Source of the DNA: a virus
IMG/VR virus record: IMGVR_UViG_3300036852_000283
Span: 1-41,627 of that record
Length of the DNA stretch: 41,627 nucleotides
Reading direction: 5' to 3' (one strand)
Position numbers and translations under genes: made by a program. Shown here one piece after another: positions 1-41,627 of the stretch. Numbering within the stretch: position 1 is the first letter of the stretch; each line of letters opens with the position of its first letter. The notes beneath the pieces were generated by a model. The model was given only the letters and a program-made list of their open reading frames with translations. It had not been told where the DNA came from and did no database searches.

Positions 1-180
1 TGTCAACCGGCGCGGCACCTCGTCGAGTCTGCCCACGACCTGCGTCTGAAGATCAATGGCCCGCTCGACGAGCCGTTGCAGATCTTCGGCTTGTTGCCGC
101 AACGCGGCCTTGAGTTGTTCGTCTTCCGGTGTGGTGACGCGCCTGGACCGTTTCACCCAACGAGACCATTCGAACTTCAC
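1..180 (-). CDS. Small charged helical protein, partial copy (see 41389-41571)
   Basis: Left-end copy of the 60-residue gene whose complete version lies at 41389-41571. It begins with GTG, whose last two bases lie within the TGA of the gene at 177-410 (GTGA overlap), so the two are probably translated together. It runs off the window before its stop codon. Codon 18 is CCG (Pro) here and CGG (Arg) in the right copy. The protein is rich in Arg, Glu and Gln and looks like a coiled coil. No family is recognised. Confidence 0.75.
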   Translation of the reverse strand, partial: MKFEWSRWVKRSRRVTTPEDEQLKAALRQQAEDLQRLVERAIDLQTQVVGRLDEVPRRLT

Positions 181-236
181 GGCTGTGCTCCAGGGAGCAA
201 GCGCGTCGCGCGCTCAGCAATCCCGGCATGCTGTAG
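1..236. repeat. Left copy of the 236-bp contig-end repeat
   Basis: Bases 1-236 match 41392-41627 with one substitution (G at 128, C at 41519). A near-identical direct repeat at both ends of a phage contig usually means an assembly overlap of a circular or circularly permuted genome; a true short terminal repeat is the alternative. A gene is cut by the left edge here and is intact at the right end, which favours a circle. The unique length would be 41391 bp. Confidence 0.95.
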
Positions 237-410
237 CGCGATGGTCTTCCATTCGTCGCGTTCGCGTTCAAGTTTCCGATAGTCATTTCCCCAGACCCAG
301 ATCCCCCGGTAGTTCCCAAACAAGATGCCGATCAGCAGCCCCAAGTATCCGAGTGCGCGGACAATTTCGACGAGATCGTGGATGACCGTGAACGATGGCG
401 TCTCGGTCAT
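177..410 (-). CDS. Small membrane protein, holin-like candidate
   Basis: A 77-residue protein with a hydrophobic segment near residues 17-35 (ALGYLGLLIGILFG) followed by a short aromatic stretch and a charged helical tail rich in Arg, Glu and Lys. One membrane span plus a charged coil is common in phage holin or spanin-like proteins, but no family signature is seen. I chose the ATG at 410 because AAGGG lies about 9 bases upstream. An in-frame start at 476 would add 22 residues but has no visible ribosome site. It lies in the cluster of small membrane proteins downstream of the tail genes, where lysis genes are often found. The lysis role is inferred from position. Confidence 0.6.
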   Translation of the reverse strand: MTETPSFTVIHDLVEIVRALGYLGLLIGILFGNYRGIWVWGNDYRKLERERDEWKTIALQHAGIAERATRLLPGAQP

Positions 411-572
411 GAGTAGAAACCCTTCACACTTTCTCTGGTCGGATCGCTGCGGACTCGACGTCTGGTCTGTCATCATGCTGCCCAGGCGGGAGGTCGCAGA
501 ATCGTCGTCTGCGGTCTGTCGCTTAGGGGATCGCGTTCTCTTAGCCGGAGGCGCGGTCCCCGCTCGGTTTAT

Positions 573-626
573 CTACAATCCCAGTTCCCACGTCGTCATG
601 GATGGAGCCCCGAGATCATCGGCCAT
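573..626 (-). CDS. Possible 17-residue micro-ORF after the fibre gene
   Basis: The ATG overlaps the TGA of the fibre-like gene (TGATG), giving MADDLGAPSMTTWELGL and a TAG stop. It could be a translated micro-ORF, a remnant, or chance. The rest of 477-625 shows no other gene and no clear terminator. Confidence 0.25.
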   Translation of the reverse strand: MADDLGAPSMTTWELGL

Positions 627-1450
627 CACTGCACTTCAAATGTCAGTTCAAACCGCGCGTTCGTCCCATTAGTGGACGCCGCCCAATTATTTCCAGCATC
701 CTTCCACAACGCGATCGTCGTCCCGGCCGCGCTGACTTCCACGAAGCCATTCACGTTGGAGCCGGCCTGCTGCATGTACGCCGGATTCGTGATGGTCCGC
801 GCTGCCGTGAATCCACCAGGAATCGCGACGAGTAAGTTGTTGTTGAGTGTCCCGCCGACCGTCGTGCTGTTGACCTGAACCGCCACGATGAGGGTGCGCC
901 CGTGCAAGCAGTAGGTGTACGTCACCTGATCGCCCGCGTCCACCGTCCACGTCATCGCGCCGTTGGCGGTAAAGTTCCCGCTCGCATAAGCGACGGCGAT
1001 CCACGCGCCTTGTGTATGCGTGACGACGATCCACCGCGCCGTGGTTGCGTCGTATTCCAGGGTGACCCTGCCCGAACCCGGCGCGAGCGAGATGGTCCCG
1101 GTCACACCGTTCACGATCCGATTCGCCGCAGTAGAGCCAGCGGCTTGATCCGCGAGATCCACCTGGCCCGCACCGACCGATCGGATCGTGAGCCGCTGCC
1201 CGTCCGTACCGGCCGTCAGCCCCGTCAACGTCAACAGGGTCGCATTGTTGCAGCGTAGGAATGTGCAGGCTGCGGTCAGCGCGAAGTTGTTGACCGTTCC
1301 AGTGGATGTCGTGGTCTGCACCGTCGCGAGCGCCGCATCAATCGGATCAAGGACGACCGTTTTGACTTTGTCCTTGATCCAGAGCGTCCCGACGGTATTC
1401 GAGCCGTCATCGTCGACGAGGGCGTTGAAGTTCGTGCGATCAATCGCCAT
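626..1450 (-). CDS. Tail fibre or tip appendage protein
   Basis: A 274-residue protein, low in charge and rich in Thr, Ala, Gly, Val and Asn, typical of beta-structured virion appendages. Its N-terminus (MAIDRTNFNALVDDDGSN...) resembles the opening of fibre-like proteins in many environmental siphoviruses. A middle section near residues 85-140 (GQRLTIRSVGAGQVDLAD, then NGVTGTISLAPG) has the alternating pattern of fibre beta-repeats. The C-terminal third could be the receptor-binding part. GGAGG sits 8 bases before the ATG. It follows the tail hub gene, the usual place for host-recognition proteins. Receptor and exact role are unknown; the fibre assignment is an inference from composition, opening motif and position. 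Confidence 0.65.
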   Translation of the reverse strand: MAIDRTNFNALVDDDGSNTVGTLWIKDKVKTVVLDPIDAALATVQTTTSTGTVNNFALTAACTFLRCNNATLLTLTGLTAGTDGQRLTIRSVGAGQVDLADQAAGSTAANRIVNGVTGTISLAPGSGRVTLEYDATTARWIVVTHTQGAWIAVAYASGNFTANGAMTWTVDAGDQVTYTYCLHGRTLIVAVQVNSTTVGGTLNNNLLVAIPGGFTAARTITNPAYMQQAGSNVNGFVEVSAAGTTIALWKDAGNNWAASTNGTNARFELTFEVQ

Positions 1451-1489
1451 CGGTTAGGCCTCCATTCGTCGCAAGAAGTCTGTCTAGCA

Positions 1490-4126
1490 TCATGCTGCCA
1501 TCCGCCTAAGAATATCCTCCAGCGAGAACCGGACCGTGCTGGCCGTCACGGTGTACTTCGGGCCGAGTCGCGGCGCGAGATCAATCTCGGTGATCGTCAC
1601 GTCTTGAATCGTCAGCGTCTCATTGATGGGCGGATTCGAGAGATTGATCACGATCGTCTTCCCGCTTTTGGTTTTCGTATCACGCGTGGCGTACGTCACT
1701 GTCACGAGCGGCCGAGAGAACAGCGCCAGCGTGGCATCGCAGAGCGCCGTCAATGAGGCTTCGCCGCGGCGGTCATCCTGAATAATCGGGCCTTCAACGA
1801 TCCCATCACTGACGCGCCCCTGCGCCGCGTCCAGCGCGATCCGTTCACTCTGTGCCGCGAGATCATCCCGCTGCACCCAGAGATGCACGGGCGCACCGCG
1901 GGACATCGGACGCGTGAGCCCAGTCACGCCGGTCAAGGCTGGTGCCGCCGTCACCGTGGAGTTGTAACTCACGCTGGCCACGATCGCCCCAGGACCGCTC
2001 ACGGGAATTTCCGTCAGTGAGGAACTCGTCACGCCCGTGTAACGGATGGTTTGCTGCCCATTGCCGATGATCGCCCATCCCCCGCTGGACGAGAACGCGC
2101 CGGTCCCCGCCACGATGAGCGAGGTACTGCCCGCATTGACTTGACCGGCCGGTTGCGCCAGTCCGGAGGTATCCGACGTCGGCACGTTCGCGCCCAATGA
2201 GGCGTCCGCCGTACTGTCCGCGTACGTCGTCGTCGTGTTGTCGCCGATCGTTGTCAGGAGCTTGAGTTGGGACGAACTCACAGCGGTACGGTACACCTTG
2301 CGTTGCGTGACCGAACTCGCGCCGATCGGCAGGCTCGACAGCGACACGCGATTTTCGGCCGTGGTGTTCGAGGAGGGCGCGTCCGCACCGAGGCTGGCAT
2401 TCGCCGTCGTGTCGGTATACGTCGTCGCCGTGTTGTTCGCAATCGTGGTGACCAGCTTGAACGTCCCGGTCCCGTTGAACCGTCGATAGAGCTTCCGCTG
2501 CGTCACGACGACCGGACCGATGGGAATCGCCGTCAACGGGACTTGATGTGCATCGGCTTGGTAGGTGGCCGTGTTGGACGTCGGCGCGTTCGCGCCCAGA
2601 TTCGCATCTGGCTGCACGTCCCCATGCGTCGTCGTCGTGTTGTCGTTAATCGTGAACAGGAACTTCAACTGCGATCCGTCGTGCACGGAGCGATAGAGTT
2701 TCCGGCCGGTGCACTGAGACGGGCCGGTCGAAATTCCTGAAAGATTCCACGACCGATCACTGGATGTCGTGGACACCGTGGCGGTGACGATCGGGGACGG
2801 CGTCGTCTCCCCTTCAGCCGTTAAGAACGTAAAGGCATATTTGTAGATGCCAATATCGAGCGAACCCCCGACTTGGGGACCACTCAGCGCAGGTTCGCTC
2901 GAAGGTGCCGCGATCGGCCCCGCACTGACCGTCCCTGTGGTGACTTGCGCACTGATCGGCCCTGGCGTCGTCTCGCCACTCGGCGTGACGAAGGTGACCT
3001 CGTAATGATGATTGCCCGTATCCACCCCGGCACCCACCTGCGGGGTCCCAGGACTCGGCGCCGTGACGGGGACCGCCAGCACGCCCGTGGTGATCGAGGC
3101 GCGAGGCCCCGGTAACGACTCGCCGGCCGCCGTCACGAACGTCACCGCGTAGTCATGCGCCCCGGTCTCGACCCCGGTGCCATCCGCCAAGGCCAACGTC
3201 GGAGCTGAAGACGGAAAGGCGCCCGGTCCGACCAGGGCGCCGCCGCCGCCGGCCTGCAGGCCCGTGTACGTGAGGACCTGCGTCGGGGAGACTTCCGGCG
3301 TCGTCCCCGCGATGGCCTTCCCGCCGGTCGGCGTGAACATCACGGCGTCGTCAATCGGGAGGATCGTCTCGCCCGCCAGCACGTCACTGAGCACCGCTTC
3401 GCCGTGGCCGCGTCCGTACACGCGGGTGCGGAGTTGTGAGTCGTCGACGCTGACACGAATCGGCGGATCGTCGAGCAACCGCCCCGGCGTGCCGTCGATC
3501 GGATCGGGGGCGTTCGTCGCTTCCGTCTGGAACAGATGCAGATCGAGATCTTCGAAGTAGAAGTAGCCGCCGATCAATTTCGCGATCTGGCCGAGCGCCC
3601 CACTCATGCCTTCGGTGCCGTCCAACGTGATCGAGATCGCTGGCAGCGACGCTTGGACATGAGTCGCCGTGAACCCCGGCGCGAACTGCGTGATCAGGGA
3701 CTGCGCGACCGTCGTGGCCGAGACATTCGTGAACGTTCCGAACGGCCGCCGATAGTTCGCGCGCGACGTGTCGTCGATCGCCGTACAGGACCAGACCGGC
3801 TGGGTGGGTTTCCCTTCGTAGCTCAGATCGACGGTCTGTAACTGGCCGTTGAACAACAGCACGGGGGCATCGCTATTGACCTGCACGCGCAGATCCTGAC
3901 CGACACTCGGCGCCGTCGTCCCCACCGTGAGGCTACAGGTATTCGGCGCATCGTTGAGCACGTCATGCACCGTCAGCGAGCCCACACGCACCCGCGCATT
4001 GGCGAGCACGCCAGCGAGCTGAATCGTCACACGCGTTTTGCGCACCGCCGCCAGTGCCGCCGGGACGTACCCGAGCCGGAAATTTCCCAGACGGGCAGGG
4101 CCGAGAATCGCTGGGGTCGTCGGCAT
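1490..4126 (-). CDS. Tail tip / baseplate hub protein with internal repeats
   Basis: An 878-residue protein directly downstream of the tape measure (TGATG overlap), where the distal tail and hub proteins of siphoviruses are encoded. Residues 1-300 and about 660-878 look like a split hub core. Between them are repeat modules: three GET/GES-P-GP beta units near 318-350, 366-398 and 424-452, and three units with an (R)KLYR motif followed by NTTTTY and LGANAPTSN-like strings near 474-518, 543-588 and 608-652. These resemble the immunoglobulin/fibronectin-like modules found on phage tails, which often bind cell-surface sugars. Hub identity is inferred from position and architecture; the repeats are directly visible. 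Confidence 0.75.
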   Translation of the reverse strand: MPTTPAILGPARLGNFRLGYVPAALAAVRKTRVTIQLAGVLANARVRVGSLTVHDVLNDAPNTCSLTVGTTAPSVGQDLRVQVNSDAPVLLFNGQLQTVDLSYEGKPTQPVWSCTAIDDTSRANYRRPFGTFTNVSATTVAQSLITQFAPGFTATHVQASLPAISITLDGTEGMSGALGQIAKLIGGYFYFEDLDLHLFQTEATNAPDPIDGTPGRLLDDPPIRVSVDDSQLRTRVYGRGHGEAVLSDVLAGETILPIDDAVMFTPTGGKAIAGTTPEVSPTQVLTYTGLQAGGGGALVGPGAFPSSAPTLALADGTGVETGAHDYAVTFVTAAGESLPGPRASITTGVLAVPVTAPSPGTPQVGAGVDTGNHHYEVTFVTPSGETTPGPISAQVTTGTVSAGPIAAPSSEPALSGPQVGGSLDIGIYKYAFTFLTAEGETTPSPIVTATVSTTSSDRSWNLSGISTGPSQCTGRKLYRSVHDGSQLKFLFTINDNTTTTHGDVQPDANLGANAPTSNTATYQADAHQVPLTAIPIGPVVVTQRKLYRRFNGTGTFKLVTTIANNTATTYTDTTANASLGADAPSSNTTAENRVSLSSLPIGASSVTQRKVYRTAVSSSQLKLLTTIGDNTTTTYADSTADASLGANVPTSDTSGLAQPAGQVNAGSTSLIVAGTGAFSSSGGWAIIGNGQQTIRYTGVTSSSLTEIPVSGPGAIVASVSYNSTVTAAPALTGVTGLTRPMSRGAPVHLWVQRDDLAAQSERIALDAAQGRVSDGIVEGPIIQDDRRGEASLTALCDATLALFSRPLVTVTYATRDTKTKSGKTIVINLSNPPINETLTIQDVTITEIDLAPRLGPKYTVTASTVRFSLEDILRRMAA

Positions 4127-5910
4127 CAGGCCGACCCGAGTTTCGTATTCTGCATGACCGATCGCGTGGTGTGCTGCTGAACGACTTCGGCCAACACGCG
4201 GCCGTCGACCACCAACTGAACGGTGATCGGTTGACCGCGACCAGTCGGCAGAATCGATCCAGACGTGTGCGGTCGAAAGAGTTCCGGGCCACGCTCTCCG
4301 ACCAGGTACGACTGACCCGCACTGACCGGACCACCGCTCTCGCGGTGCTGCCCCGTCGGTGGCGCGCCGCCGCCGCCGAGCATAAAGAACTCTCCTCGGT
4401 TGAACTGATCGCGAATCAGTTGCTGCTGGCGATCCCAGGCCGTCGTGTTCCCACCAATCGCCATCGTCATCTCACCGGTCCCCGCGACGACCACACCTTT
4501 AAATTGCTCGAAGGCAGCCGCCGACCGGTCGAAGGCCGAGACGTACGCGTCCTTGGCGGCGATCGCACTCGCCATCGTCGTGGTCGTGATGGCGTCGGTC
4601 GCCACATCTACCGCCTCGGCCTGCGCCTGCGCGTATGTGTAAATCGCGTCGCTGAACTTCATCAACTGTTCTTCGGTGCCTTTGAACGCGCGGATCTGTT
4701 CGCCCGCGACGTCCCAGATTTTTATGATCTGGTAGTCGGATGTCGACAGCGTTTGTTTGGCGACGAAGTCCGCGTACTCCTGCTCAACGGTCTGCGTCTG
4801 TTTGAGCCCGTCGACGACCGCCTGATTGCGTTCATTCAGCAGCTTTTGCCGCTCCAGACGTTCCTCGCGCATATTCGTCATCGCGATCGCATGCGTCTTG
4901 ATCGAGAACTCCGACATGATCTTGTCGCCTGCGACCCACGCATCGGTCAGCGCCTTCACTTCCTCATGTTCCGCTTTGAGTTCCGCCGCCGTCTTATGAA
5001 TCTCCGCGGCGACGGCGGTATGGGCCGTCGCGCTCTGGGTCACGGCTGCGATATGCTGTTCGGTTGTTTGATTCAATTCATCAATCAGGGTCGTGAGCCG
5101 TTCGCTCCCAGTGCCCACTAAGCCAAACCCTTCAGGCAACAGCGACATCGCGAGTTCCCACTTACTCGCGCCGCGCGTGGCCGCCTCGAACAACACGTTG
5201 AAACCTTCTGCGAGTGGGCCGAGCATGTTGGCCGCCATGGCGGTCAGATTCCGCCCCACACGTTCGATCGATTCCCCATAGCGATCCAACGCTTCCACTG
5301 ATTCTTTGCTCATCACGGTATCGAGGCGCTTGGCGGCGTCCAGCGCGGTATCAATCCCTTCGGCCGCCCCAGCCATCGCCATACCTAATTTCGAGCCAAA
5401 GAGGTCCGACGCCGTGGTATCGCGCAGCCCGCCCTGGAGCTTGGTCAGTCCGTGCTCGATCGTCAGGAAGAGCTCTTCCCCGCCTAAATCTCTGACAGAC
5501 GACAAGGATAGCCCCATCTTACGAAGTGCCAATTCCACCGAGTCATCACCCGCCGCGATCCGACGACTCAGGCCGAACAGCCCTTTCGCGAGCGTGTCCG
5601 CATCCACACCGAATTCCGACATCGCGCCAGCGAGCCGTTGAATCTCTTCGACGTTGATATGGGTCTGGTTACTGAGATCTTGCAGGGCCGAGGCTTGCTC
5701 GATCACATCGCCCACGAATCGCACGGCCGCACGCACCGTAAACATCGCGGCGAGATCCGTGGCTAGACTCCGAGCGAGCGAGGACATGTGCTGCCAGGTC
5801 TCGGACGTTTTGTCGACGGTCCCTTCGAACTGTCGCAGTTCGCCTTCCGCCTTCTGCACCCCACGGTGAAAGTCTTCGAAGTCGGCCTCGAACCGAGCAC
5901 GCACCGGCAT
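4126..5910 (-). CDS. Tail tape measure protein
   Basis: A 594-residue protein placed after the frameshifting chaperone genes, the conserved tape-measure position. The N-terminus (FEADFEDFHRGVQKAEGEL) and the long helical body with a hydrophobic patch near residues 45-70 fit the family. Residues 526-545 carry the GGPVSAG...VGERGPELF string common at tape-measure C-termini. At roughly 1.5 Å per residue the tail would be near 90 nm, a length inferred from family behaviour. The ATG shares its A with the stop of the chaperone extension (TAATG), so translation is coupled. The protein sets tail length and is injected with the DNA. Confidence 0.92.
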   Translation of the reverse strand: MPVRARFEADFEDFHRGVQKAEGELRQFEGTVDKTSETWQHMSSLARSLATDLAAMFTVRAAVRFVGDVIEQASALQDLSNQTHINVEEIQRLAGAMSEFGVDADTLAKGLFGLSRRIAAGDDSVELALRKMGLSLSSVRDLGGEELFLTIEHGLTKLQGGLRDTTASDLFGSKLGMAMAGAAEGIDTALDAAKRLDTVMSKESVEALDRYGESIERVGRNLTAMAANMLGPLAEGFNVLFEAATRGASKWELAMSLLPEGFGLVGTGSERLTTLIDELNQTTEQHIAAVTQSATAHTAVAAEIHKTAAELKAEHEEVKALTDAWVAGDKIMSEFSIKTHAIAMTNMREERLERQKLLNERNQAVVDGLKQTQTVEQEYADFVAKQTLSTSDYQIIKIWDVAGEQIRAFKGTEEQLMKFSDAIYTYAQAQAEAVDVATDAITTTTMASAIAAKDAYVSAFDRSAAAFEQFKGVVVAGTGEMTMAIGGNTTAWDRQQQLIRDQFNRGEFFMLGGGGAPPTGQHRESGGPVSAGQSYLVGERGPELFRPHTSGSILPTGRGQPITVQLVVDGRVLAEVVQQHTTRSVMQNTKLGSA

Positions 5911-6397
5911 TAGTCGTCCCCGCTCAGCATCTCGATCAGCACCTCATAGACGTCCTGGGGTAGCTCGCCGACCCACTCGTACTTCCAGTTCATGGCGCGA
6001 CAGATCCGGAGATCACTCGCAATCCAGTCGCGCCAGAGCGGTTTTTTCGGTCAGCCTCCCGTCGGGCCTCTTGGGCGGTCTGGTGCACATCAAGCGCCTC
6101 AGCGATCTCGCGAAACGTCTCCACGTCCAGATTCTTGAGCGCGTCTTCGGAGAACTCGACCGGCGCCCCGTGGCCATCCACGAAGGACCACGCGATGATG
6201 TACTCCAGCATCTTGGTCAGGCCGACTTGTTCGGGCACGTAGACAGTTTTCTCACCAGGCACGATGCCATCGCGCATCATGCGGGCATAGATCCGGCGGG
6301 TTTCGCCGGCGGTCAGTTCGCGTTTGACGTCGATGAAATCGCCGTCAGAGAGAGGAAGTCGGACAATCTCAGGCTGGACGAAACGACACCGCCCCAT
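5910..6397 (-). CDS. Tail assembly chaperone GT fusion made by -1 frameshift
   Basis: Ribosomes reading the chaperone at 5990-6397 meet CGA AAA AAC, an in-frame A-AAA-AAC slippery heptamer (6047-6041 on the minus strand). A -1 slip there gives 119 codons of the first frame joined to 43 new residues, 162 in all, ending at the TAA at 5912-5910. The new tail begins PLWRDWIASDLRICRAMNW and contains LPQDVYEVLIEML, very like the C-terminal halves of known GT-type chaperones. The extension frame has no stop between the slip site and the tape-measure start. These proteins wrap the tape measure during tail assembly and are absent from the virion. Part of the extension could also be started at an ATG at 5993 (27 codons). 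Confidence 0.88.
5990..6397 (-). CDS. Tail assembly chaperone G (unshifted product)
   Basis: A 135-residue protein and the zero-frame product of the pair. Its opening (VRLPLSDGDFIDVKREL, then GETRRIYARM) matches the usual start of G-type chaperones, and the C-terminus is charged and helical (TAQEARREADRKN). It ends 16 codons after the slippery site. It overlaps the end of the preceding gene by 29 bases. As in lambda, the short form is expected in excess over the fusion and to coat the tape measure before the tube is built. Function comes from family and position; the frameshift element is directly visible. Confidence 0.85.
   Translation of the reverse strand: MGRCRFVQPEIVRLPLSDGDFIDVKRELTAGETRRIYARMMRDGIVPGEKTVYVPEQVGLTKMLEYIIAWSFVDGHGAPVEFSEDALKNLDVETFREIAEALDVHQTAQEARREADRKNRSGATGLRVISGSVAP
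6041..6047 (-). promoter_or_regulatory. Slippery heptamer A AAA AAC for -1 frameshifting
   Basis: On the minus strand the codons read CGA AAA AAC, so A-AAA-AAC is in the right phase for simultaneous -1 slippage of two tRNAs. A second frame stays open from here to the tape-measure start and encodes a recognisable chaperone C-terminus. GC-rich sequence that could fold lies just downstream. Confidence 0.9.
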
Positions 6398-6668
6398 AGG
6401 TATTGGTCTCCTCGAGCGCGCCGAGACGCGCGGTCACGACCCCATCGTGCAGCTCGTATCCCTCGATCGGCCAGCGCCATTCCCCCTGACTATGTGGCGC
6501 CACGAACATCAGCGGTCGTTGCGACAACTTGAAGGCGTCGGACGTGACCACACACGCACGCAATGTCCATGCGCCTTCCGGACTGCGCGTGACCGTGTAC
6601 CCATTGATGGCCGCCGCGTGGTAGTACGCCCAAGTGATCTGACCGACAACGCCCTTGATCGAGACCAC
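6369..6668 (-). CDS. Hypothetical tail-module protein
   Basis: A 99-residue protein starting with GTG (6668-6666). It lies between the tail tube protein and the chaperone, a slot filled in many siphoviruses by a small conserved protein of unknown role. The sequence mixes beta-prone stretches (QITWAYYHAAAINGYTVT) with Trp-rich turns (GEWRWPIEGYEL). No catalytic motif, membrane segment or signal peptide is visible. It overlaps the next gene by 29 bases. A minor tail or assembly role is plausible from position only. Confidence 0.7.
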   Translation of the reverse strand: MVSIKGVVGQITWAYYHAAAINGYTVTRSPEGAWTLRACVVTSDAFKLSQRPLMFVAPHSQGEWRWPIEGYELHDGVVTARLGALEETNTYGAVSFRPA

Positions 6669-6674
6669 GACGAA

Positions 6675-7085
6675 TCAGAACGCCATCGTCCAGTTGCCGG
6701 CCGCATCCCACTTCCCGGCGATCGTGACACCCCCGGTCGCACTGACATTGACCGACCCATCGATGTTGGCCAAGCCGTTGAAGAACACCGTCGGATCAGC
6801 GGTGTTAGGAATCAGCCGAAGCGTCACGGGCACCCCCGCGAGCACGGCCGTGAAGTAGGCGGGACTCGTCGCCGCATTCCACCAGCCGGCGAGGGTGCCG
6901 GAGAAGTCCGGCAGACCCGACACGCGGCGGATGTTCGTGTCGCCAAACGCCGTGACCTCGACGCGAGCCGTGGCCATGTCGAGCGTCCACGCGTTCAAAT
7001 CGGCGACCGTGACGACCGCCCCGCCGCCGGCGGGATCCATCTTGACTTGCCCGGTTTTCCCATGCAGCCGCTGATTGAGCGCCAT
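6675..7085 (-). CDS. Major tail tube protein
   Basis: A 136-residue protein with the layout of small tail tube subunits: an N-terminal loop (GKTGQVKMDPAGG), then LNAWTLDMATARVEVTAFGD, which resembles the W-x-L-D...VTxFGD core of TP901-1-like tube proteins, then FSGTLAGWWN and a run of beta strands to the C-terminus. GGAGG lies 7 bases upstream of the ATG. It sits after the head completion genes and before the chaperones, exactly where the tube gene is expected. It should polymerise around the tape measure to form the tail shaft. I rate the assignment good but not proven. Confidence 0.8.
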   Translation of the reverse strand: MALNQRLHGKTGQVKMDPAGGGAVVTVADLNAWTLDMATARVEVTAFGDTNIRRVSGLPDFSGTLAGWWNAATSPAYFTAVLAGVPVTLRLIPNTADPTVFFNGLANIDGSVNVSATGGVTIAGKWDAAGNWTMAF

Positions 7086-7137
7086 ACGATCCGCCTCCCT
7101 TTACACCTGTTCGTGGCCCCCGACCGATCGCCCCTGG

Positions 7138-7632
7138 TTACGCCGACGCGCCGATCAAATAAATATCGAACGTGACCGTCCCGCTGCTGCTCACGAGATC
7201 GATCAGGTCCGCCGTGCCAGCCGTCACCACATACCCAGCCGCACTCGGCGCCCAAATCACCGCGACACCGCCAGGGTGGATCGGGATTTCATCACCAGCG
7301 GCCGTGAGGAACGGGACGCCGTTCGTGGCAGGACGGCGCAGCAACACATTGCCCACATTGGCGGCCGCCGCCGAGACGATGATCCCCTTGATGCGCGCGG
7401 GCGCCCAGGTATTCCCCAGGTTATCGAGCAAGCCGCCGCCGGCCATGTCGAGCGAATCAGTCGCGGCCGTGGACCGCGTATCGGAAAAGATCACGTCGGC
7501 CTGATTCAGGCCCGTGCCGGTATCGAGCGAGAGCGGGAGCGTCTTCACGAGATCTGCGCGTTTCGTCACGAGATCCAGCGCGAGGGTGTACGTGGCCGCA
7601 ATCGAGATCGTCACACTGGTCGTCAGAGCCAT
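7138..7632 (-). CDS. Phage structural protein, probably virion-associated
   Basis: A 164-residue protein, beta-rich and low in charge. The ATG at 7632 has a strong AGGAGG 8 bases upstream; an in-frame start at 7695 would add 21 residues inside the preceding gene and is not supported. The pattern LNQADVIFSDTRSTA, then DLAGGL-like, RIKGIIVSAA, RPATNGVPFLTAAGDEIPI and HPGG is one I recognise from unnamed virion-associated proteins of environmental phages. It lies between the tail terminator and the tube gene. A decoration or minor tail role is possible; the function is unproven. Confidence 0.7.
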   Translation of the reverse strand: MALTTSVTISIAATYTLALDLVTKRADLVKTLPLSLDTGTGLNQADVIFSDTRSTAATDSLDMAGGGLLDNLGNTWAPARIKGIIVSAAAANVGNVLLRRPATNGVPFLTAAGDEIPIHPGGVAVIWAPSAAGYVVTAGTADLIDLVSSSGTVTFDIYLIGASA

Positions 7633-7646
7633 GTCACCCACTCCTC

Positions 7647-8069
7647 CTAACTTGGAGAGACTTGAATCAAATAGCGTCCGCCGCGGTGCTGCCATCGCAC
7701 GTCGGCGTTGTCCGGATCCTCGTCGGCGTACCGCACGCGTTCGAGTCGATGCATCCGCATCAAGGTGTACCCGGTCGGCGCTAACGCGCCGTCCTGCAGC
7801 AGCGTATGAATCCGCGCTGCGGCTGTTTTGACATCCGCGCCCGAGTTACTGAGCGCGACCGCTTTCACGAGATACTCGAACGCTTCGTACGCCGAGCCGC
7901 CGAACATGTAGTCGTCTTCGTGGGCGAGCTGCGACACGATCCCGAACTTCGTCGCGCCATGGGCCGCCACATCGAAGAACCACCCATCGGTGAGGATGGC
8001 CGCCAGTGTGCTGTCCGCCAGCAGCTTGGCCACGAGCGCCGCATCAACGGCCGACGCATCAGAAGGCAC
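7647..8069 (-). CDS. Tail completion / terminator protein, DUF3168-like
   Basis: A 140-residue protein starting with GTG, overlapping the preceding gene by 11 bases. The N-terminal helix (DAALVAKLLADSTLAAILTDG), the central strand (EYLVKAVALSN) and the C-terminal pattern (LMRMHRLERVRYADEDPDN, then WQHRGGRYLIQV) fit the DUF3168 tail completion family, whose members cap the head-proximal end of the tail. Position after the HK97 gp10-like gene supports this. There is no enzyme motif. The assignment rests on pattern and context. Confidence 0.78.
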   Translation of the reverse strand: MPSDASAVDAALVAKLLADSTLAAILTDGWFFDVAAHGATKFGIVSQLAHEDDYMFGGSAYEAFEYLVKAVALSNSGADVKTAAARIHTLLQDGALAPTGYTLMRMHRLERVRYADEDPDNADVRWQHRGGRYLIQVSPS

Positions 8070-8484
8070 CGGTCACCTCGAACCCTGCCCGTTGCACCAA
8101 CTGGATCAACCGCTGATACATCCGTCGACGATTCCGCACGGCAATCGCCGCGAGTCCATCCGCCTTATGCGCCGGCATGCGCCCGCGGCGCCAGCCCTGT
8201 CGCGTCACGCGGTTCTGGGTACCGAATTCCCAGAGATGCGCATGCGGGGACCGACTCCGTACGATGCCGATGGTGCCGTACGGCGTGTGCTCTGTCTTCA
8301 CCGAGACCCCGGCGCGTAACTTCCCCGTATCCCCCAGTGGGTACGCTTGGCGCAGGCTGGAGGCCGTGATCTCCGCCGTGTCATCGACGATCTCGGCGCC
8401 TTCCGCGCGCAAGCCTTCCGGTAATTGGCGCAGAGCCGCCTTCAGTTCCGCGAGGCCGTCCAGCACGATGCGGTTGGTCGCCAC
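8059..8484 (-). CDS. HK97 gp10-like head-tail joining protein
   Basis: A 141-residue protein starting with GTG; the last G of the upstream TAG is the first base of the start. The opening (LAELKAALRQLPEGLRAEGAEIVDDTAEIT), the basic stretch YPLGDTGKLRAGV and the later HAHLWEFGTQNRV string are the signature pattern of the HK97 gp10 / neck family, where the (H)xxxxEFG segment is conserved. These proteins help join head and tail. Position between the head closure and tail terminator genes is canonical. Confidence 0.88.
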   Translation of the reverse strand: MATNRIVLDGLAELKAALRQLPEGLRAEGAEIVDDTAEITASSLRQAYPLGDTGKLRAGVSVKTEHTPYGTIGIVRSRSPHAHLWEFGTQNRVTRQGWRRGRMPAHKADGLAAIAVRNRRRMYQRLIQLVQRAGFEVTGAF

Positions 8485-8855
8485 TACGTCACCCGCTCGG
8501 TACAGGTCAACACGAGCTCCACGTCACGCTCCTCAGGGTTCTGGACTGACGTCACCTGAAATTCTCGCGACCCCGCCGGCAGGGTCCCGTCCGGATTCCG
8601 CGGGCCTTTCGTCAACCGCGTCTTCGTGGTCACGCCGTCGTGGAAGCGCAGACGGACCACATGACTCGCCGAGGCTTGCACCGTGTTGGCCACGACGCGT
8701 TCAAGATCACGCGCCGTCGCGGGTGTGATCGAGGCCCACACCTGCGCGGGCGAGAGCGGCATCCACGCCTGCGTAAACCCGCCATCTCCATCAGGGGTCG
8801 ACCCGCCAGGGTTCTCCAGCGTGACGAACTGATTGAACCGACCCACGCGCGGCAC
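8484..8855 (-). CDS. Head closure / head-tail adaptor protein
   Basis: A 123-residue protein starting with GTG. It shows the pattern of the phage head-tail joining (SPP1 gp16-like) family: an N-terminal strand (RFNQFVTLENPGG), a DGDGGFTQAWMPL turn, VWASITPATARDLERV, a basic strand (VVRLRFHDGVT) and a C-terminal ERDVELVLTCTERV strand. Such proteins sit below the portal-adaptor ring and stop DNA leaking before the tail attaches. Neighbours on both sides are connector genes. Family assignment is fairly secure. Confidence 0.85.
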   Translation of the reverse strand: MPRVGRFNQFVTLENPGGSTPDGDGGFTQAWMPLSPAQVWASITPATARDLERVVANTVQASASHVVRLRFHDGVTTKTRLTKGPRNPDGTLPAGSREFQVTSVQNPEERDVELVLTCTERVT

Positions 8856-9464
8856 TTAACACCTCATCGGCGCGAGCCAGTCTTCAGGCTCAATCCAATA
8901 CACGCGATCGGACCAGCACGCCTCCGCCGCCACGCGGGCGCGCTCGCCGTACTCCTCGAGCCCTTCCCGATCGCAGTCAAGATAGGCCACGTACATCCGG
9001 ATCCCCTGCTTGATGCGCTCCGGAATCAAATCGACTGAAGTCCAGCCGATCACGTAGGTGATGATCACGCGCGGCGTGAACCTTGTGCTCTGTAACGCGG
9101 GCCAGTTCTGCCCAGGCTTGAGCACGATCCGCGCAGGCCGGCTCACCGTATCGATGTCGTACACACTCGTAGCTAATACCTGGAGCGTGCCGGTCGTGTC
9201 GTAATACTGAACCGTCGTGACGGATTGCAGCGGCGCGGCCCGCGGGAGGTAGATGGCGTCGTACCACCAGTCGAGCGTCATCTGCCACGTCTGGGTGAAG
9301 AACCCACGGCTCATGTACTCTTCGCCGGTCTCACGCGCCGTGACGATGAACCGGTTCACCGTCGCGTCGTCGTCGTCGTGGCTGATGCGCGCGTGCTGCT
9401 TGGCTTCGGCCACGGTGATCGGTTCAGTCGCTGGCTTCGTCACCAGCGCCCACGACACCTTCAC
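8856..9464 (-). CDS. Head-tail connector (gp6-like adaptor)
   Basis: A 202-residue protein starting with GTG in a GTGA overlap with the gene upstream. It begins with TKPATEPITVAEAKQHARI and continues to VNRFIVTARETGEEYMSR, the hallmark of the gp6-like / phiE125 gp8-like adaptors that form a ring under the portal. The middle carries the LPRAAPLQSVTTVQYYD strand pair common to the family, and the C-terminal half is helical (RIKQGIRMYVAYLDCDREG). About 200 residues is normal for the longer members. Confidence 0.87.
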   Translation of the reverse strand: MKVSWALVTKPATEPITVAEAKQHARISHDDDDATVNRFIVTARETGEEYMSRGFFTQTWQMTLDWWYDAIYLPRAAPLQSVTTVQYYDTTGTLQVLATSVYDIDTVSRPARIVLKPGQNWPALQSTRFTPRVIITYVIGWTSVDLIPERIKQGIRMYVAYLDCDREGLEEYGERARVAAEACWSDRVYWIEPEDWLAPMRC

Positions 9465-9742
9465 CGCGAGCCTCGCGCGCGCGGCCGCTTCTCACTCGCC
9501 GTTTCTGCTGGCGGCCCGAGCACGGCGGCTTCACGTTCCGGCGGTTCGTCGCCTTCGACGTGTGGATCGCTCCACCCAAGGTGAGCGAACCCTTCAACCA
9601 GATCGGCGTCGCCATCCGTGACAAGCGCCGGGCGCCCATCACGCGTTGTCGGTTTCGCCATCCGTCGCACCAGCTTCTCGAGGAGATCCATGCGTCCCAT
9701 CCACCAGTAGGAAACGAGACCGATGGCCCCCAGGAGGACCAC
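9461..9742 (-). CDS. Small hypothetical protein after the capsid gene
   Basis: A 93-residue protein with a short hydrophobic N-terminus (VLLGAIGLVSYWWMG, residues 2-16), then a charged helix and an acidic, Pro/Glu-rich C-terminal half. The short hydrophobic start could be one membrane span. It lies between the capsid and connector genes and overlaps the connector start by four bases (GTGA). No family is recognised. A head accessory role would be a guess from position. Confidence 0.6.
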   Translation of the reverse strand: MVLLGAIGLVSYWWMGRMDLLEKLVRRMAKPTTRDGRPALVTDGDADLVEGFAHLGWSDPHVEGDEPPEREAAVLGPPAETASEKRPRARGSR

Positions 9743-9756
9743 CGGCCCCGGACTGT

Positions 9757-11148
9757 TTACGCCTGGGTGCCGTACTTGACCGGGTTCGTGCCCGCGTCGA
9801 GCAGGTCGCCGTCATGCCGCGAGAAAGCGAGGAACGCAACCTGCCCGAACTCGGCGAAGCGTTCGTCGAGCCGGAGCAGTGTCACATCACGCACGTCTCG
9901 GATCTGATATTTCGAAAAGTCGCCGAACAGAATCGACTTCACCGTCGTCGCCGGGGTCGTCATCGACTGGTTCACGGTGTACTCGTACCCGAAGATCCGA
10001 TCCGGCTGACCATTGGTCAGCCCAGGAATCCACACGGGCATGCCATCGGTCTGACCAGAGAATTGCGGGATCTTGATCTTCTTGATCATCTTCAGCCCGC
10101 CGTCATGGAACATGAAGCGTCCGCGATCTCGGTACGCGGGGTCGATGGAATGAATCAAATCGTTCAGGTTATCTGTGGTGACGCTGGTCGCCGTGGCAAA
10201 TGTGACACCGGAACTGGTCGCGGCCGTGATGATGCCATTCGGCTGGGACGACCCGGTCCCCGTGGTGAAATGATCGTTGGTGATCCGCGCGATCCGGATC
10301 CCGAGCGCGTTGCCGATGAATTCCGCCGGGTTGATCGAGGAGTCCTGCAGAAACTCGACGCTCGCCTTGATGTACTTGCTCGTGTACTTCCACGCATCCA
10401 TCACGAGCTGACCGAAGACCATTTCCAGTTCGGTGAACGTCGTGTTCTCCGCGATGATCTCGCCTTTGTTCGCCGTGTCGTTGGTCGTCGGAAACGGCAG
10501 CGGGCCACCGGTGTCGGTTCTGAACACCGTCGCGACTGACCGCATCCCGCCAAATGCCAACAGCGCCACTTCGAGCGCGCGCATCGTGGCATCCGCCGTC
10601 GTGAACCCGCCGGTCGTCGTCGTGGCCTGAGCCCCCGTCAGCGCCGCGCGCTTTTCCTCGACCTGGGTTTGCCACGCCCGCAGATCCTCTGGGGACGTCG
10701 ACTTGAGCAGCGGCCCCATCTGCACCGTCAGCCGCTTGGAGTCGATGTTGATGCCGCACCGGCGCGCAAGCTCACGCTGATGGTCGCTGACGACATCGTC
10801 ATAGGGCACGCCGCCGAGGGCCCAGGCCCGAAACGCTTCGATCCGTTCGTTCTCGGTGACCTTCCCAGCCGAGCCGCGATAACTCGAGCGGGTGTCGATG
10901 GGATTCGGGTCGCTGCGCCGACCCTTGGGCTCTTCGAGACTGGCCCGCGTGGTCTGCGCCTTTTCCATGCGCGTGATGACCGCCGTGAGTTTCTCGATGT
11001 CGTCATCGATCTTGTCCCACTTATCCTGTTCGTCTTTCGTCAGCTCGGTCCGCTTGTCGTCGGCGGCTTTCTTCAGGACTTCGTCAGCCTGATCGCAGAG
11101 TTCGCCTTTTTTCTGGCGCAGTTCGGTGAGGTTTTGTGAGAAGTCCAT
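9757..11148 (-). CDS. HK97-fold major capsid protein
   Basis: A 463-residue protein forming the head shell. Residues 1 to about 80 are a charged coiled coil (TELRQKKGELCDQADEVLKK, later KIDDDIEKLTAVITRMEKA), the delta domain that scaffolds assembly and is cut off by the protease. The rest has HK97-fold hallmarks: GGFTTADATM, the PFPTTNDTANKGEIIAENTTF strand region, LQDSSINPAEFIGNALG, and PVKYGTQA at the end. The reading frame stays open to 11307, but GAGGAA lies about 7 bases before the ATG at 11148, so I start there. It follows the protease gene, as in HK97. Confidence 0.93.
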   Translation of the reverse strand: MDFSQNLTELRQKKGELCDQADEVLKKAADDKRTELTKDEQDKWDKIDDDIEKLTAVITRMEKAQTTRASLEEPKGRRSDPNPIDTRSSYRGSAGKVTENERIEAFRAWALGGVPYDDVVSDHQRELARRCGINIDSKRLTVQMGPLLKSTSPEDLRAWQTQVEEKRAALTGAQATTTTGGFTTADATMRALEVALLAFGGMRSVATVFRTDTGGPLPFPTTNDTANKGEIIAENTTFTELEMVFGQLVMDAWKYTSKYIKASVEFLQDSSINPAEFIGNALGIRIARITNDHFTTGTGSSQPNGIITAATSSGVTFATATSVTTDNLNDLIHSIDPAYRDRGRFMFHDGGLKMIKKIKIPQFSGQTDGMPVWIPGLTNGQPDRIFGYEYTVNQSMTTPATTVKSILFGDFSKYQIRDVRDVTLLRLDERFAEFGQVAFLAFSRHDGDLLDAGTNPVKYGTQA

Positions 11149-11320
11149 CGGCCATTCCTCATTCGTGCGCTGAGGAACGGCCCAAGACACATGGCAGGAG
11201 CGCGATCCACGCACGAACTCAAGCGAATTCGTGTTGCTTGTGGATGCGCTCGACACGCGAGCTACATCACGATTCTCGCCTTCGCTCTCCACTGGCACCG
11301 CCAGCACCCGAGCGAGGCTC
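11149..11320 (-). other. Leader between the RHH gene and the capsid start
   Basis: No separate gene is seen in these 172 bases. The capsid frame is open through most of it, but its composition is unlike a delta domain and the ribosome site lies at its end. A small hairpin (CTGGC/GCCAG, near 11296-11308) is the only structure noticed. It may be an untranslated leader that helps set capsid output. Confidence 0.4.
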
Positions 11321-11548
11321 TTAACCAGTGTGTAGCGAATCAGAACTGCCGGTATTTTTTAGGTGGGAAATGAGAGCATCGCGCACGACACGTGCGACTG
11401 AGACGTCACGACGGATCGACTCTCGAATCACAGCGTCATGCACCGGCGTCGGCACGGTACAGGCCGGCAACTGCGAGACCGACGGCGCGAGCGGAGGCCG
11501 GCCGCGCTTTACCGCGCCCGCCGTATGCGCTGAACTTTCCTGAGCCAT
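11321..11548 (-). CDS. Small ribbon-helix-helix-like protein
   Basis: A 75-residue protein. After a flexible RGRPP-containing start (residues 15-19) comes TVPTPVHDAVIRESIRRDVSVARVVRDALISHL, the strand-helix-helix layout of CopG/Arc-type DNA-binding proteins. It starts within the last 40 bases of the protease gene and lies between protease and capsid, an odd place for a regulator. RHH proteins usually bind as dimers to operators and could here moderate late gene output or bind DNA in the head. The fold is inferred from the pattern; the role is unknown. Confidence 0.6.
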   Translation of the reverse strand: MAQESSAHTAGAVKRGRPPLAPSVSQLPACTVPTPVHDAVIRESIRRDVSVARVVRDALISHLKNTGSSDSLHTG

Positions 11549-12081
11549 TCGAGCCTGGATCCTGCTTGGGTTTTCTGGAAGGCATCGAGCGATCGCTTCG
11601 CGACCGATACATCAGTCTGCGTGTACGCCGGGAACGCCACCACGCTGACTTCGCTGATGGTCATGTCCGTGACTTCGCGGATCAACATCCCGTCCTCTTC
11701 GTGCCAATCATCGCCATTCGGCATCACCCGGAACGCGAACGACATGCCGGACACATCGCCGCGGCTGACGGATTCGAGGACGTCCCGGCCGGCCGTGGTA
11801 TTCGCGGGGTCAATTTCGACCTTCAGCCCCTTCTGGTCCTTCCGAAGCGCCAGCGTCCCCGACCGCGTGCGACCAATCACCTTTCCGCTGTCATGATCCA
11901 CGAGCGCGCGCACGTCCAACGCTTCCGACAGCGTCCGGTCCACGGCTTCAGGCCGGATGATCTCGCGGAACCCGCCGAGGTTCTGGGACAGAGCGTTGAA
12001 CACGATGGCGTAGCCCTTGATCTTGCGCAGCGCATCGAGCTCGACACGGACTTCGCCGGTAAAACGGCGCTCCAGTTCCAT
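11509..12081 (-). CDS. HK97-family prohead protease
   Basis: A 190-residue serine protease that cleaves capsid delta domains during head maturation. It shows the family order: GYAIVFN near residue 25, the FREIIRPEAVDRTL strand, the catalytic His segment ALVDHD (His63), and VSGMSFAF (about 111-118) with the nucleophilic Ser, followed by the EVSVVAFPAY string typical of the family. The ATG at 12081 shares its A with the TGA of the portal gene (TGATG); a GTG one codon earlier is an alternative. It lies between portal and capsid as in HK97. Confidence 0.92.
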   Translation of the reverse strand: MELERRFTGEVRVELDALRKIKGYAIVFNALSQNLGGFREIIRPEAVDRTLSEALDVRALVDHDSGKVIGRTRSGTLALRKDQKGLKVEIDPANTTAGRDVLESVSRGDVSGMSFAFRVMPNGDDWHEEDGMLIREVTDMTISEVSVVAFPAYTQTDVSVAKRSLDAFQKTQAGSRLEWLRKVQRIRRAR

Positions 12082-14285
12082 CACGTCACCTCTTGCAGCA
12101 CACGCGCCGCGACGGTCTCTGCGCGATCCGCTTCCCAGCGGCGCAACACCTTCTCCAGCGCTGGGGCCAACGTGTCGCTGTCGTGTTCATCCGCCACCGT
12201 CTGTAATTGCCGCAGGGACTGATCGAGATACTGCGCCACGAGGCGATCGAGCACATGCTCCATCGGTTCCGAATGCGCCGTGCAGACCACCCACGCGCGT
12301 ACAGACGGCCGGAGCACCTTCCGACAGCGGTCCTCGTGGCCCTGATAAAACTGCGTCAGCCAGGTGCGGAGCTTGTCAGGCGATCCTTGCACGCGACGAG
12401 CCCGATCGGATTCATGCTCGATCAGCCAGCGCAAGCCGTCCACGATTACCGCACGCACGGCCGCGCCAGACTCGTGCAGTCTGGACTCGGCCTGCGTGAG
12501 AGCCGCCGTCCGCGTGGTGAGTGTCTCGGCAAGCGCCACCCTGGCCGCTTCTGTCTGCGCCAGCGCCGCATCCGCCAGGACACGGGCCTCACGCGTCTTG
12601 CCATGTTCATGACGTTCGTCATCACGTTCGCCAGTCACGGTCGTGATCTGTGTGCGGAGCTCCACGTTCACGGCGCCGGCCGTCTGGAGTGTGCCGGCGA
12701 GCGCATCGCGATCAGTGGTCATTGCCGTCAGATCCACCACGGCCTGTCTGAGGTCTTGCCCGAGTCGCATCGCTTCCGCCGTCACCCGTTCCACGTCCCC
12801 CGTCAGCGCGTCACGCGCGGTCGTAATCGTCTTGACATCGTTGAGCGCGATGTCGAGCAGGTCTTCGAACTCCTGCGCCTTCTTCCTGGCAGCGTCTCGC
12901 TCCTCGATCGCCTTGGTGTATTCTTCACGCGTCGGCGTCTCCGGCGGCGCGGGTGGCGGCTCTTCAAGTTTCTTGATACTCGCGCGCTTCTCGTCAATTG
13001 ACGCCTGCCACCACGCTTTACTCAGGCTCAACGGGATCATCGTCGTGTTGACAAAGGCCTCGTCGCCCCCGGCCACCGGATTCCGGTTCTCAATTTCTCG
13101 GATCTCATTCGGAATGATGGAGGCTGTATTGAACTGCTCGCGATAGAAGACGCCGCGGCCCGCCGAGTCGCCGCGCAGGAGGCCGGCCGCGACGAATTCG
13201 ATCTCCTGTTGATTCCGCTCCAGCGGCGAGACGAGTTTCTCGTTCAGTTCCTGATCCCAGCGTTCGAGCCAGGGACTGAGACAATCGATGTAGTACTCCA
13301 GGTTCTGATGCTCGATGTTGTTGTTGGTGGACCGCGCCAATTCCTTGAGCTTGTGCGGCGGGAGATTGAACCAGCGCGCCACTTCGTCGATCTGGAACGT
13401 GCGGGTTTCGAGAAATTGGGCATCGTTCGGCGGAATCCCCATCCGCGTATACGTCGCGTCGTTGTAGAGCGCGAGCAACCGATGCGCCTTCTCCACGCCC
13501 TGATGTTTCGCTTCGAGTTGTTCGCGATAGTTCTTGTCAGACAGCTCTGTCGGTCGCGGCCCTTTGTAGGAAATCACCCCACCGAAGGTGGCCCCGTTAC
13601 CGTAGAATGATCCACCAAACCGCTCCGAGGCGATGCCGAGTCCGAGTGATTCGCGCGCCTTCTGAATCACCGAGTATCCGCTGACCCCGTCGAACCCAAG
13701 ACCAGGGATATGCAGCATGTCGGCCGCCGCGATAAAGACTTCCCCGCCGTTCGGCTGCTGCACGCGATACTGAAGCGGACTGTCAGCCGACCGTCGAAAC
13801 GGCGTCACACGATCGGGCGTGATCGGCCAGAGCGCCGCGACACGTGCGGCACCGTTCCGCTCGATCTCCGCGTACGCGTTCCCCCACGTCAGGACGTGCG
13901 CCTGTAAGGTCTCACGAAAGACGAACGCCGATATTTCAGGGTTCGGGCGGTCGTGGACAATCCGATAGAGCGGGTGCGTCGTGTACCGTTCCTTGCCGCC
14001 GTTGGGTAACTTCCGCCAGAGCGGGAGCGGCAGATTCCCGACCTGTGAGGAGATCAAGCCGACCGCGGCCCACACCGCGGAGTAGTTCAACGCCGTCGTT
14101 TCGTTGACGGCCACCCCAGACGAGACCGGCGTCACATTGAAGAGCCGCGCGATCTCCGGCGAACTCGCATTGAGCGGCCCCACCCAGTGCGAGCGGAACG
14201 CCTCGAGCGCCTGCTTAAACCGCTGGATCCGCGAGGGGCGGTCCTCGACGAGCTCGTACCGCTGGAGTTTTCCCATCAGAGCCAT
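12081..14285 (-). CDS. Portal protein with long C-terminal coiled-coil extension
   Basis: A 734-residue protein. Residues 1 to about 430 are an HK97-type portal: ALNYSAVWAAVGLISSQVGNLP, THPLYRIVHDRPNP, LTWGNAYAEIERN, GVSGYSVIQKARESLGLG and EVARWFNLPPHKL are all family hallmarks. The usual portal is about 400-450 residues. Here a Pro-rich hinge (EEPPPAPPETP, 441-451) leads into about 150 residues of coiled coil rich in Ala, Thr, Glu and Arg, then about 130 more helical residues to the end. The portal forms the dodecameric DNA gate. The extension has no recognised family and no break in frame. The start overlaps TerL by 10 bases; an in-frame ATG at 14276 is an alternative. Confidence 0.92.
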   Translation of the reverse strand: MALMGKLQRYELVEDRPSRIQRFKQALEAFRSHWVGPLNASSPEIARLFNVTPVSSGVAVNETTALNYSAVWAAVGLISSQVGNLPLPLWRKLPNGGKERYTTHPLYRIVHDRPNPEISAFVFRETLQAHVLTWGNAYAEIERNGAARVAALWPITPDRVTPFRRSADSPLQYRVQQPNGGEVFIAAADMLHIPGLGFDGVSGYSVIQKARESLGLGIASERFGGSFYGNGATFGGVISYKGPRPTELSDKNYREQLEAKHQGVEKAHRLLALYNDATYTRMGIPPNDAQFLETRTFQIDEVARWFNLPPHKLKELARSTNNNIEHQNLEYYIDCLSPWLERWDQELNEKLVSPLERNQQEIEFVAAGLLRGDSAGRGVFYREQFNTASIIPNEIREIENRNPVAGGDEAFVNTTMIPLSLSKAWWQASIDEKRASIKKLEEPPPAPPETPTREEYTKAIEERDAARKKAQEFEDLLDIALNDVKTITTARDALTGDVERVTAEAMRLGQDLRQAVVDLTAMTTDRDALAGTLQTAGAVNVELRTQITTVTGERDDERHEHGKTREARVLADAALAQTEAARVALAETLTTRTAALTQAESRLHESGAAVRAVIVDGLRWLIEHESDRARRVQGSPDKLRTWLTQFYQGHEDRCRKVLRPSVRAWVVCTAHSEPMEHVLDRLVAQYLDQSLRQLQTVADEHDSDTLAPALEKVLRRWEADRAETVAARVLQEVT

Positions 14286-15961
14286 TCCGCCATGACGCTC
14301 GTGTCCACCTTCGGCGGTTCACGAATCGCCAGGGCCATCCCGATCGTCGGTGCAATCACCGGATCGATCCGGCCGCGACTCTTTTTCTTCACGAACATCA
14401 TGTTGTCTTTGCCGTCGCGCTGGTCGACCGCGTTCGAGACAGACCAAGCCGTGACGGGACACCCGCACGCATCGACGTCGCCCGCGAGGATATCGGCCTG
14501 CATCCGGAGACACGCGCTGCTCATCCCGGCATACGTCTGCTGGACTTCGATCAGTTGCTCTTCGGCGAACCCGTCCGTCTTCAAGTCGTCGATCAACTTG
14601 TCGGCATGCCACGGGTCGAAGCCGATACGCTCAATGTCGTACAGACTGTGAGCCTCCAGCAACGTCTCCCGAATGACGTTGTGGTCAATGCGCGTGCCTG
14701 GACACGTCTTCAGCCAGCCGTCTGTGACCCAGACAGGGTAGGGCGCCCGATCACGATGCGCACGGTCCGTGAGAGTCTCCTCAGGCGTCCAGATGTGTTG
14801 AATCAGCCGCCACTGCGGCCGGCCTGGTACCGGCGGGAAGACGAACGACAACGCGCACAGATCAATCTTCGACGCGAGGTCGATGCCGACCCAGCACGAT
14901 TGATGGAGCAATTCCTCGAGCCAGACCGCGCGCGTGAGTCGATGCGGGTTCTGTCCTTTGCGCCAGCCATCGACGGATAGACATGGGTGTGAGGCATTAA
15001 CGAGCAGGTTCAGATGCTTTTGCTTGTACGTGGCCGCAGCTGAGGGAATCCCCTTCGCCTTCAGCACTTTGGCGGCCAGATCTTCAGGATTGACGGAGAT
15101 CCCGTAATTCGGATTCGCCTTGCGCGCCGTCTCTGGCAGCGCCCAATCGTCAGTCTCGTCAGCATGCGCGGTAAACACGAAGAACGACTCGTCGACGAGC
15201 ACCCCTTCGAGGATCTTGTTCGAGTAATCGTTTTGATCGCCCCACGGCGAGACCGGATCGTCCCCGAAGGTCGTGATCAGATAGATCACCGGCTGCCGGC
15301 GCGCGCCCGTCGCCGTCTCCATGACGTCCAGCATCCCGCGGTCTTTCATCGCGTGAATTTCATCGCCAACGACCACGGCCGGATTCAGGCCGTCCGTCGA
15401 GTCATGGTCAGCACCGAGCGGTTCGAGCTTCGAGCTCGTATCGTCTCGATGCAGGTTCGCGACGAGCACCTTGACTCGATCCTTGAGCCCGCTCGACTGC
15501 ACGAGCTTCTTCGCATCGTTGAAGACGATCTTTGCTTGATCGCGCTTCGTCGCGACGGCGTAGCCTTCGGCACCAGGTTCTCCATCGAAGAACGTCAGAT
15601 AGAGCAGCACGATCGCGGCGATTAACGTCTTGCCGTTTTTGCGCGGAATCTGTGCGAACGACGTTCGGAACCGACGCAGGCCGGTATCGACATGGACCCA
15701 GCCGACGACACTCCCCGTGATGAACTGCTCCCACAGCTCCAGGCGGATGTTCTTTCCGGCCCATTCACCCTTGTAGTGTTTCAATTTCTCTGCGAATCGG
15801 AAGAACCGCTCCGCCTTGTCGATCTCGAATCGGTAGGGAAACTCAGGCGTCCCTTCGCGCGCGCGATCGCGTTGATGCCGAGCACACGCGAGCTTGTGGT
15901 ACTTGCCAGCCGGAAGTCGACCGGTCACCACGTCCGCCGCGTACGTGTCGAGTGCGTTCAT
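14276..15961 (-). CDS. Terminase large subunit
   Basis: A 561-residue packaging motor. The ATPase half has a Walker A-like IPRKNGKT (105-112) and a Walker B VVVGDE (196-201). The nuclease half begins with WVGIDLAS (Asp361), contains IGFDPWHADKL, and ends with the RIDPVIAPTIGMALA stretch that carries a late acidic residue. This layout matches the HK97/phage P27-associated group that pairs with P27-type small subunits. The ATG at 15961 forms an ATGA overlap with the small subunit; an upstream in-frame ATG at 16003 lies inside that gene and is not needed. Confidence 0.94.
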   Translation of the reverse strand: MNALDTYAADVVTGRLPAGKYHKLACARHQRDRAREGTPEFPYRFEIDKAERFFRFAEKLKHYKGEWAGKNIRLELWEQFITGSVVGWVHVDTGLRRFRTSFAQIPRKNGKTLIAAIVLLYLTFFDGEPGAEGYAVATKRDQAKIVFNDAKKLVQSSGLKDRVKVLVANLHRDDTSSKLEPLGADHDSTDGLNPAVVVGDEIHAMKDRGMLDVMETATGARRQPVIYLITTFGDDPVSPWGDQNDYSNKILEGVLVDESFFVFTAHADETDDWALPETARKANPNYGISVNPEDLAAKVLKAKGIPSAAATYKQKHLNLLVNASHPCLSVDGWRKGQNPHRLTRAVWLEELLHQSCWVGIDLASKIDLCALSFVFPPVPGRPQWRLIQHIWTPEETLTDRAHRDRAPYPVWVTDGWLKTCPGTRIDHNVIRETLLEAHSLYDIERIGFDPWHADKLIDDLKTDGFAEEQLIEVQQTYAGMSSACLRMQADILAGDVDACGCPVTAWSVSNAVDQRDGKDNMMFVKKKSRGRIDPVIAPTIGMALAIREPPKVDTSVMAEWL

Positions 15962-16434
15962 GCGCCTGTCGTCACGAGATGCGGCCCATCGAATTCTGCC
16001 CACTCATCCTTCGGCTGTTCCACGATCACCACCGGCTTACCGTCCGGCAAGATCCGGAACCGCGCCATGAGCCCCTCCAGCCGCTGCATCACGCCACGAT
16101 GGTCTGGCCCGCCGACGGCTAACGGAGTCGCCGCAAGCCGGCGCTCGAGCACCAGCGTCCGACACAGCCACGAAAAGGCATAGGCCGTCGCCGGTGTCAA
16201 CGTCCGTAATTCCAGCGCCAGCGGCGATAGCTCTTCCCAAACGTCCTGTTCCTCGCTCGTCAGGTTTCGCGGGCGCTTGACGTCTCCCGAGATGATCTCA
16301 GCCGTGGCTGGGCCCGCTTGGCCCGCTTTCCCGTGTTTCCCCGGATCGCCAGCAAGCCACGTAGCAGCCCGCCCACGAGGTCGACGCCCAGCCCCCACCC
16401 GCGCACCGCCGCTACGTCCCTTTTGCCCTGCCAT
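15958..16434 (-). CDS. Terminase small subunit, P27 family
   Basis: A 158-residue protein with a basic Gly-Arg N-terminal tail (GARVGAGRRPRG), then RPRNLTSEEQDVWEELSPLALELRTLTPATAYAF and a long helical region, the usual layout of P27-type small terminases. It should recognise the packaging site and load the large subunit, whose gene overlaps its stop by four bases. No good Shine-Dalgarno is seen, but two direct TTTGATTTC repeats lie around the start. Confidence 0.88.
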   Translation of the reverse strand: MAGQKGRSGGARVGAGRRPRGRAATWLAGDPGKHGKAGQAGPATAEIISGDVKRPRNLTSEEQDVWEELSPLALELRTLTPATAYAFSWLCRTLVLERRLAATPLAVGGPDHRGVMQRLEGLMARFRILPDGKPVVIVEQPKDEWAEFDGPHLVTTGA

Positions 16435-16468
16435 TTGATTTCTTTTGATTTCTAGAGCCTACCTAGAA
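16434..16468. repeat. Direct and inverted repeats at the small terminase start
   Basis: TTTGATTTC occurs at 16434-16442 and again at 16444-16452, and TTCTAG (16450-16455) is mirrored by CTAGAA (16463-16468). They lie at the start of the small terminase gene. This could be a terminase binding site or a translational control element. Confidence 0.4.
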
Positions 16469-16554
16469 CAGCGTTCTCAAACTGCGCACGCGCGAGGTTG
16501 CCTGCCGAGCGGTTTCGGAACATTCACTTACGGAGGAATCTGAATGGCGTGGGG

Positions 16555-17313
16555 TCATATAGCTAACCGTAATTGGCCCAACGTCTTACGGCCCTTCTTC
16601 AGATTGCACTTCCGACACAGACATTGAGTATTCGTATATGTATGTGAACCACCAGAAACCAGCGCCACAATGTGATCGAGTTCAGGTGCATGGTCATAGG
16701 TCGTGCCACGTAGGCGCCGTGGTGTCTTCATCCTGCACAACTGGCACGTCCACCTATCACGCCCGAACACCTTGTACGGATCTACCTGCTCGTAACTGGA
16801 TCCTCGCTTTCGTGCCTTGCGTAACGCCCGGGCTATTCTCCGAGCATCCTTCGTGGATTCTCTGTTGTTAGCCTCACGCCTTCGACATACCACTGAACAA
16901 AACTTGTTCCGTGTACGACCCTTCCTAAAAAGCAACGGTCCACCACAGGAACCGCATTGCAGACCGTGCTGCCGGACATGCCTGCGCCGCTTCATCTCTT
17001 CAGCACAGATATCTGAACATGTCGTGCGATATCGGGTGCTCTTGAACGAGCGCGCACACACGCGACACGAACGACGACTCCTCATTTCTCGCTTCTCGGC
17101 TTGTACTTGGAGCGTTTTCGCTCTTATGCGCGCGCCACTACATTTCTTCGAGCAGAATCGCCCACTGCGTTTTTGCCCTACTGTGCAGCGGAACTTCTTG
17201 TGACACCACTCACAGATACGCTGCCGTGAGAGTCCTCGTTGTGTGTCCTCGCAGGCACGACACTGCTTCGATGTGCTCGATTTCAATCCACCGCACACAC
17301 ACGCAGTCTTCAT
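16555..17313 (-). CDS. HNH endonuclease with an array of zinc-binding Cys pairs
   Basis: A 252-residue protein. The C-terminal third is an HNH nuclease: WTCQLC near residue 190, then PELDHIVALVSGG, NTQCLCRKCNLKKG (His in DHI, Asn, Cys pair). The N-terminal two thirds carry several Cys pairs (CVCGG, CRAC, CEWC, CSKKC, CRVC, CGSC, CSVVC), an unusual zinc-finger chain probably used for DNA binding. Local base composition looks less GC-rich than the neighbours, which suggests a mobile gene. It lies next to the terminase genes, where HNH proteins sometimes assist cos cleavage, but the free-standing homing type is equally likely. Confidence 0.85.
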   Translation of the reverse strand: MKTACVCGGLKSSTSKQCRACEDTQRGLSRQRICEWCHKKFRCTVGQKRSGRFCSKKCSGARIRAKTLQVQAEKREMRSRRSCRVCARSFKSTRYRTTCSDICAEEMKRRRHVRQHGLQCGSCGGPLLFRKGRTRNKFCSVVCRRREANNRESTKDARRIARALRKARKRGSSYEQVDPYKVFGRDRWTCQLCRMKTPRRLRGTTYDHAPELDHIVALVSGGSHTYTNTQCLCRKCNLKKGRKTLGQLRLAI

Positions 17314-17727
17314 TTACGCCGTGCCTTCGGCTGGTGCGACCCATGCTTCCATCGTCTGCGTCGATGGGAATGCAGTTGAACGTTTTCGGGCTCCGTACCG
17401 AATAGCCACCAAGCTGTCGATGGTGGTGGATGTCGCTCGAGTGACGCGACAGCGGACAAACTGCTCAAGTGGGCGTTGGAGGTCCAGCACCATGACCGTG
17501 TTGGCACCGCTCACGACCTTGGTACCGGCGAGGTCCGCAGCAGCACCCATGCCCACGACGACATCCTGCTGGGCACGGATATCGTTATTGGCAGCAGCGG
17601 TGCCAATGCGCACCACCCACATGACGCCAGTGAATCCAGCCATATCGAGGATCGTGCTATCGATCGTGGTGGTACCCGCAATCGTTGGGGCATCAGCGGT
17701 AACGAGACATTCATCTGCGAGCGACAT
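17314..17727 (-). CDS. Phage structural protein (virion or decoration type)
   Basis: A 137-residue beta-rich protein with AAGGAG 8 bases upstream. The layout of an N-terminal strand pair, GFTGVMWVVRIGTAAANNDIRAQQ, AADLAGTKVVSGAN, LQRPLEQFVRCRVTR and VAIRYGARKR is one I recognise from a widespread unnamed family in environmental siphoviruses, usually close to head or tail genes. No enzyme motif or membrane segment is seen. It lies between two HNH genes just upstream of the terminase. A virion role is probable; the specific role is unknown. Confidence 0.72.
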   Translation of the reverse strand: MSLADECLVTADAPTIAGTTTIDSTILDMAGFTGVMWVVRIGTAAANNDIRAQQDVVVGMGAAADLAGTKVVSGANTVMVLDLQRPLEQFVRCRVTRATSTTIDSLVAIRYGARKRSTAFPSTQTMEAWVAPAEGTA

Positions 17728-18088
17728 GAGATCTCTCCTTGTCTAACGTGTTCGCTTTCCATGAATTGCAGTTGACGCAGCTGGCCATGTGGTTGCGTGG
17801 GTCCCACTTACTACCGCCGTGACTGAGCGGCACGGTATGATCAACACACTCGGCCGGCGTGGTGAGTCCCTGTTGTACGCATCGACTGTGCACACGATCG
17901 AGCGTACCATCCGCGCGTTCTCCGCACACCGGATGATCCTGTCGAAACCGCCGGCTATAGGCGGCCCACTGGGCGTCATAACCTCGCTCGAAGGAGGTGC
18001 CTCGTTGGCGATCATGTTGACGCGCGTGTTTCGCGCACCGTCCTTTGCGTACTAGAACTGGGCAACTCGGTTGAGCGCACGGTCTCAT
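17711..18088 (-). CDS. HNH endonuclease
   Basis: A 125-residue HNH nuclease. An N-terminal Cys pair region (CAQPSCPVLVRKGRCAKH) is followed by the RGTSFERGYDAQWAAYSRRF lead-in common in phage HNH proteins, then HPVCGE, ECVDHTVPLSHGGSKWDPRN (DH...H...N) and SCVNCNSWK. All metal and catalytic positions look intact. It overlaps the next gene by 17 bases and the previous by four (ATGA). It may take part in packaging-site cutting, DNA processing or homing. Confidence 0.85.
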   Translation of the reverse strand: MRPCAQPSCPVLVRKGRCAKHARQHDRQRGTSFERGYDAQWAAYSRRFRQDHPVCGERADGTLDRVHSRCVQQGLTTPAECVDHTVPLSHGGSKWDPRNHMASCVNCNSWKANTLDKERSHVARR

Positions 18089-18399
18089 CGGTTCTGCACC
18101 AACACGTAGAAGGACCGGTCATCTGTCACGACTGGTGAACTGTTCGTCACCACGCGATTGGTGATCGTGTACTGCACGCCGAGCGTCCCAGCCGCAAGAT
18201 AGAGCTGCGTCTTGAGATTGCCCGCCACGATCGTTTCGTCATGCTTCGTCAACACCGCATCTGAACCGCTGATCGTCCACGTACTCGTCGTGATCGTCAC
18301 ACCCGCACCGAGCTCGAGCAGCCACGCCGTCCAGTCGAACCCTTGCGGCTCGTCGGAGCTGGGATCCTTCAGAATGAGATCGCCGGGTTTCCTGCTCAT
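18085..18399 (-). CDS. Fibre-tail adaptor-like protein
   Basis: A 104-residue protein with GFDWTAWLLELGAGVTITTSTWTI, GNLKTQLYLAAGTLGVQYTITNRVVT and DDRSFYVLVQ. This pattern is that of small immunoglobulin-like proteins called phage fibre-tail adaptors, which link appendages to the virion. It is linked by 4-base overlaps to the genes on both sides, including the repeat protein two genes upstream, which may be its partner. Identity is from pattern recall, so moderate confidence. Confidence 0.68.
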   Translation of the reverse strand: MSRKPGDLILKDPSSDEPQGFDWTAWLLELGAGVTITTSTWTISGSDAVLTKHDETIVAGNLKTQLYLAAGTLGVQYTITNRVVTNSSPVVTDDRSFYVLVQNR

Positions 18400-18674
18400 T
18401 CGTTGATCAGCGCCAGAAGACCGGCGCCTCGCACCACTTCGAATAATGGCGTTGGATGCTCTGGAACGGGCTGGTTCTCAGGCACTTCATCGAACGTATC
18501 GCTTTCCACAAACAGCCAGACCATGAATCCCACCGGATCAAACGACGCGGCGATAAATGTGGCGTCGACAGGCAGCTCATTAGCCACGACCTGAGCGGCG
18601 CGCACGCCGTGTTTGCACACATCAACGAAGAGATCCCCCGTCACCGGCATCCGGCGTAATCGTCGGTGTGTCAT
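18396..18674 (-). CDS. Hypothetical protein
   Basis: A 92-residue protein linked by ATGA-type overlaps to both neighbours. It contains a mixed alpha/beta stretch (VVANELPVDATFIAASFDPVG) and an acidic segment (ESDTFDEVPENQP). No family, signal or membrane segment is recognised. Its position between the repeat appendage protein and the fibre adaptor suggests a role in the same virion structure. Confidence 0.6.
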   Translation of the reverse strand: MTHRRLRRMPVTGDLFVDVCKHGVRAAQVVANELPVDATFIAASFDPVGFMVWLFVESDTFDEVPENQPVPEHPTPLFEVVRGAGLLALINE

Positions 18675-20170
18675 TTCTCAAAACTCCGATCCTGCTCAGA
18701 CACCTGAATAAATCGGCCCTGCGCGTCGATCGCGAAACGTTGACTGGGCGGCACCACGATGAAACGGCCTTCCGACGTCACGGTAAAGGTACGGTCCTGC
18801 GCCGCGACGAGGAAGAATTCCGTCGGCGCCGTGAGGACGCCTGAAGGAATCTCTCGACGCAGAGACAGCCACGTCCGGAGTGCCACCGAAAACTGCGGGC
18901 CACGTGGCAATGGCCAGTCGTAACTGGGCACTTGCCCTTGCGCGCCGTAGATCGTGTCCTTCCCAATGAGCTGGATCGCCGATGCTTTCAGCCATGTGCG
19001 CAGCGCCACCGGATAGAGCGGCACGCCGGGCAGTGGCCAGTCCGTCAGATGGAACGGGACGATCGTCGGCGCCAGCGTCGTCCGCACGAGATCGGCGAGC
19101 CATGTGCGCAGGCTGATCGGGAACTGCGGGCCACGTGGCAGCGGCGAATCCCAACTCGGCACTTGGCCCGGGCCGCCGTAGACCCGATCCTGTCCGATCA
19201 ACCATGGCTTGCTCGGATCGAGCCAGGTCAAGAGCGCAACGGGGTACGGCGGGCGTGTCGGGTTGCGCCATTCGACCGGCGTGAACGGCGGCGCCGTGCT
19301 CGGAATAAGCGTCGTGGTATTCAGTCCACCGACCCACGTTCGCAAACTGACCGGATACATCGGGCCGCGCGGCAGTGGCCAGTCGTACGCCGGCACCTGC
19401 CCGCGAGCGCCATAGATCGTGTCTTGCCCGACAAGCCACGGCTTCGAGGGATCGAGCCACGTCCGCAACGCGATGGGATAGGGCGGCCGAATCGGCAGCG
19501 GCCAGTCGATCGGGAGCACCGGGACCGCCGTCGAAGGCGCTAACGTCGTCGTCGTGAGTCCCAGCAGCGACGTGCGCAGGCTGATCGGATACGGCGTCGT
19601 CTTCGGGAGCGGCCACTCGTACGCGGGCACCTGCCCCGGTGCGCCGTAGATCGCATCCTGCCCGATCAGTGGCGCACGTGACGGGTGCAGCCACGTCCGA
19701 AGCGCCACGGGATAGATCGGCGCCAGGGGTGTCGGCCAGTCGACCTGGGCAAACGGCGTGGCCGTCGTCGGTTGCAGCGTCGTGGTAGTGAGCCCGCCCA
19801 GCCATGTGCGGAGTCCAACCGGAAACTGTGGCGGTTTCGGCAGCGGCCAGTCGTAACTCGGCACCTGCCCCGGCGCGCCATAGATCCGATCCTGACCACT
19901 CAGCGTCAGCGGCGGCGACTGGAGCCATGTGCGGAGCGCAACGGGATACCGCGGTGAGAGCGGGAGGGGCCAATCGTCTTGCGCGAAGGGCGCCGCGACG
20001 GCCGCTGGCGCCAGCGTCGAGGTATTCAGCCCAAGGAGAAACGTGCGGAGCGCAACGGGATAGATCGCCCGGATCGGCGTTGGCCAGTCGACCGCCGGAA
20101 ACGGCGCGGCCGCCGACACCGCCTGTTGTAAAAAGACAACAGGCGGTGATCGCCGCTGCGGAAACCCCAT
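18671..20170 (-). CDS. Long repeat protein with eleven DWPLP...LRTWL units
   Basis: A 499-residue protein rich in Pro and Trp. A unit (D/E)WPLP-x(4)-(Y/F)P(V/I)xLRTWL occurs eleven times, with its core at residues 28, 66, 107, 144, 185, 222, 263, 300, 341, 377 and 418. The spacing alternates near 37 and 41 residues, so two subtypes make a 78-residue super-repeat. One spacer is GL-TTTTLAPS-like, the other GQDxIYGAPGQVP. Residues 440-499 form a different short beta-repeat (GRFIVVP, GRFIQVS). This looks like an elongated virion fibre or decoration protein; function is not known. A second frame is also open over most of the gene, but only this one has the conserved Trp/Pro pattern. Confidence 0.78.
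   Translation of the reverse strand: MGFPQRRSPPVVFLQQAVSAAAPFPAVDWPTPIRAIYPVALRTFLLGLNTSTLAPAAVAAPFAQDDWPLPLSPRYPVALRTWLQSPPLTLSGQDRIYGAPGQVPSYDWPLPKPPQFPVGLRTWLGGLTTTTLQPTTATPFAQVDWPTPLAPIYPVALRTWLHPSRAPLIGQDAIYGAPGQVPAYEWPLPKTTPYPISLRTSLLGLTTTTLAPSTAVPVLPIDWPLPIRPPYPIALRTWLDPSKPWLVGQDTIYGARGQVPAYDWPLPRGPMYPVSLRTWVGGLNTTTLIPSTAPPFTPVEWRNPTRPPYPVALLTWLDPSKPWLIGQDRVYGGPGQVPSWDSPLPRGPQFPISLRTWLADLVRTTLAPTIVPFHLTDWPLPGVPLYPVALRTWLKASAIQLIGKDTIYGAQGQVPSYDWPLPRGPQFSVALRTWLSLRREIPSGVLTAPTEFFLVAAQDRTFTVTSEGRFIVVPPSQRFAIDAQGRFIQVSEQDRSFEK
20117..20148. other. Perfect 13-bp hairpin near the start of the repeat-protein gene
   Basis: CACCGCCTGTTGT (20117-20129) is exactly mirrored by ACAACAGGCGGTG (20136-20148) with a six-base loop. 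It lies 22 bases into the repeat-protein gene and has no U tract after it on either strand, so it is not a classic terminator. It could slow translation start or be a protein-binding site. Confidence 0.7.
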
Positions 20171-20219
20171 GCATCATCAACCCTGGACTCAGCCTGCCTG
20201 CTTCACTCGAGCAATTTTT

Positions 20220-20729
20220 TCATAGCGGTTCATACACCATGTGAGCGCCCATCAGGCCCGGCGAGCCCCCCGTGAAGGCTGAGAGCGAGGACGGCGCGAC
20301 CGACACCGTAGTGCCGGTGATTCCCCACTCTTCGCCCGGTGCGGCTTGCCAGCGCACCAGCCCGCCGAAGGCGTTGAAACTGAGATTGAGACGCGCGGTC
20401 AGCGCCGTGTTCGTCCGCTGCGGCCCCGTCGCCGCCGCGACGTAGGTCACCGGCGGGGCCGCGAGCGCAGCCGTGGCCGTGGCCATCGGACCATCACCGT
20501 TGGGTGCCGCCAGCGCGGTCGGTGTGGTCGCGTTCGTCAGGTTGCGCGCAAAGTGCATGATGTTGATGCTCGATGCGCTGGCCTGCCCGCCTTCGTAGAT
20601 TTCGACGACGTTGATCTGCTGCGTGGCACTCCCGGCCTCGATCGCCAGGTACGTCGCGTTCGCGAGCGCGACGCCATCCGCCGTCGCCGTGGGAGTGAAG
20701 GTGGCTGCCTGAAATACGCGTTTCGCCAT
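20220..20729 (-). CDS. Phage structural protein
   Basis: A 169-residue, low-charge, Ala/Thr-rich beta protein with AAAGGA 8 bases before its ATG. It opens with MAKRVFQAATFTPTATADG and contains VVEIYEGGQASASSINIMHFARN and NAFGGLVRWQAAPGEEWGITG, a pattern I recognise from unnamed structural proteins of environmental phages. It lies in the appendage block upstream of the terminase. A capsid-surface or fibre role is an inference. Confidence 0.7.
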   Translation of the reverse strand: MAKRVFQAATFTPTATADGVALANATYLAIEAGSATQQINVVEIYEGGQASASSINIMHFARNLTNATTPTALAAPNGDGPMATATAALAAPPVTYVAAATGPQRTNTALTARLNLSFNAFGGLVRWQAAPGEEWGITGTTVSVAPSSLSAFTGGSPGLMGAHMVYEPL

Positions 20730-20746
20730 GGCTGATCCTTTGCTGG

Positions 20747-21121
20747 TTATCGAGGCACAAGATTCGTGGACGGCACAATGAGGATCTCGGGAGAGACGCC
20801 GTGCTCGGCGGCGGTCTGCGTCAACTCCACGCGCTTCTCATAGGGGAGATGGGTGTACCCGGCCTGCACGGCGGCGGCGTGGCAGAAATCACAAATATAG
20901 TGATCGCACTTCGCGCAGTATTCCCGCGCGCGCTGTCGCAGCGGATTCTTCATCACCACCGTTTTACAGTGCGCACACGTCAGACTCGCCGCTTCCAAGA
21001 TCCGCCCTTCGGCTGTCTGGGCCGGATCGAGCCCCACCGCCCGCGCCACATCCGCCGGCAGGCCAGGACTCGCCCGGTGATCGATCAGGAGATACCCTTC
21101 ACGGCTGCGTTGTGTCCGCAT
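20747..21121 (-). CDS. Zinc-ribbon protein of the appendage block
   Basis: A 124-residue protein. The N-terminus reads REGYLLIDHRASPGLP, followed by CAHCKTVVMKNP, CAKCDHYICDFCHA (residues about 49-80). These Cys pairs form one or two zinc sites. The family is common and unnamed in phages of alpha- and related proteobacteria and tends to lie next to virion genes. GAGGGA is just upstream of the ATG. It could stabilise a virion component or bind nucleic acid; neither is shown. Confidence 0.72.
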   Translation of the reverse strand: MRTQRSREGYLLIDHRASPGLPADVARAVGLDPAQTAEGRILEAASLTCAHCKTVVMKNPLRQRAREYCAKCDHYICDFCHAAAVQAGYTHLPYEKRVELTQTAAEHGVSPEILIVPSTNLVPR

Positions 21122-21154
21122 GGTTCCCTCAGAACACGCGATTCTCCCAATCGA

Positions 21155-21733
21155 TCAGTTGTTACCATCCACCGAGTAGTGCCAGATCTGCACGCCGTTA
21201 CCGGCGTTGCTGATCGAAAAACCGACCCAAAAGTCCAACGTCTGTGAGATCGTCGAGTCGAACGCAGTGCCGAGCGCCGGGGCAGTGACAGGTACCATGA
21301 TGACCGACTCACTGTTCACACCATCGACCTGACCGGCTGTCTTCGTGAACATCACGCCAGTCAGCTTACCGATACCGAACAGCTTGGCGACCGCGCCGCC
21401 GACCGTCGTGTTGACCAGCTGAACGCACAGGTCCACGTCGAGGCGAAACGGCAGCGTCGTGTGCGCCGTCGCGTTGAGCTGGATGTTGCCTGAGGTCCAC
21501 GCGACGATCGAGCCCATCATGACCTGAAAGACGATCGTGCCCGGCGTCGTGACGATGTTGCTGATCGCACCGTTGACGGTCACCTCGTATTGGTCCCCGA
21601 CCTGAAGCGTATTTCCGGGGATCAAGAGCAATGACTCTTGGTTGATGACGGTCTTTGCCGTCGTATAGGTGTTGAACAGCGTGCCGGCCGTCGTCTGCTT
21701 GGCGAGACCCTGTGACCAACCTTGTCGCGGCAT
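21155..21733 (-). CDS. Phage structural protein, beta-rich
   Basis: A 192-residue protein with AGAGGA 8 bases before the ATG. It contains an alternating hydrophobic pattern and the strings SLLLIPGNTLQVGDQYEVTVNGAIS, TTPGTIVFQVMMGSIV, HTTLPFRLDVDLCVQ and QTLDFWVGFSISN. This outline is shared by an unnamed family of virion-like proteins in environmental phages. There is no signal peptide, enzyme motif or membrane helix. A decoration or fibre role is likely but not proven. Confidence 0.7.
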   Translation of the reverse strand: MPRQGWSQGLAKQTTAGTLFNTYTTAKTVINQESLLLIPGNTLQVGDQYEVTVNGAISNIVTTPGTIVFQVMMGSIVAWTSGNIQLNATAHTTLPFRLDVDLCVQLVNTTVGGAVAKLFGIGKLTGVMFTKTAGQVDGVNSESVIMVPVTAPALGTAFDSTISQTLDFWVGFSISNAGNGVQIWHYSVDGNN

Positions 21734-21746
21734 CTGATGGTCCTCT

Positions 21747-23084
21747 CTATCGCGGGCTGCCCGGCTTGTACGGGAACGGCCGCGTCTTCAACGGCACCGC
21801 CGGTGGCAGTTCAGGGTTCGTCGAGGGTATCAGCAGGATCGTCGCGCCGATCGTGTCGAGGCTGCGGCCGTTGGTCGACGTGCGCGCGCCCGTCGCGGTC
21901 GCCGCCGCGCGGATGCCCGTGTCGAGGCACAGCGACGCGTCGAGCCCAAGCGTCGTGAGTTCGTCATACCGCTCGACAGGCACGGGATCTGTGCCGCTGA
22001 ACGCGGTAAATGCGCCGTCGTCGTCAATCACGCCCACGAACACGCACATCCGGTCGGTGCTCAGCGGCGTCACGCTCGGGCAGGTGCACGTCGTCGTCGG
22101 GCCAACGTTGTTCGCGGTCCCAGACGCCTCATAGGGCAACGTCGACAGCAGGCCCGAGAGCACGTTGCGGAAGGCCGCGATCTGCGCCAGTCCGGCGTCA
22201 CCCGCCGCGCGCGTCACGGTCACCGTCGCACCCGCCTCGCTCGGCGACGCGACGCGCTTCCACCACGTGTCCAGTCGACAGTTCACCGTGTTGTTCGCCG
22301 CGATGATCCGCGTCCAGCCCGCCGGCATCGTGGCGACGACGTTGTCGTGCTGGGAGAGCAGACAGACCAGGAGGTCGTTGACCTTCAAAGCCTGCGGGTT
22401 GCGCGGCGTCATGTTCCCGCTCGCCACCACGCCCGAGACCCCAACCCCTTCAAACGTGACCGTCAGGTGCGGCGCCTCCTTGAACGTCGCCACCATGCAG
22501 TGCCACTCATCGGCGGTGTCCAACGTGCCGGTGACGGTCTGCGCGCCAGTCGCCGTCACCGTCCGATCCTCGTGGAGGATCGGCCGCGACGAGGCGAAGT
22601 CCACGGCGGTGTCCCAACGCGCAAAAAACCCGGCGCCCTCCGTAAAGTCGGTCACGAGGTTACGCGACCCCACCATGCTGACCACCAGCTCGTTGGCCTG
22701 CGTAGTCGTCGGCGACGTGACGGTCGCAGCCGTGGTGTTGCCAGCGTTGTCTGCGACAACGTCCAGGGGGCTCCCGAGATCGGCCCCCGCATACTCCTCA
22801 CACGTGAGGCTCGTGTTCGCCGACACCGACGTCGTACGCGTGAATGCCTGCGTCACGCCACCACGACAGTTCTTGATGTAGTAGATGATGGTATCGATGT
22901 TGGTCGTGAGATTTGTTCGTTGCACCGCGAGCACGGGCGTCTCATCAGCACCGCTGGTCGACAGCTGCAACTTATCTGAGCAGACCGTGTACACGAGGAG
23001 GTCACCGCGGACCACGCCAGTCGAGAACGCGACCGTGATCGTCGTGCCGACGTTCGCCGCGTCCGCGCCCTGGATGGCCGTCAC
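21747..23084 (-). CDS. Large appendage-like protein with two GDLLV domains
   Basis: A 445-residue protein. I start at the GTG at 23084 because it overlaps the previous TGA (GTGA); the frame is open to 23261 but the extra part is inside the upstream gene and has shadow-like composition. Two similar halves are seen: RGDLLVYTVCSDK with EYAGADLGSPLDV in the first and VNDLLVCLLSQHDNV with TMPAGWTRI in the second. This duplicated pattern is known from unnamed phage fibre-like proteins. Low charge and Thr richness fit an exposed virion protein. The Pro-rich tail may dock to another protein. Confidence 0.68.
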   Translation of the reverse strand: MTAIQGADAANVGTTITVAFSTGVVRGDLLVYTVCSDKLQLSTSGADETPVLAVQRTNLTTNIDTIIYYIKNCRGGVTQAFTRTTSVSANTSLTCEEYAGADLGSPLDVVADNAGNTTAATVTSPTTTQANELVVSMVGSRNLVTDFTEGAGFFARWDTAVDFASSRPILHEDRTVTATGAQTVTGTLDTADEWHCMVATFKEAPHLTVTFEGVGVSGVVASGNMTPRNPQALKVNDLLVCLLSQHDNVVATMPAGWTRIIAANNTVNCRLDTWWKRVASPSEAGATVTVTRAAGDAGLAQIAAFRNVLSGLLSTLPYEASGTANNVGPTTTCTCPSVTPLSTDRMCVFVGVIDDDGAFTAFSGTDPVPVERYDELTTLGLDASLCLDTGIRAAATATGARTSTNGRSLDTIGATILLIPSTNPELPPAVPLKTRPFPYKPGSPR

Positions 23085-23446
23085 ACGACCTCGACCGTCC
23101 CACCGAACGTGATCGGGTCCACCCCGTCGTTCTGGATGCGCCCACGCACCAACTGCCCAGCGATCTGATCCAAGGTGCGGCCACTGACGGCGATCCATGG
23201 CGTCAACGTCGGGTCGTTGTCCGGGTTGCCCACCAGGCGCGTCTGCGCCAGCAACGTCCACTCCTCGGTGCCGTCCGGCGCGTGCTCCACCGTGCCGGTC
23301 ACGTTCGTCGCCGGATCCTGCAACTGAGCAGCGCTCAGATCCATTGAGACCTTCACACGGATCAACCCTTCCGGGATCGTGACGGCCGTGGTCACGACTT
23401 GCTCACCAGGCGCAAAGCTCTGAGGGGCGACAGGAAACAGCGCCAC
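23081..23446 (-). CDS. Small beta-rich protein of the appendage block
   Basis: A 121-residue protein starting with GTG; AGGGG lies close upstream. It contains VTTAVTIPEGLIRVKVSMDLSAAQL, then TVEHAPDGTEEWTLLAQTR and GGTVEVV at the end, compatible with a jelly-roll or immunoglobulin-like beta fold. It is the first gene of the virion block and is coupled to the next by a GTGA overlap. No known function. Confidence 0.65.
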   Translation of the reverse strand: MALFPVAPQSFAPGEQVVTTAVTIPEGLIRVKVSMDLSAAQLQDPATNVTGTVEHAPDGTEEWTLLAQTRLVGNPDNDPTLTPWIAVSGRTLDQIAGQLVRGRIQNDGVDPITFGGTVEVV

Positions 23447-23477
23447 GCGCCCCTACAATACCGGCGTGGCGATCAGA

Positions 23478-23666
23478 TCAACGACGTGGATTTGGGACTT
23501 TTTGACTTTCTTTCAGGCGCTGGAGCTCCGAGGCGGGAATTTTGTAGAAGCCTGACCCTTGCTTGATCCCGATCAGTTTCTTGGCGCGGATCCAGTTCCG
23601 CACCGTTTCGGCGCAGACTTTCAAGACGCGCGCGACCACGGCGACGTCAATCAGCCGTTCGCCCAT
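23478..23666 (-). CDS. Small HTH DNA-binding protein (excisionase/AlpA-like)
   Basis: A 62-residue protein with a winged-helix pattern: LIDVAVVARVLKVCAETVRNWIRAKKLIGIKQGSGFYKIPASELQRL. The DVAVVARVLKV turn-helix, the RNWIRAKKL recognition helix and the FYKIPASEL wing match the MerR/AlpA/excisionase superfamily. It sits at the boundary between the early and virion genes. It might be the excisionase, or a late-gene switch; position away from integrase argues against the simple excisionase reading but does not exclude it. Confidence 0.72.
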   Translation of the reverse strand: MGERLIDVAVVARVLKVCAETVRNWIRAKKLIGIKQGSGFYKIPASELQRLKESQKVPNPRR

Positions 23667-23669
23667 CCG

Positions 23670-24401
23670 CTACCCCGGCTCGCCACGCGATTGGACCGTC
23701 CCTTTCAGGATCGCGTCCGGCTGTGACATCTCGTAGAGCTTCCGCCAGTCATCTCGAGCTTGGGCCGTCGCGACCAGATCCGCGCGGAGGCGTTCGACTT
23801 CGGCGGCGAGTTCGGTATTCCGTTCGGCCAGCGCGAAGGCCTGCAGGAAGGTATACGTGCGAGGATTCCTGCCGGGCAAGAAGGGCGCAGATTCGCCTTC
23901 CACATCATCGGAATGGGCCTCGGGTGGAGTGGCTATCCTTCGTCCTTGGCGATTGTCGGCGGCGGCCACATGATGATCGTTGCGATGTGTTGATTCGTCG
24001 CTGTTGTCGGCGTCATGATCCGTTGCGGCTCGGTGGGATGCGGCCAGATGTTCACCGTCCCGATCTTCTTCCCGCAATGCGGACAAACCCAGTCTTGTTC
24101 CATGTGCTGGCTCCTGTGGGGTGACGGATCGCATGGACTGGCCAACGATTTCTCCGTACTGATTCAGGCCAATCGACTTGAGTCTAGTCGTCTCGGCACG
24201 ATACGCCTTGATCGCTTCTGCGAGTTCTTCTGCGAGTTCGTCCTCGGAGACGGATCGCACGGACTGGAGGAGGGCTTCTAGGTCGGATTGGATTTCATAA
24301 AGCAACAAAAGCGCCTCGTCGTAGCCCTGATTCTTATCGTCGCGCCAGGACTCAATTTCCGTAATCAACTGCTCAATCAACTGGCGTTCCTTAGCGTCCA
24401 C
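23670..24401 (-). CDS. Hypothetical helical protein, possibly two genes in one frame
   Basis: A 243-residue reading frame from a GTG at 24401 with AGAGG 7 bases upstream. Its first 85 residues are acidic and helical (KERQLIEQLITEIESWRDD, then SEDELAEELAEAIKAYRAE), and its last 70 are also genuine-looking (TFLQAFALAERNTELAAEVERLR, coiled coil). The middle third is His/Arg/Asp-rich and overlaps a well-supported zinc-ribbon gene in another frame (23933-24103), so it may not be real coding sequence. The frame could hold two separate genes, the second perhaps from a GTG near 23914. No family is known. Confidence 0.5.
   Translation of the reverse strand: MDAKERQLIEQLITEIESWRDDKNQGYDEALLLLYEIQSDLEALLQSVRSVSEDELAEELAEAIKAYRAETTRLKSIGLNQYGEIVGQSMRSVTPQEPAHGTRLGLSALREEDRDGEHLAASHRAATDHDADNSDESTHRNDHHVAAADNRQGRRIATPPEAHSDDVEGESAPFLPGRNPRTYTFLQAFALAERNTELAAEVERLRADLVATAQARDDWRKLYEMSQPDAILKGTVQSRGEPG
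23933..24103 (-). CDS. Small zinc-ribbon protein nested in another frame
   Basis: A 56-residue protein (MEQDWVCPHCGKKIG...) with an AGGAG 7 bases before the ATG. The CPHCGKK pair is a typical half-ribbon, so metal binding would need a partner or His residues (several follow). It lies inside the frame of 23670-24401 but in a different reading frame, where that frame looks least like protein. Its strong ribosome site makes it the more credible use of this stretch. Function unknown. Confidence 0.6.
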   Translation of the reverse strand: MEQDWVCPHCGKKIGTVNIWPHPTEPQRIMTPTTATNQHIATIIMWPPPTIAKDEG

Positions 24402-24495
24402 TGTTAGCCTCTTGAAACAGCGCGCGTTCAAGCCGATTCGCGGCAATCTCTAGACCGTCTGCTTTACCGATGATATAAGCCTGGCGATGGCGCAT
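24391..24495 (-). CDS. Possible 34-residue helical protein
   Basis: The frame ends with AYIIGKADGLEIAANRLERA, an amphipathic helix typical of real small proteins. The likely ATG at 24495 lies in the end of the DUF551-like gene and has no clear ribosome site. An in-frame start at 24606 would be longer but Cys/Pro-rich and shadow-like. Confidence 0.4.
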   Translation of the reverse strand: MRHRQAYIIGKADGLEIAANRLERALFQEANSGR

Positions 24496-24673
24496 CGGGC
24501 AAGGGCATCCAATGCGTGCGCCAGTGACATGCAATACCGCCGTTTTTCGTATACCAGCCAAAGGATCCGAAGGAGGCATCACTGACCCGCAACACTTTGC
24601 CGTCACGGATCAGCGCGACGATCACCGGTGTCCCATCCTTCGGCGCCGTCTCAATATCGCGCCATTCATTCAT
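24464..24673 (-). CDS. DUF551-like small phage protein
   Basis: A 69-residue protein with the DUF551 signature: WRDIETAPKDGTPVIVAL at the N-terminus and HWMPLPDAPS near the end. This is a common phage accessory protein of unknown role. The ATG directly follows the TAA of the preceding gene (TAAATG), so translation is coupled. It belongs to the run of small early genes downstream of replication. Confidence 0.85.
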   Translation of the reverse strand: MNEWRDIETAPKDGTPVIVALIRDGKVLRVSDASFGSFGWYTKNGGIACHWRTHWMPLPDAPSPGLYHR

Positions 24674-24847
24674 TTACTGCCCCTCCGATGGATGCACGAC
24701 TGTTTCAGGGTCTGCTCGCTGAAACTCTACACATAAACACTCCGGCACGCCGCACCACTCTCCGTCCGTCAGGATGTGCGTATGACAGCCCGCTGGATGG
24801 CCACAGCGACAGCGCGTCTGGGGCGTATCGACGGTGTCGTCAATCAT
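24674..24847 (-). CDS. Small Cys-rich protein
   Basis: A 57-residue protein started from the ATG at 24847, in an ATGA overlap with the preceding stop. It has RCRCGHPAGCHTH and CGVPECLCVEF, six Cys and two or three His, which suggests a compact zinc-binding fold. This pattern recurs in small phage proteins with no assigned function. The reading frame is open further upstream but that part lies in other genes. Confidence 0.65.
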   Translation of the reverse strand: MIDDTVDTPQTRCRCGHPAGCHTHILTDGEWCGVPECLCVEFQRADPETVVHPSEGQ

Positions 24848-25080
24848 GTCCCATCTCCACGATTCAGCGGCAGCGGTGACAACGCCGCACCGATCCCAGC
24901 CGCGAACATCAGCCAGAGTTTCCGCTCGTGGTGTCGCCGATGCGCGACGTTCGACAGTCGGATCCGGCACGGTCTGCACGCACCGTGACTCATGTCGTGA
25001 TTCGGGTTCGCGCACAGAATGCACAACCCTTGCTCGCGCCGGCACGCACGCAGCCGCCGAGACTCTTCGGTGTTCGTCAT
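24844..25080 (-). CDS. Small zinc-binding protein with C-terminal hydrophobic segment
   Basis: A 78-residue protein. CILCANPNHDMSHGACRPC (residues 20-38) has four Cys and two His that could hold a zinc, followed by basic residues and a hydrophobic stretch (LWLMFAAGIGAALSPLPL) that could anchor it in the membrane. It overlaps both neighbours by four bases. No family known. Confidence 0.65.
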   Translation of the reverse strand: MTNTEESRRLRACRREQGLCILCANPNHDMSHGACRPCRIRLSNVAHRRHHERKLWLMFAAGIGAALSPLPLNRGDGT

Positions 25081-25325
25081 AGTTGGCTAAAGCTCCGGAT
25101 GGCCGCAATCGCGTGGCGGAGTTCCGCGAGCTGCTCGGCGATCCGCACGGCATCGTCCCGCTCAAGGCGCAGCTGCATGATCTGAAAGCGCTGTTCCTCA
25201 CAGAGATGCTCATAGCCCTTCAGCATCACATGGAGCCGTTCGATCTCATCGGCAGCTCCGCCGACGATCCGGACAGGGACCGGTTCGGGCGCCGTCGGCG
25301 ATCGGCGGGTCGCGGGATAGCGCAT
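25077..25325 (-). CDS. Small coiled-coil protein
   Basis: An 82-residue protein. After a Pro/Arg-rich head it is a continuous helix (ADEIERLHVMLKGYEHLCEEQ, QLRLERDDAVRIAEQLAELRHAIAAI). It overlaps the next start by four bases. No domain is recognised; it might mediate protein contacts. Confidence 0.62.
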   Translation of the reverse strand: MRYPATRRSPTAPEPVPVRIVGGAADEIERLHVMLKGYEHLCEEQRFQIMQLRLERDDAVRIAEQLAELRHAIAAIRSFSQL

Positions 25326-25329
25326 CCCG

Positions 25330-25605
25330 TCACCACTGCCCCGCGAACCCAGCGTTGACGTACTTCGCTTCTTTCGCCGCGCTCATGGCCTTCTGTCGTG
25401 CGCGAGCCACGATGTTCAACTCACGCCGATCCAACCCGACCCACCACGAGGGCGGATCGTCTTTCTTCGCGGTGCTGGACGGTCGGTCCTGTCGGAGCTT
25501 CGCACGCGTCGTGCTCGGGACAGGGACCGGCGGCGTCGGGCGATCGTGACGGCCTGTCCCAAACCACGGCGATCGAGTGCCGGATCCGCGGCGAGTGATG
25601 GTCAT
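25330..25605 (-). CDS. Small basic hypothetical protein
   Basis: A 91-residue protein. The first 45 residues are Arg/Pro/Ser-rich and probably disordered; the second half (WWVGLDRRELNIVARARQK, then AAKEAKYVNAGFAGQW) is helical and more conserved-looking. The ATG overlaps the stop of the preceding gene (ATGA). Unknown role. Confidence 0.6.
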   Translation of the reverse strand: MTITRRGSGTRSPWFGTGRHDRPTPPVPVPSTTRAKLRQDRPSSTAKKDDPPSWWVGLDRRELNIVARARQKAMSAAKEAKYVNAGFAGQW

Positions 25606-25847
25606 GGTCGCTTCCGTCGCACGGGCCGCCCCGCATTCTTGCGCAGCAGCGCGTCCACGTCTTCGAGTAGCAGTCGCGCCATCGCGCGCACCGCCGTCGG
25701 CACGCAGTTCGCCGCCAGATCTTCCACTTGATCGAGGTCCAACTGCATCCAGTACACCGTGTCGTACTCCGTGTGGCGCTGCACGAGCTCGTCGCGAGTC
25801 GCCTGGATCTTCGCGGCCGCCTCAGGACTGATCGGCATCGGCCTCAC
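25602..25847 (-). CDS. Small helical hypothetical protein
   Basis: An 81-residue protein beginning at a GTG in a GTGA overlap (an ATG three codons later is possible). It is helical and acidic through the middle (DTVYWMQLDLDQVEDLAANC, AVRAMARLLLEDVDALLRK) and ends in a basic tail. No family recognised. Confidence 0.62.
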   Translation of the reverse strand: MRPMPISPEAAAKIQATRDELVQRHTEYDTVYWMQLDLDQVEDLAANCVPTAVRAMARLLLEDVDALLRKNAGRPVRRKRP

Positions 25848-26056
25848 TCGCCGTCGAGATCAAAGAGCGGCAGCTCGCCTTCGTCGCGGGCCGCCGTCCG
25901 CAGCCGCTGCAGCAGTCCTTCACGTTCTTCCTTGAGTTCTTTGTAATGCTCTTTGCACTGCACGAGTTCGCTCGTCTTCAGCGAGATCTGCCGTTCGAGT
26001 ACCGCGATCTGATGAAACCGTCTCGCCGCGCGTTCTTCGGTAATGTTCATCGTCAT
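25844..26056 (-). CDS. Small coiled-coil protein
   Basis: A 70-residue protein with a strong heptad pattern (QIAVLERQISLKTSELVQCK, then EERE..LLQRL) and an acidic tail (LPLFDLDGE) that could act as a short docking motif. Coupled by ATGA overlaps to both neighbours. Function unknown. Confidence 0.62.
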   Translation of the reverse strand: MTMNITEERAARRFHQIAVLERQISLKTSELVQCKEHYKELKEEREGLLQRLRTAARDEGELPLFDLDGE

Positions 26057-26313
26057 CGGTCGGTCGCTCCTATCGCGCTCAGCAGGTCATCCCTAGTCCG
26101 CCAGATCGGGAAGGACCCTTGGTGCGCCGTCTCTTTCCCTTTCGCCGTCTTGACTTCGCCGCAATAGAACTGCCCGCGGAACTTCACGATCAGATCCGGT
26201 AACCCTCGGCCGCTCACCTGCCAGCACTCCGCGCCGACGTGGCGCGCCGCGGCGATCAGTTGCGGCTCGTTGGCGTCTCGGCGTTTCTTCCCGCCGCCTT
26301 TCCAGAAGCTCAT
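26053..26313 (-). CDS. VRR-NUC-like nuclease
   Basis: An 86-residue protein started from the ATG at 26313 (ATGA overlap). RRDANEPQLIAAARHVGAECW, SGRGLPDLIVKFRGQFYCGEVKTAKG shows the compact PD-(D/E)XK pattern of phage VRR-NUC/Holliday-type nucleases: Glu near residue 17, Asp in GLPDLIV, and the E-x-K pair in GEVKT. It lies just downstream of the replication initiator gene and may resolve or trim replication intermediates. All expected catalytic residues are visible; substrate is inferred from family. Confidence 0.82.
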   Translation of the reverse strand: MSFWKGGGKKRRDANEPQLIAAARHVGAECWQVSGRGLPDLIVKFRGQFYCGEVKTAKGKETAHQGSFPIWRTRDDLLSAIGATDR

Positions 26314-26615
26314 GACGCCACCGGCGTGTGCCAGTCCTCCCGGCTGTACGCCTCGACTGGCTGATCGGTAAACGCTTCGATCCACGCGTGGAACCCGCCC
26401 GCGGTTTGGCGCGCTCGTAGTCGGAAGCCTCTCCGATTCCAGAACGAATGCAGGTTCCCGCTCAGCTTTTGCAGCTCCCGCCCCGCCTGCTCGATCGGTG
26501 CGTCGAGGAAGACTTTCCCGATCGACGGATCGAGATACGACTGCCAGAGCTGTTCATGCAGCTGGCGCGCCTCTTCCTGCCGTTGCTGTTGGCGCGTCGT
26601 AGTCGGGAGTTTCAT
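26310..26615 (-). CDS. Hypothetical protein of the replication block
   Basis: A 101-residue protein with AGGAG upstream of its ATG. The N-terminal half is a Gln-rich helix (RQQQRQEEARQLHEQLWQSYL) and the C-terminal half is mixed (FWNRRGFRLRARQTAGGFHAWIE). It lies between the initiator and nuclease genes, coupled to the latter by four bases. Role in replication is a guess from position. Confidence 0.65.
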   Translation of the reverse strand: MKLPTTTRQQQRQEEARQLHEQLWQSYLDPSIGKVFLDAPIEQAGRELQKLSGNLHSFWNRRGFRLRARQTAGGFHAWIEAFTDQPVEAYSREDWHTPVAS

Positions 26616-26649
26616 TCAGCCTTCTCCTGACCCCGAGCCGAAACTTCAA

Positions 26650-27501
26650 TCACGCGCCTTTCACCGCGGCGAGACAGCGCCCGCGTTTAGCGTCGACTGC
26701 TGAACCCTCGTGAATCTCGCCGCAGGTTTTGCACGTCCACGCATGCGGTACGTCGTCTGTTTCTTCATAAATTGGTCCCGGTTCTGGAGCGTCTTGCCAC
26801 TGCTTTTCTTCTAAAAATCGAACGAGATGCGGGATGAAACGACGCTCGAGACGAACCCAGCCAGCGGCTTTTCGCCGCTCAACGTCCGCGAAAATAGCTT
26901 GTGCCATTGCGAGGTCTGGCGAGAGCACGATCCATGCTTGGTTCGCGGCGATTCGCCGCTCTTTGTTGGGGTAGGCCGCATAAATACGATCGAACCAGCG
27001 CACAGAATCGGCTGGTTCCAGCTCCCCGCGCTGATCCTTGTTCGCGCGAACAGTCTCCGAACGTTCGTTTGACGTTTTTAGATCTTGATCTGGTACGTTA
27101 TTAAGATCCACACCACGTAGAACTTCTCTGGAGAACGTTCGCGGAACGTTCGCAGGTTGTTCTCGCGAGTATTCTCGCGAACGTTCGCGAGAACGTGCCA
27201 TTCGGTCCTTGGCCTCCTTTCGTTTCCGCATGATCGTCTCTCGACTGTCGTTCCAGTCGAGGTAATCATGGACCCGGAAGCCATCCGCGTGGTGAGTCCA
27301 GAGTGCGGCCGCCACGAGTTGGTGTGCTGTCTTCGCGGCAACTCTGTTCGGTAATGCCGAATCCGGGATGAATCCGTCGGTGAGCTGTAATTGGCAGTAC
27401 GACAAGCCCCAGACCCATACACAGAACGGTGATTTCCAGTCGATGAGGCCGAGAATCTTCGGATTGTTCATGGCGCCATCATGAATGCGTGCCCAGGCCA
27501 T
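26650..27501 (-). CDS. Replication initiator, O/DnaD-like
   Basis: A 283-residue protein. Residues 1-90 (WARIHDGAMNNPKILGLIDW, VWVWGLSYCQLQLTDGFIPD) resemble the N-terminal winged-helix of phage replication initiators. Residues 103-128 are Arg/Ser/Glu-rich and are encoded by the palindromic cluster at 27121-27193. The second half is helical (RWFDRIYAAYPNKERRIAANQAW), followed by a C-terminal Cys pair region (CKTCGEIH). It overlaps the helicase stop (TGATG) with AGGAGG 7 bases upstream. Like lambda O, it probably binds an origin within its own gene and recruits the helicase next door. Initiator identity is from pattern and context. Confidence 0.82.
   Translation of the reverse strand: MAWARIHDGAMNNPKILGLIDWKSPFCVWVWGLSYCQLQLTDGFIPDSALPNRVAAKTAHQLVAAALWTHHADGFRVHDYLDWNDSRETIMRKRKEAKDRMARSRERSREYSREQPANVPRTFSREVLRGVDLNNVPDQDLKTSNERSETVRANKDQRGELEPADSVRWFDRIYAAYPNKERRIAANQAWIVLSPDLAMAQAIFADVERRKAAGWVRLERRFIPHLVRFLEEKQWQDAPEPGPIYEETDDVPHAWTCKTCGEIHEGSAVDAKRGRCLAAVKGA
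27041..27193. other. Candidate replication origin inside the initiator gene
   Basis: AACGTTCG occurs at 27060, 27134, 27145 and 27180 (the middle pair 11 bases apart, one helical turn). A perfect 22-bp palindrome centred on GAACGTTC spans 27172-27193, and TTCTCGCGA is also at 27160 and 27172. A T/A-richer stretch (about 27068-27115) lies next to it. The arrangement resembles the lambda ori, iterons plus AT-rich DNA in the initiator gene. Confidence 0.7.
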
Positions 27502-29135
27502 CAGGATTCCTCCTGCGCTGAGGCCTCATCAAAGGCGACGTGCTCTGATCGGAACAGCAACTGAATAGACCCACTCCGGCCATCACGATTCTTGGCGACC
27601 TGGCAGGTGGTCTCCGGTTCGCGGTATTTTCGGTGGAGCAACAGAATGATGTCGGCGTCGTGCTCGAGCTCGCCCGATTCTCGCAGCGATGAGAGTGTCG
27701 GCGGTTTCTCGCGATCGTCGTTGGATCCGCGGCTCAGTGACGAGAGGCAAAGCACTGGCATCCGGTATTGCATCGCAAGCGCTTTCAGTCCTTGGCTGAT
27801 CGCTTCGACCTGATGCCGGCGCTCACGAATTTCACGCGGGGCGCGCACCAGTTGCAGGTAGTCGACAACAAGTAAGGCGAGCGGGACTTCCGCGGCCATC
27901 GTCGCGACAAGCTCGGCGATCTCCTCAAGGCTGACGGCATCATCGGTGAACCAGAGCGGGAGCGCGCGCAATTGCTCAACCGATTGCCGCATCGCCCATT
28001 GCTCCTGTACGTTGAGATCCGCGCGTTTCAGCGAACTCGCCTTGATGCGCGCATCCTGGGCGACGAGCCGGCGCGTGAGGGCGAGATTACTCATTTCTCG
28101 ACTGACGACGAGAACGGCACCAGTACGATGTTTCGCCGCGGTTCGCGCGAACTCCAGCCCGAGCGCCGTTTTCCCGACTCCTGGCCGAGCACCGAGGAAG
28201 ACGAGCTCGCTAGGACCGAGTCCGCCGTTCAGGAAGTAATTAAGGGTCGGGAATGGCGTCGGCAACGTCGGCGATGGTCCTGCGGCTAACGCCCGCTCAA
28301 GCGCGGTGAGCGCATCGCCGATGTACGTCGGCTGGATACCTCGAGGCGTGCTGCTGTCGACCGCCTGTCGGCGCGCAATCGACATGACGCATTTTCCAAC
28401 GTCATGCGGCGGGAACGGCGGTGAACAGGCTTTGGCGAAGGATTCACAGAGCAGCGCTGTCACCGTGTCCGTATCTAGGCCTTTTGTTAGAAAGAATCCA
28501 GCGAGTCTTGTACACATCTGATCGCGTTGGCCTTCGCCGACGCCACGTAAGGCATCAGCGACCCAAAAGCGATTCCCGCCAGCCTTCGGATCTCGAGAGG
28601 CCGCCGAGGGTGGCGCAACAGTCCGGCCTATCAGTTCGGTCAGCGCAAAAGGCGCGTGCGGAGGCTTCTCGACAAGCGGCGTAATCCACTCGTAGCGGGC
28701 GCCGGTCGGATGAATCGAGGGCGGGGCCACGACGATTCCAATCCCACGGATATCGACTTGTGGCTTCCCGCCATTCGTCGTCAGTAAGCCGACACGATCG
28801 GGGATGGGAATGTACGCACTGAGGAAGACGTGATAACCGCCGCCAGTTCTAGATCGCGGCGCGTCTGGTGGCAACCCGATACCCTCCGCGGCGAGCAGAT
28901 CTTCAGCGGCGTTGCCGCCGTCAAGATCAACAGCGAATCGACCGCGACCGAGCACGATCGCGACGTTGGCATCCGGCGTATGCTGCCACCAGCCGCCGAG
29001 TTGATCAGCCGTCGGCATCGTCGTCTGAAAATCCTTCCAGGGCACCAGCGGGCGCTTCTCCCGCGGGGCGCACGGAATCGGGTGATAGCCGAGGCGCAGA
29101 TACTCGAGGGCGGCGCTCAGAAACTGGTTCGCCAT
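27501..29135 (-). CDS. Primase-polymerase / DnaB-type helicase fusion
   Basis: A 544-residue protein. Residues about 1-170 are a Prim-Pol domain, with the catalytic VDLDGG (Asp70, Asp72), YHVFL (His102) and a later SIHPTGARYEW (His142). A helical linker near 185-260 resembles the PriCT region. Residues about 295-540 are a DnaB-type helicase: Walker A GARPGVGKT (315-323) and Walker B LLVVDYLQL (421-429), then the RESGELEHDADIILLLHR stretch. It should unwind DNA and prime replication on its own. It lies just upstream of the initiator, coupled by the TGATG junction. No obvious Shine-Dalgarno precedes the ATG, which lies inside the previous gene. Confidence 0.92.
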   Translation of the reverse strand: MANQFLSAALEYLRLGYHPIPCAPREKRPLVPWKDFQTTMPTADQLGGWWQHTPDANVAIVLGRGRFAVDLDGGNAAEDLLAAEGIGLPPDAPRSRTGGGYHVFLSAYIPIPDRVGLLTTNGGKPQVDIRGIGIVVAPPSIHPTGARYEWITPLVEKPPHAPFALTELIGRTVAPPSAASRDPKAGGNRFWVADALRGVGEGQRDQMCTRLAGFFLTKGLDTDTVTALLCESFAKACSPPFPPHDVGKCVMSIARRQAVDSSTPRGIQPTYIGDALTALERALAAGPSPTLPTPFPTLNYFLNGGLGPSELVFLGARPGVGKTALGLEFARTAAKHRTGAVLVVSREMSNLALTRRLVAQDARIKASSLKRADLNVQEQWAMRQSVEQLRALPLWFTDDAVSLEEIAELVATMAAEVPLALLVVDYLQLVRAPREIRERRHQVEAISQGLKALAMQYRMPVLCLSSLSRGSNDDREKPPTLSSLRESGELEHDADIILLLHRKYREPETTCQVAKNRDGRSGSIQLLFRSEHVAFDEASAQEES

Positions 29136-29568
29136 GAGTCAGTGAATAGCGGATGAAACCGCGCATGATTTCAGCGTCATTCTGAAGCACGGTCGCGATG
29201 GTGTGGCACCGAGAACAGATGGGAACCAATGGCCCCTGGTGTCCGTTCGGGGCGTACGGCGCTACGTGTTGTCGATGCCGCTGGACGCCCTGCTCAATCA
29301 GCTCGGCTTTTTTACGGCTGCAGACTACGCAGCGATCGTCGTACCGCTCCCAGACGGCGTCGAGATCTTCCCCGAAGGGATACCCTTTTCTGTTCGGCCG
29401 AGTCGTCTGCTTCAGATTGCAACAGCCCCAGGCTGTTTTAGAGCCACAGTGTGGACAGACGACCCGCATCTGGTTGTGTTCGTTCAGTTCTCGCGCCATG
29501 CTGTGCCGCCGGCAATGAAGGCAAGGCTTGCTGTCTTTTCCGCCGACATCGAACTCGTCAACAGTCAT
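29005..29568 (-). CDS. Zinc-binding, HNH-like protein
   Basis: A 187-residue protein with four or five Cys pairs: CLHC (residue 16), CPHCGSKTAWGCC (38-50), CVVC (80-83), CSRCH (118-122), and a His-rich stretch (RHRQHVAPYAPNGHQGPLVPICS) between the last two. The second half looks like a degenerate HNH or treble-clef nuclease; the Asn of the motif is not clear. The acidic Ser/Pro/Asp tail overlaps the first 130 bases of the primase gene in another frame. It may be a nuclease or a zinc scaffold. Function uncertain. Confidence 0.65.
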   Translation of the reverse strand: MTVDEFDVGGKDSKPCLHCRRHSMARELNEHNQMRVVCPHCGSKTAWGCCNLKQTTRPNRKGYPFGEDLDAVWERYDDRCVVCSRKKAELIEQGVQRHRQHVAPYAPNGHQGPLVPICSRCHTIATVLQNDAEIMRGFIRYSLTHGEPVSERRPRVSAPRLSPDSVRPAGEAPAGALEGFSDDDADG

Positions 29569-29574
29569 CTGTCT

Positions 29575-29745
29575 TCACTCCGTCGGCGGTTCATCCTTCG
29601 GTTTCCAGCGGATGTCGTTGGCATTCACGGCGTCGGGAATATCGAGCGTCTGTTGCAGGTACCCAAGACTGAAGCCGATCACGGCGCCAACGACGAAGCC
29701 GACGACCCAGACGATCAGGAGTTGTTCACCCGTGGCGGCAATCAT
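29575..29745 (-). CDS. Small single-span membrane protein
   Basis: A 56-residue protein starting MIAATGEQLL, with a hydrophobic segment at about residues 9-28 (LLIVWVVGFVVGAVIGFSLG) and a charged cytoplasmic-type tail (DIRWKPKDEPPTE). GAGG lies 5 bases before the ATG. It is just upstream of the zinc-binding gene, which starts 6 bases after its stop. A lone membrane helix in an early operon may affect host envelope functions or superinfection; no family known. Confidence 0.72.
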   Translation of the reverse strand: MIAATGEQLLIVWVVGFVVGAVIGFSLGYLQQTLDIPDAVNANDIRWKPKDEPPTE

Positions 29746-30040
29746 GAAACCTCGAAGTGCCGGTTTACTCTGAAACCGGCAAAGTCACGCCTTGGTTCGT
29801 CCTGACTCCGTCTGTTCAGGCTCAGGGCCGACGTTCGCCTTCGTCAACGGCGCCAGCGGGTACGTTGCCACGTGCTCAGTTACGGACGATCCCACCTTTT
29901 TCTACAATTCCCGCTTTCGCGGAGTGCGCCTTTCGGTATAGCAGTGACATCGCGAGCGAATCGCAGCGGCTCAGATCTCTCCGATCTGGACGCGCCCCGC
30001 AGGATGACGAGGACCGCGCCAAGTCGCTCGGCAAACTTGG
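29746..30040. other. Mostly noncoding stretch with a hairpin
   Basis: No confident gene is seen in these 295 bases. A 9-bp stem (TGCCGGTTT at 29758-29766 with AAACCGGCA at 29773-29781, loop of six) lies just upstream of the small membrane protein start and could be a regulatory hairpin. One 36-codon minus ORF (29785-29895, from a GTG) lacks a properly spaced ribosome site. A 25-codon minus ORF starts at 30048, over the stop of the gene at 30041-30244. Confidence 0.5.
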
Positions 30041-30244
30041 TTAGCCATGTCGTTGTTTCGCGCGCTCCAGAAACCGAGACACACGCTCGTCTTGAGTTCG
30101 TCGCACCCTCGCCCGATCCGCCGCCGTCTCGACTCGGCCTTTCAACGGTTTCACCGGCGGCAACGCCAACGGCTGCTCTGGCGCGAGGACTTGAATGTCT
30201 CGCCGATACGTCGCCTCCTCGCGCCGCCAGAACCACCACGTCAC
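30041..30244 (-). CDS. Small basic protein coupled to the repeat protein
   Basis: A 67-residue protein beginning with GTG in a GTGA overlap with the repeat-protein gene. It starts with aromatic and basic residues ([15 protein letters not shown]), then a Pro/Val-rich bend ([12 protein letters not shown]), and ends in an Arg-rich helix ([19 protein letters not shown]). The coupling suggests it is made with the repeat protein and may work with it. No family is recognised. Confidence 0.65.
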
Positions 30245-31083
30245 GCCGAGACCCGCTCCGTGACTGGCACCGCGCGCAAGAGGTCAAGAACATACGCCGC
30301 CAACACCGGATAGAAGTCGTCCCTCGCGGCCCTCGCGTCCAACGCGGCCCACGCGGCCCACGCGGCCCACGCGGCCCTCGCGGCCCACGCGTCCCACGCG
30401 GCCCACGCGGCCCTCGCGGCCCTCGCGGCCCTCGCGGCCCTCGCGGCCCTCGCGGCCCACGCGTCCCACGCGGCCCTCGCGTCCCACGCGGCCCTCGCGT
30501 CCCACGCGGCCCTCGCGGCCCTCGCGGCCCACGCGTCCCACGCGGCCCTCGCGGCCCTCGCGGCCCTCGCGGCATCTTTCCATTCGCTCGTCGAGGGGTC
30601 CTCGCCGCGAATGGTCTGATCGAAGAGCGTGACGATGCGGTCGACCACCGCGAGGACCGCCGCGTCTGTGGTGACGTAGCGGGCCCCGTAGTGTTCTGCG
30701 GCGAGCGTCCATCGCAGGATCTTCGCGAGCACGAGATCGTCAATGATTCCACCTACCGGTACGGCTTCAGCGAAGCGTCGCGGCCAGGTGACCGCCTCCG
30801 CGTCAGGCAGGCGTTCGAAGAGGTGATCTTCGAGATGGGCGAGCCAGATAGGCAATCCAAGTTCCGCCTCATATCGTTGGTGGTCATCCGTTCGCGTGTT
30901 CGGGTCGGCCTGTCCTTGAATCAGGTTCAGGGATCGCAGCGAACACCCAATCGCGCAGCCACGCCATTGCCCGTTCATCCTGCCGTACGTGCCTTTGACG
31001 ATCTGATCCGCGCGTTCATGCAGGCCGATCTGCTCGAGCAGCGCCGCTTTGAGTGCGGCGTCTCCGTGATACGTCACTAACAT
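30241..31083 (-). CDS. Conserved phage protein with 28 tandem [R/W][A/D]A repeats
   Basis: A 280-residue protein. Residues 1-168 form a folded domain ([59 protein letters not shown]) that I recognise as a widespread phage protein family of unknown function. Residues 171-254 are 28 copies of a triplet, mostly AAR or AAW with some DAW/DAR, encoded by a 9-bp DNA repeat. Such a helix would show a Trp/Arg stripe every three residues. A short folded tail ([16 protein letters not shown]) follows. AGGCGG lies upstream of the ATG. The repeat array is a frequent feature of the family; its role is unknown. Confidence 0.82.
30322..30573 (-). repeat. 28 tandem copies of a 9-bp repeat
   Basis: 252 bases, exactly 28 units of a 9-bp repeat, mostly AGGGCCGCG or TGGGCCGCG on the minus strand with TGGGACGCG variants. 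Mixing of unit types shows repeated slippage and divergence. Two frames of this tract on opposite strands would encode Gly-Pro-Arg triplets. Confidence 0.95.
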
Positions 31084-31111
31084 CGATGCCGCCTTTCTCT
31101 TTCACGATGCC

Positions 31112-31273
31112 TCACGCCGAGCGGCCCTCCGGCACTGCGCCGATCGAGCGCGGCTTCGCCTTTGGCTTCTTGGCTTTCTCGCTGAGCTGCTGATTGACGA
31201 GCCGCTGTTTCGCGGCTTCGAGGATCGCGATCTCGCCATCAAGGGAGGCGATCGCTTTGTCTAGCTGCGTCAT
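31112..31273 (-). CDS. Small basic helical protein
   Basis: A 53-residue protein (MTQLDKAIASLDGEIAILEA...) with an ATGA overlap with the HNH-like gene upstream. The first half is an amphipathic coiled-coil helix, the second a Lys/Pro-rich basic tail (KAKKPKAKPRS). It could bind nucleic acid. An in-frame ATG at 31279 is an alternative. No family known. Confidence 0.68.
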   Translation of the reverse strand: MTQLDKAIASLDGEIAILEAAKQRLVNQQLSEKAKKPKAKPRSIGAVPEGRSA

Positions 31274-31842
31274 CCGCATTGCTGTAACTCTCCCATCCGC
31301 TCACGATCGCGCCGTTCGCGATCAGCCTGTTTGTGACACGATCGACAGAGCCATCGCACGCTCAGCGGCTTCGAATAATCGTCGTGATGCGCTTCAACCC
31401 TGATAATGGCGCAGTTCTCGCAGTGAGACGGCTTCACTAGTCTTCCTGATGCAATAGCTGTGGCCATCGCAATATGAGCCCTCTTCTTGTCAGGGTTTCT
31501 TTCGAGCCATGCCTTTTTCCATACGTTGAAGTCTCCGGCATGCTCGCGGCGGACGCGTTTCAGGTATTCACGATTCGACAGGCGCCATCGATGTTGGCTC
31601 GCCGAGACACACACGGCGCACCAGTAGCGACGCGCTTTTTTCATTCGTTCCGTGATGACGATCCGCGCGCCACACTGACGACAAGCCCGCTCTGCTCCGA
31701 CATCAAAGACAGGCCGTTCACGCATAGTCCATGCGGCTCGCGCTCCGCATGTTTTTGTGCAAGATACCTGCGAGTGATCGGCCGGCCTGAAGAGATGGCC
31801 GCACGTACACAGACGATCCGATAGCGTTCGAGGCGGCGCCAT
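31270..31842 (-). CDS. HNH/recombination endonuclease VII-like zinc protein
   Basis: A 190-residue protein with AAAGG upstream. N-terminal Cys pairs (CTCGHLF, CTKTCG, CRQCG, CAVC) come first; the C-terminal part has CENCAIIRVEAHHDDYSKPL followed by WLCRSCHKQADRE, a pattern typical of phage treble-clef nucleases (the HHDDY-x-KPL...WLCRSCH string is widespread). His, Asp and Cys positions look complete. It may nick or cut DNA during replication, or be a homing-type gene. It is the third clear nuclease-like zinc protein in this window. Confidence 0.78.
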   Translation of the reverse strand: MAPPRTLSDRLCTCGHLFRPADHSQVSCTKTCGARAAWTMRERPVFDVGAERACRQCGARIVITERMKKARRYWCAVCVSASQHRWRLSNREYLKRVRREHAGDFNVWKKAWLERNPDKKRAHIAMATAIASGRLVKPSHCENCAIIRVEAHHDDYSKPLSVRWLCRSCHKQADRERRDRERMGELQQCG

Positions 31843-31865
31843 TATTCCGCTACCTTTCTCTCAGG

Positions 31866-32342
31866 TCACTCCGGCCCACCCAGCCAGGCCCGTAGGGCCT
31901 GTAGGACGATCTGTTCGTTGCGCACACGATCCGCCGCGGAGACGTTTGAGGCTGTCGGTACCAACCCCTCGCTCGCCTCCGCGGCGGTCTGCGCCACCAC
32001 TGGATGAGAGTCGGCCGGTTCTGACCCGGCTGCTTGCGGTCGTTGGCGTCTTAGTTGAGGCTCGTATTGCTCCGTCACCCTTCCACCAGCACTTACGGTC
32101 TGTGGTTTTCCGGCCGTGTCCAGATATGCGTCCACGGCCTGCTGGTCAGACTGCGCTTTTGACCCCTGGTCCCCGGCCTGTGGACTTACGGGCGTTACGT
32201 GAGCTTGGCCTTCGCTCGATACCATGTTGGGCCTACAAACGACTTGCCCGTCACCATCCGGGCTGCGACTCTCGTAACATTCAAGACGCGCCAGTTCGAG
32301 CCCGAGCGTGAACAGCGCCTCAGAGAAGTGGCTTGGGTTCAT
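31866..32342 (-). CDS. Gln/Ser-rich hypothetical protein
   Basis: A 158-residue protein started at the ATG at 32342 in an ATGA overlap. The first 20 residues are a hydrophobic-to-helical segment (FSEALFTLGLELARLECYE). The rest is low-complexity, rich in Gln, Ser, Ala, Pro and Asp, and likely disordered, with a short C-terminal helix (QIVLQALRAWLGG). No domain recognised. Disordered linkers with end helices can tether proteins. Confidence 0.62.
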   Translation of the reverse strand: MNPSHFSEALFTLGLELARLECYESRSPDGDGQVVCRPNMVSSEGQAHVTPVSPQAGDQGSKAQSDQQAVDAYLDTAGKPQTVSAGGRVTEQYEPQLRRQRPQAAGSEPADSHPVVAQTAAEASEGLVPTASNVSAADRVRNEQIVLQALRAWLGGPE

Positions 32343-32686
32343 CGTTGATGCCCTGCCATCTGGTATTCCTCGCTCTTGCATTTGAGAAAGTACTTCAACG
32401 ACCGGACAAGCTCGATCACGAGTTCCTTCGTGTCGCGCGCTTCACGTTTCCGCTGGTACTCCGGACTGATTTCGGCGCGAATCCGGGCTCGGTTGGCCTT
32501 CGCTTCGGACTCCAAACAGGCCAGCAGTACGGCCGCGTAGGCCGCATCGGCGGCGCGGATCTCGTCGGAACAGTTGCCCAGTAACGAGGCCAATCGCGTC
32601 AGCAGATCCGCCGCACGATCAGGCAACAGGTTCGGCGTGTCCCTGATTTCGCGCTGGTACGTGCGGACCAAGGCGCGGACACTCAT
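32339..32686 (-). CDS. Conserved hypothetical early protein
   Basis: A 115-residue helical protein started at the ATG at 32686 (ATGA overlap); the frame is open upstream in another gene. It contains VRALVRTYQREIRDTPNLLPDR, LLTRLASLLGNCSDEIRAAD and ELVIELVRSLKYFLKCKSEE. The pattern recurs in phage early regions beside SSB-like genes. No enzyme motif is visible; a replication-linked role is inferred from position. Confidence 0.7.
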   Translation of the reverse strand: MSVRALVRTYQREIRDTPNLLPDRAADLLTRLASLLGNCSDEIRAADAAYAAVLLACLESEAKANRARIRAEISPEYQRKREARDTKELVIELVRSLKYFLKCKSEEYQMAGHQR

Positions 32687-33057
32687 CGCTCGGCGCGCTC
32701 CAGAAACCCACACCGGCGACATTGGCGGATCATCGGCCTGACCCAATCCCAGTGGTGCCTCACACACCCGGTCTCCGTCACGACCGCGCGCGCAATGTCC
32801 TTGACATACGCCCGACCGCTCACGGCCGCTGTCACGATTTGGAGATGCACGACGGTCTGGTCGCGACAGTACTGCTCAGCGCTCGTCTTGACAGGGACCC
32901 GATAGATCGGGAGCGCGGCCGCTCCACACGGCTGACCCGAATGCTGGAGAAACGCGACGGCATGCCCATGCGCATGCTTCCATCCGGGATCCACTTTCGT
33001 GATCGTGACCGCCTCCGTCACCATCGAATGTCCCACTGTGTTAGAAAGGGATGTCAT
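32683..33057 (-). CDS. Hypothetical zinc-binding protein of the replication block
   Basis: A 124-residue protein starting at the ATG at 33057, with GGAGG about 9 bases upstream inside the end of the SSB-like gene. It contains Cys and His residues (CGAALPI region, CRDQTVVHLQ, CVRHHWDWV, CRRCGFLE) that could bind metal. It overlaps the SSB-like gene by 17 bases and the next by four. No family recognised. Confidence 0.65.
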   Translation of the reverse strand: MTSLSNTVGHSMVTEAVTITKVDPGWKHAHGHAVAFLQHSGQPCGAAALPIYRVPVKTSAEQYCRDQTVVHLQIVTAAVSGRAYVKDIARAVVTETGCVRHHWDWVRPMIRQCRRCGFLERAER

Positions 33058-33448
33058 CGTCTGGATCCTCCAACGCGACGACCGCTTGGGGTGGGACTGG
33101 CATGGGCACAGGAACCGGCGCCGTCGGTTTGGGTTTCCGAATCCTGATACCTCCCACGATCTTGCCGGCAAAGGACACATTCGGGTCGGTATAGAGCACG
33201 ATGCGCTTCCCGATCCAGTGGTCGGTATCATCGGACCCGCAGACTTGCTCACAGAGTTGGATATTGGTCGCGTTCAACACGAGCGGTTTGTCAAGTTCCT
33301 GAAATGTCAGGCACCATTTCTCTTCGGGATCGGTGCCTTCCATCGCCACGTTTTTCCTGATGCACCCGGTAATCGTGGCAAGGACGCCACGGCCGACGTC
33401 TTCTTTTTTGAGGAATTTACTCTCACGCATCTCCGAAGTTTTCGGCAT
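33041..33448 (-). CDS. SSB-like protein with canonical acidic C-terminal tip
   Basis: A 135-residue protein, AGGAG upstream of the ATG. Residues 10-105 have the strand pattern of an OB-like domain (KFLKKEDVGRGVLATITGC, KWCLTFQELDKPLVLNATN, RIVLYTDPNVSFAGKIVGGI). A Pro/Val linker leads to EDPDDDIPF at the very end, the same DDDIPF tip with which E. coli SSB recruits replication and repair proteins. It should protect single-stranded DNA and recruit partners. The OB fold is inferred; the tip is directly visible. Confidence 0.8.
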   Translation of the reverse strand: MPKTSEMRESKFLKKEDVGRGVLATITGCIRKNVAMEGTDPEEKWCLTFQELDKPLVLNATNIQLCEQVCGSDDTDHWIGKRIVLYTDPNVSFAGKIVGGIRIRKPKPTAPVPVPMPVPPQAVVALEDPDDDIPF

Positions 33449-33452
33449 GTCT

Positions 33453-33653
33453 CTAACTCCTGCGTCGATCCGCGACGTGTCTGCGTCGTCCAGCCTCAGC
33501 TATCCACCGCCGTTCATGGCCAGACGCCCGTCGATCGACTGGACCGAGCCGTCGCTCGACTCCGTCCCAGACGGGTGTCGCGAGAGTGCGTGCACGTTGA
33601 CCCTTCCAATACTGGCGGTAATCCTTTGCGGTCACGAGACACGTGCTCCTCAT
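33453..33653 (-). CDS. Small Arg-rich hypothetical protein
   Basis: A 66-residue basic protein (many Arg residues, two Trp) in an ATGA overlap with the preceding gene. It contains WDGVERRLGPVDRRASGHERRW, a DRR-rich motif that recurs in small phage proteins. May bind nucleic acid; unproven. Confidence 0.6.
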   Translation of the reverse strand: MRSTCLVTAKDYRQYWKGQRARTLATPVWDGVERRLGPVDRRASGHERRWIAEAGRRRHVADRRRS

Positions 33654-33904
33654 CGGTCCACTCCCACGATGCCGAGCACGGCATCAACCACCCGTTCGGC
33701 ATGGTCGCGCCGGATGGCCTCGTATTCGGCCGTGAAGGTCCGACCGTTGGCCGTCGACCGCGTCCGCATCGCGATCAGGGCCGCGAAGACGTCCAGGCGG
33801 TCCATGACGTTGGCAATCGCGGAGAGTCGACGCGTCGCGCGACGGTTGTTCGCGCGGATCGATCGGGTGTCGGTGCGGTCGGCGACGGCGGGGTCGGGGA
33901 TCAT
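33650..33904 (-). CDS. Small helical hypothetical protein
   Basis: An 84-residue protein linked by four-base overlaps to both neighbours. It is helical and Arg/Ala-rich (IRANNRRATRRLSAIANVMDR, then EAIRRDHAERVVDAVLGIVG). No family recognised; part of the cascade of tiny early genes. Confidence 0.6.
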   Translation of the reverse strand: MIPDPAVADRTDTRSIRANNRRATRRLSAIANVMDRLDVFAALIAMRTRSTANGRTFTAEYEAIRRDHAERVVDAVLGIVGVDR

Positions 33905-34155
33905 GACTGCACCTCCGCCGGTTCACGGTCGGTATCGAGCATCGATGCGGCTTCGCGGAGGATGTGCGCGTGGCAGTCGTCGCACAGGTCCGGTGGCATT
34001 TCGACGTACGGCCGCAGAACTGACCACGTCAGCACGATGGTTTCCTTGTCGTCGCTCAGTGGCCGGTCTGGCCAGTCAATGACGACGTCGGCCGATCGTG
34101 GGCGCACGGCACGACTGAGGTCGGCGCCGCAGCGATCACAGGTGTAGTGCGTCAT
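33901..34155 (-). CDS. Small zinc-ribbon protein
   Basis: An 84-residue protein from the ATG at 34155 (ATGA overlap). Two Cys pairs, TCDRCGADL near the start and LCDDCHAHIL near residue 60, form a likely zinc ribbon. The middle has beta-prone segments. An open frame continues upstream but overlaps real genes. Function unknown. Confidence 0.68.
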   Translation of the reverse strand: MTHYTCDRCGADLSRAVRPRSADVVIDWPDRPLSDDKETIVLTWSVLRPYVEMPPDLCDDCHAHILREAASMLDTDREPAEVQS

Positions 34156-34292
34156 TCCCGTTCTCCGAGGACGAGTTCGAGGATGGCCAGGAAGCCACCC
34201 ATGCAGACCGCGAAGCAGACGATCAGGACCGACCCGATGAACAGCCGCCACGGGGTTGGCTGGAGCGCGATCAGATTGATGAAGTCCTGCAT
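34152..34292 (-). CDS. Small single-span membrane protein
   Basis: A 46-residue protein, MQDFINLIALQPTPWRLFIG then VLIVCFAVCMGGFLAILELV, with a membrane helix at about residues 18-40. GAGGGA lies 9 bases upstream of the ATG and its stop overlaps the next ATG by four bases. A second small membrane protein in the early operon; may act on host envelope or serve as an anchor. Confidence 0.72.
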   Translation of the reverse strand: MQDFINLIALQPTPWRLFIGSVLIVCFAVCMGGFLAILELVLGERE

Positions 34293-34295
34293 GGG

Positions 34296-34493
34296 TCACC
34301 GTCCCTCGCGTTCGACGTAGTCGACCAGCGCCGCGTAGACCTGCGGCTCCAGCACAATCCAATGCGTGACGCCTCCGCGATCGGTTTCGAGCTTGAGATT
34401 GCCCCACTCAATCGAGACGTACACCCCGTCCCCGATGTACGCCTTCGTCGGTCTACGCGTGTGCGCGGCCTTCTTTTCTGTGGTGGTGTTCAC
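34296..34493 (-). CDS. Conserved small phage protein
   Basis: A 65-residue protein starting with GTG in a GTGA overlap. It matches the pattern KAYIGDGVYVSIEWGNLKLETD, then VLEPQVYAALVDYVERE, a common early phage protein of unknown role. Its likely fold is a few beta strands plus an end helix. Confidence 0.75.
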   Translation of the reverse strand: MNTTTEKKAAHTRRPTKAYIGDGVYVSIEWGNLKLETDRGGVTHWIVLEPQVYAALVDYVEREGR

Positions 34494-34861
34494 CGTGCAC
34501 CGCCTTTACGCATGCGTCCGCATGCACCATTACCGCGCCGGTTGTTTTCAGCACTCGTTACCGGCTCAAGATGAGCAGGATTCACGCAGAGCGTTGTTCG
34601 GCATAGATGGTCGATCGTCAGCCCGGCCCCGATCGGTCCGACGTAAATTTCGTAAGCCGCACGGTGTGCGTAGTCCGTCCGTCCGTCAGCACGACAAAAA
34701 TGGCCGTACCGTGTTGGTGTCTCTTGGTTCGGTTGATGGCTGGAGCCAGTCCACAACCAACAGCCTTTTGGATGTGTTACCCGATCAACGAAACGATCGA
34801 ACCGTTGTTTCTCTGGCGTCGGTGGTCGCCCGATGCGTTGTGGTACAGTGGATTCGCTCAT
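34490..34861 (-). CDS. HNH endonuclease, HNH_3 type
   Basis: A 123-residue free-standing nuclease. It has the full HNH_3 pattern: CWLWTGSS, then YGHFCRADGRTDYAHRAAYEIYVGPIG, and GLTIDHLCRTTLCVNPAHLEPVTSAENNRRG, where DH, the Cys pair and the N-x-x-H residues are all present. These phage nucleases are often homing-type mobile genes. AAGGAG lies 11 bases before the ATG. Its codon usage looks similar to neighbours. It follows the micro-ORF pair in the early block. Confidence 0.9.
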   Translation of the reverse strand: MSESTVPQRIGRPPTPEKQRFDRFVDRVTHPKGCWLWTGSSHQPNQETPTRYGHFCRADGRTDYAHRAAYEIYVGPIGAGLTIDHLCRTTLCVNPAHLEPVTSAENNRRGNGACGRMRKGGAR

Positions 34862-34899
34862 GACTTGCGCTGCTCCTTTTCAGCGCGAGTTGTGATGCA

Positions 34900-34929
34900 G
34901 GGCCGCCGTGCGCTCCACACGTGCGGCCC
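34900..34929. other. GC-rich hairpin upstream of the HNH gene
   Basis: GGGCCGC (34900-34906) pairs with GCGGCCC (34923-34929), with an inner CGTG/CACG helix. No U tract follows, so it is not a clear terminator. It may separate or regulate the micro-ORF pair and the HNH gene. Confidence 0.5.
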
Positions 34930-34938
34930 GATTTCTTG

Positions 34939-35007
34939 TCAGTCGCCGTGGCCAATCAAGTACTGAATCACGCGATCGAGAATCTGCACGACGCTTTCGT
35001 AAGTCAT
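34939..35007 (-). CDS. 22-residue micro-ORF, partner of the next
   Basis: Begins MTYESVVQILDRVIQYLI and ends with GHGD. GGGAGA lies 6 bases before the ATG, which follows the stop of the upstream micro-ORF with one base between. It is similar to the next micro-ORF (MxYES(V/I)V, then I, D, I and L in register), so the two look like a tandem duplication. An amphipathic or membrane-active helix is likely. Confidence 0.6.
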   Translation of the reverse strand: MTYESVVQILDRVIQYLIGHGD

Positions 35008-35008
35008 T

Positions 35009-35071
35009 TCATTCTCCCAACACGAGACGGATGATGATGTCGATGATCGTAACGATCGATTCGTAGCCCAT
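35009..35071 (-). CDS. 20-residue micro-ORF, partner of the previous
   Basis: Encodes MGYESIVTIIDIIIRLVLGE, a strongly hydrophobic helix. AGAGGA lies 7-8 bases before the ATG, whose A is shared with the upstream stop (TAATG). Paired with the micro-ORF at 34939-35007. Single small phage membrane peptides can act as toxins, anti-host factors or lysis modulators. Confidence 0.6.
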   Translation of the reverse strand: MGYESIVTIIDIIIRLVLGE

Positions 35072-35286
35072 TACGCGATCCTCTGATTTGATTTGAAGTA
35101 ACGCTGCGTCGACTCACTCGCCCCGCCCGCCCGCCACCGTTCGTACGTCTGCACGCAAAACCTGGGATGGCCCGGCCCGTCGAGTTGCTTGATCGCCGGG
35201 TGTCGATGACGTAGCCGATCGAGTTGGCTGACGCTGATCTGGAGCCGTTCAGCGAGTTGACGTTTCGTGAAGCTCTCAGGCGACAT
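35071..35286 (-). CDS. Small HTH DNA-binding protein
   Basis: A 71-residue protein started at the ATG at 35286 (TGATG). FTKRQLAERLQISVSQLDRLRHRHPAIKQLDGPGHPRFCVQTYERW is a typical MerR/excisionase-like winged helix with a turn before the second helix. An upstream open frame overlaps a real gene. It could be the excisionase or an early regulator. Confidence 0.72.
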   Translation of the reverse strand: MSPESFTKRQLAERLQISVSQLDRLRHRHPAIKQLDGPGHPRFCVQTYERWRAGGASESTQRYFKSNQRIA

Positions 35287-35705
35287 CACGCCACCTCTCG
35301 ATGACGCAACAGCCCGAGCAAGCCCGCCACGAAGGAGTGCGCCGCGGCGTCGCCCTGCGCGGGCTCGATGACGACGAGTTCGAAGTGCGTCGCCACCAGC
35401 CGCGTGAACTCCAACTTCACGTCGCACGGCAGCGCCACGATGAAGTCGAGCGTGCACCGCGACTCGCCACCCAGCACGCGATGCACATACGCGCGGTTCT
35501 TGCCCGTGTGCGCTTCGAGTGCGTCGAGGGTGTAGCCGCAATTCGCGACGGCTTGCCGCAGGAATCCGAGCGCTCGGTCGACAGCCATCGACCGCGTGAA
35601 ATGCGAATCGGGTGATCGCTCGGCCTTGCGCGGCTGGGCGGCGCGGCTTTGGTCGACAGACGTCACCTGCATCGGCGGCAGACTGAGTTGTAAGTTTGTC
35701 TTCAC
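35286..35705 (-). CDS. Phage transcription regulator, HTH
   Basis: A 139-residue protein starting with GTG (GTGA overlap). After a short disordered N-terminus, residues about 38-95 (AVDRALGFLRQAVANCGYTL, DALEAHTGKNRAYVHRVLGGESRC) contain a helix-turn-helix, followed by TLDFIVALPCDVKLEF. The same layout is seen in unnamed phage regulators between Cro and replication. It probably controls the early operon. It lacks a dimerisation domain that I could recognise. Confidence 0.75.
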   Translation of the reverse strand: MKTNLQLSLPPMQVTSVDQSRAAQPRKAERSPDSHFTRSMAVDRALGFLRQAVANCGYTLDALEAHTGKNRAYVHRVLGGESRCTLDFIVALPCDVKLEFTRLVATHFELVVIEPAQGDAAAHSFVAGLLGLLRHREVA

Positions 35706-35932
35706 GATGCGGCCTCTGTTTTCTGCTCGACTGGTAAGTCCGTAACCGGGAACAGTTCTTCTGGCTCGACGTTCAGTGCACGCGCCAGACGCACGACCGT
35801 CCTGTACGACACGGTGCCGATCGATCGCCGGCCATGCTCCAGATGCGAGATCAGCGAGTGATCGACCCCGGCCTTGTCAGCGAGTTGCTGTTGAGTAACA
35901 CGTGCAATTCGACGGGCTGTTTTGAGATTCAT
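35702..35932 (-). CDS. cro: Cro-like XRE repressor
   Basis: A 76-residue protein with a complete helix-turn-helix: MNLKTARRIARVTQQQLADKAGVDHSLISHLEHGRR, then TVVRLARALNVEPEELF. It is the first gene of the leftward operon, as lambda Cro is. I use the ATG at 35932; a TTG two codons earlier is possible, and both sit within a few bases of the predicted transcript start, so initiation may be nearly leaderless. It likely competes with the divergent repressor for shared operators. Confidence 0.85.
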   Translation of the reverse strand: MNLKTARRIARVTQQQLADKAGVDHSLISHLEHGRRSIGTVSYRTVVRLARALNVEPEELFPVTDLPVEQKTEAAS

Positions 35933-35938
35933 GTTCAA
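35930..35938. promoter_or_regulatory. Operator half-site candidate at the Cro start
   Basis: CATGTTCAA here is the inverse of TTGAACATG at 36018-36026, so the two genes of the switch start within mirror copies of one 9-bp word. This could be an operator pair or coincidence with start codon context. Confidence 0.4.
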
Positions 35939-35949
35939 CGCAGTTGAGA

Positions 35950-35978
35950 GTTTTATTCAATAGCTTGCATTCTGTCAA
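35950..35978 (-). promoter_or_regulatory. Leftward early promoter (PR-like)
   Basis: On the minus strand TTGACA (35978-35973) and TAAAAC (35955-35950) are separated by 17 bases. The -35 is perfect, the -10 moderate. Predicted start near 35943, only a few bases from the TTG/ATG of the Cro gene. Confidence 0.7.
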
Positions 35979-35991
35979 GACTTTTTATACT
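35965..35991 (+). promoter_or_regulatory. Rightward repressor promoter (PRM-like), overlapping PR
   Basis: TTGCAT (35965-35970) and TATACT (35986-35991) are 15 bases apart on the plus strand; the -10 is good, the spacing slightly short. It lies face to face with PR, so binding at one could block the other. The leader before the repressor ATG would be about 25 bases. Confidence 0.5.
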
Positions 35992-36017
35992 GTTGCCGAC
36001 ACATTTTCGCTAACTTA

Positions 36018-36026
36018 TTGAACATG
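36018..36026. promoter_or_regulatory. Operator half-site candidate at the repressor start
   Basis: TTGAACATG here mirrors CATGTTCAA at 35930-35938; midpoint about 35978, the middle of the promoter region. Confidence 0.4.
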
Positions 36027-36563
36027 CAGCTAGTTAGCATTGACGACCAAGCACACACCGCGAACAATCGCCCAATGGAGTACGGCAATGTCGGCAGGCG
36101 TGTGAAACTGCGGCGCGTCGAACTCGGCATGACGCAGCAGCAATTAGCGGACGCCGCGAGGGTCGGGCTTGGGACAGTGTTGGCGTTAGAAAATGCGCCG
36201 AAGTGGATCAAACAGCGGAAACCGGTTCGTCAGACGACGACCGCTAAACTCGAACGCATCGCTAAAGCGCTGGGTTGGTCGTTTGACGAACTGACGGCCG
36301 ATCGGGAGACAACACAAAGTGTCGACCCACTTCGCGCCGGACTCGAGGAGGACGATCTCCTGATCGCGCGCGCGTACCATAACGCGCGAACGGCCCTGAA
36401 ACTGCGCACGGAAGCGTTGTTGCTCCGAAATGGAGAGAACAAACGGCTCACGGCACTCGTCGGACGCATCACCAGATTGTCAGAGAAAGAGTTACGCACG
36501 GTCGAAGAAGTCATCGCACTGGTGGAAGACGGCCACAGTGTCGTCATTAAAAAAACCACGTAA
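36024..36563 (+). CDS. CI-like lysogeny repressor
   Basis: A 179-residue protein. An N-terminal XRE domain (MEYGNVGRRVKLRRVELGMTQ, then QQLADAARVGLGTVLALE) is interrupted by a short basic insert (KWIKQRKPVRQTTT) and followed by AKLERIAKALGWSFDEL. The C-terminal half is helical with RTALKLRTEALLLRNGENK and LSEKELRTVEEVIALV, a likely oligomerisation part; there is no LexA-type self-cleavage motif. It is divergent from Cro and faces the integrase. I use the ATG at 36024; a TTG two codons earlier or an internal ATG (36075) are alternatives. No clear Shine-Dalgarno is seen. Confidence 0.8.
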   Translation: MQLVSIDDQAHTANNRPMEYGNVGRRVKLRRVELGMTQQQLADAARVGLGTVLALENAPKWIKQRKPVRQTTTAKLERIAKALGWSFDELTADRETTQSVDPLRAGLEEDDLLIARAYHNARTALKLRTEALLLRNGENKRLTALVGRITRLSEKELRTVEEVIALVEDGHSVVIKKTT

Positions 36564-36633
36564 AGAATTTTCTTGTATTCAACAGTGATGACGGTTAGAG
36601 TCTCCAGCGTCCCCGGAAAGTTTAGAGTTAGAT

Positions 36634-36831
36634 ATGGCGCGCGTGCTGACGTACCACGCGGCGCGTTCTACGAAGCCTGGCACGACGGACCAAAAGGCAT
36701 CGGTCAAGAACACGCCCGCGCTCGGCGACAAGCTTCAACTGCTCGCGTTTGCGATGCCGCAAGCGCTGACCACGATCGAACGACTCGTCGACACCTTGAT
36801 CGATCGTCTGCCGCCGTCGCACGTGGCCTAG
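36634..36831 (+). CDS. Small hypothetical protein of the lysogeny region
   Basis: A 65-residue protein, MARVLTYHAARSTKPG at the start and a helical second half (FAMPQALTTIERLVDTLIDRLP). A weak AGAG lies 7 bases upstream. It shares the -ALT...I...L.D..I pattern with the next gene, so the two may be related. Function unknown. Confidence 0.6.
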   Translation: MARVLTYHAARSTKPGTTDQKASVKNTPALGDKLQLLAFAMPQALTTIERLVDTLIDRLPPSHVA

Positions 36832-36868
36832 CGCCTCAGCACGACAACCTCAACGCACACCGATTGGC

Positions 36869-37078
36869 GTGATGACCCCGCGCGAATTCCCGGCGCCGAA
36901 CGAACTCTTCAAGGCATGGCAAGGGATCACAGACAGGGTTCAGATTCTGGCGTTGACGCAGCCCATCGCGCTGGCACTGATCATCAGGGAGATCCATATT
37001 CTGCTCGATAGGGCGATCAACTCGGCATCCGATGATCAGGTTCAATACGAATATCGGTGGCCGAACACCGGTGAATAG
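36869..37078 (+). CDS. Small hypothetical protein, possibly related to the previous
   Basis: A 69-residue protein with FKAWQGITDRVQILALTQPIALALIIREIHILLDRAI, similar in layout to the gene at 36634-36831, suggesting an old duplication. GTG followed by ATG at the start; no clear Shine-Dalgarno. Function unknown. Confidence 0.6.
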   Translation: MMTPREFPAPNELFKAWQGITDRVQILALTQPIALALIIREIHILLDRAINSASDDQVQYEYRWPNTGE

Positions 37079-37093
37079 AACTGAGGTAGCGTC

Positions 37094-37273
37094 ATGATCA
37101 GTACTGAGACTCCGGCGCACGTCTCCGTCGTCGATATCAACATGCCCTTCGCTTCGATGGTCGGCTTCATGATGAAGTGGTCGATCGCGGCGATCCCAGC
37201 ACTCCTGATCCTCGGAGTGATCGCGTTCGTCATGATGATCGCGCTGACTGGACTCGGCGCCGCGTTGAAGTAA
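37094..37273 (+). CDS. Small single-span membrane protein
   Basis: A 59-residue protein with GAGG 7 bases before the ATG. One long hydrophobic segment (residues about 30-56, IAAIPALLILGVIAFVMMIAL). It lies between lysogeny genes and a lipoprotein gene and so may be expressed from the prophage, for example to exclude other phages. Inference only. Confidence 0.72.
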   Translation: MISTETPAHVSVVDINMPFASMVGFMMKWSIAAIPALLILGVIAFVMMIALTGLGAALK

Positions 37274-37302
37274 TTCTGCACAGATAAAGGAAGTAGGAAG
37301 CA

Positions 37303-37998
37303 TTGAAACGAATCATCGTCGTCGCCGCGCTCGCGCTCAGTGCCTGCAGTGTCAGCGGCCTCGCGCCGCCGACCGCGCCGGCGCCGCTTCCGGCGACGAC
37401 ACCAGCGTCCATCCGCCTGACGGCGGCATCCCGTCCGGATCGATCCGTCGGGCTGACGGCAACCGTCCTGACTGCTGATGGCCGGTTCGTGTCGCATATG
37501 GTGGTGACCTTCAGCGCGTCGAGCGGCACCATCACCCCGATCGAAGTCCAGACTGATGAGGCAGGCGTCGCGCGATCGATCCTGACACCAGATACCTCGC
37601 AGACGGTTGCGCACGTGCAGGCTGGTGCCCTCCACGCTTCAGTGGACGTGCTGAGCGCGGCACCAGTCCCACCGACACCACCCACACCGCCACCGCCCAG
37701 CGTACCGGACCCGATATTCGCGAACCCGAGTGCTTTCAGCACGACTCCTGGCCATGTCTGCCTACAGGTGGGCACACCAATACAATTCCATCTGTCGACG
37801 ATTCCATGGAATCTCAGTGTGCGGTCATCGCTCTGGGCCTTTGGCGACGGGAGCACGAGTCCACTCCGGGATCCGCAACACACGTACACCGCTGCACAAT
37901 GGGTCAACGTGTTTGTCACGATCAGTACGTCAGATGGTCGGTCGACGACTGGCTTTATCGTGATCCAGATCTTAGGGAATTGCTCGCCGGCCATCTGA
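37303..37998 (+). CDS. Prophage lipoprotein with Big-like and PKD-like domains
   Basis: A 231-residue exported protein, starting at TTG with AAGGAAG upstream. The signal peptide ends in a lipobox, LSAC (Cys15). Residues about 35-118 resemble a bacterial Ig-like/Big domain (SIRLTAASRPDRSVGLTATVL, VTFSASSGTI). A Pro-rich hinge (120-135, PVPPTPPTPPPPSVP) leads to a PKD-like domain (178-222, WAFGDG then HTYTAAQWVNVFVTI). Cys153 and Cys227 could form a disulfide. On the rightward transcript with the repressor, it is probably made by lysogens and displayed at the cell surface, a likely conversion or superinfection-exclusion protein. Confidence 0.82.
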   Translation: MKRIIVVAALALSACSVSGLAPPTAPAPLPATTPASIRLTAASRPDRSVGLTATVLTADGRFVSHMVVTFSASSGTITPIEVQTDEAGVARSILTPDTSQTVAHVQAGALHASVDVLSAAPVPPTPPTPPPPSVPDPIFANPSAFSTTPGHVCLQVGTPIQFHLSTIPWNLSVRSSLWAFGDGSTSPLRDPQHTYTAAQWVNVFVTISTSDGRSTTGFIVIQILGNCSPAI

Positions 37999-38006
37999 GT
38001 TAAGAA

Positions 38007-38231
38007 GAAACTGCGACGCACTGTACCCGTGGGGGGTAGGGCGCGTCGGGTCGGGCCGGTCGCGGTCTCGTGCATGGTTGCTCCAGGCTGCGGCTGGCTC
38101 GTTGTTCTGACAGAGGATAGTGAGGAACTGCGACGCGTTTAGCAGGGATGCTCCGCGCGTCGAGTCGGGTCGGTCGCGGTCTTTGATAGGCCCGGGCAGG
38201 GCTATTGGAAGCCGCGGCCGGCTCGTGTTCT
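38007..38231. repeat. Imperfect tandem repeat, about 105 bp twice, noncoding
   Basis: Three matched blocks run in the same order in two copies: CTGCGACGC (38011 and 38128), a 28-base GCGCGTCGGGTCGGG-like block (38041-38068 and 38155-38182, two mismatches) and a GCTGCGGCTGGCTCG-like block (38087 and 38211). It holds no convincing gene. It lies between the lipoprotein and the gene before integrase. It could encode a pair of structured small RNAs or be a regulatory region. Confidence 0.75.
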
Positions 38232-38343
38232 TTATATGGTGACCATCAAGCTCTCGACACTCCTCGACCGATCCCGACGCCGCCGCGAGTGTGAGACCAC
38301 GCTGGAAGCCCGCGGCGTCGCGATCTTACGCAAGGACAACGCG

Positions 38344-38601
38344 ATGCCAAAGAGACGCGCGCATCCGCCCCTCACGCCGCGCGAGTCGCCCCACGGCGAC
38401 CGGCTCTACACGATCTTGAAAGATGGCCGGCGGTACGACGTCGAGATCCGCGACGACACGAAGACTGGCGCTGGGGTCGAGCTCCAGCTCTATCAGGATG
38501 GCGTCATCGCGTTGATCCGTACGTACTCGTCACTCGACGCCGCGTTGGCCGACGGCCTGCACGTGCGCGACATTCTCCAACGGGGCTGGAAGCATCTCTG
38601 A
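38344..38601 (+). CDS. Hypothetical protein upstream of integrase
   Basis: An 85-residue protein from the ATG at 38344, with AAGGA 8 bases upstream. An in-frame ATG at 38236 would add 36 residues but has no ribosome site. It contains DRLYTILKDGRRYDVEIRDD, then VELQLYQDGVIALIRTY and ALADGLHVRDILQRG, a small alpha/beta layout. Its stop overlaps the integrase start (TGATG), so they are co-translated; it might assist recombination. Confidence 0.65.
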   Translation: MPKRRAHPPLTPRESPHGDRLYTILKDGRRYDVEIRDDTKTGAGVELQLYQDGVIALIRTYSSLDAALADGLHVRDILQRGWKHL

Positions 38602-39977
38602 TGAGTCGCCGTCCCGGGAGTCGCCGTCGCGGCGGGTGGCGACGCAAGGGCTCGCAGCTCCAAGTCTATGTACACCTTCACGACGGGCCCGGCGGGTTCC
38701 GATCTGCCCTGCGGCCGCTCGACACGCCGGCGAAGGCGCTGCAGGACTGGATCGACGATCAGTGCACGGAGTATCGCCGCCAGTATCCCCGCGCCACGCG
38801 TGGCACGCTCGCGGCCGACATGCCGACGTACCTGCAACTGCTCGTGAACCGCCCGGCACTGCAACGTGATCGCACGCATCACCTCGCGTGGTGGTGTGCG
38901 CGGTTCGGGCACCGTTCCAGACACGCACTCCAGCCGCATGAACTCGAAACGGTACTGAACGAACTCCTCGCCGCTGGTGCCGCGCCCTCGACGGTGAAGA
39001 AGTACCGCACGGCGCTCTATCACCTCTACACGAAACTCGACGGGAAGAACGCGCCGAACCCGCTGCGTGACGTGCCGCCGCCACGCGAACCCGATCCGCT
39101 GCCGCGCGCCATCCCGTACGAGATCATCGACGCTATCTTCCGCCACATGCCGGAGACACGGTATCCGCGGAAGATCGATGCCGCCCGCGCCGCGCTCGTG
39201 TATGCCGCCGCCACCGCCCCACGCGCCAACAGGAGCGCGATCGCGCGCGCGCATGGCCTGAGTGAGACGATGGTCCGAAAGATCGTGCTGCGCCACGGCC
39301 AACGCTGGGACGGAGCCTCTCAGACGAAAGCCCGGCTGCGACTCATGGCGTACGTTGGCCTGCCGCCCGCGCAGATTCGTGCACTCACCAGAGCTGATAT
39401 CGATCTCGACGCGGAAACCATTCTCGCGCACGGTCGGAAGAAAGGGGGCGGCACCCGGCCGATGTTGCTGCCGCTCACGCCACGCGGCCTCGACGCCGCG
39501 CGCGCCTTCATCGACGCCAACGCGTTCGCGACGAACGGCCACTTCAGCATGTCCAGCCTGCTGCATGCTTGGCGTCGTGGTATCAACCGGATGTGCGACG
39601 CGCTCGAGCAGGATCCCGCGACACGGCCTACCGGCGAACAGCTCCGGCGCGAATTGGCTGGCCACGTTCCGTATGATGTCCGTCACAGCTACTTGACCGA
39701 AGCCCAACTCGCCACCGGCAATATTCGGACGACCCAGAGCCTCGCACTGCACAGCGACTCGCGGATGACGGAACGCTACACCCTCGCGGCCGTCGCGCCC
39801 GAGCTCCAAGCCGCTGCCAAGTTACTTGCGCAACGTCTCGTTGGGCACCGAAACGGCACCGAACCGCCGTCTGAGACGCGCGAAACCGACGCTAAATGGC
39901 GCAAACTGCGGATGGCCACGATCGGCGCCGGTGACGCGAATATCAAGGCGAAAGTACTCAATTCTTCGAAGAAATGA
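38601..39977 (+). CDS. int: Tyrosine recombinase integrase
   Basis: A 458-residue integrase that recombines attP with a host tRNA gene. Residues about 70-150 form the core-binding domain; the catalytic domain runs from about 170. Catalytic residues seen are a possible Lys at 280-281, Arg361 and His362 (PYDVRHSYLT), His384 and Tyr393 (ERYTL). At the first-Arg box the string is YVGLPPAQIRAL, with Pro255 where TG-x-R is expected. Residues about 199-233 (NRSAIARAHGLSETMVRKIV) look like an inserted helix-turn-helix. It starts on the stop of the previous gene and ends 13 bases before attP. Confidence 0.92.
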   Translation: MSRRPGSRRRGGWRRKGSQLQVYVHLHDGPGGFRSALRPLDTPAKALQDWIDDQCTEYRRQYPRATRGTLAADMPTYLQLLVNRPALQRDRTHHLAWWCARFGHRSRHALQPHELETVLNELLAAGAAPSTVKKYRTALYHLYTKLDGKNAPNPLRDVPPPREPDPLPRAIPYEIIDAIFRHMPETRYPRKIDAARAALVYAAATAPRANRSAIARAHGLSETMVRKIVLRHGQRWDGASQTKARLRLMAYVGLPPAQIRALTRADIDLDAETILAHGRKKGGGTRPMLLPLTPRGLDAARAFIDANAFATNGHFSMSSLLHAWRRGINRMCDALEQDPATRPTGEQLRRELAGHVPYDVRHSYLTEAQLATGNIRTTQSLALHSDSRMTERYTLAAVAPELQAAAKLLAQRLVGHRNGTEPPSETRETDAKWRKLRMATIGAGDANIKAKVLNSSKK

Positions 39978-39991
39978 TCGGCGGAAGTGAT

Positions 39992-40037
39992 CGCGCCCGG
40001 CAGGATTCGAACCTGCGACCTTCGGCTCCGGAGGCCG
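39992..40037. other. attP: attP core: 3' half of a tRNA-Arg(CCG) gene
   Basis: Read on the minus strand, this stretch is a tRNA 3' half: anticodon loop CTCCGGA (anticodon CCG), the variable region, the T arm GCAGG-TTCGAAT-CCTGC, acceptor strand CGGGCGC and a discriminator G. The 5' partner of the anticodon stem breaks at 40038, so identity ends there, leaving about 46 bp. It begins about 15 bases after the integrase stop. Integration would rebuild an intact tRNA gene. Confidence 0.85.
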
Positions 40038-40135
40038 TTATCAGTTCGGGCAGTTAATGCTATAAAAGGACTTCTGGCGACGCGGCACCGCGAGCAGGCA
40101 CGCCAACGCGTTCGCGACGGGTCGTCGTGGACCGA

Positions 40136-40867
40136 TCATGATCGTTTCGGTTGCACCGGGTCTAGTCGCACCGTCGTCGTCCCCCCACCCAGAATGCGCG
40201 GCAACGTCGCGGTGCCGTAGTACGACGGATCGGGATCCGTCAGCAGCATTTCGAGAAGGACGCGGACTTCGTCGACTCTCTTTTCAAGGCGATCGAGAAC
40301 GGGTTTCAGATCAGTCGGCTGCGGCTGTGGTATCGGCTGTGGCGGGGACGGCTGTGGTGCGGGCGGGCTTTGGGCTTGGCTCGCCACCATCTCGAAATGG
40401 CCGCCATCCCAATCGCTATACCGCGCGAGAATCACGTTCGTCCGCTCGCGCACGGTGACATTGAAATCACTGCGCGTGCTGCCAGCGGCCACCATGAAGC
40501 CGACGAGCTCGCCGTCGTGCGGCACGTAGCTCGCCAGCGTCGGCCACCGATCCCGCGCGTAGAGCCAGCTCGTACCAATCGTTTCAATGGGTCGATCGCT
40601 TTGCGGTTTGTCCATCTGGTTCCGCCGCAACCGTTCGGCTCCCGTGCCGATCCATTCGCCGTTGATCCGAACGAACACCCACACCGTGGCTTCCTGCAAG
40701 GCACCGCCCATGTCGACGGGTGGCCATTGCCCCTGCTTGTCGTACCGCACGCGCATCGTGCCTGGGCGGATCCAGAATTCCTGCAGCTCAGACGTGATCG
40801 GCCACGTCAGCACTTCGGGATTCGAACCCTCGACGCGGACGTTCGCGAGATCGATGGCATCGTTCAA
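40136..40867 (-). CDS. Conserved phage protein of unknown function
   Basis: A 243-residue protein. Its outline (SNPEVLTWPITSELQEFWIRPG, ATVWVFVRINGEWIGTGAERL, SWLYARDRWPTLASYVP, GELVGFMVAAGSTRSDFNVTVRERTNVIL) is one I recognise from a widespread family near lysis or tail-end genes in siphoviruses. A Pro/Gln linker (about 165-187) leads to a coiled coil and a flexible tail. It is the last gene of the leftward operon and is coupled to its neighbour by four bases. No enzymatic motif is seen; a role in virion or lysis is possible. Confidence 0.7.
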   Translation of the reverse strand: MNDAIDLANVRVEGSNPEVLTWPITSELQEFWIRPGTMRVRYDKQGQWPPVDMGGALQEATVWVFVRINGEWIGTGAERLRRNQMDKPQSDRPIETIGTSWLYARDRWPTLASYVPHDGELVGFMVAAGSTRSDFNVTVRERTNVILARYSDWDGGHFEMVASQAQSPPAPQPSPPQPIPQPQPTDLKPVLDRLEKRVDEVRVLLEMLLTDPDPSYYGTATLPRILGGGTTTVRLDPVQPKRS

Positions 40868-41043
40868 GGTGTCCCCCGTTCGAGTGCTCGCCGTGTCGCC
40901 TCGAGATCGTCCGCCAACCGCCGGAGCACGCCCGCGGCGATGATTCGCGGCGTGTCGTCGCCGTAGTCTGCCGCCCAGGCGCGTAAGAGCTGCACCCAGG
41001 CTTCGAGCGTGTGCGTGAGTTGCGCCAGATCCTCTGGTCTCAC
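40864..41043 (-). CDS. Small helical protein of the lysis-region cluster
   Basis: A 59-residue protein from the GTG at 41043 in a GTGA overlap with the membrane protein stop. It is helical (EDLAQLTHTLEAWVQLLRAW, then IIAAGVLRRLADDLEATRRA). A longer open frame extends upstream but overlaps the membrane protein gene. Function unknown. Confidence 0.65.
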   Translation of the reverse strand: MRPEDLAQLTHTLEAWVQLLRAWAADYGDDTPRIIAAGVLRRLADDLEATRRALERGTP

Positions 41044-41387
41044 ACTCGACCCCGCATGAACCAGTACAGCAACCGCCGGTCGACGTTGTCGAAGATCGAC
41101 TCGCCGATCAAGATGACCACCAGCGCGAATCCGACGAGCAGCGAGAGACCTGGTACGGGATGTCCGACGACCAACCGCGCGCCATAGAGCAACCCCAAGG
41201 CGACGATCAATCCTAAGCGCGCCACCTGGCGTCTGACATTGGCGAGGACAATGACCTGTCGCGCGCCGTTCTGGAGACTCCGATGGACCATCTGCCAATC
41301 ACGGATCGCCTGGACACACCCCCAGAGGGTCAGCACGGCACCCACGGCAAGTAAACTGAGAAGGATCCCTAGGATCAGCACAATCAT
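41040..41387 (-). CDS. Three-span membrane protein, holin candidate
   Basis: A 115-residue protein with hydrophobic segments at about 1-24 (IVLILGILLSLLAVGAVLTL), 57-73 and 80-96 (GLSLLVGFALVVILIGE). A basic loop lies between the first and second. Size, three spans and location after the tail genes fit a class I holin or a related lysis membrane protein. No endolysin was recognised next to it, so the role stays tentative. Confidence 0.65.
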   Translation of the reverse strand: MIVLILGILLSLLAVGAVLTLWGCVQAIRDWQMVHRSLQNGARQVIVLANVRRQVARLGLIVALGLLYGARLVVGHPVPGLSLLVGFALVVILIGESIFDNVDRRLLYWFMRGRV

Positions 41388-41388
41388 T

Positions 41389-41571
41389 TCATGTCAACCG
41401 GCGCGGCACCTCGTCGAGTCTGCCCACGACCTGCGTCTGAAGATCAATGGCCCGCTCGACGAGCCGTTGCAGATCTTCGGCTTGTTGCCGCAACGCGGCC
41501 TTGAGTTGTTCGTCTTCCCGTGTGGTGACGCGCCTGGACCGTTTCACCCAACGAGACCATTCGAACTTCAC
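41389..41571 (-). CDS. Small coiled-coil protein (complete copy)
   Basis: A 60-residue protein starting with GTG (MKFEWSRWVKRSRRVTT...). Basic N-terminus, then a heptad-like helix (EDEQLKAALRQQAEDLQRLV, later DLQTQVVGRLDEV). On the circular genome the start overlaps the stop of 177-410 by four bases. It ends one base before the membrane protein start. No family recognised; perhaps a spanin-like or scaffold partner of the lysis-region membrane proteins. Confidence 0.7.
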   Translation of the reverse strand: MKFEWSRWVKRSRRVTTREDEQLKAALRQQAEDLQRLVERAIDLQTQVVGRLDEVPRRLT

Positions 41572-41627
41572 GGCTGTGCTCCAGGGAGCAAGCGCGTCGC
41601 GCGCTCAGCAATCCCGGCATGCTGTAG
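41392..41627. repeat. Right copy of the 236-bp contig-end repeat
   Basis: Matches 1-236 with one substitution (C at 41519, G at 128), an amino-acid change from Pro to Arg in the small coiled-coil protein. See the left copy. Confidence 0.95.

Follow-up and report, generated by a model that had tools for sequence, protein, structure and literature searches.

A repeat array in a phage gene, located in the window (the whole stretch of viral DNA analysed here, 41,627 bases), is best explained as a coding minisatellite encoding an alanine-rich, mostly α-helical arm between a globular N-terminal domain (N-domain) and a conserved last helix. This explanation as a whole is given a probability of roughly 0.78. 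As judged from sequence comparison, the layout of domain, variable repeat and terminal helix, the whole-codon lengths, the homogenised codons and the constraint at the protein level are established. Two helices are predictions supported by structure models: one where the tail begins, and the last one, which is modelled with confidence. The features concerned are collected in Table 1.

Table 1. Location of the repeat gene, its parts, its neighbours and the overlapping open frames in the window
Feature	Position	Strand	Basis or reading
ORF, 280 aa: N-domain, repeat tail and C-terminal helix	30241..31083	-	member of an unmodelled phage family
Conserved N-terminal domain, residues 1-168	30580..31083	-	sequence alignment; AF2 mostly confident
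Coding minisatellite, 28 x 9 bp, residues 171-254, [A/D]A[R/W]	30322..30573	-	TRF, codon register, lag-9 identity
C-terminal helix, residues 257-270, family motif A..L..LL	30274..30315	-	AF2 pLDDT about 97
Upstream neighbour, endonuclease-like	31270..31842	-	phrog_2340, E 1.3e-19
Nearby replication protein, Prim-Pol/DnaB-like	27501..29135	-	Pfam/PHROGs searches
ORF with PRG triplets	29872..31080	+	open frame; judged incidental, not a gene
ORF with PRG triplets	29880..30752	-	open frame; judged incidental
REG-triplet frame	30284-30712	-	open frame; judged incidental

The repeat array and its reading frames

The array starts at offset 510 of the ORF and lies in register with it. TRF reported a single array (30321-30573, period 9, 28.1 copies) with 89% matches and 0% indels, bearing out a preliminary description of 28 equal-length 9-bp copies that fill exactly 252 bases without length change. 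The copies, which that description had called perfect in length, are indeed equal in length but differ in sequence, falling into five unit types: GCCGCGAGG (12 copies), GCCGCGTGG (9 copies), GACGCGTGG and GACGCGAGG (3 copies each) and GCCGCGTTG (1 copy). The identity of the array with itself at a lag of nine bases is 0.893, far beyond chance: no other part of the window exceeds 0.399, and 2000 composition shuffles reach at most 0.514. The sense frame had been read as triplets of alanine, A/D and R/W, and indeed consists of [A/D]A[R/W] triplets with one L.

Arginine is encoded in the array by AGG in 15 of 15 cases, while the same codon accounts for 4 of 351 in nine large ORFs of this phage. Alanine is encoded by GCC at position 1 (22/22) and by GCG at position 2 (28/28). 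This uniform codon choice is not required by the protein pattern alone, which argues that the array grew by the copying of DNA units. The array is a tandem DNA repeat within an ORF, with a unit length that is a multiple of 3, as in coding minisatellites. The rarity of AGG in the phage prompted a search of the window for tRNA genes, which found none.

Stop-free, glycine-rich frames are present on both strands, as described before, with PRG triplets on each strand and REG triplets on the minus strand. They have possible start codons, and it could be proposed that the Gly-Pro-Arg frames of either strand encode collagen-like proteins, making the tract a dual-coding element. However, these frames are open over their whole length because the GC-rich 9-bp unit is itself stop-free. 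A Gly-X-Y frame is not conserved among 123 relatives: a stop-free frame with glycine at every third position occurs in 14 of them, spread over four different frames (-0, +1, +2 and -2). The significance given to these frames is therefore not upheld. Dual coding is extremely improbable, and comparison with the relatives leads to the frames being regarded as incidental.

The array gene is flanked by two endonuclease-like ORFs, a strong match to phrog_2340 on the upstream side and a weakly HNH-like ORF at 29005-29568. The neighbours of family genes include replication, recombination and DNA-methylase genes, and neighbour clustering (309 clusters from 335 neighbours) revealed no constant partner gene beside family members.

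A phage protein family with a repetitive tail

No usable match to the 280-aa protein, its N-domain or its family was found in Pfam, PHROGs or NCBIfam, and searches of the PDB by sequence and by fold gave no credible relative and no fold with E < 1. Literature searches gave no description of the family or its Ala-rich tails. The adjoining domain had been assigned to a known unnamed phage family; an unnamed phage family with relatives does exist, but none of the three collections holds a model of it. The window N-domain alone as a query recovered no related loci, and relatives in IMG/VR were gathered with small sub-alignments as queries. The relatives come from Xanthomonas phages, a Roseomonas plasmid and IMG/VR, and amount to 205 loci with 166 distinct domain sequences. 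The family looks mainly viral, since a scan of genome contigs with two narrow sequence patterns gave two family loci.

The nearest members to the window protein (L303, L304 and L305; 58-61% domain identity) all show a strict period of 3. The hypothetical proteins of Xanthomonas phages KPhi1 (K1pha_60, APQ41939.1), phiXaf18 (phiXaf18_37) and XapPhi3 (WYA89303.1) share with the window protein a homologous N-domain (identity about 36-37% across 66% of the domain), an Ala-rich repeat tail and a terminal helix. In contrast to the strict [A/D]A[R/W] pattern of the window, their SAA[E/R/W] tail has mainly 12-bp units and mixed spacing. A BFVD fold search gave one clear relative, A0A6J5QCR4 from an uncultured Caudovirales phage (Foldseek E 3.6e-17, 45% identity, TM 0.68/0.76), which belongs to the same family, is uncharacterised and gives no function. 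The family gene lacks annotation in several XapPhi records, and one phage carries two members in tandem (L179, 3001-3747 and 4562-5332).

Three features define the family, and the window protein has them all. The residues K12, H22, D26, C43, A44, C47, F89 and E90 of the N-domain are invariant in 75 aligned members. An Ala-rich repetitive tail follows the N-domain in 122 of 122 full-length members, with a median length of 86.5 aa (range 26-163). The terminal-helix pattern is matched by 114 of 124 distinct full-length proteins, with a recognisable variant in most of the other ten. The idea that the tract is a variable add-on has to be abandoned, as every full-length member has the tail, placed in nearly all of them between two conserved segments.

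The chemistry of the tail varies widely, including S-A-A-E/R/W, A-A-Y/D, R-L-D/R-L-A, L-A-D/L-A-Y, R-A-T and the A/D-A-R/W of the window, with a strict period of 3 in about a dozen members. At least 45 changes of chemistry were counted on a FastTree tree of 126 rows. The tail of L156 mixes L, R and D. In L187, residues about 165-200 follow a period of two (AWAWAWAWAW), a pattern not expected from a helical-stripe model. At the DNA level, the same codon is reused for repeated tail residues in 93% of cases (median), versus 33% expected from each member's own N-domain, and the reuse is above expectation in 122 of 123 members. The effective number of Ala codons is 1.29 in tails and 2.93 in N-domains. 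On this codon evidence, the family tails are coding minisatellites, repeated at the DNA level.

A homogenised DNA repeat near replication genes could act in the first place as DNA or RNA, in the form of replication iterons, a recombination site or an RNA structure, with coding as a secondary property. The RNA of the array folds better than shuffled sequences (z -3.4), although self-complementary GC repeats readily do so, and L303 and L304 suggest crossover inside arrays. Nevertheless, the DNA unit differs between relatives (GCC-GCG-AGG, GCT-GCG-CGG, GCC-GCA-CGG or TCG-GCG-GCG-NRG) while Ala-richness and frame stay. The replication-origin (iteron) reading ranks low, since relatives keep the Ala-richness but not the DNA unit. 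A function at the nucleic-acid level is, overall, very unlikely.

The lengths of the tails are consistent with maintenance of the frame. In four close pairs of family relatives, which are not siblings of the window phage, the tail gaps range from 3 to 90 nt and are all multiples of 3, and a clear tail frameshift occurs in 1 of 124 distinct full-length members (L186). Comparison of tract lengths among relatives thus agrees with the earlier claim that the reading frame is under selection; a single sequence would be insufficient for that claim, which is supported through the relatives and not by the window alone. In L186 (3001-3486) the frameshift lies at the start of the tail, with tail and terminal helix present in another frame, and an assembly error is possible. 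The four complete XapPhi copies have one common length, and two tail versions differ by 4 synonymous and 0 nonsynonymous codon changes, which are small numbers. These four synonymous changes separate the near-identical phages XapPhi3 and XapPhi5 (L002 and L008), as if units had been copied within the array.

Copy number or junctions of the array could be wrong in a metagenomic contig, since such arrays are badly handled by short-read assemblies. The deposited genomes of XapPhi1 and XapPhi2 (L005, L010) start and stop within the repeat tail of the gene, and at the contig end of L303 the array continues into a foreign C-terminus. However, the window array is in frame with the conserved segments on both its sides, the N-domain and the last helix, and the isolate phages KPhi1, phiXaf18 and XapPhi3 have the same layout. 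An assembly artefact is accordingly given little credence.

Constraint on the protein and predicted structure

Across the family, the alanine fraction of the tail is independent of GC content (Spearman 0.10, p 0.26), with N-domain GC ranging from 0.28 to 0.68. Among twelve arrays of strict period 3, 34 types of unit variant are nonsynonymous and 5 synonymous, where 29% synonymous would be expected (p 0.014). These arrays are not fully independent, and the unit pattern of the window itself occurs in, or served to find, all of them except L014, L110 and L194, that is, nine. Counted by copies, the same arrays hold 287 nonsynonymous and 11 synonymous variants. The family-wide version of the test gives a smaller excess, with 22% synonymous versus 27% expected. 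Variation within the strict-3 units falls at two sites, A/D and R/W, recurring on different synonymous backgrounds; the A/D dimorphism is found in 12 of 12 arrays, on backgrounds such as GCC-GCG-AGG, GCT-GCG-CGG and GCC-GCA-CGG.

The mostly amino-acid-changing unit variation, together with the GC-independent alanine content, points to selection at the protein level, superimposed on a DNA repeat that homogenises. Copies would turn over by slippage or unequal recombination within the array, and the need for the last helix would lead selection to retain lengths that stay in frame. Variation at two codon positions could also suggest the target of a diversity-generating retroelement, but whole tandem units fit slippage better.

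AF2 models the N-domain of the window protein mostly with confidence. Residues 165-204 form a helix in which block pLDDT falls from about 95 to 73, residues 206-236 score below 50, and the last helix is the confident segment listed in Table 1. The tract had been described as helical, with a structure prediction proposed for residues 165-260: both the helix that opens the tail and the terminal one agree with this, but the part between them is of low confidence. The short-tail relative L061 has a mean pLDDT of 90.4, its tail being a short helix that runs into a long last helix. The Ala-rich arm is probably helical according to these models, though its shape is modelled at low confidence where pLDDT is below 50. 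On the simplest reading of the AF2 models, the last helix would pack against the body and form part of it, so that the arm would fold out and back.

The spacing of bulky residues has been compared across the family. A periodicity peak at 95-115 degrees, as an α-helix would give, is the most frequent one (49 of 123 members), and a spacing of 3-4 positions between bulky residues is retained at widely differing GC contents. In the window protein they recur at an exact 3-residue period, that is, at 120 degrees. Arg and Trp would consequently wind round an α-helix, and the single Trp/Arg stripe described before does not follow; an exact spacing of 3 residues is less than ideal for keeping side chains on one face of an α-helix.

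It might be argued that the tail is a passive spacer, a drifting and tolerated minisatellite for which any soluble, Ala-rich, stop-free filler would serve, with length and side-chain chemistry functionless. This would accommodate the range of tail lengths (26 to 163 aa), the frequent changes of chemistry, the period-2 tail of L187 and the mixed tail of L156. It accounts less well for the bias of unit variants towards amino-acid replacements, which in several arrays fall on the same two positions, for bulky residues spaced every 3-4 positions at very different GC contents, and for XapPhi tails that keep their protein sequence while codons change. Alternatively, the arm may be a quickly adapting interaction surface for a putative host or phage partner, a weaker proposal than the minisatellite itself. 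The tolerated spacer and the partner-binding arm are considered about equally likely, and each falls short of even odds.

Repeat arms on other phage proteins and their significance

Scans with the unit of the window and with an S-A-A-X unit revealed the same repeat type attached to four or more other kinds of phage domain, some of which match Pfam Imm5_like. The S-A-A-X scan gave 80 loci, 52 with the domain of the window family, 13 cut and 15 with other domains. One group of carriers is characterised by the motif C..EAA..LND (L208, L211, L223, L240, L267, L272, L280 and L295). In a second, GEWY..GFHASK, L231 and L243 match DUF7666 and Imm5_like, and in a third, DRLWAV..DCAER (L257, L285 and L218), there are Imm5 or Imm5_like matches, most below cut-off. 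L209 has an Imm5_like match below cut-off, and L206/L216 carry the arm with a DUF6745 C-terminus. Two further carriers of Ala-rich repeats (L207 and L217) have a domain without detectable relation to that of the window. Comparison by hhalign of the window N-domain with the C..EAA..LND domain and the DRLWAV..DCAER group indicated no relation (probability about 0.1%).

Since unrelated phage domains carry the same repeat type, the repeat arm is, as far as these scans indicate, a fast-evolving part that recurs among proteins, whether shared or convergent. The N-domains of L303 and L304 are 88% identical and their repeats are of the same type, while the C-terminus of L303, at a contig end, differs; this suggests recombination within arrays, or a chimeric assembly.

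Pfam Imm5_like (PF21805) and Imm5 (PF14423) are putative immunity proteins, matched by other arm carriers (L231, E 4e-6; L243, 8e-6; L285, 3.5e-5 to Imm5). In contrast, the window protein and 75 family members have no such match at E 0.1. A more speculative proposal, unlikely as it stands, is that phage proteins share a fast-adapting helical interaction module in the form of Ala-rich coding minisatellites. Unrelated domains (the window family, the DUF7666 and Imm5-like carriers, the C..EAA..LND group and the DUF6745 carrier) would have independently acquired or exchanged this module, turnover of the array would readjust the binding of a factor of host defence or a toxin factor, and the DNA of the repeat would double as a crossover point between carriers.

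In corynephage CL31, the gene clg55 contains an in-frame coding repeat present in 4, 6 or 8 copies between plaques (PMC8002715). It resembles the window array as an in-frame coding repeat in a phage gene but has 42-bp units and lies in a minor tail protein. Coding repeats of phages are usually reported gene by gene; here, a whole family and several unrelated domains share a type of arm. A large uncharacterised family is thereby named, with a predicted N-domain that has no match to solved folds here. The DNA of the arm is homogenised, yet specific amino-acid dimorphisms are kept. This makes it a testable question whether the turnover of a minisatellite in a phage gene is tolerated noise or a means of adapting a binding surface.
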